Source: Actinokineospora inagensis DSM 44258 (GTDB taxonomy: Bacteria > Actinomycetota > Actinomycetes > Mycobacteriales > Pseudonocardiaceae). From it: a DNA stretch of 64,000 bases. Below, in pieces: positions 1 to 64,000 of this stretch. The stretch is taken from contig NZ_AXWW01000027.1 of assembly GCF_000482865.1 (NCBI RefSeq), positions 1-64,000 of the forward strand, in the 5' to 3' direction. Under the pieces are notes generated by a model. It made no database searches, was not told the origin of the DNA, and saw only the letters and a program-made list of their open reading frames with translations. Position 1 is the stretch's first letter. Each line of letters begins with the position of its first letter. The position numbers were made by a program, and so were the translations under genes.

Positions 1-501
1 GAGGTGGCGGATGGGGGGTTTGGCGGCGGCGGGGATGGCGCCGCGCATCCTGGTGGCTTCGGCGTGGAGGGCGAAGCGTTCCACCAGGACTTCGCCCCCG
101 AGCAGGCTCTCCAGGGTCTTCCGCAGGCCCTGCAGTTCATCGCGGAGGGCGGCGAGGTCGTCGGCGGCCTCCTGCTCGACCTTGCGGCGGGTGGTGGCCT
201 CGAACTCGACCTCGTACTCGCGCCTGGCGGCGACCTCGCGTTCCAGTTCGGTCTCGTAGACCTGGTGCAGGTGCGCGGCCTCGTCGGCGCGGTCGGCGAC
301 CTGGCGGCGGTAGCGGGCGGCGAGGAAGGCCCCGGCCAGGGCCGCCCAGAGCGCGGCGACGACGCCCAGGCGCAGCCAGCGCACGGAGTCGCTGAGCACC
401 AGGACGGCGGTGGAGGCCAGGGCCAGCCCTAAAGCGGCGAACAGCAAGGCGCGCGCCGCTTGGGAGCCCCGCGCCGGGGTGGGGTCGGTCTGGCCCGTCA
501 T
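1..501 (-). CDS. DUF6779-type membrane/coiled-coil protein (partial, runs off left edge)
   Basis: The reading frame starts at an ATG at 501-499 and stays open to base 1, giving 167 codons and no stop, so the C-terminus is missing. The protein begins MTGQTDPTPARGS. Two hydrophobic segments follow at about residues 18-38 and 43-62. After them comes a long charged helix rich in Glu, Arg and Ala (about 70-130) that looks like a coiled coil. Position and architecture match the Rv3604c-type protein that follows the DUF3180 gene at the end of actinobacterial folate operons. The function is unknown. The 55 bp gap to DUF3180 is compatible with one transcript. Confidence 0.75.
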   Translation of the reverse strand, partial: MTGQTDPTPARGSQAARALLFAALGLALASTAVLVLSDSVRWLRLGVVAALWAALAGAFLAARYRRQVADRADEAAHLHQVYETELEREVAARREYEVEFEATTRRKVEQEAADDLAALRDELQGLRKTLESLLGGEVLVERFALHAEATRMRGAIPAAAKPPIRHL

Positions 502-556
502 GGTGCCTACCGTACCGGGCCGTTATCTCCGCGAGATCAAATGGAGCGAACCAAGT

Positions 557-1018
557 TCACCTGTTCGGGTCTTGTCGCTGGTCATCGGGGTTGCCCGGGG
601 TACGGCAGCAGAACTCGAGCCAGACGGCGGCCGCGATGAGCGCCGCGGCGCAGGCCGCACCGACCACGGCGCTGGCGATGTCGTGCTTCGCGGCGTCGAA
701 GTTCGCGCTCTCCGGGGCGACGTAGCCCAGCACACCGAGCCAGGCACCGAGCATGATCGAGCCGAGCAGGGACGAGGCCTTGGCCAGCGCGACGGCGCGG
801 GCGGCGGTGAGCGGTTGGACGGCTTTGTCCTCGGCCCGGATGCGGCCGCGCAGCGCGAAACCGAACAGCGCCTCGACGACGGCGAGCACCAATAGGGTGA
901 TTCCGGCGAGCCGCGGCAGCGGGGGCAGGACGCCGTAGAGCAGCCGCAGCGCGAGGTACACGACGACGGCGGTGACGAGACCGGCCGGGACGAGGTCGCG
1001 CGCCTTGGTGGGCTTCAT
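557..1018 (-). CDS. DUF3180 membrane protein
   Basis: This is a 153-residue protein with about four hydrophobic segments (roughly residues 10-30, 38-58, 78-102 and 114-134) and a charged, hydrophilic C-terminus. It matches the small DUF3180 family (Rv3605c-like) found directly after folK in actinobacteria. Its ATG overlaps the folK stop by four bases (ATGA), so translation is coupled to folate synthesis genes. The biochemical role is not known; a link to folate metabolism rests on gene order alone. Confidence 0.85.
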   Translation of the reverse strand: MKPTKARDLVPAGLVTAVVVYLALRLLYGVLPPLPRLAGITLLVLAVVEALFGFALRGRIRAEDKAVQPLTAARAVALAKASSLLGSIMLGAWLGVLGYVAPESANFDAAKHDIASAVVGAACAAALIAAAVWLEFCCRTPGNPDDQRQDPNR

Positions 1019-1500
1019 CGCAGCTCCAGGTCGTCGCGTCTGCGCACCCCGGCGGTGTCCAGGTCGGCCAGCAGGTCGTCGGCCCGGCCGCGACCGGGGA
1101 CGACGGCGTCGGGGTCGATGTCGAGCCAGGGGACCAACACCGTGGCGCGTTCGTGCGTGCCCGGGTGCGGCAGCAGCAACTCCGGGTCGTCACTGCGCAC
1201 GTCGTCCACGGTCACCACGTCCACATCGAGCGTCCGCGGCCCCCAGTGGAGTTCCCGGACTCGGCCTGCCGCGTTCTCTAGGGCCTGACCGCGTCGCAGC
1301 CACCCCCAGGCGTCGGTGGCTGGGTCATCCACCACACACACGGCGTTGAGGAAGTCGGGCTGGTCTGTCACGCCCCACGCCGCCGTCTCGTAGACCGGGG
1401 ATACCGCGACAAGAGCCGACGACAGCCCGTCGATCGCGATGCGCAGGTTGGCCAACCGGTCGCCCAGGTTCGACCCGAGCGAGAGCACGGCGCGGCTCAT
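1015..1500 (-). CDS. folK: 2-amino-4-hydroxy-6-hydroxymethyldihydropteridine diphosphokinase
   Basis: This 161-residue protein transfers pyrophosphate from ATP to hydroxymethyldihydropterin, giving the substrate of FolP. Its N-terminus [15 protein letters not shown] carries the SLGSN-GDR motif of HPPK. The family signature RTLDVDVV lies near residue 90, preceded by a W-G-P-R context. The length fits the family. The ATG at 1500 overlaps the end of folB by four bases, so the longer upstream open frame is not used. It is part of the coupled folE-folP-folB-folK order. Confidence 0.95.
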
Positions 1501-1858
1501 CGGCGGCGGGAGCGGCGCACGGTGACCGCGACGTCGGCGAAGGTCAGTGGGATCGGCGCGCTCGGCTTGTGCACAGTGACCTCGACGGCGTGCACGCGCT
1601 CGTCGGTCATCTCCCCCTCGGCGATCTGCGCGGCGACCGCCTCGATGAGGTCGCGTGGCGGTCCGGCGACCACGGCCGCGGCGCGCTCGGCGAGTTCGCC
1701 GTAGTGGACGGTGTGCCGCAGGTCGTCGGTGTCGGCCGCGCGACCGAGATCGATCCACAGCGTGACGTCGACCACGAACTCCTGCCCGTCGCGCTTCTCG
1801 TGCGCGAAGACGCCGTGGTTGCCGCGTACCCGCAGCCCGGTGAGGGTGATCCGGTCGG

Positions 1859-1862
<4 letters not shown>
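1497..1862 (-). CDS. folB: dihydroneopterin aldolase
   Basis: This 121-residue enzyme cleaves dihydroneopterin to hydroxymethyldihydropterin plus glycolaldehyde, the step before FolK. The chosen ATG (1862) gives [18 protein letters not shown], where the R-G-x-H-G-V-x-x-x-E pattern ([16 protein letters not shown]) is typical of FolB. The [11 protein letters not shown] motif near the C-terminus is also conserved ([13 protein letters not shown]). Start and stop overlap folP and folK by four bases each, so the gene is translationally coupled on both sides. Length is normal for the family, which forms octamers. Confidence 0.95.
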
Positions 1863-2688
<826 letters not shown>

Positions 2689-2692
<4 letters not shown>

Positions 2693-3807
2693 CGGCTCCG
2701 CCCGTTGATCAGTTGGATCGCCTCCGCCCGGGACGAGGCCGAGGACTTGAGCAGGCCGCGCAGCGCGGAGGTGGTGGTGCGGGCGCCGGGTTTGCGGATG
2801 CCGCGCATGGCCATGCAGAGGTGTTCGGCCTCGATGACCACGATCACCCCGCGCGGGTCCAGCTTGCGCACCAGCGCGTCGGCGATCTGCGAGGTGAGCC
2901 GCTCCTGCACCTGGGGGCGCTTGGCGTAGAGGTCGACCAGGCGGGCCAGTTTGGACAGTCCGGTGACCCGGCCCTTGTCGTTGGGGATGTAGCCGACGTG
3001 GGCGTGGCCGTGGAAGGGCACCAGGTGGTGTTCGCAGTTGTGCGTGAGGTGCCCGGCGATGAGGAACGTGGGGTGAGGATCGCAGGTGAAGCTGTGGACG
3101 GTGGTCTCGGCGGCCACCGCCCGGACCGACTCGACGCGGACCCACTGGGACTGGCCGAGCGTGGTCGTGTGCGCGGACCGGGCGAAACCGTGGCGCAGCA
3201 ACCACTCCGCGTCATCGTTCGGGGCCCCGACGGTGATGAGTTCGCGGGCGGGCGCGGCATGTCCGGTCCACTCCACATGGGACCCGGCGACGTGCGCGGC
3301 CTCGGTCCAGCCGTGCGGGGTGGCGAGCGGGTGGTCGGCGGTGACGGTGAACGACCCCGCCGCCGTGGTCACCTCGACCAGCGCCGCCGAGCGCTTCGCT
3401 GTGACACCAACCACAGTGGTCTCGGTCAGCCGACCGGCCACCAGCGTCCACAGTGGAGTGCCGACCCGGACGTCCCGCGCCGCCAGCGGCCCGCCGACCG
3501 CGTCGACCGGCTGGTCGGCGGGCACGCAGGTGGAGTACATCGGGATGTCGGTGACGAGGACGAGCTCCTCGTGGCTCTCGTCGAACGTCTTGTCCAGCAC
3601 GGTGTCCGGCTCGGTGTACAGGCCCGCGAAGAGTTCCGCGTACGCCCGCGCCACCCGGGCGGGTGTCTCCAGCAGACCGTCCCGGTCCGGGTCCTCGCCA
3701 CAGGCCAACAGGAGTTCGCGGATCGCCTTCTCCGCGCGGACCCGGTCGAACACCGGGGCCGGGCCGTCCTCACTGAACGTCCCGACCCCGTCACGGCTCA
3801 TCGTCAT
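2689..3807 (-). CDS. folE: GTP cyclohydrolase I (FolE) interrupted by a mini-intein
   Basis: The precursor has 372 residues. Residues 1-93 and 258-372 form a complete GTP cyclohydrolase I, which opens GTP to make dihydroneopterin triphosphate. Residues 94-257 are an intein (separate entry). Removing it joins IPMYST to [18 protein letters not shown], the normal FolE zinc site, giving a mature enzyme of about 208 residues. The second zinc cysteine is in the [11 protein letters not shown] segment. The start at 3807 is favoured by GGAGG five bases upstream; a longer open frame reaching into ftsH has no support. The gene follows ftsH after a 43 bp gap and is coupled to folP. Without splicing the zinc site cannot form, so folate synthesis should depend on intein excision. 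Confidence 0.95.
3037..3528 (-). other. Mini-intein in FolE, 164 residues, no homing endonuclease
   Basis: The inserted segment starts with Cys ([13 protein letters not shown]) and ends with HLTHN followed by Cys, the canonical Cys1 ... His-Asn | Cys+1 arrangement of a class 1 intein. Block B is TVTADHPL with the T-x-x-H pattern. Block F is [16 protein letters not shown], close to the usual hydrophobic-D/P-x-HxF-V-G pattern. No LAGLIDADG (DOD) motif or HNH is present. The linker between blocks B and F (about intein residues 75-135) is short, so only the HINT splicing domain remains. The +1 Cys is also the FolE zinc ligand. The insertion is in frame, and codon use looks like the host's, which suggests long residence. 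Confidence 0.93.
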
Positions 3808-3850
3808 CGGTACCTCCGGATCGTCGCGGCGCTTCGCCGCCACCATCGCA

Positions 3851-6205
<2,355 letters not shown>

Positions 6206-6432
6206 TCACTTACGGCCGCGAGGCGGCCTCCACCCTCCCTGACGTGCACTGAGGGCAATGACGACCCATTACCCGGCCGGACGGGGCACACTCCGGTCCC
6301 ACCAGAGTACCGTCCGCGCTGGCGCCCTCACCGGGCGAAGTGCCGGCTGGACGCGCAACAGGGACAACGTGCCGGAGACGGCTCCGGTTCCCGGGGTACC
6401 CCTCTCCCCCGCCGCCCACCCGGACGAGGGAA

Positions 6433-6984
6433 TCAACTCGTATAAACGCGCGGGTCCAGGGTGCCGATGTAGGGCAGGTCGCGGTAGCGCTCGGCGAAGT
6501 CGAGGCCGTAGCCGACGACGAACTCGTTCGGGATCTCGAACCCGATGTACTTCACCGGCACGTCGACCTTGACCGCGTCCGGTTTGCGCAGCAGCGTGCA
6601 GACCTCCAGCGAGCGGGGCCCGCGCGAGGCGAGGTTCTTCAGCAGCCAGGACAGGGTCAGCCCGGAGTCGATGATGTCCTCGACGATGAGCACGTCGCGG
6701 CCCGCGATGTCCCGGTCGAGGTCCTTGAGGATGCGCACCACCCCGGAGGACGAGGTGGCCGACCCGTAGGAGCTGACCGCCATGAACTCCAGTTGCACCG
6801 GGACCGGCAGCGCCCTGGCCAGGTCGGTCATGAACATGACCGCGCCCTTGAGCACGCCGACCAGCACCAGGTCCGCCCCACCTGTCCCCGGGTAGTCGGC
6901 CCCCACCTGCTTGGCCAGTTCGGCGATCTTCTCGGCCAACTGCTGCTCGGTGATCAACACGGAGGCGATGTCGCCGTCGTACAC
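6433..6984 (-). CDS. hpt: hypoxanthine phosphoribosyltransferase
   Basis: This 183-residue salvage enzyme makes IMP or GMP from hypoxanthine or guanine and PRPP. The PRPP-binding motif [15 protein letters not shown] and the upstream [16 protein letters not shown] segment are typical of the HGPRT family, as is the C-terminal [19 protein letters not shown]. The GTG at 6984 is chosen because GAGGGGAAGG lies just upstream and because it sits eight bases past the tilS stop; a longer open frame would overlap tilS heavily. Adjacency to tilS and ftsH is the common bacterial arrangement. Confidence 0.95.
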
Positions 6985-6995
6985 GCCTTCCCCTC

Positions 6996-7961
6996 TCAGG
7001 TTTCCGGGCGTTCGCGGGTGAGCCTGCCATGCGCGCGGCGCGCCACCAAGCCACCCGGCAGGACGATCCCCCGTTGACCGTGCCAATCGGACACCAGCGT
7101 GTCCGCGGCGCGCAGGTGGGCGTCGGTCAGCTCGGCTACCCCGCCCTGGACGAGCCAGCTCCGCAGTACCCGGCGGCGCACGGCGGGGTGCAGTGTGGTG
7201 AGTTCCGCCACGTCCAAATCGTCGCCAACCGTTGCCTTAAGAAGCGCGTCGGCGGCGATCGCGTCGAGTGCGGTGAGGTCTTCGCGGAGCTGGTCGGCGG
7301 TGCGGGCGAGTGCCGCGGGGACGCCCCCCTGGAGGACTTCGTCGAGCAGGGGGAGGACTTCGTGGCGCAGCCGCACCCGGGTGAAGCGGGGGTCGGTGTT
7401 GTGCGGGTCCTGCCACGGGGTGAGGCCGAGGGCGGCGCAGGCGGCGAGGGTGGTGGCGCGCGGGACGGCGAGCAGTGGGCGGGCCCAGGGCCGGTCGGTG
7501 GCGCGCATGCCCGCGATGGAACGCGGACCGGAGCCGCGGCCGAGTCCGAGGAGGACGGTCTCGGCCTGGTCGTCGCGGGTGTGGCCGAGCAGGACCCAGT
7601 CGCCCTCGGCGGCGGTGCTCAGGGCGGCGTAGCGGGCGCGGCGGGCGGCGGCCTCCACGCCGCCCTTGCCGTTGACCACGACGGGGAGGACTTGGACGTC
7701 GTCCAAGCCGAGCGCGGTGAGCTGGGCGGCGACCCGCGCCGAGGTGTCGGCGGAACCGGTCTGCAGCCCGTGGTCGACGATGAGACCGTCCACGCGCAAA
7801 CCGGCTTTGTGACCGACGTGGTGCGCGGCAGCGGCTAGAGCCAACGAGTCCGCGCCGCCGGAAACGGCGACGGTAACCCTGTCGCGCGGATCGACCTGGG
7901 TGAGCAAGTCGCGCACGGCTCGCCTGACGTCGGCGACGGCAGGGTGGGGCTTGCCGCTCAC
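6996..7961 (-). CDS. tilS: tRNA(Ile)-lysidine synthase
   Basis: This enzyme attaches lysine to C34 of tRNA-Ile(CAU), which switches both codon and amino acid identity. The PP-loop SGGADS is near residue 36 and is followed by [10 protein letters not shown] and [15 protein letters not shown], all typical of TilS. A C-terminal tRNA-binding region is present. The GTG at 7961 overlaps the previous stop as GTGA; a second GTG at 7979 would add six residues. The product is 321 residues, within the actinobacterial range. hpt follows immediately. Confidence 0.93.
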
Positions 7962-9031
7962 GCGACGCGGCGTATCCACGCGGCCGGGTCACCCAGTTCG
8001 GACCGCAACGGCAAGGTCTCCGGGGACGTCCAGATCACGTTGAAGCGCTCCATGCCAAGCTCGTCGACCACGTGCTTGGTGAACTTGGCGCCCACCGCGT
8101 ACTGCTTCATCTTCGCGTCGACCCCCAAGAGGCCGCGCAGGACCCGGTCGAGCAGGCCGCCGCCTCGCCTACGTGCGGTGAACCGTTCGCGGATCGTGAA
8201 CACGGTCGGCACGACCACCGGGCCGACCGCGTCCATGACGTGGTCGGCGTGGCCCTCCAAGAGGGTCGAGATGGCGATAAGACGGTCGAAGATGGCTTTC
8301 TGCTCGGGCGCCTGGAGCATCTCCACGAGCGCGAGAGGCCCACTGGACGAGGTAGCCGAGTCTGGCTTGCTGCGCGCCGACTTCAACAGCTCCGGAAGAC
8401 GCGCCATGGCACCGTTGGCGCTGTCGTCGAGCCCCGTGAGGAACGCGGCGACCTGCCCTTGGAAGTACGCCCGCAGCCACGGGACTGCGGTGAACTGCAG
8501 CCGGTGGGTGCACTCGTGCAGGCACACCCACATCCGGAAGTCCTCCGGCGGCACGTCCAGCGCCTGGTGCGCGGCCACGATGTTCGGCGCGACCAGCAGC
8601 AGCCTGCCGCCGTCGCCGCCGAACGGGTCGTACTGGCCGAGGACGCGGCCGCTCAGGTACGCCAGCACCATCCCGGCCTGCACCCCGGCCGTCCCGGCGA
8701 GCACCCCGCCGACGACCCTGCTGGGCCGGTTCGGCAGCGACCCGGTGGTCAGGCCCGCGATGCTGTCGGCGGCGGCCTGGATCCAGTCGCCCCGGTCGAC
8801 CACGTCGCCCGGCAGCAGCGGCAGCCCGTCGCCCAGGCCGGTCACCTGGCGGACGTGCGCCTCGGCGTCGGCGGTCACCTCGCGGAGCCTGCCGACGGTG
8901 TGCTCGGCGACCTCCCGGCTCACCACCGGACCGGGGCGGGCCAGCCGCCGCGCGGTCGACACCGCCAGGTCCCAGTCGACCGGCGGCGCCCCACCCGTCG
9001 ACTTCACCACGTCCGCGCCGGTCGTGTTCAC
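7958..9031 (-). CDS. Zincin-like metallopeptidase, DUF2342 family
   Basis: This 357-residue protein contains HECTHRLQF, an HExxH zinc motif, followed by EGHADHVMDAVG, where the Glu could be the third zinc ligand. These are signatures of the actinobacterial DUF2342/F420-associated zincin family (Rv3626c-like). Its natural substrate is not known. The start is GTG at 9031. The gene lies between dacB and tilS, as in M. tuberculosis, and overlaps tilS by four bases. The F420 association is known from phylogenetic profiles of the family and is not shown by this sequence. Confidence 0.88.
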   Translation of the reverse strand: MNTTGADVVKSTGGAPPVDWDLAVSTARRLARPGPVVSREVAEHTVGRLREVTADAEAHVRQVTGLGDGLPLLPGDVVDRGDWIQAAADSIAGLTTGSLPNRPSRVVGGVLAGTAGVQAGMVLAYLSGRVLGQYDPFGGDGGRLLLVAPNIVAAHQALDVPPEDFRMWVCLHECTHRLQFTAVPWLRAYFQGQVAAFLTGLDDSANGAMARLPELLKSARSKPDSATSSSGPLALVEMLQAPEQKAIFDRLIAISTLLEGHADHVMDAVGPVVVPTVFTIRERFTARRRGGGLLDRVLRGLLGVDAKMKQYAVGAKFTKHVVDELGMERFNVIWTSPETLPLRSELGDPAAWIRRVA

Positions 9032-9091
9032 CCTCTCGACGTTACCCGAGTGGGGGTGACCGGCCGTACAACCAGTCGGGGTGCGCCCGCG

Positions 9092-11416
9092 CTACTTGCA
9101 GCCGCACTGGCGCAGCGCGGCCGCCACCGCGTCCAGCGCGGGCTGGGCGGCCGCCGGGACCGACCCGTTCGACATGAGCGCGAAGACGAGCAACCGGCCG
9201 TCACTGTCGAGCACGACCCCGGCCAGCGAGCTGACGCTGGAGAGGGTGCCGGTCTTGGCGCGCACCCAGCCCTTGCCCGGGGACGCGGCAGGCCCTTGGT
9301 ACCGGCCTGCCAGGGTGCCGCTGCCGCCCGCGACCGGCAGCGCGCCGAGCAGTGGCCGCAGCTTCGCGGTGCGCGGGTCGGAGCCGTCCGGCGCGGCGGC
9401 GACGCGGAGGATGTCGGCGAGCAGCGCGACGCTCACCTGGTTCAAAGTGGACAGTCCACTGCCGTCGTTGAGCTTGAGCGTGCTGACGTCGAACCCGTTG
9501 TCGCCCAAGGTCTTCAGCACGGCCTGGACGGCGCCGGTGAACGAGACGGGCTGGCCCGCCGTCTTGGCGACCTCGCGCGCGATGCCCTCGGCGAGCACGT
9601 TGTCCGAGCGCTGCAGGGTATTGTCGACCAGCTCCACCATCGGCGCCGACCGGATCTCGCCGAGCACCTTGGCGTCCGCGGGCGGCTCGGCGGTGGCCTT
9701 GGCGGGCACCGTGGCGCCGATCCGCTTGGCGAACTCCTCGGCGAAGGTCCGGGCCGGGTTGGCCGACCGCGGCGAGACGGCCTTGGTCGGGTCGGCGCGG
9801 CCGCCGTCGAGCATCACCGGGACCATCGGCGCGATGTAGCCGCCCGCGACGTCGGCGGGCTCCCAGCCCTTGGCGATGTTGTCGCCGGTGTAGCGGTCCA
9901 GGTCGAGCAGGACGGTGTCGACCGGGCCCTTCGCCCGCACCTGGGTGACGAGGTCGTCGAGGTGCGCGGCCCCGGGGTAGACGGTGGTCTTGCCCGCCGC
10001 GAACGACGAGACGGTCGGGTCGCCGCCGCCGATGATGACCACGGCGCCCGGCTTGTCGCCCGCGACGACCTTGGTGGTCAACTGCTCGGCGTGCGGCACC
10101 GCCAGCAGCGCCGCGGCGCAGGTCAGCAGCTTGGCGGTGGAGGCGGGGACCAGCGTGGTCTGCGCGTTCTGGGCGAACAGCACGGTGCCGGTCGCCGGGT
10201 CGACGACGGTGCCGGTCAGCGTGCTCAGCCCCGGGTCGGCCACCGGCCCGGCCAGTGCCCTGGCCACCCCGGCGGCGGTCGGCGCGGGCGAGTCGGCACC
10301 CGGGGCCTTCAGCGTCGGGGTGAACGGCACCGCGGCGGCGGGCGGGGCGACGGCCTGCGCGGTCTCGGTCTTGGTGATGCCCAACTTGTCCTTGAGGCCC
10401 GGCACGAACTGCACCGCGGCGGCGGCGCCCAGCACGAGCACCACGAGCACCGACATCAGGACCAGCATGCCGATCCGCGGTCGCCTCGGCTCCGCGGCGG
10501 GCTCGGTGTGCGGGGAACGCTCGGGGACGGCGTCGGACCACGGCTCGGTCTCCGGCTCCGGCCGGACCGGGTTCGGCTCCGGCCCGACATCGGCGACCTT
10601 GATGACCTGGGTGCGCTCGGCCTGGCTCGGCGGCGGCACGGCCGGTCGGGCCATCCCCCGGGTCGACCCGTCCTGGCCGCCGCGCCGCGGACCGCCGGGC
10701 GGCACCGGCGCACCCGGCCGGTCCGGTCGCCCACCGCCGGGCGCGACGCCCGGCCACGGCCCCTGACCGGTCGCGCCCTGCGGCGGGCGCCCAGGCAGGC
10801 CGGACAGGCCAGTCGAGCCGGGCAGGCCAGGGCCAGGCGGGCCTGCTGGTCGCTGGGGACCGGCCTGCGGCGGGCCTGGGCGGCCACCGGGACCGGACGG
10901 GCGGACCGGCTGGGAGCGGGACGGCACCGCGAACGCGGCGGTGGCACCGCTGTCCGGGGCAGCCGGTGTGGCCGTGGGCTGGGTCACCCCGCTGTCGGCG
11001 GCGCGCGGATCGGCGACCGGGCGGGTCACCTTGGTCGGGGTCTCGGTGGGTTTGGTGGGCCTGGTGGGCTTCGTGGGCGAATCACCCGAACGTGCGGCCC
11101 GGGTTTCGGGCGTGTCGGGGACGTGGGTCTCGTCACGTAACGCGGCGGCGGCACCGCTCGGGGTGGTCGTCCCGGCGGGGTCGACGAGGCCGTCGTCGTC
11201 GTTCGTCGGCCACGCCGCGGCTTCTTCCGCGGGCCAGCGCGGGCTGTTCTCCGGCACGTCAACAGGACGTTCGGCCTGGTCACCAGGTTGCCGGTGGTTC
11301 GGGTCCGGCCCGGCCCCGTGCTCTGTCCCCGACTGCGCCAACGCCGCGCCCTCCCCCTCCGGTACTGCGAAAGTCACACCCGGATCGGTTCGGGCCGGGG
11401 CGACGCCGTGGTCCAC
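9092..11416 (-). CDS. dacB: D-alanyl-D-alanine carboxypeptidase/endopeptidase (PBP4, S13 family)
   Basis: This 774-residue penicillin-binding protein trims peptidoglycan stem peptides outside the membrane. Residues 1-312 are a very long Pro/Gly/Thr-rich cytoplasmic extension; a single membrane segment lies at about 315-340. The S13 domain follows with the active-site SxxK (STAK, 426-429), a later NDGSGLS motif corresponding to SxN, and KTG in VRAKTGTLSS. The GTG start at 11416 is the most upstream; a shorter start within the disordered region cannot be excluded. The gene is divergent from ppa with a 56 bp shared promoter region. Confidence 0.92.
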   Translation of the reverse strand: MDHGVAPARTDPGVTFAVPEGEGAALAQSGTEHGAGPDPNHRQPGDQAERPVDVPENSPRWPAEEAAAWPTNDDDGLVDPAGTTTPSGAAAALRDETHVPDTPETRAARSGDSPTKPTRPTKPTETPTKVTRPVADPRAADSGVTQPTATPAAPDSGATAAFAVPSRSQPVRPSGPGGRPGPPQAGPQRPAGPPGPGLPGSTGLSGLPGRPPQGATGQGPWPGVAPGGGRPDRPGAPVPPGGPRRGGQDGSTRGMARPAVPPPSQAERTQVIKVADVGPEPNPVRPEPETEPWSDAVPERSPHTEPAAEPRRPRIGMLVLMSVLVVLVLGAAAAVQFVPGLKDKLGITKTETAQAVAPPAAAVPFTPTLKAPGADSPAPTAAGVARALAGPVADPGLSTLTGTVVDPATGTVLFAQNAQTTLVPASTAKLLTCAAALLAVPHAEQLTTKVVAGDKPGAVVIIGGGDPTVSSFAAGKTTVYPGAAHLDDLVTQVRAKGPVDTVLLDLDRYTGDNIAKGWEPADVAGGYIAPMVPVMLDGGRADPTKAVSPRSANPARTFAEEFAKRIGATVPAKATAEPPADAKVLGEIRSAPMVELVDNTLQRSDNVLAEGIAREVAKTAGQPVSFTGAVQAVLKTLGDNGFDVSTLKLNDGSGLSTLNQVSVALLADILRVAAAPDGSDPRTAKLRPLLGALPVAGGSGTLAGRYQGPAASPGKGWVRAKTGTLSSVSSLAGVVLDSDGRLLVFALMSNGSVPAAAQPALDAVAAALRQCGCK

Positions 11417-11472
11417 ACTAGTGAGGTAACCGAGCAGGGGTAGCAGAGGCGAGCAGGAGCGAGGAAAAGCCC

Positions 11473-11970
11473 GTGGAGTTCGACGTCACCATCGAGATCC
11501 CCAAGGGGAATCGCAACAAGTACGAGATGGACCACGAAACGGGACGCATCCGGCTCGACCGCACCCTGTTCACGGCGACCCAGTACCCGGCCGACTACGG
11601 CTTCATCGACAACACCCTCGGTGAGGACGGCGACCCGCTGGACGCGCTCGTGCTGGTGCAGGAGCCGACCTTCCCCGGCTGCCTGATCCGGGCCCGCGCC
11701 ATCGGCATGTTCCGGATGACCGACGAGAAGGGCGGCGACGACAAGGTCCTGTGCGTCCCGTCGCACGACCCGCGCACCGAGCACCTGCGCGACATCCACC
11801 ACCTGGCGGAGTTCCACCGCCTGGAGATCCAGCACTTCTTCGAGGTGTACAAGGACCTGGAGCCGGGCAAGAGCGTCGAGGGCGCGAGCTGGGTGGGTCG
11901 CACCGAGGCCGAGGCGGAGATCCACCGCTCGTACGAGCGGCTCAAGGAGTCGGGCCTGACGCTGCACTAG
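11473..11970 (+). CDS. ppa: inorganic pyrophosphatase, family I
   Basis: This is a soluble enzyme of 165 residues that hydrolyses pyrophosphate from biosynthetic reactions. The Mg-binding signature GDPLDALV and the substrate-binding YPADYGFI segment are intact, and the N-terminal [11 protein letters not shown] is typical of the family. The GTG start is preceded by GAGGAAAAG. The gene ends in a strong hairpin terminator (11996-12033). Together with hppA in this window, the cell has both a soluble and a membrane pyrophosphatase. Confidence 0.97.
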
Positions 11971-11995
11971 TCCGCACTAGTCCGCGCAGCCCACG

Positions 11996-12033
11996 AAAAC
12001 GCCCCCAGGCCACCTGCGAGCCCGGGGGCGTTT
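11996..12033 (+). terminator. Rho-independent terminator after ppa
   Basis: The near-perfect inverted repeat AAACGCCCCCaGGC / GCCcGGGGGCGTTT has arms ending at 11996 and 12033 and lies 26 bases after the ppa stop. The T residues at the end of the right arm suit the plus strand, and A residues on the other side could serve the minus strand. Confidence 0.8.
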
Positions 12034-12052
12034 GCCGTTGCGCGCGAACGCG

Positions 12053-12089
12053 AACCGGCCCCGCACTCACCTGGAGTGCGGGGCCGGTT
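12053..12089 (-). terminator. Terminator after the DHA2 transporter
   Basis: A perfect 16 bp stem (AACCGGCCCCGCACTC and its complement) closes a 5-nt loop (12069-12073). It lies 18 bases beyond the stop of the leftward transporter gene. There is no long T tract, as is usual in actinobacteria. Together with the ppa terminator it separates two convergent transcripts. Confidence 0.75.
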
Positions 12090-12106
12090 CGGTCTTGTGC
12101 AGCCGA

Positions 12107-13765
12107 TCAGTGCATGGCGACGGCGGCCGGGGCGACCTCGCCCGCCTCAGCGGCGGCCTCGGCGGCCCGCTGGATGCCGGACTTGTTCGACAGCGGCTTC
12201 TCCTTGAGGAACCAGATCAGCGCGAAGGCGACCAGCGTCACCGCGCCACCGACCAGGAAGACCGTGTCCAGCGAGCTGGCGAACCCGGACAGGATCGGCC
12301 GGGCCAGCGTCGGGTCGAGGTGGTTGATGAACGAGGTGTCGTTCAGGTCCACGCCACCGCCACCGGAGAGGCCCTTGGCGAACTGCGGGTTCGCCTGCAG
12401 CGCCTGCAGGAACGCCGGGTCGGACCTGGCCGAGCTGAACGCGTCGCTGATGCGGCCACCGACGACGCTGAACAGGATGGACAGGAACACCGCGGTGCCG
12501 ACGGTACCGCCGATGGACCGGAAGAACGTCGCCGAGGAGGTGGCCACGCCCATGTCCTTGACCGGGACGTCGTTCTGGATGGCCAGGATCAGGGTCTGCA
12601 TGCACAGGCCGAGGCCCGCGCCCGCCAGCACCATCACCAGCATGGTCTGCCACACCGGGGTGTCCACCCCGATCTGTCCGAACAGGAACAGCGCGGCGGT
12701 GGTCGCGGCCAGGCCGATGATCGGGAAGACCCGGTAGCGGCCGGTGCGGGAGATGATCTGACCGGAGCCGGTGGCGGCGACCAGGATGCCGAAGGTCATC
12801 GGCAGGGTCATCAGACCGGACTCGGTCGGCGTGGCGCCCTTGACGATCTGCAAGTACAGCGGCAGCGACATCATCATGCCGAACATGCCGACACCCATGA
12901 CGAAGTTGACCACGTTGGTCAGCGCGAAGGTCCGGCCGCGGAACAGCCGCAGCGGCAGCAGCGCCGCGTCACCCATGCGCTTCTCGACGAACAGGAACGC
13001 GCCGAGCCCGACGACGCCGATGACGTACATCAGCACCGAGCGACCGGAGTCCCAGCCCCACTCGCGGCCCTGCTCGGCCACGATCAGCAGCGGCACCAGG
13101 CCGACGGTCAGCGCGATGGCGCCCCAGTAGTCGACCCGCTGGGCGACCTTGCGGTGCGGCACGTTGAGGAACCGGGCGACCACGATCAGCGCGACGATGC
13201 CGATCGGCACGTTGAGCAGGAACACCCAGCGCCAGCCCGCGAAGCCCGCGAAGGTGTTCAGGCCCGCGAAGAACCCGCCGACCACCGGACCGGCCACACT
13301 GGACAGACCCCAGACGGCCATGAAGTAGCCCTGGTACTTCGAGCGCTCACGCGGCGGCACCATGTCGGCGATGATCGCCAGCGCCAGCGACATGAGACCA
13401 CCGGCACCGAGACCCTGCACCGCGCGGAACGCGGCGAGCTCGTACATCGAGTTCGAGATGCCGGACAGGATGGACCCGCCGAGGAAGAACGAGATCGCGG
13501 TCAGGTACATCGGCTTGCGACCGAAGATGTCCGACAGCTTGCCGTAGAGCGGGGTGGAGATGGTGGCCGTGATCAGGTAGGCGGTGGTGGCCCACGCCTG
13601 GATGGTCTGGCCGTTGAGCTGGTCGGCGATGGTCTTCATCGCCGAGGCCATGATCGTCTGGTCGAGCGCGGCGAGCAGCATGCCCAGCATGAGCCCGGAC
13701 AGGACCGTCATGATCTGCCGGTGGCTCAGCCGCCCGGATTCGGCCTCCGTGACCGGAGCTGACAT
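12107..13765 (-). CDS. DHA2-family MFS drug exporter (EmrB/QacA type, 14 TM)
   Basis: The 552-residue protein begins MSAPVTEAESGRLSHRQIM and contains about 14 hydrophobic segments. Motif LDQTIMASAMKTIADQL in TM1 is the DHA2 D-x-T-I pattern. LYGKLSDIFGRKPMY is MFS motif A, and LAGAGLGLCMQ resembles a motif C region. It probably exports drugs or toxic metabolites by proton antiport. The ATG at 13765 overlaps the MarR stop as TAATG, so regulator and exporter are co-translated; GGGGGAAAG serves as the ribosome binding site. The substrate cannot be inferred. Confidence 0.92.
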   Translation of the reverse strand: MSAPVTEAESGRLSHRQIMTVLSGLMLGMLLAALDQTIMASAMKTIADQLNGQTIQAWATTAYLITATISTPLYGKLSDIFGRKPMYLTAISFFLGGSILSGISNSMYELAAFRAVQGLGAGGLMSLALAIIADMVPPRERSKYQGYFMAVWGLSSVAGPVVGGFFAGLNTFAGFAGWRWVFLLNVPIGIVALIVVARFLNVPHRKVAQRVDYWGAIALTVGLVPLLIVAEQGREWGWDSGRSVLMYVIGVVGLGAFLFVEKRMGDAALLPLRLFRGRTFALTNVVNFVMGVGMFGMMMSLPLYLQIVKGATPTESGLMTLPMTFGILVAATGSGQIISRTGRYRVFPIIGLAATTAALFLFGQIGVDTPVWQTMLVMVLAGAGLGLCMQTLILAIQNDVPVKDMGVATSSATFFRSIGGTVGTAVFLSILFSVVGGRISDAFSSARSDPAFLQALQANPQFAKGLSGGGGVDLNDTSFINHLDPTLARPILSGFASSLDTVFLVGGAVTLVAFALIWFLKEKPLSNKSGIQRAAEAAAEAGEVAPAAVAMH

Positions 13766-14322
13766 TACTTTCCCCCTTCGGAACGCGCGTGGGTGGCGCA
13801 TTCGGTGATGAGTGTGGGCATGTGGTTCGCGTGGTCGGCGAGGAAGCGCTCGAACAGTCGGACGAAGGTGTCCAGATCCGCCGGATCCCAGTGCCGAACC
13901 ATCCGGGCGAGTGAGAGCGCCATCCGGTTCCGCTGCTCCTTGAGCAGGTCGGTCCCGGCTTCGGTGACGGCGAGCAGGCTGGCCCGCCCGTCCTCCGGGT
14001 CGGCGCGCCGCTCGACCAGTCCGTCCTTGACCAGCGCCGCGACCTGGCGGCTGACCGTGGACGGGTCGGAGTGGATCGCCTCGGCGAGCGCGCTGGAGCG
14101 GCTCGGGCCGAGCACGATGAGGTTCTTCAGCAGCAGGATGGCTGACCGGTCCACACCGGCCTTGCTCATCCGCGCCGCGATGGTGGCCTGCTGTTTGCCG
14201 AAGGCGAACAGGGCGGTGGCCAGCCGCTGCCCCCGTTCGACCTCCTCGGCACGGAGTTCGACGGGGGTGTCGACCGCCCCGGTCCGGGGCTCGACGCCCT
14301 CGGCTGCCTCAGCCTGGGTCAC
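13765..14322 (-). CDS. MarR-family transcriptional regulator
   Basis: This is a 185-residue regulator with a MarR winged-helix core: LGPSRSSALAEAIHSDPSTVSRQVAALVKDGLVERR and a wing with DPEDGRASLL, the DxRxxxl signature. Helices rich in Leu/Arg at both ends would form the dimer interface. The GTG at 14322 follows GGGAGG at a good distance; an ATG at 14373 is far upstream and is probably in the promoter. It is the first gene of a two-gene operon with the DHA2 exporter and probably represses it until a ligand binds. Confidence 0.9.
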   Translation of the reverse strand: MTQAEAAEGVEPRTGAVDTPVELRAEEVERGQRLATALFAFGKQQATIAARMSKAGVDRSAILLLKNLIVLGPSRSSALAEAIHSDPSTVSRQVAALVKDGLVERRADPEDGRASLLAVTEAGTDLLKEQRNRMALSLARMVRHWDPADLDTFVRLFERFLADHANHMPTLITECATHARSEGGK

Positions 14323-14375
14323 GACACCTCCCGAGTTGCTTGCAACATCCAAGTAGTTGGTCGATACAAGCATGC
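14323..14375 (-). promoter_or_regulatory. Candidate promoter/operator of the MarR-exporter operon
   Basis: The bases upstream of the regulator hold nested inverted repeats: CCAA-CTAC-TTGG flanked by GCTTG ... CAAGC on the minus strand. The AT content is higher than in the surroundings. Such dyads upstream of a MarR gene are usual autoregulatory sites. The assignment is by pattern only. Confidence 0.45.
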
Positions 14376-14430
14376 GCTTTTCGGGTGACGGATCGCAAGC
14401 CCCTGACCTGCGACCCCGCTCACATCCCGA

Positions 14431-14464
14431 AACACCCCGGCACCGACATCGGTACCGGGGTGTT
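14431..14464 (-). terminator. Terminator after glyA
   Basis: The inverted repeat AACACCCCGG ... CCGGGGTGTT extends inward with one mismatch to a roughly 15 bp stem and a small loop. It lies 19 bases past the glyA stop. Confidence 0.75.
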
Positions 14465-14483
14465 CAGGAGCTGTTAACGCAGG

Positions 14484-15737
14484 TCAGACCCACCCGGGCA
14501 TCGGGTGGTCGGCGAGCAGCTCGCGCACCTCGGCGGCGATCTTGTCGATCTCGGTGTCGTCACCGGCAGCGACGGCCCGGTCGATCCACTCGGCCAACCG
14601 GGGCATGTGGTCGACGGTGAGGCCACGGGTTGTGACGGCCGAGGTTCCCAGCCGGACACCGGACGGGTCAAACGGTTTCCGGGTGTCGAAGGGCACCGAG
14701 TTGTAGTTCAGCTCGATCCCGGCCCGGTCCAGCGCCTTGGCCGCGGGCTTGCCACCGACGCCCTTGTTGCTCAGGTCGATGAGGATCAGGTGGTTGTCGG
14801 TACCGCCGGAGACCAGGTCGAACCCGCGGGCCAGCAGCGCGTCGGCCAGGGCCTTGGCGTTGGCGACGATGTTCGCCGCGTAGGTGCGGAACCCCGGTTG
14901 GGACGCCTCGCCCAGCGCGACCGCGATGGCGGCCGTGGTGTGGTTGTGCGGACCGCCCTGCAGGCCGGGGAACACGGCCTTGTCCAGCGGCTTCGCGAAC
15001 TCGGCGTCCGACATCAGCATCGCGCCGCGCGGCCCGCGCAGCGTCTTGTGCGTGGTGGTCGAGATGATCCGCGCGTGCCCCACGGGCGACGGGTGCGCGC
15101 CACCGGCCACCAGACCGGCGATGTGCGCGATGTCGGCCACCAGCACCGCGTCCACCTCGCGGGCGATCTCGGCGAACCCGGCGAAGTCGATGGTGCGCGG
15201 GATCGCGGTACCACCGCAGAAGATCAGCTTCGGCCGCTCGGCCAGCGCCAGCGCGCGCACCTCGTCCAGGTCGACCCGGCCGGTGTCCTTGCGCACACCG
15301 TACTGCACCGAGCGGAACCACTTGCCGGTCGCGGACACGCCCCAGCCGTGCGTGAGGTGACCGCCCGCGGGCAGCGCCATCCCCATCACCGTGTCGCCCG
15401 GGTTCGCCAGCGCCAGGTAGACGGCCAGGTTCGCGGGCGACCCGGAGTACGGCTGCACGTTCGCGTGGTCCACGCCGAACAGGGCCTTCGCGCGCTCGAT
15501 CGCCAGCGTCTCAACGGGATCGATGAACTGCTGGCCCTCGTAGTAGCGCTTGCCCGCGTACCCCTCGGAGTACTTGTTGGTGAGCACGGTCCCGGTCGCT
15601 TCCAGCACCGCGGCGGAGACGTAATTCTCGGAGGCGATCAGCCGGATCTTCTCGAACTGGCGGCGGGCCTCCCCCTCGACCAGGGCCGCGACCTGCGGGT
15701 CGGCGGCGGCGAGGTGTGGGATACCTGGCTGGTGCAT
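14484..15737 (-). CDS. glyA: serine hydroxymethyltransferase
   Basis: This PLP enzyme of 417 residues interconverts serine plus tetrahydrofolate and glycine plus methylene-tetrahydrofolate. It shows IRLIASENYVS at the N-terminus and NKYSEGYAGKRYYEGQQ. The PLP lysine lies in STTTHKTLRGPRG. The start at 15737 (MHQPGIPHL) has GGGAGGAAC upstream; the longer open frame runs through the ZTP riboswitch and is not coding. The gene is the main one-carbon donor for the folate pathway encoded at the left of the window and is controlled by the leader RNA upstream. Confidence 0.97.
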   Translation of the reverse strand: MHQPGIPHLAAADPQVAALVEGEARRQFEKIRLIASENYVSAAVLEATGTVLTNKYSEGYAGKRYYEGQQFIDPVETLAIERAKALFGVDHANVQPYSGSPANLAVYLALANPGDTVMGMALPAGGHLTHGWGVSATGKWFRSVQYGVRKDTGRVDLDEVRALALAERPKLIFCGGTAIPRTIDFAGFAEIAREVDAVLVADIAHIAGLVAGGAHPSPVGHARIISTTTHKTLRGPRGAMLMSDAEFAKPLDKAVFPGLQGGPHNHTTAAIAVALGEASQPGFRTYAANIVANAKALADALLARGFDLVSGGTDNHLILIDLSNKGVGGKPAAKALDRAGIELNYNSVPFDTRKPFDPSGVRLGTSAVTTRGLTVDHMPRLAEWIDRAVAAGDDTEIDKIAAEVRELLADHPMPGWV

Positions 15738-15770
15738 GGCGTTCCTCCCAGAGCGTGCGGCGACGAGACC

Positions 15771-15856
15771 GGGGGCACCCAGGCGTTCGGTGCCGCTATC
15801 CGCTCCAGCCGCTCCCCGGTGGTTCTTCCACCCGCACACGCCAGTCACGACTCGGT
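15771..15856 (-). promoter_or_regulatory. ZTP (pfl) riboswitch upstream of glyA
   Basis: Read on the minus strand the leader holds TCGTGACTGGCG, then ACCACCGGGGAGC, then CCGAACGCCTGGG. These three blocks, in this order and spacing, are the conserved core of the pfl/ZTP riboswitch, which binds ZMP/ZTP, the alarmone of 10-formyl-THF shortage. glyA is a typical regulated gene. About 33 bases separate the last block from ATG. The GGGTGCCCCC segment at the 3' side could control access to the ribosome binding site or form a terminator; which of the two cannot be decided by eye. Confidence 0.88.
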
Positions 15857-15871
15857 ACCGGACCTTACCCT

Positions 15872-15901
15872 TTGCCAGTTGTTGTTACCGGCCAGTAATC
15901 T
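15872..15901 (+). promoter_or_regulatory. Promoter for a leaderless thioesterase mRNA
   Basis: TTGCCA and TAATCT are separated by 18 bases, and the -10 element ends seven bases before the ATG at 15909. This spacing places the start of transcription on the start codon, so the mRNA is probably leaderless. No Shine-Dalgarno sequence is needed or seen. Confidence 0.6.
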
Positions 15902-15908
15902 GGTGGGC

Positions 15909-16367
15909 ATGAGCACAGACCTCGGCTGGGTCGCCGACGCCATGAAGCAGACCGTCCCCTGGGTGACCACGGCCGGTGTGGAGTTCGACGAGGTCAGCGC
16001 CGACCGGGTGGTGTGCTCGCTGCCCGACGCCGAGGACCAACGCAACCACGTCGGCGGACCGCACGCCGCCGTCGTGTTCGGCCTCGCCGAGACGGCCTCC
16101 GGCGCGGTGGCGCTGGCCTCGTTCAACGCGGAGATGGGCCGGGCGACCCCGCTGGTGGTGCGCTCCGAGATCCACTACCGCAAGCTCGCCCGCGGCCCGC
16201 TGACCGCCGAGGCCGTGCTGACCAGGCCCGCCGCCGAGGTGATCGCCGAACTCGACGCGGGCACCCGCCCGGAGTTCGACGTCGAGTGCTCGATCCGCAA
16301 CGCCGAGGGCGTCACCACCGCCGAGATGACGGTCGTGTGGACGCTGCGGCCGAACAGGACCGACTAG
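15909..16367 (+). CDS. PaaI/YiiD-like hotdog-fold thioesterase (DUF4442)
   Basis: This 152-residue protein has the hotdog layout: a VGGPHAAVVFGLAETASGAVAL helix, where the conserved His/Gly and Glu residues of PaaI-like thioesterases sit, followed by beta strands ending in EMTVVWTLRPN. It probably hydrolyses acyl-CoA or another thioester; the substrate is unknown. It is convergent with the LysR gene (six bases apart) and divergent from glyA. Confidence 0.8.
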   Translation: MSTDLGWVADAMKQTVPWVTTAGVEFDEVSADRVVCSLPDAEDQRNHVGGPHAAVVFGLAETASGAVALASFNAEMGRATPLVVRSEIHYRKLARGPLTAEAVLTRPAAEVIAELDAGTRPEFDVECSIRNAEGVTTAEMTVVWTLRPNRTD

Positions 16368-16373
16368 CCGGGA

Positions 16374-17375
16374 CTAGCTGGGCCGGGTCGGGCGGGGCAG
16401 CGCGAGGGCCGCGTCGACGTCGACGTGGGCCTCGGGGTGCTCGGCCCACCACTGGGCGTAGGTGGGGTTGCGGTCCACGATGGACCGGTAGGCGTGCGCC
16501 ACGCAGGCGAAGACCTCGTGGCGGCGGTTGCCCAGCACCCCGTCCAGCCGGATCACCAGGACCACCGGGAGGCGCAGGACCGCGCCGCGCAGGGGGCGGA
16601 TCACGAAACCGGGCCCGCTCAGCGACGCGGGCTGGGCGAGGCAGACCGCGCCCGCCGCCGCGAGGGCCATGGCGGTGCGGCCCTCGGTGACGTGGTGGGT
16701 GATCCGGGGGGTGAAGCCGACCTTCTCGCAGGCCTCGCGGAACCCCAGCCGCATGGTGTCCTGGTCGGGCGGCGGCACGACCCAGTCCAGGTCGGCCAGG
16801 TCGATCAGGTCGATCTCCTCCTGGGCGGCCAGCGGGCTGTCCGAGCTGAGCGCGACGAACTGAGGTTCCTCGACGATCGTGCGGATCTCCACATCGCGCA
16901 GCACCCGGTTCTCGATGCCCTCGAACCGCTCGAACACGGCGATGTCGGCCTGCTTGGAGGAGATCAGGTCGAGCAGCGCCGGACCGGACGAGTCGATCTC
17001 GGTGCGCAGCTCGGAGCTCTTGATCCAGGCGCGCAGCTCGGTGATCAGGGCGCTGGTGAACAGCATCGGGCTGGAGGCGACCACCAGCGGCGCGTCGGCC
17101 GGGTTCTGGGTGTGCGTGCGGGCGGTCGCCAGCAGCGCCGACATGTCCTCCAGCACCACCCTGGCCGACCGGACCACGCTGCGGCCCAGCTCGGTGGGGA
17201 TGCTGCCGTTGGACGACCGGCGGAACAACTCGCCACCCACCAGGCGCTCGATGGACCGCAACTGGGCGGTCAGCGCGGGCTGGGTCACCCCGAGCCGGAT
17301 GGCCGCCTTGGACACACTGCCCTCTTCCGCGATGGCGCAGATCGCCCGCAGGTGTCGAAGCTCGAGTTCGGCCAT
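16374..17375 (-). CDS. LysR-family transcriptional regulator
   Basis: This regulator of 333 residues starts MAELELRHLRAICAIAEEGSVSKAA, the LysR helix-turn-helix, with LGVTQPALTAQLRSIERLVGGELF following. The remainder is a periplasmic-binding-like effector domain. The ATG at 17375 is preferred over an upstream open frame because the HTH then sits at its usual distance from the N-terminus. The LLM flavoenzyme gene is divergent, 270 bases away, and is a plausible target; the effector is unknown. The C-terminus is slightly longer than usual. Confidence 0.9.
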   Translation of the reverse strand: MAELELRHLRAICAIAEEGSVSKAAIRLGVTQPALTAQLRSIERLVGGELFRRSSNGSIPTELGRSVVRSARVVLEDMSALLATARTHTQNPADAPLVVASSPMLFTSALITELRAWIKSSELRTEIDSSGPALLDLISSKQADIAVFERFEGIENRVLRDVEIRTIVEEPQFVALSSDSPLAAQEEIDLIDLADLDWVVPPPDQDTMRLGFREACEKVGFTPRITHHVTEGRTAMALAAAGAVCLAQPASLSGPGFVIRPLRGAVLRLPVVLVIRLDGVLGNRRHEVFACVAHAYRSIVDRNPTYAQWWAEHPEAHVDVDAALALPRPTRPS

Positions 17376-17645
17376 AACAGGAATTGATACCCCGTTCGGA
17401 TGAGATACGGCTAGAGCGACGCGGCATATTTCTGGTACCGGTTTGCCGCGCGCCCTCCGCGAGCGCGCCCCGACCAGGGGCCACAGCCCGACGGTCACCC
17501 GCAGACTCCCGGTGCCCGGCACGGCCCACCCACGGCGTGCCGGGTACCGGCGCTCACTCGCTGATTATCCCCGCGACACGCTCCGCGTGCCTCCCGGCGA
17601 GCCGGTTGATGGCAGGCAGCCCGGCCGGAGCTAACCTCGGGGCGC

Positions 17646-18650
17646 ATGAGGCTCGACTCCGGCGACTACGCCGCGACCGTGATCGACGCGGCTGGGGCGG
17701 CGGCCAGCGCCGAGCAGGCCGGGTACGACGGCTACTGGATTCCGGAGACCAAGGTCGACCCGTTCGTCGCGCTCGCGGTGGCGGCGGGCCGGACCACGCG
17801 GATCGAGCTGGTCACCGGGATCGCCGTGGCGTTCGCCCGCAACCCGATGACGGTGGCGGTGCAGGCCAACGACCTGCAGCTCCTCTCCGGCGGCCGGTTC
17901 GTGTTGGGTCTCGGGTCGCAGGTCAAGCCGCACATCACCAAGCGGTTCTCGATGCCGTGGTCGTCACCCGCGGCGCGGATGCGGGAGTTCGTGTTGGCCG
18001 TTCGGGCGATCTGGGCGGCCTTCGAGAACGGGACGAGTCCGCGGTTCCTCGGCGAGTTCTACAAGCACACGTTGATGACGCCGTTCTTCGACCCTGGGCC
18101 GAACCCGCACGGCAACCCGAAGGTCTACCTGGCCGGGGTGGGCCCGCTGATGACAGAGGTCGCGGGGGAAGTCGCGGACGGCATGATGTGCCACGCGTTC
18201 ACCACCGAGCGCTATGTGCGCGAGGTGACGCTACCGGCGTTGGAACGCGGTCGCGCGAAGGTCGGGAAGACGTTGGCGGGCTTCGATGTCAGTGGTCCGT
18301 CGTTCGTGGCGACCGGTAGCACTGACGAGGAGTTGGCCGCGTCTGTTGCCAACGTGCGCAGGCAGATCGCGTTCTACGGCTCCACACCCTCTTACCGCGC
18401 GGTGCTGGACTTCCACGGGTGGGGGCGGCTGGGCGACGAGCTGAACACGTTGTCGAGGCGTGGCCGTTGGGACGAGATGGACGCTCTTATCGACGAAGAA
18501 GTCCTGAACGCCTTCGCCGTCGTCGGAGATCCGACTACGGCGGCCGCCGAGGTCGTGCGACGGTACGAGGACATCGCGACCCGGATCGCGGTGCCCCCGC
18601 TCGTCGCGGCCGCGATGCGAGACCGCGAACAGCTACGCGACGCGGATTAG
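17646..18650 (+). CDS. LLM-class F420-dependent oxidoreductase
   Basis: The 334-residue protein has a luciferase-like TIM barrel: AEQAGYDGYWIPETKVDPF, ELVTGIAVAFARNP, LLSGGRFVLGLGSQ and PKVYLAGVGPLMTEVAGEVADGMM are hallmark strands. It resembles the TIGR03617-type F420 family of actinobacteria. It probably reduces or oxidises a small substrate with F420 or flavin. The 3' end overlaps the convergent Thr-rich protein gene by 18 bases. The LysR gene upstream may control it. Confidence 0.87.
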   Translation: MRLDSGDYAATVIDAAGAAASAEQAGYDGYWIPETKVDPFVALAVAAGRTTRIELVTGIAVAFARNPMTVAVQANDLQLLSGGRFVLGLGSQVKPHITKRFSMPWSSPAARMREFVLAVRAIWAAFENGTSPRFLGEFYKHTLMTPFFDPGPNPHGNPKVYLAGVGPLMTEVAGEVADGMMCHAFTTERYVREVTLPALERGRAKVGKTLAGFDVSGPSFVATGSTDEELAASVANVRRQIAFYGSTPSYRAVLDFHGWGRLGDELNTLSRRGRWDEMDALIDEEVLNAFAVVGDPTTAAAEVVRRYEDIATRIAVPPLVAAAMRDREQLRDAD

Positions 18651-19616
18651 CGCGGCGCCGGCGAGGACGAAGAACACCAAGACGACCAGGGTGGTCGAGT
18701 TGCCACCGGTCGAGCTGGTGACGACCTGGTCCACCGCGCCGGTCAGCACGATCCCGCAGTCGGCGGACACGATGTGCCTGCCGGGCACGATCTTCACGAA
18801 CTCGACGGTCGCGGTGAACTCACCCGAGTTGTCGGCCGTCGTGCCGCCGACCGACTCGCCCTCGGAGGTGAGCGTGACCCGGCGGTTGGGTTCGCAGCCG
18901 GAACCCTTGGCGGACAACGGGTCCCCGGGGCGCACGCTCGGCCGGTCCAGCTTCAGGCCGCCGTCGTAGGACTTCTCGTCGACGATCGGGACCTCGGTGG
19001 TCGCGGTGGTCGTCGTCGTGGGCGGCGCTGTCGTCGGGGTGCCCGAGGTTGTGTCCGAAGTGGTCGTTGTCGTCGTGGAGTTGGTCGTTGTCCCACTGGT
19101 CGTCGTGGTGGTTGTTGTCGGCCCGGTCGTTGTTGTTGTGACAGTTGGACGAGTGGTCGTCGGCGGGACCGTTGTCGTGGGCGGTACGGTCGTCGGCGAC
19201 GTCGGTCGGGTGGTCGTCGTGGGACGGGTCGTCGTCGGGCTCGTGGGGATCGTCACGGTAAAGCCCGTGACGCCGGGCGAGGTGTCCGTGCAGTAGCCGT
19301 AGATGACGTAAGAGCCCGGTTTGGCCGTCGCGGGCGCGGAGCCCACCACGGAACCGCTCGTCTTCCCGGCCGTGCTGACCGTGGGGATGGACAGCGACGA
19401 CGTGAACCAGATGGATGGACATGACCTGGGCGAGGACACGCTCCAGGTGACCGTGAACGACGACCCGGCGGGCCCGGAACCGGGGCTGATGCCCAGCACC
19501 GGGGTCAGCGACTGCGCCGACGCCGGGGCGACCGGCGCCACAGCCAGCACCGCCGCCGCAACGGCCAACCCGGTTAAGCGTCCTAATCCGCGCACGAGAG
19601 CCGCACCCCTGTCCAC
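18633..19616 (-). CDS. Secreted Thr-rich stalk protein with C-terminal membrane anchor
   Basis: This is a 327-residue surface protein. It has a signal peptide (hydrophobic stretch and APASAQ cleavage site near residue 34), then an Ig-like region beginning LTPVLGISPGSGPAGSSFTVTW. A stalk of about 85 residues of almost only Thr, Ser and Pro follows (about 125-210). After it come a second Ig-like region and a C-terminal hydrophobic anchor TTLVVLVFFVLAGAALIRVA. The stalk is a likely target for O-mannosylation. The first GTG (19616) is used; a second GTG at 19595 keeps the signal peptide. Function is unknown. Confidence 0.8.
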   Translation of the reverse strand: MDRGAALVRGLGRLTGLAVAAAVLAVAPVAPASAQSLTPVLGISPGSGPAGSSFTVTWSVSSPRSCPSIWFTSSLSIPTVSTAGKTSGSVVGSAPATAKPGSYVIYGYCTDTSPGVTGFTVTIPTSPTTTRPTTTTRPTSPTTVPPTTTVPPTTTRPTVTTTTTGPTTTTTTTSGTTTNSTTTTTTSDTTSGTPTTAPPTTTTTATTEVPIVDEKSYDGGLKLDRPSVRPGDPLSAKGSGCEPNRRVTLTSEGESVGGTTADNSGEFTATVEFVKIVPGRHIVSADCGIVLTGAVDQVVTSSTGGNSTTLVVLVFFVLAGAALIRVA

Positions 19617-19705
19617 TAGCCGATCTCACAGAACGCCCCGGCGGGCCACCGGACCGCTGTAGCATTCCGCCCCGATCGCCGCCCGACACAACCGGGAGTC
19701 TTCCG

Positions 19706-20692
19706 ATGGGACGTCTCATCGCCATCGTGGTTGCGCTGGTGACCGCCGCGCTCTTGTGCGGTGCGACACCCGCGCTCGCCCAGGCCTCCGATGACCCGTT
19801 GACGGTGACGGTCACTCTGGACGGTCAGGACATCACCGACCGCACTGTCCGGTTGGAACCGGCGCGCACCGCCGAGGTCTCCATCACCGCGGTCAACCAC
19901 GGCAACAGCACGCAGAAGGTGCACCTGGTGCGGGTGTCCGGGGTCGCGTTGGCGCTGACCTTCTTCGCTTACGACACCACGCTCCCGTTCGAGGTACCGC
20001 CCGGTAACCGGGTGACCCGGACGTTCCCGCTGGATGTCCGCGACCTCGACGGCCAGGCGATCGGGCTGCTGCCCACCGCCGTCGAACTGCTCGACGAGGA
20101 CCGGAACGTGTTGGGCGGCAGCGAAACCGTCGCTGACGTGCGCGGCACGCTGTGGTCGGTGTACGGGGTGTTCGGCCTGGTGATGTTCGTGCTGACCGCG
20201 CTGATCTGGGCCACCGTGCTGCTCGCGCTCGCCCGGCACCGGTTGTCGCCCAACCGGATCCGGCGCGCGCTGCGGTTCCTGCCCGCGGGCGCCGGTACCG
20301 GGATCGTGGCCGTGGTGTCGCTCTCGGTGTTCCGGCTCGTTGCACCGGAGCCGCTGGTCGAGGTGCCGATGGTGCTGGGCGCCACCGCCATCGCGATGGT
20401 CCTCGGTTTCCTCACCCCGCACCCGGTCGGGCCCGCGGGCGGTGATGAGCCGGGCGACAAGACGATGGCCCTGCGCACCCAGGTGATCGACCCCGGCGCG
20501 GCGACCCAGGCCGTGACGGCCAGCTACACCCAGTCGACCACGCAGACTCGGCGGCACGACCGACCCACCCCGCCGGGCACCCGCACCACCCAGCAGACAA
20601 GTCCCCAGACTGGCAGGCAGACCAGCAGGCAACCGAACCCGCGGACGGGCGGGCCAGGGGACCGGCCCGACACGAAGCGGTGGCCCGGATGA
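19706..20692 (+). CDS. Membrane protein with extracytoplasmic Ig-like domain, coupled to kinase
   Basis: The 328-residue protein starts with a signal peptide (MGRLIAIVVALVTAALLCGATPALAQ). An extracytoplasmic beta-rich domain covers about residues 30-145. Three membrane segments follow at about 150-175, 195-212 and 218-236. The C-terminal 90 residues are Thr/Gln/Arg-rich and cytoplasmic by prediction. The stop overlaps the start of a Ser/Thr kinase gene by four bases (ATGA), so the two are made together. The tail, with many Thr, could be a kinase substrate. I do not recognise a named family. Confidence 0.75.
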   Translation: MGRLIAIVVALVTAALLCGATPALAQASDDPLTVTVTLDGQDITDRTVRLEPARTAEVSITAVNHGNSTQKVHLVRVSGVALALTFFAYDTTLPFEVPPGNRVTRTFPLDVRDLDGQAIGLLPTAVELLDEDRNVLGGSETVADVRGTLWSVYGVFGLVMFVLTALIWATVLLALARHRLSPNRIRRALRFLPAGAGTGIVAVVSLSVFRLVAPEPLVEVPMVLGATAIAMVLGFLTPHPVGPAGGDEPGDKTMALRTQVIDPGAATQAVTASYTQSTTQTRRHDRPTPPGTRTTQQTSPQTGRQTSRQPNPRTGGPGDRPDTKRWPG

Positions 20693-22410
20693 GCGCACCC
20701 GCGTCGCTCACCGCGTCCCTGCCGCAGTACGAGGTCGGCGGGAAGATCGGCTCAGGCGGCATGGGCGTGGTGTACGCGGGCGTGCACCGCTCGCTGGGCA
20801 GGCAGGTCGCGATCAAGGTGCTGCCCTCGGACCTGGTCCGCGACGCGGCCGTGAACGCCCGGTTCGACCGGGAGGCGCGGGTGCTGGCCAGCCTGGACCA
20901 CCCGCACATCGTGCCGGTGTACGACTACGTGCAGACCGGCGCGGACAACCTGCTGGTGATGGAGAAGCTGGACGGCGGCACCGTCTACGACCGGTTCCGC
21001 GGCCCCGGCCTGACCGGCGAGCAGTCCTGCGCGATCGCGCTGGCCATGCTCGGCGGGCTGCACGCCGCGCACTCCGCCGGGGTGCTGCACCTGGACATCA
21101 AGCCGAAGAACCTGCTGTTCACCTCGGCCGGGGTGATGAAGGTCGCCGACTTCGGCATCGCCCAGGTGGTCAGCGAGGGCGCGACCCTGGTCACCAACCA
21201 GGGCGAGGTGCTGGGCACGCCCGCCTACATCGCGCCCGAGCAGGCGATGGGCAACGCGCTGACCCCGGCGGCGGACGTCTACTCGGCGGGCACGGTCCTC
21301 TACGAACTGCTCTGCGGGCAGCTCCCCTACGACCGCAGCCGCGGCGCGGTCAGCATGATGCGGCAGCGGATCTTCAGCGACCCGGCGCCGATCCCGCGGG
21401 TCCCCGGGCCGCTCGCCGCGGTGGTGATGCGCAGCATCGCCCGCGACCCGCAGCACCGCTACCGCGACGCCGAGACCTTCGCGACCGACCTGAGCGCCGC
21501 CGCGACCGCCGTCTTCGGTCCGGGTTGGCTGGAGCGCTCGGCGGTGCCGGTGCACCTGGCGCCCCGGGTCACCGGCGCGATCTCGCAGCAGTTGATCCGG
21601 CAACCGGACGCACCCACCGTCGTCACGCCGCCGGTGCGGGCACTGACCGCCGACCCGGCCCGCACGCCCAGTGCCTTCCGCGGCCAGGAACTGCGACCCG
21701 CCAGCGAACTCCTCGGGCCGCGGGGACCTTCGCCGCTGTGGCCCGCGCTGGTGGCCGCCGTGGCCCTGCTCGCCCTGGTGCTGTTGCCGCTGCTGTCGCC
21801 CGCGGTCGTGGCGCACGCGCCCACGGGCCTCGTGGTGAACGGACAGGCCACGGACAAGAAGGTCCAGGTCGACCTGAGCCGCCCGATCACCATCGCGGGC
21901 CGTTCATCGGGACAAACGGACCTCTATTTCCAGCTCCGCGCGGCGGGCGTGTTGATCGGCGGAATCCGCAAGGAAATCGCCCCCGCCGCCGATGGCACGT
22001 TCAGCACCGTCGTCAAACCGACGCCGTTGTTGCGGTGGCTCGCGGGCGGCGCGGTGACCGCCGAGGTCAAACTCGGCACCGACCCGGCGATGCGGTTCAC
22101 CCTGGAATCGGCCACGCACCCGATGGCGACCGTGATGGGGTCCGGCAGCCTGCTCCTCGCGCTGTTCGCGCTGGCCTACGTCGAGGCGCAGATGCGGGCA
22201 CTGCGCCGTGGTCACCGACGTCCGTCCGCGCCGTTCACCGCCATCCCGCTCGGCATGCTGTTCGGGGTCGCCACCTGGCTGTTCAGCACGGCCATCCTGA
22301 CCCACGAACCCGCGCTGCCGTTCGCCATCGGCAGCGCGGCGGCCGGGGCGGTGGCCGCGTCCGGTTTTGTGCTGGCGACTTCTTGGGCGGCCCGTCGCAC
22401 CCGCGGTTGA
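20689..22410 (+). CDS. Membrane-bound Ser/Thr protein kinase, non-RD type
   Basis: This is a 573-residue kinase. The Gly-loop GKIGSGGMGVVYAG, catalytic Lys in VAIKV, DFG in VADFGIAQ and GTPAYIAPEQ activation segment are present. The catalytic loop reads HLDIKPKNLL, so the usual Arg of HRD is Leu. The kinase domain ends near residue 275. A membrane segment (about 345-372) and an extracytoplasmic domain follow, then three more hydrophobic segments at the C-terminus. There are no PASTA repeats. The start is the ATG overlapping the upstream stop. The ligand of the outer domain is unknown. Confidence 0.9.
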   Translation: MSAPASLTASLPQYEVGGKIGSGGMGVVYAGVHRSLGRQVAIKVLPSDLVRDAAVNARFDREARVLASLDHPHIVPVYDYVQTGADNLLVMEKLDGGTVYDRFRGPGLTGEQSCAIALAMLGGLHAAHSAGVLHLDIKPKNLLFTSAGVMKVADFGIAQVVSEGATLVTNQGEVLGTPAYIAPEQAMGNALTPAADVYSAGTVLYELLCGQLPYDRSRGAVSMMRQRIFSDPAPIPRVPGPLAAVVMRSIARDPQHRYRDAETFATDLSAAATAVFGPGWLERSAVPVHLAPRVTGAISQQLIRQPDAPTVVTPPVRALTADPARTPSAFRGQELRPASELLGPRGPSPLWPALVAAVALLALVLLPLLSPAVVAHAPTGLVVNGQATDKKVQVDLSRPITIAGRSSGQTDLYFQLRAAGVLIGGIRKEIAPAADGTFSTVVKPTPLLRWLAGGAVTAEVKLGTDPAMRFTLESATHPMATVMGSGSLLLALFALAYVEAQMRALRRGHRRPSAPFTAIPLGMLFGVATWLFSTAILTHEPALPFAIGSAAAGAVAASGFVLATSWAARRTRG

Positions 22411-22526
22411 CGGCAATTCCCCACGCTATTTTCGACGCTATTTCCTGTCAACAGGATTGACGGACCTACAACAAACTCCCTGAATAGGGGACGACCCGGG
22501 CACCGTCTAGGCTCCGGTCAACGCTG

Positions 22527-22557
22527 ACTTCCTGTCATGAGGCCCCGGACAGGAAGT
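22527..22557 (+). promoter_or_regulatory. Perfect hairpin ahead of a small membrane protein gene
   Basis: The arms ACTTCCTGTC and GACAGGAAGT (10 bp, perfect) are separated by 11 bases. A further GTTCCTGTG follows. The hairpin could end the kinase transcript or act in the leader of the small ORF at 22591. Confidence 0.5.
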
Positions 22558-22590
22558 TCCTGTGCGGGTGGAACACACACAGGAGAAAGC

Positions 22591-22713
22591 GTGACCGAAA
22601 GAAGAAAGCGGGGGCGCCACGCGCGCCCGGGTGAGGAGCGTCCAAACCCGTGGGTCTGGACGCTCCTCGTCATCGCTGCCTGGGTGTGCCTGTGGGTCTT
22701 GGTGATCAGCTAG
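22591..22713 (+). CDS. Small single-pass membrane protein (40 residues)
   Basis: A GTG start with CAGGAGAAAGC directly upstream opens a 40-codon frame ending in TAG. The product begins MTERRKRGRHARPGEERPNP and ends in a hydrophobic helix VWTLLVIAAWVCLWVLVIS that reaches the last residue. A basic N-terminus and Trp-rich helix fit a small inner-membrane protein with the N-terminus inside. The strong ribosome binding site supports translation. No function can be assigned. Confidence 0.65.
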   Translation: MTERRKRGRHARPGEERPNPWVWTLLVIAAWVCLWVLVIS

Positions 22714-22867
22714 ACCACAGGTGGCCCGTCCGGCCGGGCGGGGGTTTCGCGGACCCCTGCTCGGCCTTTTTCGTCCACCCACCACCTCGGCGGACTAAAC
22801 AGGACGATAGTACACGCGTGCAGATGCACATGACCTATATAGCCCCGACTCAGCGGATGATAACGAG

Positions 22868-23530
22868 CTATCTGGACAGCAGCAGCGGGATCTCGGCGAC
22901 GCCGGTCAGCAGGTGGGTGTGCCGTTCCTGGCCGAGGGTCGCCGCGTCCTGGGAGCCGGTGAGCACGCCGACGACGTAACCCGCGCCCGCGTTGGCGCCC
23001 GCGCGGAGGTCGAGGACGGTGTCGCCCGCGGTCAGCACGGCGGCGGCCGAGTGCACGCCGGTGGCCTCCATCGCCCGGAAGATCATGTACGGCGCGGGGC
23101 GACCGGCGGCGACCTCGTCCGCGGTGACGACGGCGTCCAGGTTCGCGCCCACCCGCCAGCCGAGGACGTCGAGGATGCCGTCGGCGACATCACGGGAGAA
23201 ACCGGTCGTGAGCGCCACCTTCACCCCGCGGCCGCGGAGTTCGGCGAGCGCGGACTCGACACCGGGCAACGCGGTGGGCGGGTTGTCCAGATAAGCGGCG
23301 GCCAACCGGGCCCTGAAGTCGTCGAACACGGGCTCGACCTCGGCGGGCGCGCCCGCCAACAGCGCCGCGATCGCCTCCCGCTTGTCCGCGCCCATCCAGC
23401 GCTGGACCTCGACGGCGGGCACCGGCGCGCCCGCGGCCGCGGCGACCGCGTCGGCGAGCGCCCGGTAGACGGCCCCGCCCTCCTGGACGGTGGTGCCCGC
23501 CATGTCGAGGGCTACCAACTCGATGGTCAC
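22868..23530 (-). CDS. Phosphonatase-like HAD hydrolase
   Basis: This is a 220-residue HAD enzyme. Motif I is ALDMAGTTVQEGG, the DxAGTT form typical of phosphonoacetaldehyde hydrolase (PhnX) and the related TIGR03351 family. MGADKREAI holds a Lys at the place of the PhnX Schiff-base lysine. TTGFSR is motif II and TAGDTVLDLRAG is motif IV. It probably cleaves the C-P bond of phosphonoacetaldehyde or a relative. The GTG at 23530 overlaps the GntR stop by four bases. With the FAD oxidoreductase and PhnDCE genes nearby, a phosphonate pathway is likely. Confidence 0.85.
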   Translation of the reverse strand: MTIELVALDMAGTTVQEGGAVYRALADAVAAAAGAPVPAVEVQRWMGADKREAIAALLAGAPAEVEPVFDDFRARLAAAYLDNPPTALPGVESALAELRGRGVKVALTTGFSRDVADGILDVLGWRVGANLDAVVTADEVAAGRPAPYMIFRAMEATGVHSAAAVLTAGDTVLDLRAGANAGAGYVVGVLTGSQDAATLGQERHTHLLTGVAEIPLLLSR

Positions 23531-24285
23531 GAGGTCTCCTTGAGGATGTGCGGGCTGACCCGGCCCGTCTGCACGTTGTCGATGGTGAAGGTCACCAGGT
23601 CCGGTCGGTACCGGTCGTCGCCGTACTCGACCCGGGCGCCGGTGGCGTCGGTGGCGCGGCGGCGCTCGCGCAGCAACGGGGCGCCGGGGGCGATGGTGAG
23701 CAGGTCCGCGTCGACCTCGTTGGCGCCGATGGCGTCGATGGTGTGCCGGGCCGCGCGCAGGTCGACACCGCAGTCCTGCAGGTGGGCGTAGATCGAGCCC
23801 GCGTCCGGGTCGAAGTCGAACAGCAGCCTGCCGACCCGTTCGACGAAGCTGCTGCGCTCCAGCATGGTCGGGATGCCGTCGAGCAACCGCAGCCGCAGCA
23901 CCTCGATCACCGGGGTGCCCTCGTCCAGGCCGAGCGCGTCGGCGGCGACCTGGCTGGCCCCGCGCCGGGCGATCTCGACGGTGCGCTGGCCCGGTTCGCG
24001 GCCCATTTCCCTGGCCCAGCGGGTGAACGACAGGAACGTCTCGAACGGCTGGGCCACCGCCGCCTGTCGGACGACCGGGGGTTTGCCCTGGCCGCCGCCG
24101 ATAAGACCCTCGTTGCGCAACGCCGCGAGCGCCTGCCGTACGGTGCCTCGGGAGGCGCCGAACTCCTCGCACAACTGCGCCTCCGACGGCAACGGGGCGC
24201 CGACCGGGAGTTGGCCCCGACTGATCCGGCCACGCAGTTCGTCGGCGACCCTGTGGTGCAGCGGCGGTGTCACAGACTTGACCAT
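23527..24285 (-). CDS. GntR/HutC-family regulator with UTRA ligand domain
   Basis: The 252-residue regulator has an N-terminal winged helix (RVADELRGRISRGQLPVGAPLPSEAQLCEEFGASRGTVRQAL) and a C-terminal UTRA domain of about 150 residues that binds a small effector. It is coupled to the phosphonatase-like gene and divergent from the FAD oxidoreductase. The intergenic dyad at 24352-24367 is its likely operator. A PhnF/PhnR-like role, sensing a phosphonate, is inferred from the neighbours. Confidence 0.88.
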   Translation of the reverse strand: MVKSVTPPLHHRVADELRGRISRGQLPVGAPLPSEAQLCEEFGASRGTVRQALAALRNEGLIGGGQGKPPVVRQAAVAQPFETFLSFTRWAREMGREPGQRTVEIARRGASQVAADALGLDEGTPVIEVLRLRLLDGIPTMLERSSFVERVGRLLFDFDPDAGSIYAHLQDCGVDLRAARHTIDAIGANEVDADLLTIAPGAPLLRERRRATDATGARVEYGDDRYRPDLVTFTIDNVQTGRVSPHILKETS

Positions 24286-24351
24286 ACGAGTTCACCACCA
24301 CCCTCTGTCAAGCCGGTCCCATCTGGCCTGAGCTGGGTGAACAACGCGGAA

Positions 24352-24367
24352 ACTTGTCTGAACAAGT
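24352..24367. promoter_or_regulatory. Candidate GntR operator
   Basis: ACTTGT-CTGA-ACAAGT is a perfect inverted repeat with a 4-base centre. It lies between the divergent GntR gene and the FAD oxidoreductase gene. Its form resembles known GntR/HutC operators. It is 50 bases before the oxidoreductase start. Confidence 0.55.
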
Positions 24368-24416
24368 GCCGCGAGGGGGTTGCGATCAGCTACTCCGCCG
24401 CCGCACCTTCTTAGCC

Positions 24417-25523
24417 ATGACACCCCGAGCAGATCTGGCCGTCGTCGGTGCGGGCATCGTCGGACTCGCCCACGCCGTCGAGGCGGTGGATCGCGGCATG
24501 CGCGTCGTGGTCATCGACCGCGACGAGCGCGCGGTCGGCGCGTCGGTGCGCAACTTCGGCCACATCTGCCTGACCGCCCAGCACGGTGTGGGCCTCGCCT
24601 ACGGCCTGGTGGCCCGGGAGCGCTGGCTGGGCATGGCGGCGAAGGCGGGCTTCTGGGTCTCCGAGGCGGGCACCGTGGTCGCGGCGCGCGCCGACGACGA
24701 ACAGGCCGTGCTCGCCGAGTTCGCCGCCCAGCGCGGCGACCAGGTCCGGCTGCTGGACGCGGCCGGTGTGCGGGCCAAGCTCCCGGTGATCTCCGACGAG
24801 GTCGTCGGCGGCGCCTGGCTGCCGCTGGACCTGCGCGTCGACCCGCGTCAGGCGGTACCCGCGCTGGCCGCCTGGCTGGCCGACCACGGCGTCGAGTTCC
24901 GTTGGCGGACGGCGGTCACCGGCGTCGAGACCGGCGCGGTCCGGACAACCCGGGGCACCGTCGCCGCCGACCGGGTCGTGGTCGCCGTCGGCCACGACGT
25001 GGACCGGCTGCTGCCCGACATCGCGGCCGCGGCCGGGGTGCGCCGGTGCCTGCTCCGGATGATGCAAGTGTCCACACCGGACTCGGCGGTGTTCGACCCG
25101 GCCGTCCTCTCCGGACTGTCGATGCTGCGCTACGCGGGCCTCACCGCCTGCCCGTCCGCCGACGCCGTGCGCGACCGCATCACCCGCGACGACCCGCACC
25201 TGCTCGACGTCGCGATGAACCTGATGTTCACCCAGCGGCCCGACGGTGACCTCGTCATCGGTGACACCCACCGGTACGGGCTCACCCACGACCCGTTCGA
25301 CGACGAGCCGACCGGTGACCTCGTCCTGCGGGAGACCGCCCGCCTGCTCGGTGTGGACCACCTCACCGTGCGCGCCCGCTGGCGCGGTGTCTACGCCGCC
25401 GCCGAGCGGACCGAGTTCCTCGTCGCCGACCCCTTCCCCGGGGTGCGGGTGGCTTCCGTGACCTCCGGGATCGGGATGACCACCGCCTTCGGGCTCGCCC
25501 CCACCGTCATCGACAGCTTCTGA
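24417..25523 (+). CDS. FAD-dependent oxidoreductase of phosphonate cluster (TIGR03364/PbfD-like)
   Basis: The protein of 368 residues is a D-amino-acid-oxidase-type flavoenzyme. The Rossmann motif is DLAVVGAGIVGLAHAVEA (GxGxxG) at the N-terminus, followed by VVIDRD, and VGASVRNFGHICLT fits the flavin-binding segment. The C-terminal SVTSGIGMTTAFGLAP completes the FAD site. Family members next to phosphonatase genes oxidise aminoethylphosphonate or its N-methyl form to phosphonoacetaldehyde, the substrate of the HAD enzyme. The ATG at 24417 is used; no clear ribosome binding site is seen. Confidence 0.85.
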   Translation: MTPRADLAVVGAGIVGLAHAVEAVDRGMRVVVIDRDERAVGASVRNFGHICLTAQHGVGLAYGLVARERWLGMAAKAGFWVSEAGTVVAARADDEQAVLAEFAAQRGDQVRLLDAAGVRAKLPVISDEVVGGAWLPLDLRVDPRQAVPALAAWLADHGVEFRWRTAVTGVETGAVRTTRGTVAADRVVVAVGHDVDRLLPDIAAAAGVRRCLLRMMQVSTPDSAVFDPAVLSGLSMLRYAGLTACPSADAVRDRITRDDPHLLDVAMNLMFTQRPDGDLVIGDTHRYGLTHDPFDDEPTGDLVLRETARLLGVDHLTVRARWRGVYAAAERTEFLVADPFPGVRVASVTSGIGMTTAFGLAPTVIDSF

Positions 25524-25543
25524 CCCCCAGGAGTAACCCCACC

Positions 25544-26449
25544 ATGAAGCGCATCGCCGCCCTCATCGCCGCCACCGCGCTGGCCCTCACCGCGTGCGGC
25601 AGCGGCGGAACCAGCACCACCGCCGACTCCGGAGCCAAGGCCTGCCCGAACGGGGAGGTCAGATTCGGCATCGAACCCTACGAGGACCCCGCCAAGCTGA
25701 CGCCCGCGTACCAGGTCCTCACCGGCGCCCTGCAGCGCGGCCTGAACTGCTCGGTGAAGCTGCAGATCGTGCAGGACTACTCGGCCGAGGTCCTCGCCAT
25801 GCAGAACGGCAAGCTGGAACTGGCCGAGTTCGGCCCGCTCGGCTTCGTCTTCGCCAGCCGCCGCGCCAACGCCGAACCGCTCGTGTCGTTCGGCGACGCC
25901 AAGGGCAACCTCACCACCTACAAGGCCGGGATCTGGGTCCCCAAGGACTCCCCGCTGCAGTCCGTCGCCGACCTGCGCGGCAAGTCCCTCGCCCTCTCCG
26001 GCCCCGGCTCCACCTCCGGCGACGCCCTCCCCCGGCTCGCCCTCGCCAAGAACAACCTGGACAAGTCCTCGGTGAAGCTCGAGTACTCCGGCGGCCACCC
26101 GCAGGCCCTGCTGGCCCTCACCAACGGCAAGGTCGACGCCGCCGAGATCAACACCCAGCAGCTCGCCAGCGCCAAGGCCGCGGGCACCTTCGACGAGTCC
26201 AAGTTCCGCCAGATCTGGTCGTCGGACCCCATCCCCAACGACCCGATCACCGTCGCGGGCAGCATGGACCCCGCCTTCAAGGACGCCGTCCGCAAAGCCC
26301 TCCTCAACCTCAAACCCGAAGAAGTCGCCGCCGTCGGCAAGTTCCTCGACGTCGACCCCGCGGGCCCCCTGGTCGCCGTCACCAAGGACACCTACAAGCC
26401 CCTCTTCGACATGGCCGACACCCTCGGCCTCACCGAAGGCGACGTCTAA
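25544..26449 (+). CDS. phnD: Phosphonate ABC transporter substrate-binding lipoprotein
   Basis: This 301-residue lipoprotein starts MKRIAALIAATALALTACGSGG with a lipobox (LTAC). The mature part has PhnD features: RFGIEPYEDPAKLTPAYQVL, KLELAEFGPLGFVFA and GKSLALSGPGSTSGDALP, the loop that binds the phosphonate group. It lies 20 bases after the oxidoreductase with AGGAG upstream. It delivers the ligand to the PhnC/PhnE importer encoded after the hairpin. Confidence 0.92.
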   Translation: MKRIAALIAATALALTACGSGGTSTTADSGAKACPNGEVRFGIEPYEDPAKLTPAYQVLTGALQRGLNCSVKLQIVQDYSAEVLAMQNGKLELAEFGPLGFVFASRRANAEPLVSFGDAKGNLTTYKAGIWVPKDSPLQSVADLRGKSLALSGPGSTSGDALPRLALAKNNLDKSSVKLEYSGGHPQALLALTNGKVDAAEINTQQLASAKAAGTFDESKFRQIWSSDPIPNDPITVAGSMDPAFKDAVRKALLNLKPEEVAAVGKFLDVDPAGPLVAVTKDTYKPLFDMADTLGLTEGDV

Positions 26450-26459
26450 CCCCCACCAC

Positions 26460-26485
26460 GGCCCGGTTGGACCCCCAACCGGGCC
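26460..26485 (+). terminator. Hairpin between phnD and phnC
   Basis: The 11 bp stem GGCCCGGTTGG / CCAACCGGGCC has a 4-base loop and no T tract. It begins 11 bases past the phnD stop. It probably stops part of transcription or protects the phnD mRNA, so that binding protein exceeds permease. Confidence 0.65.
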
Positions 26486-26820
26486 ACACCACTCACCGCC
26501 CAGATAAACCCACCCAACAATCCCCCACCCACCCCAAGAAAACCATTCCACACACACACACACCGCCCCAGCCCGGCCCCAGCCCGGCCCCCACCCATCC
26601 CGGGGGGCGTCCCTGGGCCAGTCTACCCGGCGGACAAGATCACAAGGGCGGGGAGCGGCGGGCTGTGGACAACTTGAGGTCTTGTGGAATCGGGGTGGGG
26701 CAAGGACATCCAGGTCAGCCGGGGGTGGTCGTCGGGAGGCGGGGGGCCGGACAGGAAGATCAGCCGATCGGGTGGAAAGCGGCGGGGCTAAAAGACGGCG
26801 CGAGGAAATAGGGGAATGGA
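26486..26820 (+). other. Intergenic spacer phnD-phnC
   Basis: No convincing gene is seen. The left half is almost pure C and A on the plus strand, with a (CA)7 run at about 26549-26564 and a short tandem repeat of CCCAGCCCGGC. The right half is G-rich and ends in GAGGAAATAGGGGA, the ribosome binding site of phnC. A separate promoter for phnCE may lie here. Confidence 0.6.
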
Positions 26821-27540
26821 ATGGACACGGCTCTCTCCGTGAAAGGGCTGCGGAAGTCCTTCGGGGATCGGACTGTGCTGAACGGGGTCGATTTCCGGGT
26901 CGACTCGGGTGAACTGGTCGTGTTGCTCGGGGCGAACGGGTCGGGGAAGTCGACGGCGCTGCGGTGCGTGGTCGGCCTGACCAAGCCGGACGCGGGCGAG
27001 GTCAAGATCGCGGGGAAGACCAGCGCGGCGATGGTCTTCCAGCAGATCCACTTGGTACGCAGGCGAAGCGTCATCGACAACGTCTGCGCGGGAGGACTCG
27101 CCGGGCTCCCTCTCTCTCGTTCTCTCGCACCAGTCCTCTTCCCCAAGGAACTCAAAGAGCGCGCCATGTCCTGTCTTGAGCGGGTAGGTCTCGCGGACCG
27201 CGCGCGGGACAAGGCAAGCAAGCTCTCCGGCGGCCAACAACAACGGGTCGCCGTCGCGCGCGCGTTGTGCCAGGGCGCGAAAGTGCTGCTGGCGGACGAA
27301 CCCGTGTCGGCGTTGGACCCGGCTGCCGCGAAGCAGGTGATGGACCTGCTCGCGGAACTCGCGCACGAGGACGGTCTCGCCGTCGCCGCCGTGCTGCACC
27401 AGCCGGACCTCGCGCGCAGGCACGCCGACCGGGTACTCGGCCTGCTGCACGGGGAAATCCGGCTCGCCCGCCCGGCGGGCGAACTGTCCGAATCGGACAT
27501 CGACGCGCTGTACGCGCCGGACCTGGTGGTGGAAGCGTGA
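26821..27540 (+). CDS. phnC: Phosphonate ABC transporter ATP-binding protein
   Basis: This 239-residue ABC ATPase has Walker A GANGSGKST, the Q-loop in MVFQQIHLVRRRSVIDNV, signature LSGGQQQRVAVARAL, Walker B VLLADEPVSALD and a switch His in LHQPDLA. MVFQQIHLVRRRSVIDNV is the PhnC-type context. It powers uptake through PhnE. The stop overlaps the phnE GTG by four bases. Confidence 0.92.
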   Translation: MDTALSVKGLRKSFGDRTVLNGVDFRVDSGELVVLLGANGSGKSTALRCVVGLTKPDAGEVKIAGKTSAAMVFQQIHLVRRRSVIDNVCAGGLAGLPLSRSLAPVLFPKELKERAMSCLERVGLADRARDKASKLSGGQQQRVAVARALCQGAKVLLADEPVSALDPAAAKQVMDLLAELAHEDGLAVAAVLHQPDLARRHADRVLGLLHGEIRLARPAGELSESDIDALYAPDLVVEA

Positions 27541-28307
27541 AGACACGCAAGTACCTCACGACGTTCGGGATCGTCGCCGCGTTGGCGGTGGCGCACGTGT
27601 TCGCCTGGCGGGGCGCCGAGATCTCCCCCGGCGCGCTGGCCGACGGCTGGCACGGGATGGCCCGCTTCCTCGGCGAGGCCGTCCCACCGGACCTGGACTG
27701 GGCGACGGTCGTCCAACCCGGGCTGGAGGCGTGCCTGGTCACCCTGGCGATGGGCCTGCTCGGCACCACGCTGTCCGTCCCGATCGCGCTGGCGCTGGCC
27801 GTCCTGGGCACCCGCGGCCGCAACCCGGTGGTGTTCCAACTCGCCCGCGGCATCATGTCGTTGCTGCGCGCCACCCCCGAGATCGTGTTCGGCCTGATCT
27901 TCGTCACCGCCGTCGGGCTCGGCCCGTTCGCGGGCGTGCTGGCGCTGCTGACGCACAACATCGGCGTCATGGGCAAGCTGTGGTCCGAGGCGATGGACGA
28001 GGTCGACCCCGGCCCCGCCGACGCGCTGCGGGTGTCCGGCGCGAACGGGGCGCAGGTGGTCGCGAACGCCGTGCTGCCCGCGGTGGTACCGGCGCTCGTC
28101 GGACTGCTGCTGTACCGGCTCGACGTGAACGTGCGCTCGTCGCTGACCCTCGGGGTGGTCGGCGCGGGCGGCATCGGTTTCCTGATCTACCAGTCGATCC
28201 AACTGTTCCAGTTCAAGCAGATGGCGACCTACATCCTGATGGTGCTCGTCGTCGTCATCGTGGTCGACCTGTTCAGCGCCGCCGTCCGCCGCCGACTGGC
28301 GCGCTGA
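27537..28307 (+). CDS. phnE: Phosphonate ABC transporter permease
   Basis: The 256-residue protein starts at the GTG overlapping phnC (GTGA); a longer open frame lies inside phnC. About six membrane segments are visible. The EAA loop reads EAMDEVDPGPADALRVSGANGAQVVANAVLPAVVP, typical of PhnE. Only one permease gene is present, so it would act as a homodimer. It closes the phosphonate module. Confidence 0.92.
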   Translation: MKTRKYLTTFGIVAALAVAHVFAWRGAEISPGALADGWHGMARFLGEAVPPDLDWATVVQPGLEACLVTLAMGLLGTTLSVPIALALAVLGTRGRNPVVFQLARGIMSLLRATPEIVFGLIFVTAVGLGPFAGVLALLTHNIGVMGKLWSEAMDEVDPGPADALRVSGANGAQVVANAVLPAVVPALVGLLLYRLDVNVRSSLTLGVVGAGGIGFLIYQSIQLFQFKQMATYILMVLVVVIVVDLFSAAVRRRLAR

Positions 28308-28308
28308 C

Positions 28309-28998
28309 TCACTCCAACCGGTACAGCAACGACTCCACCTGACTGCGCCGCACGTCCTCGACGGTCAACGCCGGATCCCCCAGGTGCCCGTGCGCCAACT
28401 CGGCGGCATCCGGCTGCGTCGCCGCCGCAGGCCAACTCCCCGGGTCCCACAGCTTCGACCGCACGAAAGCCTTGGGGCAGTGCTGGTACACCTCCTCCGC
28501 CCGCACCACCAACGCCGCCCGCGGTGCCTTCCCCACCGCCGTCAACCCGGCCAGCACCCCCGGCTCCGCCGTCACACACGCCGCCCCGTTCACCCGCAAC
28601 GTCTGCCCACGCCCCGGGATCACAAACAGCAACCCAGCCCACCCCGTCGCCACCACGTTCCGCAACGTGTCAATCCGCTTGTTCCCAGTAGCGTCCGGGA
28701 TGACGATGGTCCCGTCCTCCGCCACCGACACAAACCCAGCGGGCCCACCCCGCGGCGTCACATCACAACGCCCATCCCGGTCATGACTCGCCACGAACAC
28801 AATCGGCGCACAAGCCACAAAACCCCGCGACAGCGCGTCCATCCCGGAAACCTGCTTCGCCCACGCCCGCGCGGGCGGCTCCTCGTAGATCTCCCGCAGC
28901 CCCGCCTCAGTCCTGATAGCCCCGGCGAACAAGTCCACCCCCCGGACGCTAGCCGCCAACCCACCCCCATCGCGCCATGATTTCCACCGGTTGGACAC
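28309..28998 (-). CDS. PPOX-class FMN-binding protein (pyridoxamine oxidase-like)
   Basis: This protein of 229 residues has the split-barrel FMN fold: APIVFVASHDRDGRCDVTPRGGPAGFV, IPDATGNKRIDTLRNV and GLLFVIPGRGQTLRVNGAA. This matches the DR_2398-type PPOX family. The substrate is unknown. The GTG at 28998 is the longest start; a GTG at 28938 would remove 20 poorly conserved residues and could be the real one. It is convergent with phnE, one base apart. Confidence 0.82.
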   Translation of the reverse strand: MSNRWKSWRDGGGLAASVRGVDLFAGAIRTEAGLREIYEEPPARAWAKQVSGMDALSRGFVACAPIVFVASHDRDGRCDVTPRGGPAGFVSVAEDGTIVIPDATGNKRIDTLRNVVATGWAGLLFVIPGRGQTLRVNGAACVTAEPGVLAGLTAVGKAPRAALVVRAEEVYQHCPKAFVRSKLWDPGSWPAAATQPDAAELAHGHLGDPALTVEDVRRSQVESLLYRLE

Positions 28999-29441
28999 CG
29001 CCCCCGTCGACCACCCCCGTTGCGCACATTCTGACGCGGTCGGCTGGGCGAGCGGAGCCGCGCCCAGATACTTGGCGTGCGCCCGACTCAGCCGTGGATC
29101 GCACGTGTCGTCGCCGTAGGAAGCGCGCCAGGTTGGTCCTGCCCGACGGCTTACCAGGTTGTTTTGGCGGCGCGCCGGGCATGAGCCCCCGTTCCACCAG
29201 CATTCGAATGAGGATATCCGCCCGGCGCATCACGCGGCTTCCTCAGCCAGGAACGGCAGCCCGCTCGCCTCCTTCGGCACCGCGTGTCCCGAAGGATCAC
29301 CTGGCCGCAGCGGCGCTGAACCGGCAAGGCGCTCGTGGCCGCGGGCGCTCCGGATGCACGGCGACGAACTACCCGGAACGCCTGTTCGCGGGACCCCCAA
29401 GGAGGACGACGACGGGGCGACTTGATCACCCAGAGACGAGT
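28999..29441. other. Gene-poor spacer next to tRNA-Thr
   Basis: I see no gene that I can defend here. The best candidate is a minus-strand ATG frame beginning at 29233 (MMRRADILIRMLVERGLMPG) that runs into the PPOX start, with no clear ribosome binding site and no recognised family. The site beside a tRNA gene is a usual place for integrase scars, but no att duplication or integrase remnant is seen. Confidence 0.5.
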
Positions 29442-29475
29442 CAGGCCCTGTCCACACCACAGTGGACAGGGCCTG
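29442..29475 (-). terminator. Terminator after tRNA-Thr
   Basis: A perfect 14 bp stem, CAGGCCCTGTCCAC and its complement, encloses six bases. It begins seven bases beyond the 3' end of the tRNA on the minus strand. Confidence 0.8.
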
Positions 29476-29482
29476 ACCTGCG

Positions 29483-29556
29483 AGCCGCCTAAGGGAATCG
29501 AACCCTTGACCTGTTCATTACGAGTGAACCGCTCTGGCCGACTGAGCTAAGGCGGC
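29483..29556 (-). tRNA. tRNA-Thr (anticodon CGU)
   Basis: The minus strand folds as a 74-nt cloverleaf. The acceptor stem is GCCGCCT / AGGCGGC with discriminator T, and the D arm is GCTCAGTCGGCCAGAGC. The anticodon arm GTTCA-CTCGTAA-TGAAC has CGT at the three anticodon positions. The T arm is AAGGGTTCGATTCCCTT. CCA is not encoded. It reads ACG codons, which are common at this GC content. Confidence 0.95.
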
Positions 29557-29649
29557 GTGGTCGGGGACAACTATAGCGGGTACTTGGGCGTGACTTGCGG
29601 CGGCCCAGGTCGTTTACTGGGCAGTAGGTCACGGGAGAGGGGTCCGGCG

Positions 29650-31242
29650 ATGTGGCGGCGGTTGGTGGCGTTACCGGTGGTGGCCTCGGTGTTGGTGCTC
29701 GTGGCGGGTCCGGCGGGGGCTCAGGTCCCGACGACACCGGTGCCGCCGGTCAAAAGTCCGGGTGCGCCGCCGCCGTCCGGTGCCCCGAAGCAGCCGCTGG
29801 GGCGTGCGGTGGGGGACGCGGGGACGGGGCTGGCGGTGGTGCGGCTGTTACCGAACTCGGCGCCGACGCGGTCGATTATTCCGGGGGCGGGGGACAAGTT
29901 ACCGAGGCAGTCGGCGGTGGAGGTGGGGTTCGGGTTGGCCAGTGCGCAGGCGAACTCGGAGTCGTACCTCGGGTTCGAGCACGCGATCGCGCAGGCTTCG
30001 CCGGGTGGGGTGGCGGTGCAGGGGGCGAGTCCGCAGACGCCGGGGGCGTTGGCGCAGACGGCGCCGCCGAACAACGCGCAGCCGATGAGTGGGGGGATCA
30101 ACCTGCCGTCCACACCGCTGGACACGTTGGTCAAGGCGGGTTTGCTCAACGGCCGCGTGCAGTCCCAGTGGAGCGACACCCTCGGGCCGTGCGTTGGCAC
30201 CATCGCCGATAGCTCTACCGAGTTGGCGAGCTTGTCCGCTCTGAACGCGATCCCCACCCTTCCCAGCGTCACCGACCTGACCGGTGTGTTCGACGCCCCC
30301 AACCTCGACCCGCAGGCGGACCAAGCCGTGATCGATGGGCTCAAGGGCCTCACTGGCGGTCTGAACACCCTCGGCGGTGTCCTCGGCGGGCAGGGCAGCA
30401 CGAAGGGGTCCCTGCTGAGCCTGCCGAACACGCTGTCCGCGCGGTCCACGGTCCGGCTGGTCGACATCCCGGGGTCGGGCAACAAGGCCGTGCAGTCGAT
30501 CTCCACGTTGCAGGTGGCCGCGGTCAAGCTGCTGGCGGGCACGCCGTTCGAGGTGTCGATCAACGTGGTCAGCCTGCCGACGCTCACCGTGACCTCCACC
30601 GGCGACAAGGCCACCTCGTCCGTCCAGTACACGGCTCCGGTGTTGGAGGTGGTGCAGGGCGGTAAGAGCCTCGGGAAACTTGACGCGGCCAATCCGAAAC
30701 TGGATGTGCCGATCGGGATTCCGCTGCCGACCGGGGCGGCCGTACCCGGCTTGGACAAACTGCCCGTCATCGGTGGTCTGTTGGCCGGTGGGCAGGGGCT
30801 GCCGGACGCGCTGAGCCAGGGCCTGAAGAAGCTGGACGTCGGCGTGCTGCGGCTGTCGGTGGCGGGCCTGAACCAGCAGGGCGAGGACTCGACGCAGCCG
30901 TTCCGGGGCTACCAGCTCGGGGCGACCGCGCGGCTGCTGGACCTGCAGGTGCTGCCGACCGACGCGCTCGGACTGCCGAACCTCCCGTCCGCGCTGGCGC
31001 AGGTCTCGCTCGGCGAGCAGGTGGCCAGGGCGTTCGCCCCCGCGGGTGGGGTGGTGTGCGGGACTGGCGGGTCGACGCAGCCGCAGGCGCCGCCGGTGCC
31101 GCAGCCGATGGCCCCGCCGCTGGCGTACACCAACGCCGCCTACCACTCGGTGCCGCTGTTCTGGTCCGGGACGGCGATGCTGCTGATCGGGGTGGTCATC
31201 GTGGCCGCGCTGCCGACCCGGCGGCGGCCTCAGCCCAAGTAG
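29650..31242 (+). CDS. Large secreted surface protein with C-terminal anchor
   Basis: The 530-residue protein starts MWRRLVALPVVASVLVLVAGPAGAQVP, a clear signal peptide with GAQ cleavage. A Pro-rich linker follows. The bulk is a beta-rich secreted region of repeated short valine-leucine strands and no recognised catalytic motif. A C-terminal hydrophobic segment FWSGTAMLLIGVVIVAALP and the basic tail TRRRPQPK anchor it. One pair of cysteines (GPCVGT and VVCGTGG) could form a disulfide. The ATG at 29650 follows GGGAGAGGGG. The 3' end overlaps the convergent holB by 13 bases. Function unknown. Confidence 0.8.
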   Translation: MWRRLVALPVVASVLVLVAGPAGAQVPTTPVPPVKSPGAPPPSGAPKQPLGRAVGDAGTGLAVVRLLPNSAPTRSIIPGAGDKLPRQSAVEVGFGLASAQANSESYLGFEHAIAQASPGGVAVQGASPQTPGALAQTAPPNNAQPMSGGINLPSTPLDTLVKAGLLNGRVQSQWSDTLGPCVGTIADSSTELASLSALNAIPTLPSVTDLTGVFDAPNLDPQADQAVIDGLKGLTGGLNTLGGVLGGQGSTKGSLLSLPNTLSARSTVRLVDIPGSGNKAVQSISTLQVAAVKLLAGTPFEVSINVVSLPTLTVTSTGDKATSSVQYTAPVLEVVQGGKSLGKLDAANPKLDVPIGIPLPTGAAVPGLDKLPVIGGLLAGGQGLPDALSQGLKKLDVGVLRLSVAGLNQQGEDSTQPFRGYQLGATARLLDLQVLPTDALGLPNLPSALAQVSLGEQVARAFAPAGGVVCGTGGSTQPQAPPVPQPMAPPLAYTNAAYHSVPLFWSGTAMLLIGVVIVAALPTRRRPQPK

Positions 31243-32420
31243 AGCTGGGTGACCATCGCCTCGATCGCGATCCGCGGCTTCACGTTCAGCTCGATGGCCT
31301 CCCGGCAGGCCAGCACCGCTTCCAACCTGCGCAGGGTCGACTCCGGCGCCCACCGCTGCGCCGCCTGGGTCGAGCTCTGCGCGTGGTCGGGGTGGTTCAG
31401 CGCGGCCGGGGAACCCGAGGTGGTGACGAGCACGTCCCGGTAGAAGCCCGCGAGGTCGACCAGGGCGAGGTCGAGGGCGTCGCGCTGGGTGCGGGTGGCG
31501 CGGGACTTCTGCCGCTTCTCCAGTTCCTTGATCGCGCCCGCGCTGCCCCGGGTCGCCGAGGCGGTGCCCTTGCCGGTGCCGCCCGCGCCGAGGGCCGTCT
31601 TCAGCGCTTCCTTCTCCACCTCGTCGCGGCTGCCGCTGACCTCGGTCGCGTCGGCCTCGGCGGCCTTGACCAGGTCGTCGGCGGCGTCGAACACGTCGGA
31701 CAGCCTGCGCAGGTTGATCGGGATGCGCAGCACCTTGTCCCGCCGCTCGCGGGCGGCGGGATCGGTGGCCAGCCGCCGGGCCCGGCCCACGTGCCCCCCG
31801 CACACCGACGCCGCCCAGCCCGCGGTCTCGACGTCGATCCGGTCGCGCATCCGGAGGACGTCGGCGATGGACGACGGCGACGGCGTGCGCAGCGACACGA
31901 CCCGGCACCGCGAGCGGATGGTCACCGACACGTCGTCGGGGTGGTCGGACGGGGCGCAGAGCAGGAACACGGTGCGCTCCGGCGGCTCCTCGACCGCCTT
32001 GAGCAGGGCGTTCGCCGCGCCCTCGGTCAACCGGTCGGCGTCGGTGATGACCACGACCTGCCAACGGCCGCCGGTGGGCCGCCTGGCCGAGGTCTGCACC
32101 AGGGCGCGCATCTCGGCGACCGAGATGGACAGCCCCTCCGGGACCACCATCCGCACGTCGGCGTGAGTGCCGGACATCGAGGTGTGGCAGCCCTGGCACT
32201 CGCCGCAGCCGACCCCGCCCGGGGTGGTGCACTCCAGGGCGGCGGCGAACGCGCGGGCCGCCACCGACCGGCCGGAGCCGGGTGGACCGGTGAACAGCCA
32301 CGCGTGGGTCATGCCGGACGCCGAGCCGGTGCCGTCGACCAGGTGGGCGGCCGCGGTGGCGGCGGCGCTGAGGACCTCGACGGCCTCGGTCTGGCCGACG
32401 AGCTGCGACCACACCGTCAT
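31230..32420 (-). CDS. holB: DNA polymerase III delta' subunit
   Basis: This is a clamp-loader subunit of 396 residues. The N-terminal AAA+ fold has a degenerate P-loop, GPPGSGRS, with Arg instead of Lys, as expected for delta', which does not use ATP. A CxxC zinc module (GVGCGECQGCHTSMSG) follows, then DADRLTEGAANALLKAVEEPP, typical of DnaX/HolB. SRC in TIRSRCRVVSL is the arginine-finger motif. The ATG at 32420 overlaps the tmk stop as TGATG. A long apparent frame upstream is a shadow of the fusion gene. Confidence 0.92.
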   Translation of the reverse strand: MTVWSQLVGQTEAVEVLSAAATAAAHLVDGTGSASGMTHAWLFTGPPGSGRSVAARAFAAALECTTPGGVGCGECQGCHTSMSGTHADVRMVVPEGLSISVAEMRALVQTSARRPTGGRWQVVVITDADRLTEGAANALLKAVEEPPERTVFLLCAPSDHPDDVSVTIRSRCRVVSLRTPSPSSIADVLRMRDRIDVETAGWAASVCGGHVGRARRLATDPAARERRDKVLRIPINLRRLSDVFDAADDLVKAAEADATEVSGSRDEVEKEALKTALGAGGTGKGTASATRGSAGAIKELEKRQKSRATRTQRDALDLALVDLAGFYRDVLVTTSGSPAALNHPDHAQSSTQAAQRWAPESTLRRLEAVLACREAIELNVKPRIAIEAMVTQLYLG

Positions 32421-34480
32421 CAGTGCGTCTCCGCCAGCTTGGTGAACCGGGCCAGCTTGCGGCCGACCATGGTCGTGCGCACCGCGGCGCGGACCCGGTC
32501 GTGGACGTCGGCGGCTGATCCGTCGCCGTCGACCACCACGTAGCGGTCGGGGTCGGCGGCGGCCATGTCGGCGAGCACGCTCTGCACGTGCCAATGATGC
32601 TCCGCGCCGCCCGGCGACGGCGGGAGGGTGGCCGGGTCGCGGTCGAGCAGGACGGTGATGTCCGAGCGCAGCTTCTCGGTAGCCCAGTCGGCCAGGCCCT
32701 CCAGCTCGGTCGGATCGAGGCCCGCGGCGGCGGACAGGTGCGCCAGCGGGCTGTCCACGAACCGCTCCATGACGACCAGCGCGCCACGGTCGAGCGCGGG
32801 CTGGATCTCGCGTTCGACCAGGTCCGCGCGCACCGCGGCGGCGACGAGGGCGTGTGCCCGCGCACTGGTGAGGCCCGCGCCGGTCAACGCGGTGCGGAGC
32901 CGGTTGTCGTCGAGGGCGGGGTCGGCGGCGAGCAGGACCTCTCGGTCGCCCGCGCCGCGCAGCCACTCGGCGAGCATGGTGGCCTGGACCGAGGTGTCCT
33001 GGTGGGTGTTGCCCTCGATCGCGATCAGCACGCCGGTGCCGGTGCGCCGGGTCTTGCGGCTGATGGCGGCGCGCAGGTCGGACATGATCGTCTCGGACCG
33101 GCGGTCGTCCATCTGCCGGTAGGCGAGCACGCCCATGACCGCGGCGAACACACCGGCGCCGAGCAGCACCGGCCGGGTGCCGTCGATGATCATCTGGCGG
33201 CCGAGCAGGGTGATCGCGTGCGGGCGGACCAGGCCGACCAGCACCGGGGTGAGCGCCATCCCGCCGGCGAAGATGATCTTCATCAGCGACTGGTAGATGG
33301 CGTTGATCCGACCGCGGATGGCGTCGTCGACCTCGATGCCGATGATCGTCACCCCGGTCAGGAACGCCGCCCCGGCGCACATGCCCAGCACGGCGACGGT
33401 GATCAGCGAGACCACCAGGTGCGGCGACAGCGCGATCAGCAGCAGGTCGACCCCGGCGGTGACGATCGCGATGCCGAACAGCCGGGTGCGCGGCAGCCGC
33501 CTGGCCGCCTTCGGCGCGCCCGCCATGCCGGTGGCCAGGCCGATGAACAGCGCCACGAACAGCAGGCCGAAACTGGACTGGCCACCGAGCACGCTGGTCG
33601 CGTACACCTGCGACGACCCGACGAGCGCCCCCGCCGCGACGAACGCGCCGATCATGCCGATCAGCAGCCCGCGCACCAGCGGCGACGTCCGGACGAACCG
33701 GACCGCGTCGCGCACCATGGCCGAGAACCCGCCGCTGGTGTCCGGCTTGTCGCCCGCCTCCGGCATCGACGGCGCCGAGGTCACCCGCCTGGACAGCTCC
33801 GGGATCCTGGTCAGCACGGTGACCGCGCTGGCCAGGTAGAGCGCGGCGATGATGAACAGGACCAGCTTGGTCGCGCTGCCCTCCGACCCGGCGCCCTGCA
33901 GACCGAAGTTCGTGTTGATGCCGGTGATCGCCGCGTACACGCCACCCGCGCTGATGACCGCGATGCCGTAGGTCATCACCATGCCGAGCTGGTTGGCCGT
34001 CTCCACCTGGTCCGGGCGGCGCAGCAGGTTCGGCACCGCCGCGTCCTTGGACGGGATCCACAGCAGCGCGCAGCAGCCGACCAGGAAGTTGCCGACGAAC
34101 AGCCACACCGGCGAGCCGACGATGGCGATCGAGAGCAGCAGCCCGGACCGGCCGATGTCGGCCAGCACCATGACCTTGCGCCGGTCGAACCGGTCGGCGA
34201 ACAGGCCGCCCAGCGGGGCGAACAGCAGTCCGGGCAGCAACTGGGTGAGCACGACACCTGCGAAGGCGAAGCTCTGCGCCTTGTAGTCCTCGGTGGCCTG
34301 GGTGACCAGCCCGGTCAGCGCGAGCAGCGACAACCAGTCGCCGACGCTGCACAGGTAGGTCACGCCCCAGAGCCTGCGGAACGGGCGGATGGACAGCACG
34401 CTGCGGACCCGGTAGGCCATCGAGTTCTCGCCCGATCGCCCAGCGGTGCCCACACTGCTCTCGCCGTTCAGACCCCCCAC
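32420..34480 (-). CDS. MFS transporter fused to thymidylate kinase-like domain with degenerate P-loop
   Basis: This 686-residue protein joins an MFS domain of about 12 membrane segments (residues 25-455), with motif A GGLFADRFDRRKVM, to a C-terminal dTMP-kinase-like domain (about 483-686). In a working kinase the P-loop would be GxxGxGKST; here it reads IAIEGNTHQDTSVQA (486-500), without the Gly-Lys pair. MERFVDSPLAH replaces the usual DR(Y/F)xxS region. The fusion, next to holB, is known in actinobacteria, where tmk normally sits. The kinase half is probably inactive or altered. The GTG at 34480 follows GGAAGG; an ATG at 34420 is possible. Confidence 0.87.
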   Translation of the reverse strand: MGGLNGESSVGTAGRSGENSMAYRVRSVLSIRPFRRLWGVTYLCSVGDWLSLLALTGLVTQATEDYKAQSFAFAGVVLTQLLPGLLFAPLGGLFADRFDRRKVMVLADIGRSGLLLSIAIVGSPVWLFVGNFLVGCCALLWIPSKDAAVPNLLRRPDQVETANQLGMVMTYGIAVISAGGVYAAITGINTNFGLQGAGSEGSATKLVLFIIAALYLASAVTVLTRIPELSRRVTSAPSMPEAGDKPDTSGGFSAMVRDAVRFVRTSPLVRGLLIGMIGAFVAAGALVGSSQVYATSVLGGQSSFGLLFVALFIGLATGMAGAPKAARRLPRTRLFGIAIVTAGVDLLLIALSPHLVVSLITVAVLGMCAGAAFLTGVTIIGIEVDDAIRGRINAIYQSLMKIIFAGGMALTPVLVGLVRPHAITLLGRQMIIDGTRPVLLGAGVFAAVMGVLAYRQMDDRRSETIMSDLRAAISRKTRRTGTGVLIAIEGNTHQDTSVQATMLAEWLRGAGDREVLLAADPALDDNRLRTALTGAGLTSARAHALVAAAVRADLVEREIQPALDRGALVVMERFVDSPLAHLSAAAGLDPTELEGLADWATEKLRSDITVLLDRDPATLPPSPGGAEHHWHVQSVLADMAAADPDRYVVVDGDGSAADVHDRVRAAVRTTMVGRKLARFTKLAETH

Positions 34481-34768
34481 CCACCTTCCACGCGGTCCGG
34501 TTCGCCCAAGCCTAACCGGGCAACGGCCCTGACCTGGTCATCCGGGTGGCGCACGGCACCCGAGTAGCTGGTCACACCGGGCTGACAACGCCCGGCGGAC
34601 TAGCCCGTCCGGGCGATCACCGCGGTCCCGTCGGGGTCAGGCTAGCCGGCCCCGACCGGGCGCGGGTGACTTTGGGTGATCTTGCTGGTCGGGTTGTCGA
34701 CTCGCCGGGTGGCGTGCCGGACCGCCCGGCTTCCGGCTACCCGAGTTCGTCCGCCGGAAACCAGGCGG

Positions 34769-37669
<2,901 letters not shown>

Positions 37670-37809
37670 GTGTCCCGCTCTCTTCTAACCCCGTGTCCGT
37701 CCCGCGTCAGCCTGTCAGTGTGCACGCCGCGCCGGGAAAGCCCTATCCCAGGTTGCCCCGCCCGGCGAATCGGCCGACGAAGTATGCCCCTTTTCCACCT
37801 GTAGCACGG

Positions 37810-38424
37810 TCAGGACACGACGCGCATCCGGGAAACGGCCGGCCACTGGTCGGCGGGGCCCGGTCCGGCCGGTGGTCCGACCAGTTCGAGCAGCCGCGCC
37901 AACCGGCGCCTGCCGACGACCTTCAGCGCGCTGCCCTCGTCGGGGGTTGGGCACAAAACCGCAGGTAGACCGCACTGTCCGAGCGCTGCCAGCAGCTCGT
38001 CGTGGGTGTGCGGGGCGTCGGGGTCGAGCGGGAGCAGGTAGGCGCCGTCGGCCCAGCGACCGGCGGCGGCGACCCACAACCGGAGCACCGCGCCGTCGGG
38101 GACGAAACCGGCGGGCACCTTCTTCGGCTCGCCCCAGTCGGCGGCCAGCGGGGCGAGGTCGGCGCGGAACGCGGTGCGCAGCACGGGGCCCTCGCCGTCC
38201 GCGCCGTCCTCGGGGTCACCGGGGGTGACCGCGGCACCGACCCCGCGCTCGGCGCAGGCCCTGACCAGGGCGAGCTGCCGCCACGGGTCGGCGACCGGGA
38301 TCTCCAGCCGGGCGGTGGAGCCCGCGAAGGTGACCGTCCGGCCGGTGGCGCACAGCAGACCCGCGAGGTCGGCGACCCGGGGGTGGCACGCCTCGGCGGA
38401 GAAGAACGACATCTGCTGCGCCAC
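37810..38424 (-). CDS. Conserved hypothetical protein
   Basis: This 204-residue protein (MAQQMSFFSAEACHPRVADLAG) has no signal peptide or membrane segment and no motif I recognise. It alternates helices and short strands, and codon use is typical of the host, so it is likely to be real. It follows the lipoprotein pair on the same strand and lies upstream of topA. No function is assigned. Confidence 0.7.
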   Translation of the reverse strand: MAQQMSFFSAEACHPRVADLAGLLCATGRTVTFAGSTARLEIPVADPWRQLALVRACAERGVGAAVTPGDPEDGADGEGPVLRTAFRADLAPLAADWGEPKKVPAGFVPDGAVLRLWVAAAGRWADGAYLLPLDPDAPHTHDELLAALGQCGLPAVLCPTPDEGSALKVVGRRRLARLLELVGPPAGPGPADQWPAVSRMRVVS

Positions 38425-38517
38425 GGCGGTCAGGGTAGAACAGGAGTTCGATCAGCGTAAAGCGTCGACCGGGTGGCGGGGCGACCCGGATTCAACCCGA
38501 TCGGGCGAGCGGCCGGA

Positions 38518-39048
38518 TCAGTCGTGCGCGGCCAACAGTCGGCCACACCGCGGCGCCTGACCGGCCCACCTGGCGAAGTCCGAGCCCGCCATGCCCGCCG
38601 TCGGGTCCGCCAGGTCCAGCCCGGCGACCCTCGGCGCCACCTCGCCGGCGACCTCGGCGACCACCTCCGGCCCGGTGTTGTCGTGCAGGGCCGTGCGCGC
38701 CTCGGACAGCGGGGCGCGCATCCCCCGGTAGGTGTCCGCGGCCACCTGGGCGGCCCGGTCGCCGCCGGAGATCGGCGACGGGCCGAGCGCGTCGATGGCG
38801 GTGATCGCGCGGTTGACGCCGTCGGTGAGCGCGGTCAGGTAGCCGAGCAGGGCGGACCGGGCGGCGTCGGCGTTGTCGACGTCCACCTCCGGCGGCGGGG
38901 TGGCCAACGCGGCCCCGGCGTCCACGACGACCCCGCACAGCCGGTCCGCCCACCCGACCATGGTGGCCGGGTCGGCGGCCTGCGGCGCGGTCGAGCAGGC
39001 CGCGGCGAGCAGGGTGCTCACCGCGACCAGCGCGGACCGGGTGTTCAG
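38518..39048 (-). CDS. Predicted lipoprotein, paralogue of the upstream gene
   Basis: The mature part begins at a lipobox, LLAAAC (Cys codon near 38997), and contains a helical domain starting MVGWADRLCGVVVDAG. It aligns with the next gene (VTAWAEKVCAAAAPDI) and ends with a second Cys, as the paralogue does. The start is uncertain. No ATG or GTG precedes the signal peptide within the intergenic space, so a CTG at 39048, eight bases past the previous stop, is used here. Alternatively a start inside the upstream gene applies. Function unknown. Confidence 0.6.
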   Translation of the reverse strand: MNTRSALVAVSTLLAAACSTAPQAADPATMVGWADRLCGVVVDAGAALATPPPEVDVDNADAARSALLGYLTALTDGVNRAITAIDALGPSPISGGDRAAQVAADTYRGMRAPLSEARTALHDNTGPEVVAEVAGEVAPRVAGLDLADPTAGMAGSDFARWAGQAPRCGRLLAAHD

Positions 39049-39055
39049 CGCGGGC

Positions 39056-39739
39056 CTAGGCGGTCGGGACGACCTGGCCGGAACCGGACTGGCCGAGCGA
39101 CTTGCAGCTCGGCGCGGCGTCCAGCGCGGCGTCCAGGTCGCCGTTGGCGCCGCGCAGCACCGACAGCGGGTCACCGAGCTGCGGCACCTTCTGCAGCTCC
39201 TGGGTGATGTTCGTGAACGCCCCCTGGAACGCGGCCGGGTCGGCCACCGACACCTTGTCCAACTGGGCCCTGGCGTTCTGCACGCTGGTCTTGGCCTGGT
39301 CGAGCCCGGCGCGGGCGCGGGTGACGACCTCCTGGCCGTTCGGGACCGGTGGGGTGCCCAGCGAACCGAGCTTGTCGGCGAGCTTGCCGGTGGCCGTGAC
39401 GACCTTGGCCAGGTAGTCGACCATGCCCGCCTTGACCTTGGTCATGTCCGACGGGTCGATCTGCGGGCCTTGACCGAGCGCGGTGATGTCCGGAGCGGCC
39501 GCGGCGCACACCTTCTCGGCCCACGCGGTCACGTCGGCGCGGGCGGGCGGCGTTGCGGCCGGGGTCGTCACGACCGCGCCGGACGACGCGGGCGGTGCCG
39601 CGGACGAGCTGTCCGCCGCGGTGGTCGACGAGGAGGGCGCGGCACCCGAGCTGGGAGAGCTGGAATCCGAGCCGCTGCCGCACCCGGCCAGGCCGAGGAC
39701 AACGGCCGCGGCGGTCACCGCGACGAGTCGACGGGCCAT
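39056..39739 (-). CDS. Predicted lipoprotein
   Basis: This protein of 227 residues has a lipoprotein signal, MARRLVAVTAAAVVLGLAGC, then a Ser/Ala/Pro-rich linker of about 45 residues. A helical domain (about 68-215) follows, with two cysteines (KVCAAA and PSCKSL) that could pair. It is a tandem paralogue of the downstream gene. Such domains occur widely in Pseudonocardiaceae as surface lipoproteins, but no function is known to me. Confidence 0.8.
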   Translation of the reverse strand: MARRLVAVTAAAVVLGLAGCGSGSDSSSPSSGAAPSSSTTAADSSSAAPPASSGAVVTTPAATPPARADVTAWAEKVCAAAAPDITALGQGPQIDPSDMTKVKAGMVDYLAKVVTATGKLADKLGSLGTPPVPNGQEVVTRARAGLDQAKTSVQNARAQLDKVSVADPAAFQGAFTNITQELQKVPQLGDPLSVLRGANGDLDAALDAAPSCKSLGQSGSGQVVPTA

Positions 39740-39802
39740 GTCAGTACTCCTTGCCTCGGGGGTTCGCGGAGACTCAAGATGGTCGCACGCGCCTTATACC
39801 GG

Positions 39803-39836
39803 ATGAGGCAGGCCCCGCGAACGGGACCTGCCTCAT
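39803..39836 (-). terminator. Terminator after hppA
   Basis: The inverted repeat ATGAGGCAGGcCCCG / CGGGaCCTGCCTCAT has 15 bp with one mismatch and a CGAA loop. It lies 20 bases past the hppA stop on the minus strand. Confidence 0.75.
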
Positions 39837-39855
39837 CAGTTGCCAGAAAACCCGG

Positions 39856-42156
<2,301 letters not shown>

Positions 42157-42410
42157 CCGTCCTCCTGATGATCTGCCTGTACAGCGCCGACATCCGCCAT
42201 TACCACAAGACGTCTACCGACCCCGTTTTCGCGTGTGCGCCACCACAATCGGTGGGATGTCGGCGGAGTCTATTGGTAAAGCGGAGGTCGTACGCGAGCC
42301 GTCCCATACCGTGCACGTTAAGTGATGTTGCGCGGGCGGTCTGTGACCAAGCTCTCATGATCATTTTTCCCGGTGTCCGGGGTGTCGGTGGGGTGTGCGA
42401 AGCTCGACGG

Positions 42411-44729
42411 GTGAGTGTCGACTCGGCGACCGACCGTGGCAGTGCCCTGCTCAGCCGCGTGCTCGCCGGGGTGGCCAGTGGCGAGAACCCGGTCACCCAC
42501 GTGGCCTCGTTGCCCGCCCGCGTGGAGCGCACCGCGCCGTGGCCCGAGTGGACACCGGCCGCGGTCCGGGCGGCGTTCGGGCGGGCCGGGGTGGACCGGC
42601 CGTGGACGCACCAGGTCGAGGCCGCCGGGCACGCGCACGACGGCCGCAGCGTGGTGATCGCGACCGGCACGGCCTCCGGGAAGTCGTTGGCCTACCAACT
42701 GCCGGTGCTGACCGCGCTCACCGAGGACGAGCGCGCGACCGCACTGTATATCTCGCCCACCAAGGCATTGGGCGCCGACCAACTCCGCGCCGTGCACGAG
42801 CTCGACCTGCCCGGCGTCCGCGCCGCGACCTTCGACGGCGACACGCCGTCCGTCGAACGCGACTGGGTCCGCGCGCACGCCCGCTGGATCTTCACCAACC
42901 CGGACATGCTCCACCGCGGCATCCTCCCCGCGCACGGCCGCTGGGCCACGTTCCTGCGCAAGCTCCGCTACGTCGTGGTCGACGAGTGCCACGCCTACCG
43001 CGGCGTCTTCGGCTCGCACGTCGCGCTGCTGATGCGCAGGCTGCGCCGGGTCGCCCGGCGGTACGGCACCGACCCGGTCTTCCTGCTGGCGTCGGCCACC
43101 GTGTCCGACCCGGCCGCCTCGGCCAGCCGACTGTCCGGAGTGGACTGTGTGGCGGTCGCCGAGGACGGCTCGCCGCGCGGCGCCCGCACCGTCGCCCTGT
43201 GGGAACCACCGCTGACCGAGCTCTCCGGCGAGAACGGTGCCCCGGTCCGCCGCTCCGCGGGCGCCGAGGCGGCCAGAATCCTGGCCGACCTGGTGATCGA
43301 GGGCGCCCGCACCCTGGTGTTCGTCCGGTCCCGGCTCGGCGCGGAACTCACCGCCCTCGGCGCCCGCCGCATCCTCGACGAGGTCGACCCCGACCTGTCC
43401 CGCCGGGTCGCCGCCTACCGCGCCGGTTTCCTGCCCGAGGAACGCCGCGAACTCGAGAAAGCGCTGACCTCCGGCCGGTTGCTGGGCGCCGCCAGCACCA
43501 ACGCGCTGGAACTGGGCGTCGACATCGCCGGTCTGGACGCGGTGGTGGTGGCCGGGTACCCGGGCACCCTGGCCTCGTTCTGGCAGCAGGCGGGCCGCGC
43601 CGGTCGAGCCGGTGACGCGTCCCTGGTCGTGTTCGTCGCCAACGACGACCCGCTGGACACCTACCTCGTGCACCACCCGTCGGCGATCTTCGACAAGCCC
43701 GTCGAGGCCACCGTCACCGACCCGGGCAACCCGTACGTCCTCGCCCCCCAGTTGGCCTGCGCCGCCGCCGAACTGCCGCTGACCCCCGCGTGCCTACCCG
43801 CCTTCGGCCCCGGCGCCCGCGCTGTGCTGGATTCACTGGTGGCCGACGGCACCCTCCGCAAACGCCCCAACGGCTGGTACTGGACGGCCCCCACCCGCCC
43901 GCACGCCGAGGTCGACATCCGCGGCTCCGGCGGCGAACAGGTCGCCGTCGTCGAGGCCGACTCCGGCCGCATGCTCGGCACGGTCAACCCCGGCCGCGCC
44001 TGCTCCACCGTCCACGAGGGCGCCCTCTACCTGCACCAGGGCCACTCCTACGTCGTCGACGAACTCGACCTGGACGCCTACCTGGCCCTGGTCCACCCGG
44101 AAACCCCCGACTGGACCACCACCCCCCGCGAGACCGTCGACATCACCGTGCTGTCAACCCTCTCGTCCCAGTCGTACGGCGGCGTCACCGTGTCGTTGGG
44201 CGAGGTCGCCGTCACCTCCCAGGTCACCTCCTACCTGCGGAAGCTGCCGACCGGTCAGGTCCTCGACCAGATCCCCCTCGACCTCCCCGCCCAAACCCTC
44301 ACCACCCGCGCCGTCTGGTACACCATCGCCGAGGAGTTGCTGACGGCCACCGGCCTCACCCGCCCCCAACTCCCGGGCGCCCTGCACGCCGCCGAACACG
44401 CCGCCATCGGCCTCCTCCCCCTCTTCGCCACCTGCGACCGCTGGGACATCGGCGGCGTCTCCACCGCCCACCACCCCGACACCACCCACCCCACCGTCTT
44501 CGTCCACGACGGCCACCCCGGCGGCGCCGGCTTCGCCGACCGAGGCCACGCCGCCCTCCTCCCCTGGCTCCAAGCCACCCACCAGGCCATCACCGCCTGC
44601 GACTGCCCCACCGGCTGCCCCTCCTGCGTCCAGTCCCCCAAGTGCGGCAACGGCAACGAACCCCTCTACAAAGCAGGCGCCCTCAAGGTCCTCCAAGTAG
44701 CCATAACCGCCCTCAAAACCCCCCACTAA
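42411..44729 (+). CDS. DECH-box DNA helicase, MrfA/DUF1998 family
   Basis: This SF2 helicase has 772 residues. Motif I is ATGTASGKSLAYQLP, motif II VVVDECHAYRG (DECH), motif III LLASATVS, and motif VI WQQAGRAGRAG. The C-terminal DUF1998-like domain has a four-cysteine cluster (CDCPTGCPSCVQSPKCG). It is the Rv3649-type enzyme; MrfA relatives act in repair of mitomycin lesions. The GTG at 42411 is chosen, since the frame upstream lacks conservation and a ribosome binding site. In other actinobacteria it adjoins the Tad genes; here repeat DNA and a prim-pol gene lie between. Confidence 0.9.
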   Translation: MSVDSATDRGSALLSRVLAGVASGENPVTHVASLPARVERTAPWPEWTPAAVRAAFGRAGVDRPWTHQVEAAGHAHDGRSVVIATGTASGKSLAYQLPVLTALTEDERATALYISPTKALGADQLRAVHELDLPGVRAATFDGDTPSVERDWVRAHARWIFTNPDMLHRGILPAHGRWATFLRKLRYVVVDECHAYRGVFGSHVALLMRRLRRVARRYGTDPVFLLASATVSDPAASASRLSGVDCVAVAEDGSPRGARTVALWEPPLTELSGENGAPVRRSAGAEAARILADLVIEGARTLVFVRSRLGAELTALGARRILDEVDPDLSRRVAAYRAGFLPEERRELEKALTSGRLLGAASTNALELGVDIAGLDAVVVAGYPGTLASFWQQAGRAGRAGDASLVVFVANDDPLDTYLVHHPSAIFDKPVEATVTDPGNPYVLAPQLACAAAELPLTPACLPAFGPGARAVLDSLVADGTLRKRPNGWYWTAPTRPHAEVDIRGSGGEQVAVVEADSGRMLGTVNPGRACSTVHEGALYLHQGHSYVVDELDLDAYLALVHPETPDWTTTPRETVDITVLSTLSSQSYGGVTVSLGEVAVTSQVTSYLRKLPTGQVLDQIPLDLPAQTLTTRAVWYTIAEELLTATGLTRPQLPGALHAAEHAAIGLLPLFATCDRWDIGGVSTAHHPDTTHPTVFVHDGHPGGAGFADRGHAALLPWLQATHQAITACDCPTGCPSCVQSPKCGNGNEPLYKAGALKVLQVAITALKTPH

Positions 44730-44734
44730 CAACC

Positions 44735-45262
44735 CCTCCCCGCCCGCACAACCCGCCCCACGCACCTCAAACCCGCCCCACATCGACGAGGCACCACGAC
44801 CAACCAGCACCGCGCACCTCGAACCCACCCTCCATCGACGAAGCGCCACTCTCGCACCGCACCTCGAAACCCGCCCCACATCGACAAAGGCCGCCAACCC
44901 ACCCCCGCGCGCCTCGAAACCCGCCGATCCCAACCGCCCGTTGTGGTGAAGTTGTTTTGTTTGGGGGAGCGGTGGCCTAAGCCGGCAGGCGGGGAAGGCC
45001 ACGCTTTCCAGTGGCCCCGCCTTTTAGCCTTACCCAGGCTACCGCTAGGGGCCCCAAACAAAACAACTTCACCACAACGGGCACCCCCGCTTTAATCTGG
45101 CGCCCGAGGCCGGCGTCGCCGAAGGCGACCAGGCCGACCCCCGAGGCGAAGCCGAGGCCCAGTGCCCCCTCACACCAAGATCAACCGAGAACAAAGCCCC
45201 CGAATACACAGCCTAACCAAGCCCCCCGACAAGATCCCCCTGCAAGATCAACTACACACAGC
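44735..45262. repeat. Long inverted repeat, copy 1 (noncoding)
   Basis: This block matches the reverse complement of 58700-59340. Left part: degenerate tandem units of about 45-50 bp with the core CCTCGAAACCCGCC-CATCGAC. Middle: the 145 bp palindromic element. Right part: a segment containing CTGGCGCCC, GGCCGGCGTCGCCGAAGGCG, CCGAGGCCCAGTGCCCCCTC and GAATACACAGCCTA, all present in copy 2. Open frames on both strands (for example MAPPFSLTQATA) occur in both copies but look like chance products of the repeat. Confidence 0.85.
44937..45081. repeat. Palindromic element, copy 1 (145 bp)
   Basis: The ends are perfect 30 bp inverted repeats (44937-44966 and 45052-45081) beginning CCCGTTGTGGTGAAG. 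The 85 bp between also form an imperfect hairpin around GGCGGGG and CCCCGCC. The whole could fold into one long hairpin, as MITE- or REP-type elements do. There is no transposase, and no target duplication is visible next to the ends. Confidence 0.85.
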
Positions 45263-45677
45263 AGCGCGCCGGGGGCAACCGGTCGAGGACCGGTCGCGCA
45301 TCCCGGCGCGCTGCCGTCCGCCGAGGCGCGTTTCCTGGTCTGCTACCGCTTTCCACCACGATTGTGTGCGCGGGAGTGTCGACGGGGAGTACCTCGACCT
45401 GCGGTTCCGGCACCAGGAGGCGGGTTTGGTGCCGGGCAGGGGGTCTTCCCGGGGCGGGGTTCGTCGACCGGCGGTGGTGTGCCGCCGTCCCTGTTTCGTG
45501 GTGGTTGGGCGGGAGACGGGGTCTCGCGCGGTTCTCGGCGGGTCGCCTGTCCGGTCGGTGACACACTCGGGCGGGAGTGCGGTGTCGGCCGGCTGGACAG
45601 GCTTGGTGTGGTTGGCCGGACGCTCAGGCGGGAGAGCGGGAACCGGTCGACCACGGGTGGTGGTCTGTCCTGTGTGG
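45263..45677. other. Intergenic region downstream of the prim-pol gene
   Basis: No gene is supported. A short dyad ACCGGTCGAGGACCGGT lies at the left end. Several GGCGGGAG-containing segments recur loosely between 45510 and 45640. Open frames here on the plus strand lack ribosome binding sites and show no family. Confidence 0.5.
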
Positions 45678-46301
45678 TCAGTCGCCCGCGGTGGCGACGA
45701 GGTGGCGGGTGGGGGTGTCGTGCACGGCGTCCAGGATGGCGTCCTGGACGAGGTCGGTGCTGGGGATCTGCCAGCCGCACACCTCGGGCTTGACCCGCCA
45801 GTGGACGACACCGTGCTGGTAGGGGCTGGGCGGCAGGGTGATCCAGGCGCCGTCGCCGTGCAGGGTGATGTCGGGGTTGGCGGCGAGCTCGGGGGTGAGG
45901 CCGTGCTCGGTGCGGGTGAGGAAGTACCAGCGGTGCTCGGGGGTGGCGATGATCGGCACCGGCAGCCCGACGGCGCGCAGAGCGCGGGCGGCGCGCCTGC
46001 CCAGGTCGTCGCCGACCTCGATGGCGTCGAGGCCGTGGCCGGTGGCCAGCAGGAGGCTGTAGGGCTGACCGGTCCACCAGGTGGCGACCTGGTCGGCCTT
46101 GGTCCCGATCCGGTCCCGCCAGTCGGCGTGCACCGGGACCGGTCCGGTGTCCTCGACACCGTCGCGGCCCGCCCAGTGGCCCGCCACCGGGTAGGTGCCC
46201 GGCAGCACCGGCCAGCCGCGGAACGCGAGGCCGATGGCCTCGGCACGCAGCTCGACGCGGAACGCTCGCCGCCAGTTGTCCGACCTCACGGTTCCCAGCA
46301 T
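45678..46301 (-). CDS. Prim-pol-like protein (bifunctional DNA primase/polymerase N-terminal domain)
   Basis: The 207-residue protein resembles stand-alone prim-pol domains common in Streptomyces and relatives. ALAFRGWPVLPGTYP-like context is followed by HADWRDRIGTKADQVATWW and YSLLLATGHGLDAIEVGDDLG, where the acidic pair corresponds to the catalytic D-x-D/E region. PEHRWYFLTRT and HGDGAWITLPPSPY are further conserved segments. No helicase domain is attached. Its role is unknown. It lies between the repeat block and the Tad genes, on the same strand as the latter. The ATG at 46301 follows GGAGG at about 12 bases. Confidence 0.78.
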   Translation of the reverse strand: MLGTVRSDNWRRAFRVELRAEAIGLAFRGWPVLPGTYPVAGHWAGRDGVEDTGPVPVHADWRDRIGTKADQVATWWTGQPYSLLLATGHGLDAIEVGDDLGRRAARALRAVGLPVPIIATPEHRWYFLTRTEHGLTPELAANPDITLHGDGAWITLPPSPYQHGVVHWRVKPEVCGWQIPSTDLVQDAILDAVHDTPTRHLVATAGD

Positions 46302-46622
46302 TTCGGGTACTGCCTCCTCGGGGTGCGGACACCGGGTTCGGTGCCCTACACCACACTCAACGGCATCGGGGACGCCGTACGAAACTCGCCGTCGACAACT
46401 GGTCGCTTTGGCGAGGTAAATGACCAGTCATCCGACCGGAGCGACCAAACTCGGCGAACCGGTCACCCTGAGGCACTTACCCGGCCGGACCGGACCGCGA
46501 CGTGGCCGTACACCGAACCGGACCGGGTTCGGCGGTCGGGCCCCGACCTGCGGAAACACCGGGTACCACCGGGGGTGACCTGGACAGATCACGAACGGCC
46601 CAGCCGGGGTGGCACCTGCCGT
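46302..46622. other. Intergenic region between the Tad locus and the prim-pol gene
   Basis: No gene is seen. An ATGAC-CA-GTCAT dyad near 46421-46432 could be an operator of the prim-pol gene. A hairpin CCGAACC ... GGTTCGG (46513-46532) could end the Tad transcript. Confidence 0.5.
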
Positions 46623-47018
46623 TCACCGTTCGGAGTCGACCGCTTGACCGTCGACGACCGGTCCGGCGCGAGCCAGGGCGCGGGCGGGTCCGATCAGCGT
46701 GACCGATCGCACCCGGGTCTCGATCAGGGCGTCCCAACCGCTCACCGCGCAGCCGGTCAGTTCGGCGCCCATCCGCTCAACCACCCACTTGGCCCGCGCA
46801 CAGGCGGCCCCGACCCCGTCCACGACGTGCGCCGCGGCGGCGAGCGCGCCGAGGTCGGCCGCCCCTTCGGCCCGGTGCCGGGCGGCGACCGCGTTCGCGA
46901 CCGCCGCCACCACCAGTACCAGCGAAAGCAGCACAGCGGTGGCGAAAGCGGTCACCACGGTCGCGAATCCGCCGTCCCCTGACGTCGGCGTCCCGCGCCG
47001 ATCCCGACTGGTGGTCAC
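46623..47018 (-). CDS. TadE-like pseudopilin (helicase/secretion neighbourhood type)
   Basis: This protein of 131 residues starts at a GTG (47018) overlapping the previous stop. The N-terminal part has GDGGFATVVTAFATAVLLSLVLVVAAVANAV, a membrane helix preceded by a short charged stretch, as in the Rv3654c family. A cysteine pair (AACARA and TGCAVS) follows. The family, TIGR03816-like, is encoded next to the Tad ATPase and DECH helicase in actinobacteria. It is probably a minor pilin. Confidence 0.82.
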   Translation of the reverse strand: MTTSRDRRGTPTSGDGGFATVVTAFATAVLLSLVLVVAAVANAVAARHRAEGAADLGALAAAAHVVDGVGAACARAKWVVERMGAELTGCAVSGWDALIETRVRSVTLIGPARALARAGPVVDGQAVDSER

Positions 47019-47368
47019 GGCTCCACCACCGCGTACGCGTCGCCGTGCACGGTGATCGGCAGGACGGCGTTGGCGCTGTGGACGGAGACGAACACGGTGT
47101 CGCCCTCCGTGTGGACGGTGATGGCCGCCCCGCGCGGGGCGATGCCCGCCGCGACCACCTGGGCCCGGTCGACCTCGCCGCGCGCCGCCAACCGGGCCGC
47201 TTCCCGCGCGGCGTCGAGGCACCGCACGTGATCGGCCGCCGCCATCACCCCGGCGAGCCCGAGCCACAGGGCGACGACGATCGCCCCGATGGCGACGGCC
47301 GCCTCCACCGTGACGCTCCCCCGCTCCCCGGCCTGATCATCAGCCAGGTCGTTCCCCGGCCCGCTCAC
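47015..47368 (-). CDS. TadE-family minor pilin
   Basis: The 117-residue protein has GERGSVTVEAAVAIGAIVVALWLGLAGVMAAADHV, with Glu at the position typical for pilin-like signal processing and a hydrophobic helix. It matches Rv3655c in place and form. The GTG at 47368 overlaps the pilin stop (GTGA), and its stop overlaps the next start, so three pilin-type genes are coupled. Confidence 0.87.
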   Translation of the reverse strand: MSGPGNDLADDQAGERGSVTVEAAVAIGAIVVALWLGLAGVMAAADHVRCLDAAREAARLAARGEVDRAQVVAAGIAPRGAAITVHTEGDTVFVSVHSANAVLPITVHGDAYAVVEP

Positions 47369-47514
47369 GGCGACAACGCCCTGGCGATCAGGGCGGACAG
47401 GGCGTGCGACACGGCTGGGCTCTTGACGACCAGCAGCAAGATCCCCGCCAACACGGCGGCGACCAGCGTGCAGAGGGCGAACTCGATGGAGATGGATCCG
47501 GTGTCGTCGTGCAT
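47365..47514 (-). CDS. Flp/DUF4244-type small pilin
   Basis: A 49-residue frame begins with ATG at 47514 and reads MHDDTGSISIEFALCTL, then a hydrophobic helix VAAVLAGILLLVV, then KSPAVSHALSALIARALSP. The acidic residue after a polar N-terminus followed by a helix is the Flp pilin pattern, and Rv3656c has the same location and length. It is the likely main pilus subunit. Confidence 0.8.
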   Translation of the reverse strand: MHDDTGSISIEFALCTLVAAVLAGILLLVVKSPAVSHALSALIARALSP

Positions 47515-47543
47515 GGCTACTCCTCATGTCTGTTGTGGACAGT

Positions 47544-48107
47544 TCAGTGGAAGACGGGCGCCGTCATCCCGATCACCACCGGGACGACGCCGACGCAGAG
47601 GAACGCGGGCAGGAAGCACAGCCCCAGCGGCAGGGTGACCAGCACCGCCGCCCGCTGCGCCCGCGCCTCGGCGACCTGCCCGGACCGTTCCCGGACGTCG
47701 GCGGCCAACCCGCGGGCGACCGCGGCCAGCCCGGCGCCTGACCGCGCCGTGCGCCTGGCGGCCCGAGCCAGACCCGCGACCTCGGCGCAGTCCACCGCCG
47801 TCGCCCAGGCCTGCCGCGCGTCCGCCCCCAGGGCCAGTTGGTCGGCGACGTCGTCGAGGACGGCGCCCGGCCTGCCCGGCACCTGGTCGGCGACCGCCCT
47901 GAGCGCCCCGGACACCGGCATCCCGGCGATCAGGCAGGCGGCGAGCAGGTCCCAGGTGACCGCGAGCCGCGACTCGTCGACCTTCTCCCGGCGCGGCCTG
48001 GTTCGCCCCCGGGCCACCCGAAGACCGTGGACCCGCCGGAACCGCCTGCGTTTGTGCGGATCCGCCCCGGCGATCATGACGGCCGCCGCGATCAGCAGGA
48101 AGGTCAC
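47544..48107 (-). CDS. tadC: Type II/IV secretion F-domain protein (TadC-like)
   Basis: The 187-residue protein has a GTG start coupled to tadB (GTGA). It has three hydrophobic segments (residues 1-15, about 47-65, and 150-180) around a cytoplasmic T2SSF domain with LAACLIAGMPVSGALRAVADQV. It forms the inner-membrane platform of the pilus with TadB. Confidence 0.85.
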   Translation of the reverse strand: MTFLLIAAAVMIAGADPHKRRRFRRVHGLRVARGRTRPRREKVDESRLAVTWDLLAACLIAGMPVSGALRAVADQVPGRPGAVLDDVADQLALGADARQAWATAVDCAEVAGLARAARRTARSGAGLAAVARGLAADVRERSGQVAEARAQRAAVLVTLPLGLCFLPAFLCVGVVPVVIGMTAPVFH

Positions 48108-48838
48108 AACGGGATCGCGCGGTGGGTGAGGCGGGCCGTCCAGAGCAGACCGGCACCCGTGAGCACCGCCCCGGCGACGAGCAGCACCTGACCCGCGACG
48201 GTGGTGGCGAGTGTCGACAAAGGATGAGCCCCCATCGATTCGCCGAGGGCCAGGCCGAGGACGGGGAGTCCGGCGAGGACGGCGGCGCTGGTTCTCGGAC
48301 CGGTGAGCCTGGCCATCACGTCCCGGGTGAAGTGGGCGCGGTGGGCCAGGTCGCGGGCGACGGCGGTGACGGTGGTGGTGAGCGGGATGCCGTGCCGGGT
48401 GGTGAGCCGCCAGGCGTGGTCGAGGTGGGTGGCGCCGACGTCCGTGCCGAGTCGGGCCGCGGTGGCTATGGAGGTGAGCATCGCGGCGGCGTGCGGGCCC
48501 GCGTCGGCTGCGGTGTGTTCGGCGGCGACGGTGGGATGAGCGCCGGTGGCGAGTTCGGCGGCGAAGGCGGTCAGGGCTTCTGCTTGGTCGTCGAGCGCGG
48601 CGAGGGCGCGGTGGAGTGCCGCCTGACTACGGCGACGGTGGATGGCGATGAGTCCGAGTAGGAGCGCCGCGACAGCACCCGCGGGCCCGAGGGCGTACCA
48701 GGACGTGCCGACGGCCAGGACTAGGAGAATTGGCGCCGGTTGAGGCAATCGCGCAGGCTTGCGTCTGCGCAGTAGTCGACGTCGGGCTCGGGTGGATGGC
48801 CACAGCATGAGGGCGACGGCCAGCAGGATCAGGGGCAT
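48104..48838 (-). CDS. tadB: Type II/IV secretion F-domain protein (TadB-like)
   Basis: The 244-residue protein begins MPLILLAVALMLWPSTRARRR. Membrane segments lie at the N-terminus, about 40-65, and at the C-terminus. The T2SSF domain includes FAAELATGAHPTVAAEHTAA and LGTDVGATHLDHAWRLTTRHGIPL. The ATG at 48838 overlaps the end of tadA by 10 bases. Confidence 0.87.
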   Translation of the reverse strand: MPLILLAVALMLWPSTRARRRLLRRRKPARLPQPAPILLVLAVGTSWYALGPAGAVAALLLGLIAIHRRRSQAALHRALAALDDQAEALTAFAAELATGAHPTVAAEHTAADAGPHAAAMLTSIATAARLGTDVGATHLDHAWRLTTRHGIPLTTTVTAVARDLAHRAHFTRDVMARLTGPRTSAAVLAGLPVLGLALGESMGAHPLSTLATTVAGQVLLVAGAVLTGAGLLWTARLTHRAIPL

Positions 48839-49962
48839 GGGACACCTCGGGACTTGAGCAGGGCGAGCAGGGTCGGGCGGTGTTCGGTCCATTCGCCGTG
48901 CCGCCAGATCGGCTGGACGGCGACGGTGTGTGGAGTGCGGGCGAGCAGGGCGATCTCGCTGACGGTCCGGGTCGGGGCCCGGCGCATGTGCAGCACGACC
49001 TGGATCGCGGCGGCGAGTTGGCTGTGCAACGCGGCCCGGTCCAAGCCACCGAGCGCGGCGAGCGCCTCGAGCCGGGCGGGCAACTCCTGCGGCGAGTTGG
49101 CGTGCACGGTTCCCGCGCCGCCGTCGTGCCCGGTGTTCAAGGACGCCAGGAGCTCGACGACCTCGGCACCGCGCACCTCGCCGACGACCAGCCGGTCGGG
49201 ACGCATGCGCAGACCTTGGCGGACGAGATCCCGCAGGGTGACCTCCCCCGCACCCTCGATGTTCGGCGGCCGGGCGACCAGCCGGACGAACTGGGGATGC
49301 CCCGGCTGCAGCTCGCCCGCGTCCTCAACGCAGACGATGCGTTCGTTGGCGGGGACGGCACCGAGCAGCGCCGCGAGCAACGTCGACTTGCCGGAGCCGG
49401 TGGCACCGGTGACCAGGAAAGCCAGCCGAGCCGTGATGACCGCGTTGAGCAACTGGTGGATCTCGTCGTCGAAGGTGCCGAGGTCGCGCAGGTCGGCGAG
49501 CCGGTGCGTGGCCGGGCGCAGTACGCGCAAAGACAGGCAGGTGTGTTCGACCAGTGGTGGGAGCACCGCGTGCAGCCGCACCTGGCCGGGCAGCCAACCG
49601 TCCACATAGGGCTGCGCGTCGTCGAGCCGCCTACCGGCGGACATCGCAAGCCGTTGGGCCAACCGCCGGACAGCGTCCTCCCCGCTGAACCTGACCGCGG
49701 TACGTCTGAGCCCCTCGGCCCCGTCGACCCAGACCTGGTCCGGCGCCGTGACGAGGACGTCGGTGGTGGTCGGGTCGCGCACCAGCGGGTCGAGCGGGCC
49801 CGCTCCGACAAGCTCCTGCCGCACAACGGTCAACGTCGACAGGACGTCGGCGTCGCCAACCACCCCCGCCTCCGCCCGAACCGCTTCCGCGACAACGGTG
49901 GGCGACACGTCGGTACCCCCTTGCGCCAAACGGCGGCGGACACGATCAACGAGGTCGGACAT
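48829..49962 (-). CDS. tadA: Tad pilus assembly ATPase
   Basis: This is a 377-residue hexameric secretion ATPase. Walker A is GATGSGKST, the Asp box is IVCVEDAGELQ, Walker B is RLVVGEVRGAE, and the His box is GHDGGAGTVHANSP. The ATG at 49962 has AAGGAGAT upstream; a slightly longer frame starting at 49983 is disfavoured. It drives pilus assembly through TadB and TadC. Rv3659c is the equivalent. Confidence 0.93.
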   Translation of the reverse strand: MSDLVDRVRRRLAQGGTDVSPTVVAEAVRAEAGVVGDADVLSTLTVVRQELVGAGPLDPLVRDPTTTDVLVTAPDQVWVDGAEGLRRTAVRFSGEDAVRRLAQRLAMSAGRRLDDAQPYVDGWLPGQVRLHAVLPPLVEHTCLSLRVLRPATHRLADLRDLGTFDDEIHQLLNAVITARLAFLVTGATGSGKSTLLAALLGAVPANERIVCVEDAGELQPGHPQFVRLVARPPNIEGAGEVTLRDLVRQGLRMRPDRLVVGEVRGAEVVELLASLNTGHDGGAGTVHANSPQELPARLEALAALGGLDRAALHSQLAAAIQVVLHMRRAPTRTVSEIALLARTPHTVAVQPIWRHGEWTEHRPTLLALLKSRGVPCP

Positions 49963-50012
49963 GACGATCTCCTTCCAGAGCACAAGAAGTCAGGGACGGT
50001 GGGCAGGCGGAC

Positions 50013-51059
50013 CTAGGTCTTCTCCAATGCGTGCAGGACTGTCTTGGCGGCGCGGGCGAGGGAGCGGCGAGGGCGGAACGTGCCCTCGTCGATTCGGGTG
50101 GGGAGGCGGGGGTCGTGGCGGTAGGTGGTGAGGAGGGAGAGGGACAGGGCCGCGGCGATGTCAGTGGGGCGGAGGTGGGTGGGGTCACGGACGACGAGGG
50201 CGGGGGTGATGCCCTGGGCGGTAAGGGAAGCGATGAGGTTGCGGGCGGCGGCGGTGGCTCGGAGGTCGGCGGGGACGATGACGACGGTGAGGTCGGCGTG
50301 GGCGAGGACGGCGGTGGCGGTCGGGTCGGGGGTGCGGGGGAGGTCGCAGATGACGGTCTCACCCGCGCGGCGGCCGGAGTCCACTACGGACAGGGCGGCG
50401 GTGGGGCTCGGGGTCGGGGCGTCGGGGGTGGCGGAGAGGAGGGTGAGGCGGGCGGTTCCCTTGGACCGGCCGGGGAGTGACGCGTGCAGGCTGGTGATCG
50501 GCACCCGGCCCGCGCGCAGGTGCAGGTCGGGCCAGCGCAGGCCCGGGTCGGTCTCGGCGCCGAGGAGGAGGTCGAGGCCGCCGCCGGTGGGGTCGCAGTC
50601 GACCAGGAGGGCGTTGGCGCGGGAATCCAAGGCGGACAGGGCGACGGCGGCGGCGAAGACGGAGGCGCCCGCACCACCGCGACCGCCGATGACGGCGAGG
50701 ACCCGGCCGACCGCGCGGGCGGGTGCCTCGGTGGCGTCGGCGAAAGCGCCCGCCAGCCAGGTTTCGTCCGCGGGCAGGGAAACGACGCGCTCGGCACCGA
50801 TGGCGACCGCCAGTTGCCAGAGGCAGGCAGGTGGGGTGCCCGCGGCGACGAGCAGGACACCGGGGCGCCGGGGCAGGGCCGCCCCGGCACAGGAATCCGC
50901 TGCCACCCGGTCGAGCAGGACCAGGGGCGCGCGGTGCCAGGCGGCGCGCAGGGTGGACTGGTCGGTGCCTTCGTCGAGCTCGGTGCCCGCGGCCGCGGCG
51001 AGGCGGCGGGTCTGGTCGAGCAGGGCGTCGTCGTGCAGCAGGGCGGTGGGGCGGGTCAT
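50013..51059 (-). CDS. CpaE/Ssd-like MinD-family protein with degenerate Walker A
   Basis: The 348-residue protein starts MTRPTALLHDDALLDQTRR, with GAGGAGA upstream. It has a receiver-like N-terminal domain and a MinD/ParA-like C-terminal domain. The deviant Walker A reads GGRGGAGAS, so both Lys residues of KGGxGKT are missing, while NALLVDCDPTGGGLDLLLGAE is intact. It corresponds to Rv3660c (septum site-determining protein) and the TIGR03815-type CpaE homologues of the helicase/secretion neighbourhood. It may position the pilus or affect division. It lies 50 bases upstream of tadA. Confidence 0.88.
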   Translation of the reverse strand: MTRPTALLHDDALLDQTRRLAAAAGTELDEGTDQSTLRAAWHRAPLVLLDRVAADSCAGAALPRRPGVLLVAAGTPPACLWQLAVAIGAERVVSLPADETWLAGAFADATEAPARAVGRVLAVIGGRGGAGASVFAAAVALSALDSRANALLVDCDPTGGGLDLLLGAETDPGLRWPDLHLRAGRVPITSLHASLPGRSKGTARLTLLSATPDAPTPSPTAALSVVDSGRRAGETVICDLPRTPDPTATAVLAHADLTVVIVPADLRATAAARNLIASLTAQGITPALVVRDPTHLRPTDIAAALSLSLLTTYRHDPRLPTRIDEGTFRPRRSLARAAKTVLHALEKT

Positions 51060-51249
51060 CGGGATCGTCTCCTCGCGGGTTTCGGGCGCTGCGAGAAGGA
51101 TCTGGGAAGAACGGGAAGATCGGAATGCGCGCTGGTCAGGCTGTGCACGGACCGCGCGAATGTGGATAACTCGCGGGTAGTCGGCGGGTCGACTGCCCGA
51201 ACTGTCGGTGCCCTGGGGCAAGCTGGCCGGGGGACGGCCCGACCCCGGA

Positions 51250-51345
51250 TATGGGACGACCCCCGCCAGGGGGGAGGGGCGGGGGTCGTCAACGGGTTCA
51301 GCCCCGGGGGGTCGGACTGAACCGGCCCGGCTCGCGGCCGGGGTA
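51250..51345 (-). ncRNA. 6C small RNA
   Basis: On the minus strand two hairpins follow each other. The first (51295-51323) has stem GGTTCAG/CTGAACC and a loop containing CCCCCC. The second (51255-51290) has a perfect 13 bp stem GACGACCCCCGCC/GGCGGGGGTCGTC and a loop CCTCCCCCCT. Two stems with runs of six C in the loops define the 6C RNA. In M. tuberculosis the 6C RNA (B11) lies between Rv3660c and Rv3661, and here it lies between their homologues on the same strand. A -10-like TACAGT lies just upstream, near 51352. Confidence 0.88.
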
Positions 51346-51507
51346 GGCATACTGTATCCCCTCGGCGGCCCCGCTTGGCCACATACGGCAGAAGACACCC
51401 TGCCGAGTTCGGACTTCCCGGTTCCGTGACGGTCCGCACCGGCCGGGCCGTGCGCTTTCCACGTCATCGGGCGACATCCGGGCAACGGCCAACGCCGGGT
51501 GGGCTCC

Positions 51508-51513
51508 TATGCT
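51508..51513 (+). promoter_or_regulatory. -10 element for a leaderless HAD gene
   Basis: TATGCT ends seven bases before the GTG at 51520. This is the usual geometry for transcription beginning on the start codon. No ribosome binding site precedes the GTG. Confidence 0.55.
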
Positions 51514-51519
51514 GGCCCG

Positions 51520-52332
51520 GTGACCGAACCGCTGCCCGCGTCCGGCCGGGTGGCCGCGTTCTTCGACCTGGACAAGACCGTGATCGCCAAGTCGAGCGCG
51601 TTGGCCTTCAGCAGGCCGTTCTTCCAGGGCGGCCTGATCAACCGGCGGGGCGTGCTCAAGAGCGCCTACGCGCAGTTCGTGTTCGCGTCCTCGGGTGCCG
51701 ACGCCGATCAGGTCGAGCGGATGCGCGCGCACCTGACGGCGCTGTGCGCGGGCTGGGACGTGGAGCAGGTGCGGTCCATCGTGGAGGAGACGCTGCACGA
51801 CATCGTGGACCCGCTGGTGTACGCGGAGGCGGCGGAACTGGTGGCGCGGCACAAGGCGGACGGGCACGACGTGGTGGTCGTGTCGGCCTCCGGCGAGGAG
51901 ATCGTGGCGCCGATCGCGGCGATGATCGGGGCGACGCACAGCGTGGGCACCCGGATGGTCGCGGTGGCCGGGCGGTACACCGGGGAGATCGACTTCTACT
52001 GCTACGGCCCGAACAAGGCGACCGCGATCCGGGAGCTGGCCGAGCGCAACGGGTACGACCTCGACGTCAGCCACGCCTACTCGGACTCCAGCACGGACCT
52101 GCCGATGCTGGAGGCGGTGGGCAAGCCGTCGGTGGTGAACCCGGACCGCGGGCTGCGGAAGGTGGCGGCGGAGCGGGAGTGGCCGGTGTTGGCGTTCACC
52201 AAGCCGGTTTCGCTGCGCTCGCGGTTCCACGTCCCGTCGGGGACGGCGGTGGCGGTGACGGCCATCGGCCTCGGCGCGGTCGCGACGGCGGGGGCGGCCT
52301 GGTACGGGCTGCACCGCAAGCGCCGGAAGTAG
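51520..52332 (+). CDS. HAD-IB family phosphatase (SerB-like, Rv3661 type)
   Basis: This 270-residue protein has HAD motif I AAFFDLDKTVIAKSSA, motif II VVVVSASGEEI, a Lys in YGPNKATAI and motif IV SHAYSDSSTDLPML. A C-terminal hydrophobic segment (TAIGLGAVATAGAAWYGLH) could bind the membrane. It belongs to the HAD-IB group that includes phosphoserine phosphatase and acyl-phosphate hydrolases; the substrate is not known. The GTG at 51520 fits a leaderless mRNA; a GTG at 51499 in the same frame would overlap the -10. Confidence 0.88.
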   Translation: MTEPLPASGRVAAFFDLDKTVIAKSSALAFSRPFFQGGLINRRGVLKSAYAQFVFASSGADADQVERMRAHLTALCAGWDVEQVRSIVEETLHDIVDPLVYAEAAELVARHKADGHDVVVVSASGEEIVAPIAAMIGATHSVGTRMVAVAGRYTGEIDFYCYGPNKATAIRELAERNGYDLDVSHAYSDSSTDLPMLEAVGKPSVVNPDRGLRKVAAEREWPVLAFTKPVSLRSRFHVPSGTAVAVTAIGLGAVATAGAAWYGLHRKRRK

Positions 52333-52435
52333 CCGGGCGCAAGGGATCTTCGCGGGGCGGGCGGACCAGCGTACGCACACGGGCTGTCGCGGTCGACTCT
52401 TCCGGGGACCTTGACCGGTGCACCCTAAAGTGCCC

Positions 52436-52464
52436 TTGAAGTGACCTTCCTCACTGGGTAGAAA
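52436..52464 (+). promoter_or_regulatory. Promoter of the Ms1-like RNA
   Basis: TTGAAG and TAGAAA are separated by exactly 17 bases, predicting transcription start near 52471. No start codon with a ribosome binding site follows in the next 250 bases. Confidence 0.6.
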
Positions 52465-52470
52465 GGTGAT

Positions 52471-52720
52471 GCGGACCCCGAGTCGGCCAGGGACGAGGCG
52501 AAGAGAAGCCCCGAGCCACCCCGAGCGGGCTCCGTGCGCGGACACCGGAGCACCCACGCGCAGCACGCCGCGGGAGGCATGTCGTCAAGGGACTGCGTAC
52601 CGGGACGCCGGACGCCGAGGCCAGGTAGGTACGACTCGAGTTGCACGCTTGGTAGCCCGAGTGATTCGCGCAGACGGTTTTGGGCGGTCCCGCTCTCAGC
52701 GGGACCGCCTAATCGTTTTC
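52471..52720 (+). ncRNA. Ms1/MTS2823-like RNA (predicted)
   Basis: A strong promoter and a strong terminator (52683-52709) bracket about 250 bases with no protein frame of quality. The region lies directly after the Rv3661-like gene, which is where MTS2823, the M. tuberculosis relative of RNA polymerase-binding Ms1, is encoded. It contains many self-complementary segments, including GCCCCGAG and CTCGGC runs. Length is slightly below the 300 or so nt known for mycobacteria. The call rests on synteny and flanking signals, without a structural alignment. Confidence 0.6.
52683..52709 (+). terminator. Intrinsic terminator of the Ms1-like RNA
   Basis: A perfect 12 bp stem, GGCGGTCCCGCT and its complement, with a CTC loop, is followed by TAATCGTTTT. 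This is among the best intrinsic terminators in the window. Confidence 0.85.
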
Positions 52721-52850
52721 CGGCCAATCGTTTTCCGGCCGCCCCGCCGCCGTCCCACCCGACTTCCCCGCGTTGACCACCGCTCCCGGCACTGGGTAAC
52801 TTCACCGTGTAACCCCACTTGTGGTGAAGAACTCACGACAGGGAGACGCC

Positions 52851-54716
52851 GTGCCCACCCGCTGGTCTCTCGTCGCGGCGGTGGCCGCGAGCGCCTGCGC
52901 CACCACCGTCCTCACCAGCGCCGTGCTCCCGGTCGCCGCACCCGGCGGTACAGACGGTGCTGATGGCGTCAGCGGCGCGCACACCGGGCCGCGTGGCCCG
53001 ATCGGCCCCGAGGCGGTCATGAACCCCTGGATCGACGCCCAGTTGCACCGTCTCACCCTGGCGCAGAAGGTGGGTCAACTGTTCGTGGCCACCGTGTGGG
53101 GGAAGGCGGCGGACGAGGGCGATCCCACCAACCGGGCGCGCTACGGCGTGGACACCCCGGGCGAGGTCGTCCGGCGGTACCAGGTCGGCGGGGTCATCTA
53201 CTTCAACAACAGCTCGACCGACAACATCGATGGTCCGTCCCAGGTGGCCGCGTTCTCCAACGGTCTACAACGGGCGGCGCTCAGCGCGCCGCCCGGGTTG
53301 CCGTTGGTGATCTCCCTGGACCAGGAGGGCGGGAACGTCACCCGGGTGGGCGTGCCCGCGACCGAGTATCCCGGCGCGATGGCGGTCGGGGCGGGGCGCA
53401 GCCCGGCGGACGCGCGGACGCTGGCGGCGGTGACCGGCAACGAGCTGCGCGCGATGGGCGTGAACCAGGACTTCGCGCCGGTGGCCGACGTGAACTCGAA
53501 CCCGGCGAACCCGGTGATCGGCGCACGGTCGTTCGGTGCCGAACCGGATCTCGTGTCGGCGATGGTGACCGCGCAGGTGCGCGGCTACCAGGCGAGCGGC
53601 AAGCCGAGCGAGACGGTGTCCGCGGCGGCGAAGCACTTCCCGGGCCACGGTGACGCGGCGACCGACAGCCACACGGGGCTACCGGTCATCACCAGGACTG
53701 CCGAGCAGTGGCGCGCGATAGACCTACCGCCGTTCAAGGCGGCCGTGGCGGCCGGTGTCGACTCCATCATGACCGCGCACATCCAGTTCCCGAGCCTGGA
53801 CCCGACGGGCGTACCGGCGACCGTGTCCCGGCCGATCATCACCGGGTTGCTGCGCCAAGAGTTGGGGTTCCAAGGAGTTGTCGTCACCGACTCGCTGGCG
53901 ATGCAGGGGGTGCGGGAGATGTTCGGTGACGCCGAGATCCCGGTCTTGGCCTTGGCGGCCGGTGTCGACCAGTTGCTGATGCCGCCGGACCTCGCGCTGG
54001 CGGAGAACTCGGTGCTCGCGGCCGTCCGGTCTGGACGGCTCACCGAGCAGCGGATCGACGAGAGCGTGCGGCGGGTCTTGGCGTTGAAGTGGAAGCGCGG
54101 GATCGTGTCGAGCCCGCTGGTGGACGAACGGTCGGTCGACCGGCGGGTCGGCGCCAAGGAGCACCGGGCCGCCGTCCAGCGGGTCAGCGACCGGACGGTG
54201 ACCGTGCTCGACAACGACGGCACGCTTCCCCTGCGGTCGACGCCGGGGCACGTCCTCGTGGTCGGTGTGGGTGATCCGGCCACGCCCGACAACTCCCCCA
54301 ACGCGTTGGCGGCGATGATCGGCGCCCGCGGCGCGACCGCGACGTCGCTGCCCACCGGGACGAAGCCGACGGACGCCGTTGTCGCCCAGGCTGTCGCGGC
54401 GGCCAAAGCCAACGACCTCGTGGTGGTTTTGACCAACAACCTCGCCAACTACCCCACCCAACGCACGTTGCTGAGCAGCTTGTTGGGCACCGGGGTCCCG
54501 GTTGTCGCTGTGGCCACCCAGGTGCCATACGACGCCGGTTACGTCAACGCCCCCACGTGGCTGGCGACCTACTCGTGGCGCAACGTGTCGTTGGAGTCTC
54601 TTACCCGCGTGTTGTTCGGCGAGGCGATTCCGCGTGGGAAACTGCCGGTCGACGTGCCTGCGGATAGTCCATCCGGGACGATTCGCTATCCGTTCGGCCA
54701 TGGCCTGAGCTGGTAG
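52851..54716 (+). CDS. nagZ: Secreted beta-N-acetylglucosaminidase, GH3 (NagZ-type)
   Basis: This is a 621-residue exported enzyme that removes GlcNAc from peptidoglycan fragments. It has a signal peptide (VPTRWSLVAAVAASACATTV...). The GH3 domain has ISLDQEGG, KHFPGHGDAATDSH (the Asp-His dyad of NagZ) and the nucleophile Asp in VVVTDSLAMQGV. A C-terminal alpha/beta sandwich makes it resemble B. subtilis NagZ rather than the short enteric form. The GTG at 52851 has AGGGAG upstream. It heads the recycling operon. A dyad CTTCACC ... GGTGAAG (52800-52829) lies in front and may be regulatory. Confidence 0.9.
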   Translation: MPTRWSLVAAVAASACATTVLTSAVLPVAAPGGTDGADGVSGAHTGPRGPIGPEAVMNPWIDAQLHRLTLAQKVGQLFVATVWGKAADEGDPTNRARYGVDTPGEVVRRYQVGGVIYFNNSSTDNIDGPSQVAAFSNGLQRAALSAPPGLPLVISLDQEGGNVTRVGVPATEYPGAMAVGAGRSPADARTLAAVTGNELRAMGVNQDFAPVADVNSNPANPVIGARSFGAEPDLVSAMVTAQVRGYQASGKPSETVSAAAKHFPGHGDAATDSHTGLPVITRTAEQWRAIDLPPFKAAVAAGVDSIMTAHIQFPSLDPTGVPATVSRPIITGLLRQELGFQGVVVTDSLAMQGVREMFGDAEIPVLALAAGVDQLLMPPDLALAENSVLAAVRSGRLTEQRIDESVRRVLALKWKRGIVSSPLVDERSVDRRVGAKEHRAAVQRVSDRTVTVLDNDGTLPLRSTPGHVLVVGVGDPATPDNSPNALAAMIGARGATATSLPTGTKPTDAVVAQAVAAAKANDLVVVLTNNLANYPTQRTLLSSLLGTGVPVVAVATQVPYDAGYVNAPTWLATYSWRNVSLESLTRVLFGEAIPRGKLPVDVPADSPSGTIRYPFGHGLSW

Positions 54717-54720
54717 CGGT

Positions 54721-56418
54721 GTGGCGGCGGACATGCGCGCACGACTGGGCACGCTCGGGTCCGTTGTCGCTGTCGTGGCGATCATGGCGTTAACACCGGC
54801 AGCGGCGGATAGACCACACGGGCGGTTCGATCTGCCGATGACAGGCTTCGCGCCGCCGTCAACGGTCTTACACACAGGTAGCCCAGCCTCCGCTGGTCTT
54901 GATCCGACGCCGATAGCCCAGGTCGATGCCGCGATCGCCAAGAGCACGCTGTTCCCGGGCGCGGTAAGCCTGCTCGTGCACGACGGGGTCATCGTCGACC
55001 AGGTCGCCACCGGTAAGGCCGTGCGGTACGCGGACGCGACGACCGAGCTTCCCGCCGACGAGCAGGTACCGATGCGGCCGGACACGATCTTCGACATCGC
55101 CTCGCTGACCAAGCTGTTCACCTCGATCGCCGTGCTGCGCCTGGTCGACGACGGCAAGGTCGACGTCAACCGGCGGGTGTCGACCTACCTGCCGGAGTTC
55201 GGTGCCAACGGCAAGGAAGCCATCACCGTCGAGCAGTTGTTGACGCACACCTCGGGCCTGGAGCCGGATCTGCCGCTGTGGCAGGACTGGCCGGACAAGG
55301 CATCGCGGATCAAGGCGGTCATGGACGTCGCCCCGACGGCGCTACCGGGCACTGTCTACATCTACTCCGACCTGAACCTGATAACCCTGGGCGTGCTCGT
55401 GGAGCGAACCGGCGGCGAACCGCTGGACACCGTCGTTGCACAAAGGATTGCCAAGCCACTAGGGCTTAAAGACACCGGTTACCACCCTCCGCCCAGCAAG
55501 CTCGACAGGATCGCCGCCACCGAATACCAGGTAGCGCCACCGCGCGGCATGGTCCGTGGACAGGTACATGACGAGAACGCGTGGGCGCTAGGGGGCGTCG
55601 CGGGCCACGCGGGCATCTTCTCCACAGCGGCCGATCTAGCCGTAGTGGGTCAGGCGATCCTCAACGGCGGCAGCTACAAAGGCAACCGCATCCTGCGCGA
55701 GGACACCGTGCGGGCCATGCTGACCGACCACAACACCGCCTTCCCCGGCGACGCGCACGGCCTGGGCTTCGAACTCGACCAGCGCTGGTACATGGGTGGC
55801 CTGACCGGTCCCCGCACCGCCGGGCACACCGGCTTCACCGGCACCTCCCTGGTGCTCGACCCGGCATCCCGGTCGATCGCGGTGCTGCTGACCAATCGAA
55901 TCCACCCGGTGCGCGCCAACGGCTCGATCAACTCCGCCCGCACCGAGTTGGCGACCGCGCTCGCCCAGTCCCTCGCGGTCCGGCCGATCGCGGGCCCTAC
56001 CGACTGGTACACCGACACGGGCGGCGCGACGCTGAGCACCCCGGCGTTGGCGGCGACGGACGTCAGCTTCGCGGCCTTCGTCGACACGAACCCCGCGAGC
56101 GGGGTGGTCCTGGAGGCGAGCACCGACGGCGTTACTTGGCAACCACTCCGGATGACCGTCACCGGTCCGGGTGCGCCACCCGGTGAAGTCACCGCTTTGT
56201 CCGGTTCGGGACACCGCAGTTGGTGGACTGTCCACGCGATTGCGCCGACCGGGGAAGCTGTGACGCTTCGCTGGCGTTTTGTCACAGACGGTGGCACTCC
56301 CGGGCGAGGGGTGACGATTGATCGAATTCTTGTCACGGACAGTATCCGAATCCTGCTCAACGGTGAGAAACAACCCCACTTGATACGACCGGTCGAGTGG
56401 GAGGTCAAAACTCGTTGA
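54721..56418 (+). CDS. Beta-lactamase-fold serine amidase/peptidase (AmiE-like)
   Basis: The 565-residue exported protein has a signal peptide, then a class C beta-lactamase-type domain. SxxK is SLTK in FDIASLTKLFTS, YxN is YSDLN, and the third motif reads HTG (AGHTGFTGTS) instead of KTG. These features match B. subtilis AmiE, which removes the stem peptide from MurNAc in the recycling operon, and AmpH-type proteins. A beta-sandwich of about 130 residues follows the catalytic part. GTG at 54721 lies four bases past nagZ; an ATG at 54733 is equally possible. Confidence 0.85.
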   Translation: MAADMRARLGTLGSVVAVVAIMALTPAAADRPHGRFDLPMTGFAPPSTVLHTGSPASAGLDPTPIAQVDAAIAKSTLFPGAVSLLVHDGVIVDQVATGKAVRYADATTELPADEQVPMRPDTIFDIASLTKLFTSIAVLRLVDDGKVDVNRRVSTYLPEFGANGKEAITVEQLLTHTSGLEPDLPLWQDWPDKASRIKAVMDVAPTALPGTVYIYSDLNLITLGVLVERTGGEPLDTVVAQRIAKPLGLKDTGYHPPPSKLDRIAATEYQVAPPRGMVRGQVHDENAWALGGVAGHAGIFSTAADLAVVGQAILNGGSYKGNRILREDTVRAMLTDHNTAFPGDAHGLGFELDQRWYMGGLTGPRTAGHTGFTGTSLVLDPASRSIAVLLTNRIHPVRANGSINSARTELATALAQSLAVRPIAGPTDWYTDTGGATLSTPALAATDVSFAAFVDTNPASGVVLEASTDGVTWQPLRMTVTGPGAPPGEVTALSGSGHRSWWTVHAIAPTGEAVTLRWRFVTDGGTPGRGVTIDRILVTDSIRILLNGEKQPHLIRPVEWEVKTR

Positions 56419-56547
56419 CCTTCGGACGCTAACAATCCGCGTTCGGCCGGCGATGCGGTGGGCAAGCCCCCACCAGGGGTGACGACCGGTACGGACACAT
56501 TTGGGTAGCGTTGTCACCAGATGTCACGCACCGCCTTGTACTACCCC

Positions 56548-56558
56548 CTAACTGTTAG
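56548..56558. promoter_or_regulatory. Candidate operator in front of the MurR-type gene
   Basis: CTAAC-T-GTTAG is a perfect dyad 12 bases before the GTG start. RpiR-type regulators commonly bind near their own start. Confidence 0.45.
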
Positions 56559-56570
56559 TAAGTTTCCCAC

Positions 56571-57503
56571 GTGAGTGCGAGTCAAATGACGCCAGAACAC
56601 AGCGAGTCAAGCCCCCTGGTCCGCATTCGCTCCCTCCTGCCCGGCCTAGCCCGTGCGGAGCAGCGGGTGGCCAAGGTCGTGCTGGACAGCCCCTCCACCG
56701 TCGCCCGGCGGAGCATCACCGAGGTCGCCGAGGCCGCGGGCACCAGTGAGACCACGGTGACCCGGTTCTGCAAGGCGATCGGCGTCGGTGGCTACCCCGA
56801 ACTGCGGATCGCCCTTGCCGCGGACACGGCCCGCACGGCCGCCCGCGCCGACCGGGACCTCGGCGGTGAGATCGCCCCCGAGGACGACCTGAAGACCGTG
56901 GTCGGCAAGGTCACCTTCGCCGACGCGCGCGCCGTCGAGGAGACCGCAGAGCAACTCGACGTCGACGTGCTCGCCAAGGTCGTCGAGGCGGTCGCCACCG
57001 CGGGCAGGGTCGACGTCTACGGCGTCGGCGCCAGCGCGTTCGTGGCCGCCGACCTCCAGCAGAAACTGCACCGCATCGGCCGGGTCAGCTTCGCCTGGAA
57101 CGACACGCACATCATGCTGACCTCCGCCGCCGTCCTCGGCCCCGGCGACGTGGCCGTGGCCATCTCGCACACCGGCGCCACCGCCGACACGGTCGAGGCG
57201 CTGCGCACCGCCCGCGAACACGGGGCCACCACGGTCGCGCTGACCAACTACCCGACGTCCCCGGTCGCCGAGGTGGCCGACCACGTGCTCACCACCGCGG
57301 CCAGGGAGACCACCTTCCGGTCCGGGGCGACCGCCAGCCGGATCGCCCAACTGACCGTGGTCGACTGCCTGTTCATCGGGGTCGCCCAGCAGCACCTGGA
57401 CCAGTCCATCCGGGCGCTGGACTCCACCAGGGACGCGGTCGGCACGCACCGCCTGGAGACCAGGCACGACGGGCGGCGCAAGCCGAGGGAGAACGGGAAA
57501 TGA
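56571..57503 (+). CDS. murR: RpiR/MurR-family regulator with SIS domain
   Basis: This 310-residue regulator has an N-terminal HTH_6 domain (RSITEVAEAAGTSETTVTRFCKAIGVGGYPELRIAL) and a C-terminal SIS sugar-phosphate domain (VDVYGVGASAFVAADLQQKLHRIG and VAISHTGATADTVEALRTAREHGA). In this setting MurNAc-6-phosphate is the likely effector, as for E. coli MurR. It lies 152 bases after the AmiE-like gene, with its own promoter region, and 43 bases before murQ. Confidence 0.87.
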   Translation: MSASQMTPEHSESSPLVRIRSLLPGLARAEQRVAKVVLDSPSTVARRSITEVAEAAGTSETTVTRFCKAIGVGGYPELRIALAADTARTAARADRDLGGEIAPEDDLKTVVGKVTFADARAVEETAEQLDVDVLAKVVEAVATAGRVDVYGVGASAFVAADLQQKLHRIGRVSFAWNDTHIMLTSAAVLGPGDVAVAISHTGATADTVEALRTAREHGATTVALTNYPTSPVAEVADHVLTTAARETTFRSGATASRIAQLTVVDCLFIGVAQQHLDQSIRALDSTRDAVGTHRLETRHDGRRKPRENGK

Positions 57504-57546
57504 GACCGGGTGCGCGGGGAGACCGCGTCGGGGAGGGGGACCCGAG

Positions 57547-58473
57547 ATGACCGTGCCACGCCAGTCGGTCCACGTCGATTCCCCGACCGAGCGGCGCAAC
57601 CCGCGCACCACGGAGATCGACCGGATGTCGACGTTGGACATCCTCCGCACCATCAACACCGAGGACCAACTGGTCCCCGCCGCCGTCGGCGCGGCGTTAC
57701 CCCAGTTGGGCCGGGCGGTCGACATGGCCACCGAGGCCCTCCGCACCGGACACCGGGTGCACTACGTGGGGGCGGGGACATCGGGGCGGCTCGCGACGCT
57801 CGACGCGGCCGAACTGAGCCCCACGTACAACGTCCCCGACGGGTGGTTCGTCGTACACCACGCAGGCGGCGCGGGAGCCCTGCGGGAAGCCGTCGAAGGA
57901 GCCGAGGACGACGAACGAGCGGGCGCCGCGGAGATGAACCGCGACGCCAGGGCCGGGGACTTCGTGCTCGGACTCACCGCATCCGGACGAACCCCGTACG
58001 TACTGGCGGCACTGGCCGCCGCGCACGAACTGGGCGCGACGACCGCGTTGGTCTCCAACAACCCCGACGCCGTCCGCGCACCCGGCGTCGACCTGGTGAT
58101 CTCCGTGGACACCGGCCCGGAAGCGATCTCGGGATCGACGCGGATGAAAGCGGGAACGGCGCAGAAGATCCTGCTGACCACGTTCTCCACGGCGGTCATG
58201 GTGAAGATGGGGCGCACGTACTCGAACCTCATGGTGAGCATGCGGGCGACCAACGCGAAACTGCGTGGGCGGAGTCTGCGGATCTTGCGGGAGGCCACGG
58301 GGTCAGGGCAACAGGAGTGTGCTGCGGCTTTATTGGCGGCGCATGGGGATTTGAAGGTAGCGATGGTGCATTTACTGTCGGGGGTGGATGTACGGGACGC
58401 CGGGCGGGCGTTGGCTGAGGCTGGGGGGCATGTGCGGGCGGCGTTGGGGATGTTGGGGGCGCACGTTTTTTAG
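57547..58473 (+). CDS. murQ: N-acetylmuramic acid 6-phosphate etherase
   Basis: The 308-residue enzyme splits the lactyl ether of MurNAc-6-phosphate, giving GlcNAc-6-phosphate and lactate. GAGTSGRLATLDAAEL holds the sugar-phosphate loop and the catalytic Glu. EGAEDDERAG carries the second acidic site, and SGSTRMKAGTAQK is the family signature. The ATG at 57547 has GGAGGGGGA upstream. MurQ needs phosphorylated MurNAc, but no MurP, MurK or AmgK kinase is encoded in the window. Confidence 0.95.
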   Translation: MTVPRQSVHVDSPTERRNPRTTEIDRMSTLDILRTINTEDQLVPAAVGAALPQLGRAVDMATEALRTGHRVHYVGAGTSGRLATLDAAELSPTYNVPDGWFVVHHAGGAGALREAVEGAEDDERAGAAEMNRDARAGDFVLGLTASGRTPYVLAALAAAHELGATTALVSNNPDAVRAPGVDLVISVDTGPEAISGSTRMKAGTAQKILLTTFSTAVMVKMGRTYSNLMVSMRATNAKLRGRSLRILREATGSGQQECAAALLAAHGDLKVAMVHLLSGVDVRDAGRALAEAGGHVRAALGMLGAHVF

Positions 58474-58699
58474 CGTTCTCGTGTGGATGCTCTTGTGTGG
58501 ATGCTGGTGAGCTTGCTTGGTCGCCTTGGTTGTTTCGCCTTGGTTGTTTGACTGGCTTTGATCGTCTTGGGTTATGCCTTGATTGATTGCCCTGATTGTT
58601 CGCCTTGACTGTTGGTCTTCGTCGTTCGTTCTGTTCGTCCAGGTTTTCGTCTTGCTTTGTTCGTCTGAGTCGTTCGTCTGAGTCGTTCGTCTTGATTGT
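58474..58699. repeat. T-rich degenerate short-repeat region after murQ
   Basis: The plus strand has many CTTG, TTCG and TGTTCGCC elements, with two near copies of TCGTCTGAGTCGT at about 58665-58690 and repeats of GTGTGGAT(C/G)TTG. Base composition is visibly lower in GC than the surroundings. No gene is supported; a long minus-strand frame with Asn, Gln and Arg is a product of the bias. Confidence 0.6.
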
Positions 58700-58896
58700 T
58701 CGGTCTTGGCGTGTGGATCTTGATGTGTGGATCTTGGGCGCGGGTTTGTCGGTGTTTGAGGCTAGGCTGTGTATTCGGGTGCTTTGCTGGCGGTTGATCT
58801 TGGTGTGAGGGGGCACTGGGCCTCGGCTGCGCCTCGGGGTTCGGCCTGGTCGCCTTCGGCGACGCCGGCCTGGGGCGCCAGATTTTTCGGGCTGTG

Positions 58897-59043
58897 CCCG
58901 CTGGGGTGAAGTTGTTTTGTTTGGGGCCCCTGTGCGGTGGCCTGGGTAAGGCTAAAAGGCGGGGCCACTGGAAAGCGCGGCCTTACCCGCCGGCCGGCTT
59001 AGGCCACCGCCTCCCCCAAACAAAACAACTCCACCCCAGCGGG
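58897..59043. repeat. Palindromic element, copy 2 (147 bp)
   Basis: Ends are 30 bp inverted repeats (58897-58926 and 59014-59043) beginning CCCGCTGGGGTGAAG, with one mismatch between arms. The end sequence differs from copy 1 (CTGGGG against TTGTGG), but both arms of each copy match each other. This indicates compensating changes that keep the hairpin. Confidence 0.85.
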
Positions 59044-59046
59044 CGG

Positions 59047-59335
59047 TTGGCATCGGCGGGTTTCGAGGCGCGTGGGGCGGGTTGGCGGCCTTTGTTGATG
59101 GAGGGTGGGTTTTGAGGTGCGCGGTGCTGGTTGGTCGTGGTGCCTCGTCGATGTGGGGTGGGGTTTTGAGACGCGCGGGGTGGGTTGGCGGCCTTTGTCG
59201 ATGTGGGTGGGGTTTTGAGACGCGCGGGGTGGGGTGGAGCTTCGTCGATGGCTTGGGGGGTTTGAGGCGCGCAGGGTGGGGGTGTCGCTTGGTTGATGGG
59301 GCTTGGGTTTCGAGGCGCGCGGTGGGGGTGTGGTT
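59047..59335. repeat. Tandem minisatellite, period about 45-52 bp
   Basis: About six imperfect units share GGGTTTTGAG(G/A)CGCGC, then GGTTGGCGGCCTTTGTCGATG or a variant. The same unit occurs about four times, inverted, at 44760-44930. The repeat is adjacent to the palindromic element in both copies. Confidence 0.7.
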
Positions 59336-59377
59336 CTTGCGCGGGCGCGGGTGGGGTGTCGTGTGTGGACAGTGGTG

Positions 59378-60118
59378 TTAGGGCTGTGGGGGGATGGCGG
59401 CGGTGGCGATGGTGGTGGCTTCTTGGGCGCCTTGGGTGATGGCGTGGCAGGAGAAGGTGATCCAGTCCGCTATGGCGGTTGGGTCGCCGGTGGCGAAGGC
59501 GGCGGTGGTGGTGCGGTAGCGGGGGGCTTGGCGGAGGTAGGCGACTTCGGGGACGGTCAGGCCCTTGGGGTCAAGGCCGGTGCTGATGAGGGTGAGGCGG
59601 GCGGCGGCGCGGGCGATGACGCCGTTGGCGGTGGGGAAGGGGGACAGCGCCAGGAGTTCGGCGTGGACGATGGCGGCGAGGATGGGGCCGGGGGCCTTGG
59701 TTCCGCCCGCGACCAGGTTCGCGAGGAGGTCGAGGCGGCTGGTGATGTCGGGGTCGGGGCGGGGGCGGCCCAGTTGCGACTGGTCGGTGAGGTCGGCGGC
59801 GGCGAGGACGTGGAGGCGGGCGAGGGCTTGTCGGGGGGCGCGTTCCCAGGTGGGGAGGAGGGGGCCGAGGGCTTCGGCGACGCGCAGGGAGCCTGCCAGG
59901 ACCGGGTCGGTGACCGTGCCTTCCGTGGGGATTTCGGCTCGGCCGCCGTCCAGCACCGCGGAGGCGCGGGCGGCGCGGACTGAGGCTTCGGCGGCGGTGG
60001 TGGGCCAGCCGCGGCGGTTGGTGGGGTGGCGGTGGACCTCGGCGACCGAGTCGCGGGCGGTGGTGACGGCCTCGGCGACGCCGGGGAGGTCGAGGAGGGG
60101 GGCCAGCGGGTCGGTCAC
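59378..60118 (-). CDS. Fic-fold protein with degenerate active-site motif
   Basis: The protein of 246 residues is mostly helical. Near residue 160 it has VHAELLALSPFPTANGVIARAAARL, which resembles the Fic core HPFxxGNGRxxR, but the catalytic His is Ser, and the Gly and Arg of GNGR are Ala and Val. It would not be expected to transfer AMP. The family is common near acs in actinobacteria, sometimes named oxidoreductase without evidence. The GTG at 60118 is preferred to an upstream ATG at 60187, which would overlap poorly conserved sequence. Confidence 0.75.
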   Translation of the reverse strand: MTDPLAPLLDLPGVAEAVTTARDSVAEVHRHPTNRRGWPTTAAEASVRAARASAVLDGGRAEIPTEGTVTDPVLAGSLRVAEALGPLLPTWERAPRQALARLHVLAAADLTDQSQLGRPRPDPDITSRLDLLANLVAGGTKAPGPILAAIVHAELLALSPFPTANGVIARAAARLTLISTGLDPKGLTVPEVAYLRQAPRYRTTTAAFATGDPTAIADWITFSCHAITQGAQEATTIATAAIPPQP

Positions 60119-60158
60119 GAGGGGACTGTACCGACGAGTTGGCACACGGGGTGGACGG

Positions 60159-61571
60159 TCAGCCGGGGTAGCCGACCGGTGGGTCACCGGCCAGTTGGGA
60201 CCCGGGGTGGGTGCGCGGGCCGGGGAGCGGAACGGACGGGGTGACCCGGACCTGGTTGCGGCCGCTGTCCTTGGCCTCGGCGAGGGCCTGGTCGGCGAAG
60301 TCCTGCAGGGTGACGAGGTCGGTGCCGTGTTCGGGGGACAGCGCGATGCCGCCGGAGATGGTGAAGTTGCCGACCAGCTCGGTGCGGCCGCCCGCGGCCT
60401 TGGTGAGTTCCACGTTCATCGCGGCGACGGCGGTGCGGATGCGTTCGGCTATCACCCAGGCGTCGGCGCGGGAGGTGCTGGGGAGGAGGACGGAGAACTC
60501 CTCGCCGCCCCAGCGGCAGACCAGGTCGTCGCGGCGGACGCTGGTGCGCAGCACCGCGGCGAGGGCCTTGAGGACCTCGTTGGCGCCCAGGTGGCCCAGG
60601 CGGGAGTTGACCTGTTTGAACCGATCCAGGTCGAACATCATCACGGCGGTGGGGCGGCGGCGGGCCTGGTCGGCGACCAGGGCGAGCGCCGCGGCCGGGT
60701 TGAAGCTGCGCTGGTTGGCCAGGCCGGTCAGCGGGTCGTGCAGGGCGTCCACCTCAAGGCGGTCCCGTTCCAGCTCCAACTGCTCGATGCGCTGGGTGTG
60801 CCGGGTGTACCCGACGACCACGACGGACAGGGCGGCCAGCAACAGTCCGTACGCAACACCCGCCGCCCAGGCCGCGATGAGACCCAGGCACAGGGTGATG
60901 GCGAGATCCGCGTTCTCCTTGCGGTTACCGAGGATCGACACCCACGACCAGTCGCCGCGCAGTCCGCGGGCGACACCGATGACCACCGTCTGCGCCGCGT
61001 AGTACACCGTGAACGCCGCGGCGACCGCGAAAGTCGCGCTGAGGACCTGGTTCGGCTCCACCGGGGCGCCGCGCACCCAGTCGTGCACCGGGGTCGCGGT
61101 GGCCAACGCCTGGGCGGCGAGGGCGGACGAGGTGATGGCCGCCGTGGTGAACAGGTAGCGGCCGGGTGGTTTCCGGGCGATGAAGTACCGCCGCAGCCGG
61201 ATAACCAGAACGAGGGCCACGACGAGCGGCGCCGGTAGTACTAGGGCGCCCGCGCACGTCCACACGCCCGTGTGGTCGATGTGCTCCCCCGACAGATGCG
61301 CGGCCCTGCGTCGTTCTTCCGCCGGTCGCGTTGCCTCCATGTGCAGTATCGCGAACGCGGTGAGCAGCGCGAACAGCCGGAGTGACAACGCGTCCGGCAA
61401 GCCCGCCGTCACCACTCCGGCGACCGCCCATGCGAAGATCGTGACCTCGGCCGCCACGATCCACAGGAACCCACCGGGGGTCGTGTGGGCGAGGAGGTCG
61501 AATCCCCTTATCCGGCGGGGTAGGGGCAGACCGGCCGAGCGTGAGCCCCGGGGACTTGTCAGACTGGGCAT
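60159..61571 (-). CDS. Membrane diguanylate cyclase (GGDEF)
   Basis: The 470-residue protein has seven or eight N-terminal membrane segments (about residues 30-250) and a short coiled region (HTQRIEQLELERDRLEVD). A GGDEF domain follows, starting DALHDPLTGLANQRSF. The active site is CRWGGEEFSVLL. The inhibitory I-site RxxD is present (RRDD, five residues before GGEEF), so product inhibition is likely. No EAL domain is fused. The ATG at 61571 has AAGGGGGACA upstream. It makes c-di-GMP; the sensed signal is unknown. Confidence 0.9.
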   Translation of the reverse strand: MPSLTSPRGSRSAGLPLPRRIRGFDLLAHTTPGGFLWIVAAEVTIFAWAVAGVVTAGLPDALSLRLFALLTAFAILHMEATRPAEERRRAAHLSGEHIDHTGVWTCAGALVLPAPLVVALVLVIRLRRYFIARKPPGRYLFTTAAITSSALAAQALATATPVHDWVRGAPVEPNQVLSATFAVAAAFTVYYAAQTVVIGVARGLRGDWSWVSILGNRKENADLAITLCLGLIAAWAAGVAYGLLLAALSVVVVGYTRHTQRIEQLELERDRLEVDALHDPLTGLANQRSFNPAAALALVADQARRRPTAVMMFDLDRFKQVNSRLGHLGANEVLKALAAVLRTSVRRDDLVCRWGGEEFSVLLPSTSRADAWVIAERIRTAVAAMNVELTKAAGGRTELVGNFTISGGIALSPEHGTDLVTLQDFADQALAEAKDSGRNQVRVTPSVPLPGPRTHPGSQLAGDPPVGYPG

Positions 61572-61662
61572 TGTCCCCCTTTGCGACAGACGAGACACTG
61601 GACGTGACCCGCGGCGGGCGGGTGACGTTCGGTCCAGCCGGACCCGATAGGGAGGTAGCGCC

Positions 61663-61683
61663 GTGCGGAACCGCGAGTACTGA
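61663..61683 (+). CDS. Tiny ORF MRNREY, copy 1
   Basis: A GTG start preceded by GGGAGGTAGCGCC opens a frame that encodes MRNREY and stops at TGA. The same peptide is encoded 80 bases downstream with a different start codon and a different Arg codon. It may be a leader peptide or part of a repeated DNA or RNA site. Confidence 0.4.
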   Translation: MRNREY

Positions 61684-61742
61684 GCCGAGTGGCCCCAACC
61701 CCAGTCGTCGAGCCAGTTGTCCGCACCGTCGAGGAGGCCACG

Positions 61743-61763
61743 ATGCGCAACCGCGAGTACTGA
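61743..61763 (+). CDS. Tiny ORF MRNREY, copy 2
   Basis: An ATG start preceded by GAGGAGGCCACG encodes MRNREY and stops at TGA. Only the last 15 bases (AACCGCGAGTACTGA) are identical to copy 1. Both copies have good ribosome binding sites. Confidence 0.4.
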   Translation: MRNREY

Positions 61764-62364
61764 TCCCGGGTCACGCCACCACCACCTTCGCCGACCGACG
61801 CCCCCGGCCGCCCGCGGGAACCCCTGCGCGCAGCCTATGTTCTCCACCACACGAGCGGGTGCGACGGCAGGTGAAACCGGTGTCGGGCGGGCCGGTGCGG
61901 GTCCGTTCGAGCCGACTGAACCAACCGAGTCGACCGAGTCGACCGGGGTGCGCGGCGACGCCGACCGGGCGGGGCGAACCCTGCGCCCCGCGGTCCGGCC
62001 GCAGACCACCGGGAACCGCCTGAACAGCGCGCCTGCCCCGGCGATGTGCCCCCCACTGCCTGGTTCCTCCCACCACCCGCCCCCACTTCCCCACCCGCCA
62101 TCGGCCCCGACCTGGCAGGCCAACCGCCGGGTTCGGTGTCGACGTCGACCACGGTACGTCTCCACCAGGCTACTTTCCGCCGATTCGGTGGAGGACAGCC
62201 GAACGGAGCAGATGCCCCCCGATCGGACGAACTCCGGACTGTGCCCTACTGGTCTATACCTATGCGGTGTCGGACTGTCGGGCGGACGCGCGGACCACTA
62301 GATTCCACTCGACACCCGGCCGCGCCCGCCGAGAAGCCGGAGATTCACCGAGGAGGTCAGGTCC

Positions 62365-64000
62365 ATGACCGAGCAGTCCGGTCAGAGCCCAACGCTGGAC
62401 AACTTGTCGACGGAGAGCCGTTCGTTCGCCCCGTCCGAGGAGTTCACCGCGGCGGCGAACGTGCGGGCGGCGGCCTACGAGCGGGGCAGCGCCGACCGTG
62501 CGGCGTTCTGGGCCGAGCAAGCGGACCGGCTCACCTGGGAGACCCGCTGGTCACGTGTGTTGGACTGGGACGACGCGCCGTTCGCGAAGTGGTTCGTCGG
62601 CGGCAAGCTCAACGTCGCGGTGAACTGTGTCGACCGTCACGTCGAGGCGGGGCTGGGCGACCGGGTCGCCATCCACTGGGTGGGTGAGCCCGGTGACACC
62701 CGCGACATCACCTACCGCGACCTGCTGCGCGAGGTGTCCAAGACCGCGAACGCGCTGACCGAACTGGGCCTCGAGGCCGGTGACCGGGTCGCCATCCAGA
62801 TGCCGATGCTGCCCGAGGCGATCTTCTCGATGCTCGCCTGCGCCCGGCTCGGCCTGGTGCACAGCGTCGTGTTCGGCGGGTTCTCCTCGACCGCGCTGCG
62901 CTCGCGGATCGAGGACGCCGAGGCCAAGCTGCTGATCACCTCGGACGGCCAGTACCGGCGCGGCGCACCGGCGCCGATGAAGGACAACACCGACGAGGCC
63001 ACCGCGCACACCCCGTCCATCGAGCACGTGCTGGTGGTGCGCCGCACCGGCGGCGAGGTCGGCTGGACCGAGGGCCGCGACCTGTGGTGGCACGACGTGG
63101 TCGACCGCCAGGCCGAGACGCACACCCCCGAGGCGTTCGACTCCGAGCACCCGCTGTTCATCCTCTACACGAGCGGGACCACCGGTAACCCCAAGGGAAT
63201 CCTGCACACCTCGGGCGGTTACCTCACCCAGACCTCTTACACCCACCACGCGGTCTTCGACCTCAAGCCGGAGTCCGACGTGTACTGGTGCACCGCCGAC
63301 ATCGGCTGGATCACCGGGCACTCGTACATCGTCTACGGGCCGCTGTCGAACGCGGTGACGCAGGTGGTCTACGAGGGCACGCCGAACACCCCGCACGAGG
63401 GTCGGCACTGGGAGATCATCCAGCAGCACAAGGTGTCCATCTACTACACGGCGCCGACGCTGATCCGCACGTTCATGAAGTGGGGCAACGAGATCCCCGC
63501 CCGCTACGACCTGTCCAGCCTGCGCGTGCTCGGCAGCGTCGGCGAGCCGATCAACCCCGAGGCGTGGATCTGGTACCGCGAGCACGTCGGCGCCAACCGC
63601 ACCCCGATCGTGGACACCTGGTGGCAGACCGAGACCGGCGCCATCATGATCAGCCCGCTGCCCGGGGTGACGCACACGAAGCCGGGCTCGGCGCAGCGGC
63701 CGCTGCCGGGTATCTCCGCCAAGGTCGTCGACGACCAGGGTGTGGAGGTCCAGCACGGCGGCGGCGGGTACCTGGTGCTCGACCAGCCGTGGCCGTCGAT
63801 GCTGCGCGGCGTGTGGGGCGACGAGGAGCGCTACCGCGACACGTACTGGTCCCGGTTCGCCGACCTCGGCTACTACTTCGCCGGTGACGGCGCCAAGTAC
63901 GACAACGACGGCGACATCTGGCTGCTGGGCCGGGTCGACGACGTGATGAACGTGTCCGGGCACCGCATCTCCACCACCGAGGTCGAGTCGGCGCTCGTGT
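62365..64000 (+). CDS. acs: acetyl-CoA synthetase (partial, runs off right edge)
   Basis: The visible 545 residues start MTEQSGQSPTLDNLSTE, with GAGGAGG upstream. The protein activates acetate to acetyl-CoA through acetyl-AMP. Motifs seen are YTSGTTGNPKGI (P-loop), WCTADIGWITGHSYIVYGPL, WWQTETG, YFAGDGAKYDNDGDIWLLGRVDD and VSGHRIST at the hinge. About 100 residues of the C-terminal domain, including the regulatory acetylated Lys, lie past the edge. Adjacency to a GGDEF gene is probably just genome order. Confidence 0.96.
   Translation, partial: MTEQSGQSPTLDNLSTESRSFAPSEEFTAAANVRAAAYERGSADRAAFWAEQADRLTWETRWSRVLDWDDAPFAKWFVGGKLNVAVNCVDRHVEAGLGDRVAIHWVGEPGDTRDITYRDLLREVSKTANALTELGLEAGDRVAIQMPMLPEAIFSMLACARLGLVHSVVFGGFSSTALRSRIEDAEAKLLITSDGQYRRGAPAPMKDNTDEATAHTPSIEHVLVVRRTGGEVGWTEGRDLWWHDVVDRQAETHTPEAFDSEHPLFILYTSGTTGNPKGILHTSGGYLTQTSYTHHAVFDLKPESDVYWCTADIGWITGHSYIVYGPLSNAVTQVVYEGTPNTPHEGRHWEIIQQHKVSIYYTAPTLIRTFMKWGNEIPARYDLSSLRVLGSVGEPINPEAWIWYREHVGANRTPIVDTWWQTETGAIMISPLPGVTHTKPGSAQRPLPGISAKVVDDQGVEVQHGGGGYLVLDQPWPSMLRGVWGDEERYRDTYWSRFADLGYYFAGDGAKYDNDGDIWLLGRVDDVMNVSGHRISTTEVESALV

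Follow-up and report, generated by a model that had tools for sequence, protein, structure and literature searches.

The folE gene of the soil actinobacterium Actinokineospora inagensis DSM 44258 raises the question of what interrupts its reading frame at the codon for a zinc-binding cysteine, and how a working enzyme could be made from it. The window analysed here is the whole stretch of 64,000 nucleotides at positions 1 to 64,000 of contig NZ_AXWW01000027.1. Within it, the FolE precursor forms a single stop-free open frame of 372 codons (2692-3807, minus strand), matched by the Pfam model PF01227 and the NCBIfam FolE models as two stretches flanking an insert of 164 codons (precursor residues 94-257; 3037-3528, minus strand). 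The features of the locus, with the evidence on which each was assigned, are as follows.

3851..6205, minus strand: ftsH, upstream context (NCBIfam)
3529..3807, minus strand: folE N-extein, 93 codons, C-terminal end IPMYST (PF01227 and FolE models)
3037..3528, minus strand: FolE mini-intein, 164 codons (relatives, conserved residues, fold searches)
3526..3528, minus strand: Cys1, first splicing nucleophile, invariant in 55/55
3331..3342, minus strand: block B T-x-x-H (T63, H66), invariant in 55/55
3208..3261, minus strand: short linker, about residues 90-107, of low model confidence, aligned with the LAGLIDADG endonuclease site of full-length relatives
3064..3102, minus strand: block F, residues 143-155, with Cys149 at 3082-3084 invariant in 55/55
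3037..3042, minus strand: block G, terminal His163-Asn164, invariant in 55/55
3034..3036, minus strand: Cys+1, second nucleophile and, once joined, first FolE zinc ligand, invariant in the 51/51 rows that include it
2689..3036, minus strand: folE C-extein with stop codon, beginning CEHHLV (PF01227 and FolE models)
1015..2689, minus strand: folP, folB and folK, downstream context (NCBIfam)

A preliminary description of this DNA had proposed that FolE is split by a 164-residue in-frame insert whose removal restores the enzyme. Both statements are borne out by the open frame with its two-part model matches and by the joined protein, which aligned to the solved GTP cyclohydrolase I 11yz over 189 residues with zero gaps (E 4.9e-97). 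The computed products are an intein of 17.2 kDa and a joined FolE of 208 aa and 22.9 kDa, in agreement with the roughly 17 kDa and 208 residues expected earlier. The zinc ligands of E. coli FolE are taken here to be Cys110, His113 and Cys181, so that in that numbering the second cysteine lies 71 residues past the first, compared with a second conserved Cys 73 residues past the +1 Cys in the joined window FolE. The proposal that the +1 Cys is both splicing nucleophile and zinc ligand is supported, the residue becoming a ligand on joining.

Family libraries alone would miss the insert, since every Pfam match of the insert alone fell under the cut-off (best match Vint, E 0.028; Intein_splicing, E 0.26) and no NCBIfam model matched it. 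It is identified as an intein by its relatives and its fold. The same position and the same residues recur in 54 other in-FolE inteins, which excludes chance, and the same insert in 12/99 relatives rules out an assembly artefact. The window insert is predicted to adopt the horseshoe-shaped Hint fold of class 1 inteins and carries Cys1, TxxH, a His-Asn end and Cys+1; its removal restores a conserved host protein, and empty homologues occur in 9/15 congeners. The preliminary description had listed these residues together with a block F, and all were confirmed by the invariance counts, from which two loci with no readable intein start (L083, L101), 19 Streptomyces loci whose folE is uninterrupted, and L109, whose frame length and match values are those of L108 and which was also kept out of the intein trees, were omitted. 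Class 3 inteins have no Cys1 and carry a W-C-T set in blocks B, F and G; this class is ruled out by Cys1 in 55/55. Loss of Cys1 or Asn in relatives, which had been put forward as a sign against the intein, was seen in 0/55 copies inside folE; the Streptomyces derivatives described below lost both but lie outside folE.

Among characterised proteins, the class 1 mini-inteins Ssp DnaB M86, Npu DnaB and the Mtu RecA mini-intein share with the window copy the Hint fold, Cys1, TxxH, His-Asn and Cys+1. They differ from it in host and insertion site, FolE being new on both counts, and in the invariant block F Cys149 of the window intein; sequence identity to solved class 1 mini-inteins is 12-19% in the best rows. 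TliVMA, PhoVMA and PI-SceI were matched by the FolE-intein profile and model, and full-length FolE inteins likewise have a LAGLIDADG domain nested within the Hint part, in contrast to the window copy. The homing endonuclease domain is absent there, as had been noted, and a linker stands where full-length relatives carry LAGLIDADG. The suggestion that FolE is not among the commonly listed intein hosts agrees with the literature search, in which no paper joining intein and FolE was found among searchable papers, a scope that does not extend to supplementary tables, subscription journals and InBase; the available part of PMC3322345 mentions an intein and a GTP cyclohydrolase, the two being unrelated. 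The window feature is a genuine class 1 mini-intein whose host was not found described in searchable papers. FolE would add to the known intein hosts a core enzyme of folate synthesis, one of whose active-site zinc ligands is supplied by the splicing nucleophile, and its naturally endonuclease-free inteins are candidates for protein engineering.

The best explanation, held with high confidence, is a class 1 mini-intein at the first zinc-cysteine codon of FolE that would splice in vivo and represent what is left of a homing intein after loss of its endonuclease. Its position, residues, predicted fold, relatives and purifying selection are results of the analysis; splicing in the cell, homing and transfer by phages are inferred. 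By this mechanism, the precursor would be translated whole, Cys1 would attack the Thr-Cys junction, the N-part would be handed over to Cys+1, and Asn164 would cyclise beside His163. The 17 kDa intein would thereby be released and the 208-residue FolE joined, with its C-E-H-H zinc motif. The family occupies a single FolE codon and would have spread between lineages, with phages as one likely carrier, and its LAGLIDADG domain would have been lost in several lines.

To place the window copy in its family, relatives were surveyed. The insert in the 12 of 99 relatives takes the short form in 6/15 congeners (Actinokineospora) and 2 others, and is longer in 4 others; folE of the remaining congeners has no insert. 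Family-wide, with the window included, the intein was present in 38/346 genomes and 13/46 genera, at one place per genome. A scan of a genome collection returned 73 loci, comprising 52 complete in-folE inteins, 2 truncated or unreadable ones, and the 19 Streptomyces loci. The 52 hosts include Pseudonocardiaceae, other actinobacteria, Rubrobacter, Ktedonosporobacter, Rokubacteria, Methylomirabilis, Gemmatimonadetes, a planctomycete, Elusimicrobia, Nitrospira/Nitrospiraceae and a deltaproteobacterium, many of them being metagenome bins whose contigs are possibly misassigned. Lengths were 163-192 aa in 17/52 and 296-339 aa in 35/52, and one member of 296 residues (L066) represents a partly shrunken form. 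In two full-length inteins scanned, LAGLIDADG_3 scored over the cut-off in one and just under it in the other, and the domain aligns at the window linker.

The preliminary description had concluded that the intein is inherited vertically or is a relic. The second part stands, as the relic of a mobile intein. The first does not hold for the family as a whole, which is patchy, occurs in several phyla and on viral contigs, and has LAGLIDADG in full-length relatives. Only for the window and five congeners, which form a close group, does vertical descent fit; these lie together in a neighbouring-gene tree, with the empty G012 among them at weak support, and A. iranica, carrying a different intein, stands apart. 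Short and full-length forms are mixed in the splicing-domain tree, for example within Crossiella and Prauserella, whereas most short forms group together in the whole-alignment tree. Since these two trees, drawn without support values, differ, the endonuclease losses cannot be counted, which is a point against the proposed history.

Viral carriage was sought in two collections. Only three IMG/VR contigs (L108, L109, L110) bear a FolE intein, full-length in each. Among the neighbouring genes on L108 and L110 are matches to queuine tRNA-ribosyltransferase (L108, L110), QueC and ParB-like proteins (L110), and SbcC/SbcD (L108). Phages carry 7-deazaguanine gene sets, which the queuosine-type neighbours fit, so that phages may be a vehicle for the intein. 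In a phage collection, 392 records matched the FolE precursor and none had one place covering 80% of it, a search to which an unlike insert would be invisible; with a full-length FolE intein as query, only 8 mycobacteriophage records were matched, in portal proteins at 29% identity.

Does the host depend on splicing? The preliminary description had regarded a second intact folE elsewhere in the genome as telling against its reading. No second PF01227 gene was found in the window genome, so that this objection falls away in its literal form; it survives in another, as two FolE2-family genes lie on other contigs.

L033:1474-2253 and L034:1501-2427, other contigs of the window genome: FolE2-family genes, one beside queC

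Both score over the Pfam cut-off and under the NCBIfam FolE2 cut-off, which together with the queC neighbour suggests that they serve other pathways. Given these genes, the window strain does not have to rely on splicing for its folate, and its own folE could in principle be inactive. Among the relatives the situation is clearer. No other FolE match was found in 10/12 intein-bearing relatives (one of the ten, G043, being 86% complete); of the other two, A. iranica (G013) carries a second folE, and more FolE matches occur in G015. FolE2 was found in only 3/99 relatives searched and in 0/12 of the carriers, which rules out FolE2 as a zinc-free spare that accompanies the intein. Splicing is thus apparently needed in 10/12 carriers, where an insert that stayed in place at the zinc site would deprive the cell of GTP cyclohydrolase I, barring folate import. 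Where a spare exists, the gene can decay: in Amycolatopsis sp. 2-2 (L062) a full-length intein sits in a frameshifted folE, with the N-extein in two frames, and a second folE lies elsewhere in the genome.

The alternative that fares best gives the intein a regulatory role, in which splicing would be restrained when Cys1, Cys149 or Cys+1 meets zinc or is oxidised, folate synthesis would respond to zinc or redox conditions, and the mini-intein would be kept for this reason. The preliminary description had raised such control, and the idea is a reasonable one because zinc bound at the initiating nucleophile inhibits a mycobacterial DnaB intein (PMC7360933). That published case is a class 3 intein and so a different one. 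In the FolE intein, splicing turns the +1 Cys into a zinc ligand, an endonuclease-free form has persisted in the window and five congeners, and Cys149, gone in 9/9 splicing-dead derivatives, is the sole pointer in the sequences to a possible zinc- or redox-dependent splicing. Against a needed switch stand the patchy presence in the family (38/346) and the empty congeners (9/15). Moreover, clean loss of an intein from a zinc-site codon is hard, so that persistence requires no benefit. Zinc or redox control is possible but needless for explaining why the intein persists, and a regulatory intein kept for that purpose is judged unlikely.

Loss of splicing in this strain, with a dead FolE and the folate precursor supplied by FolE2, is quite improbable. 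It draws on the presence of the two FolE2-family genes here and their absence from all 12 intein-bearing relatives; their sub-cut-off FolE2 scores and the queC neighbour point away from such a role. All splicing residues are present. In addition, dN/dS was 0.15-0.36 for the intein and 0.03-0.20 for the exteins (10 pairs, five Actinokineospora), and in the comparisons of the window with the four congeners it was well under 1 for both. Finally, a hedgehog- or BIL-like Hint domain that cleaves without joining the halves, suggested by Vint as best Pfam match and by fold searches that also return BIL and hedgehog Hint domains (6y75, 2lwy, 1at0), is scarcely credible, since the downstream-junction His-Asn and Cys+1 are invariant, the two halves of one enzyme stand in frame, and cleavage alone would destroy the sole FolE detected in 10/12 carriers.

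The family of the mini-intein extends beyond its host frame in 19 Streptomyces loci outside the window. There folE is uninterrupted and an intein-like frame, of about 330 residues if intact, starts shortly past the folE stop.

L077:2989-3978, and L084, L087, L089-L098, L100, L103-L106: free-standing derivative, downstream of folE
L107: no derivative frame found by script

All nine derivatives aligned are without Cys1, the block B His and the His-Asn end, and keep both LAGLIDADG motifs; Gly stands at position 1, Phe, Leu or Gln in place of the block B His, and Leu or Val in place of Cys149. Against the family libraries only LAGLIDADG_3 was matched, under its cut-off, and the predicted model (pLDDT 93.3) matches the TliVMA and PI-SceI inteins. 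The derivative was found in 32/295 genomes, near full length without a stop in 18, with one stop in 1 and as fragments in 13, and dN/dS among intact copies was 0.11-0.22 (eight pairs). A midpoint-rooted tree places the derivatives in a single group beside the FolE inteins of actinobacteria.

The folE beside the derivative is a distinct allele. Its site is other than S-T-C in 31/31 carriers read, mostly S-L-C-E-H-H, these carriers including decayed derivatives and coming from two overlapping genome sets. Non-carriers sampled regardless of allele have S-T-C-E-H-H in 12/16 readable cases, with leader remnants in two of the other four. An S-L-type DNA pattern was present in 26/32 carriers and 48/263 others (Fisher p 1.5e-12), one of the 26 matches (G307) lying at a different locus from its derivative fragment. 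Net divergence between the allele groups was near zero in the 5' part of folE (equalled or exceeded in 222/1000 permutations) and clear over the remainder of the gene, starting 38 codons ahead of the site (0/1000); the 5' stretch of only 108 bases limits power, and the relatedness of the genomes keeps the permutation counts from being strict probabilities. Protein identity steps in the same way, and the 3' tree splits the groups exactly while the 5' tree misplaces 8/56. The breakpoint is not sharp, since on the 5' side the segment at -24 is undifferentiated again and the preceding one at -38 is differentiated. These allele sets, like the leader sets below, cover loci with a script-readable folE, identical copies being left out.

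Upstream of the derivative, the motif TGTC[AG]GTG-N8-TANNNT occurs within 150 bases past the folE stop in 18/31 carriers, 0/12 S-T-type genomes and 0/13 non-carriers with the same allele, 9 of which were picked via the S-L DNA pattern and hence are not a random sample. Its background is 30 occurrences in 467,490 bases of these loci on both strands. The motif resembles what is taken here to be the RecA-NDp consensus. A hairpin that begins within the -10 box takes in the purine-rich region ahead of the start codon; in hand-chosen leader stretches (20 sequences aligned), 9/9 folded more stably than every shuffled version of themselves (z -3.5 to -6.8). In the accessible part of PMC5087735, a primer next to a gene with a RecA-NDp-like promoter shows the same elements and spacing, and RecA-NDp is linked to PafBC in that of PMC6789036. 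In the intron-encoded and free-standing T4 endonucleases I-TevI and segB, as described in PMC2988022, the ribosome site is covered by a hairpin that overlaps a promoter, a layout shared by the derivative, whose motif resembles an actinobacterial DNA-damage promoter and not a phage late promoter. A promoter and hairpin function is suggested by this likeness of sequence, and the hairpin would form only in read-through transcripts.

In yeast, the WHO elements and HO endonuclease are free-standing and intein-derived, and the WHO model, as given in the portion available of PMC7282813, describes a replaced 3' end of the essential host gene upstream. The Streptomyces derivative is likewise an intein-derived nuclease gene without exteins or a splicing end motif, and it follows a host gene that appears to have exchanged its 3' end (judged against a short 5' stretch). 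Compared with that account of WHO/HO, it is bacterial, has no zinc-finger domain, and its protein ends with the Hint part; no extra folE fragment was found. The derivative is, with a slight preference, regarded as the bacterial counterpart of WHO/HO: out of frame and splicing-dead, with the LAGLIDADG nuclease kept, a presumably cleavage-resistant folE 3' allele travelling along, a motif resembling a damage-type promoter and an I-TevI-like hairpin. If so, the path by which the mating-type switching enzyme of yeast arose has a directly testable bacterial parallel. The full homing intein, the shrunken endonuclease, the mini-intein and the free-standing nuclease would make a graded series at one codon, through which the homing-intein life cycle can be traced in natural genomes.

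Other inserts and elements were also noted. In a Rubrobacter genome bin (L099:2743-5334), FolE was matched in three stretches with two inserts, one per zinc-ligand Cys; the second, flanked by EAEHLC... and ...GN|CMTMRG as read by eye, stands at the other zinc Cys and ends Gly-Asn, its penultimate residue being Gly and not His. A PF14890 scan for further inteins in the window genome gave two sub-threshold matches. The ZTP riboswitch that the preliminary description had placed in the same window is real (15770-15858, minus strand); it lies about 12 kb from folE directly upstream of glyA and is ordinary. A 6C RNA motif is present at 51251-51326 (minus strand).
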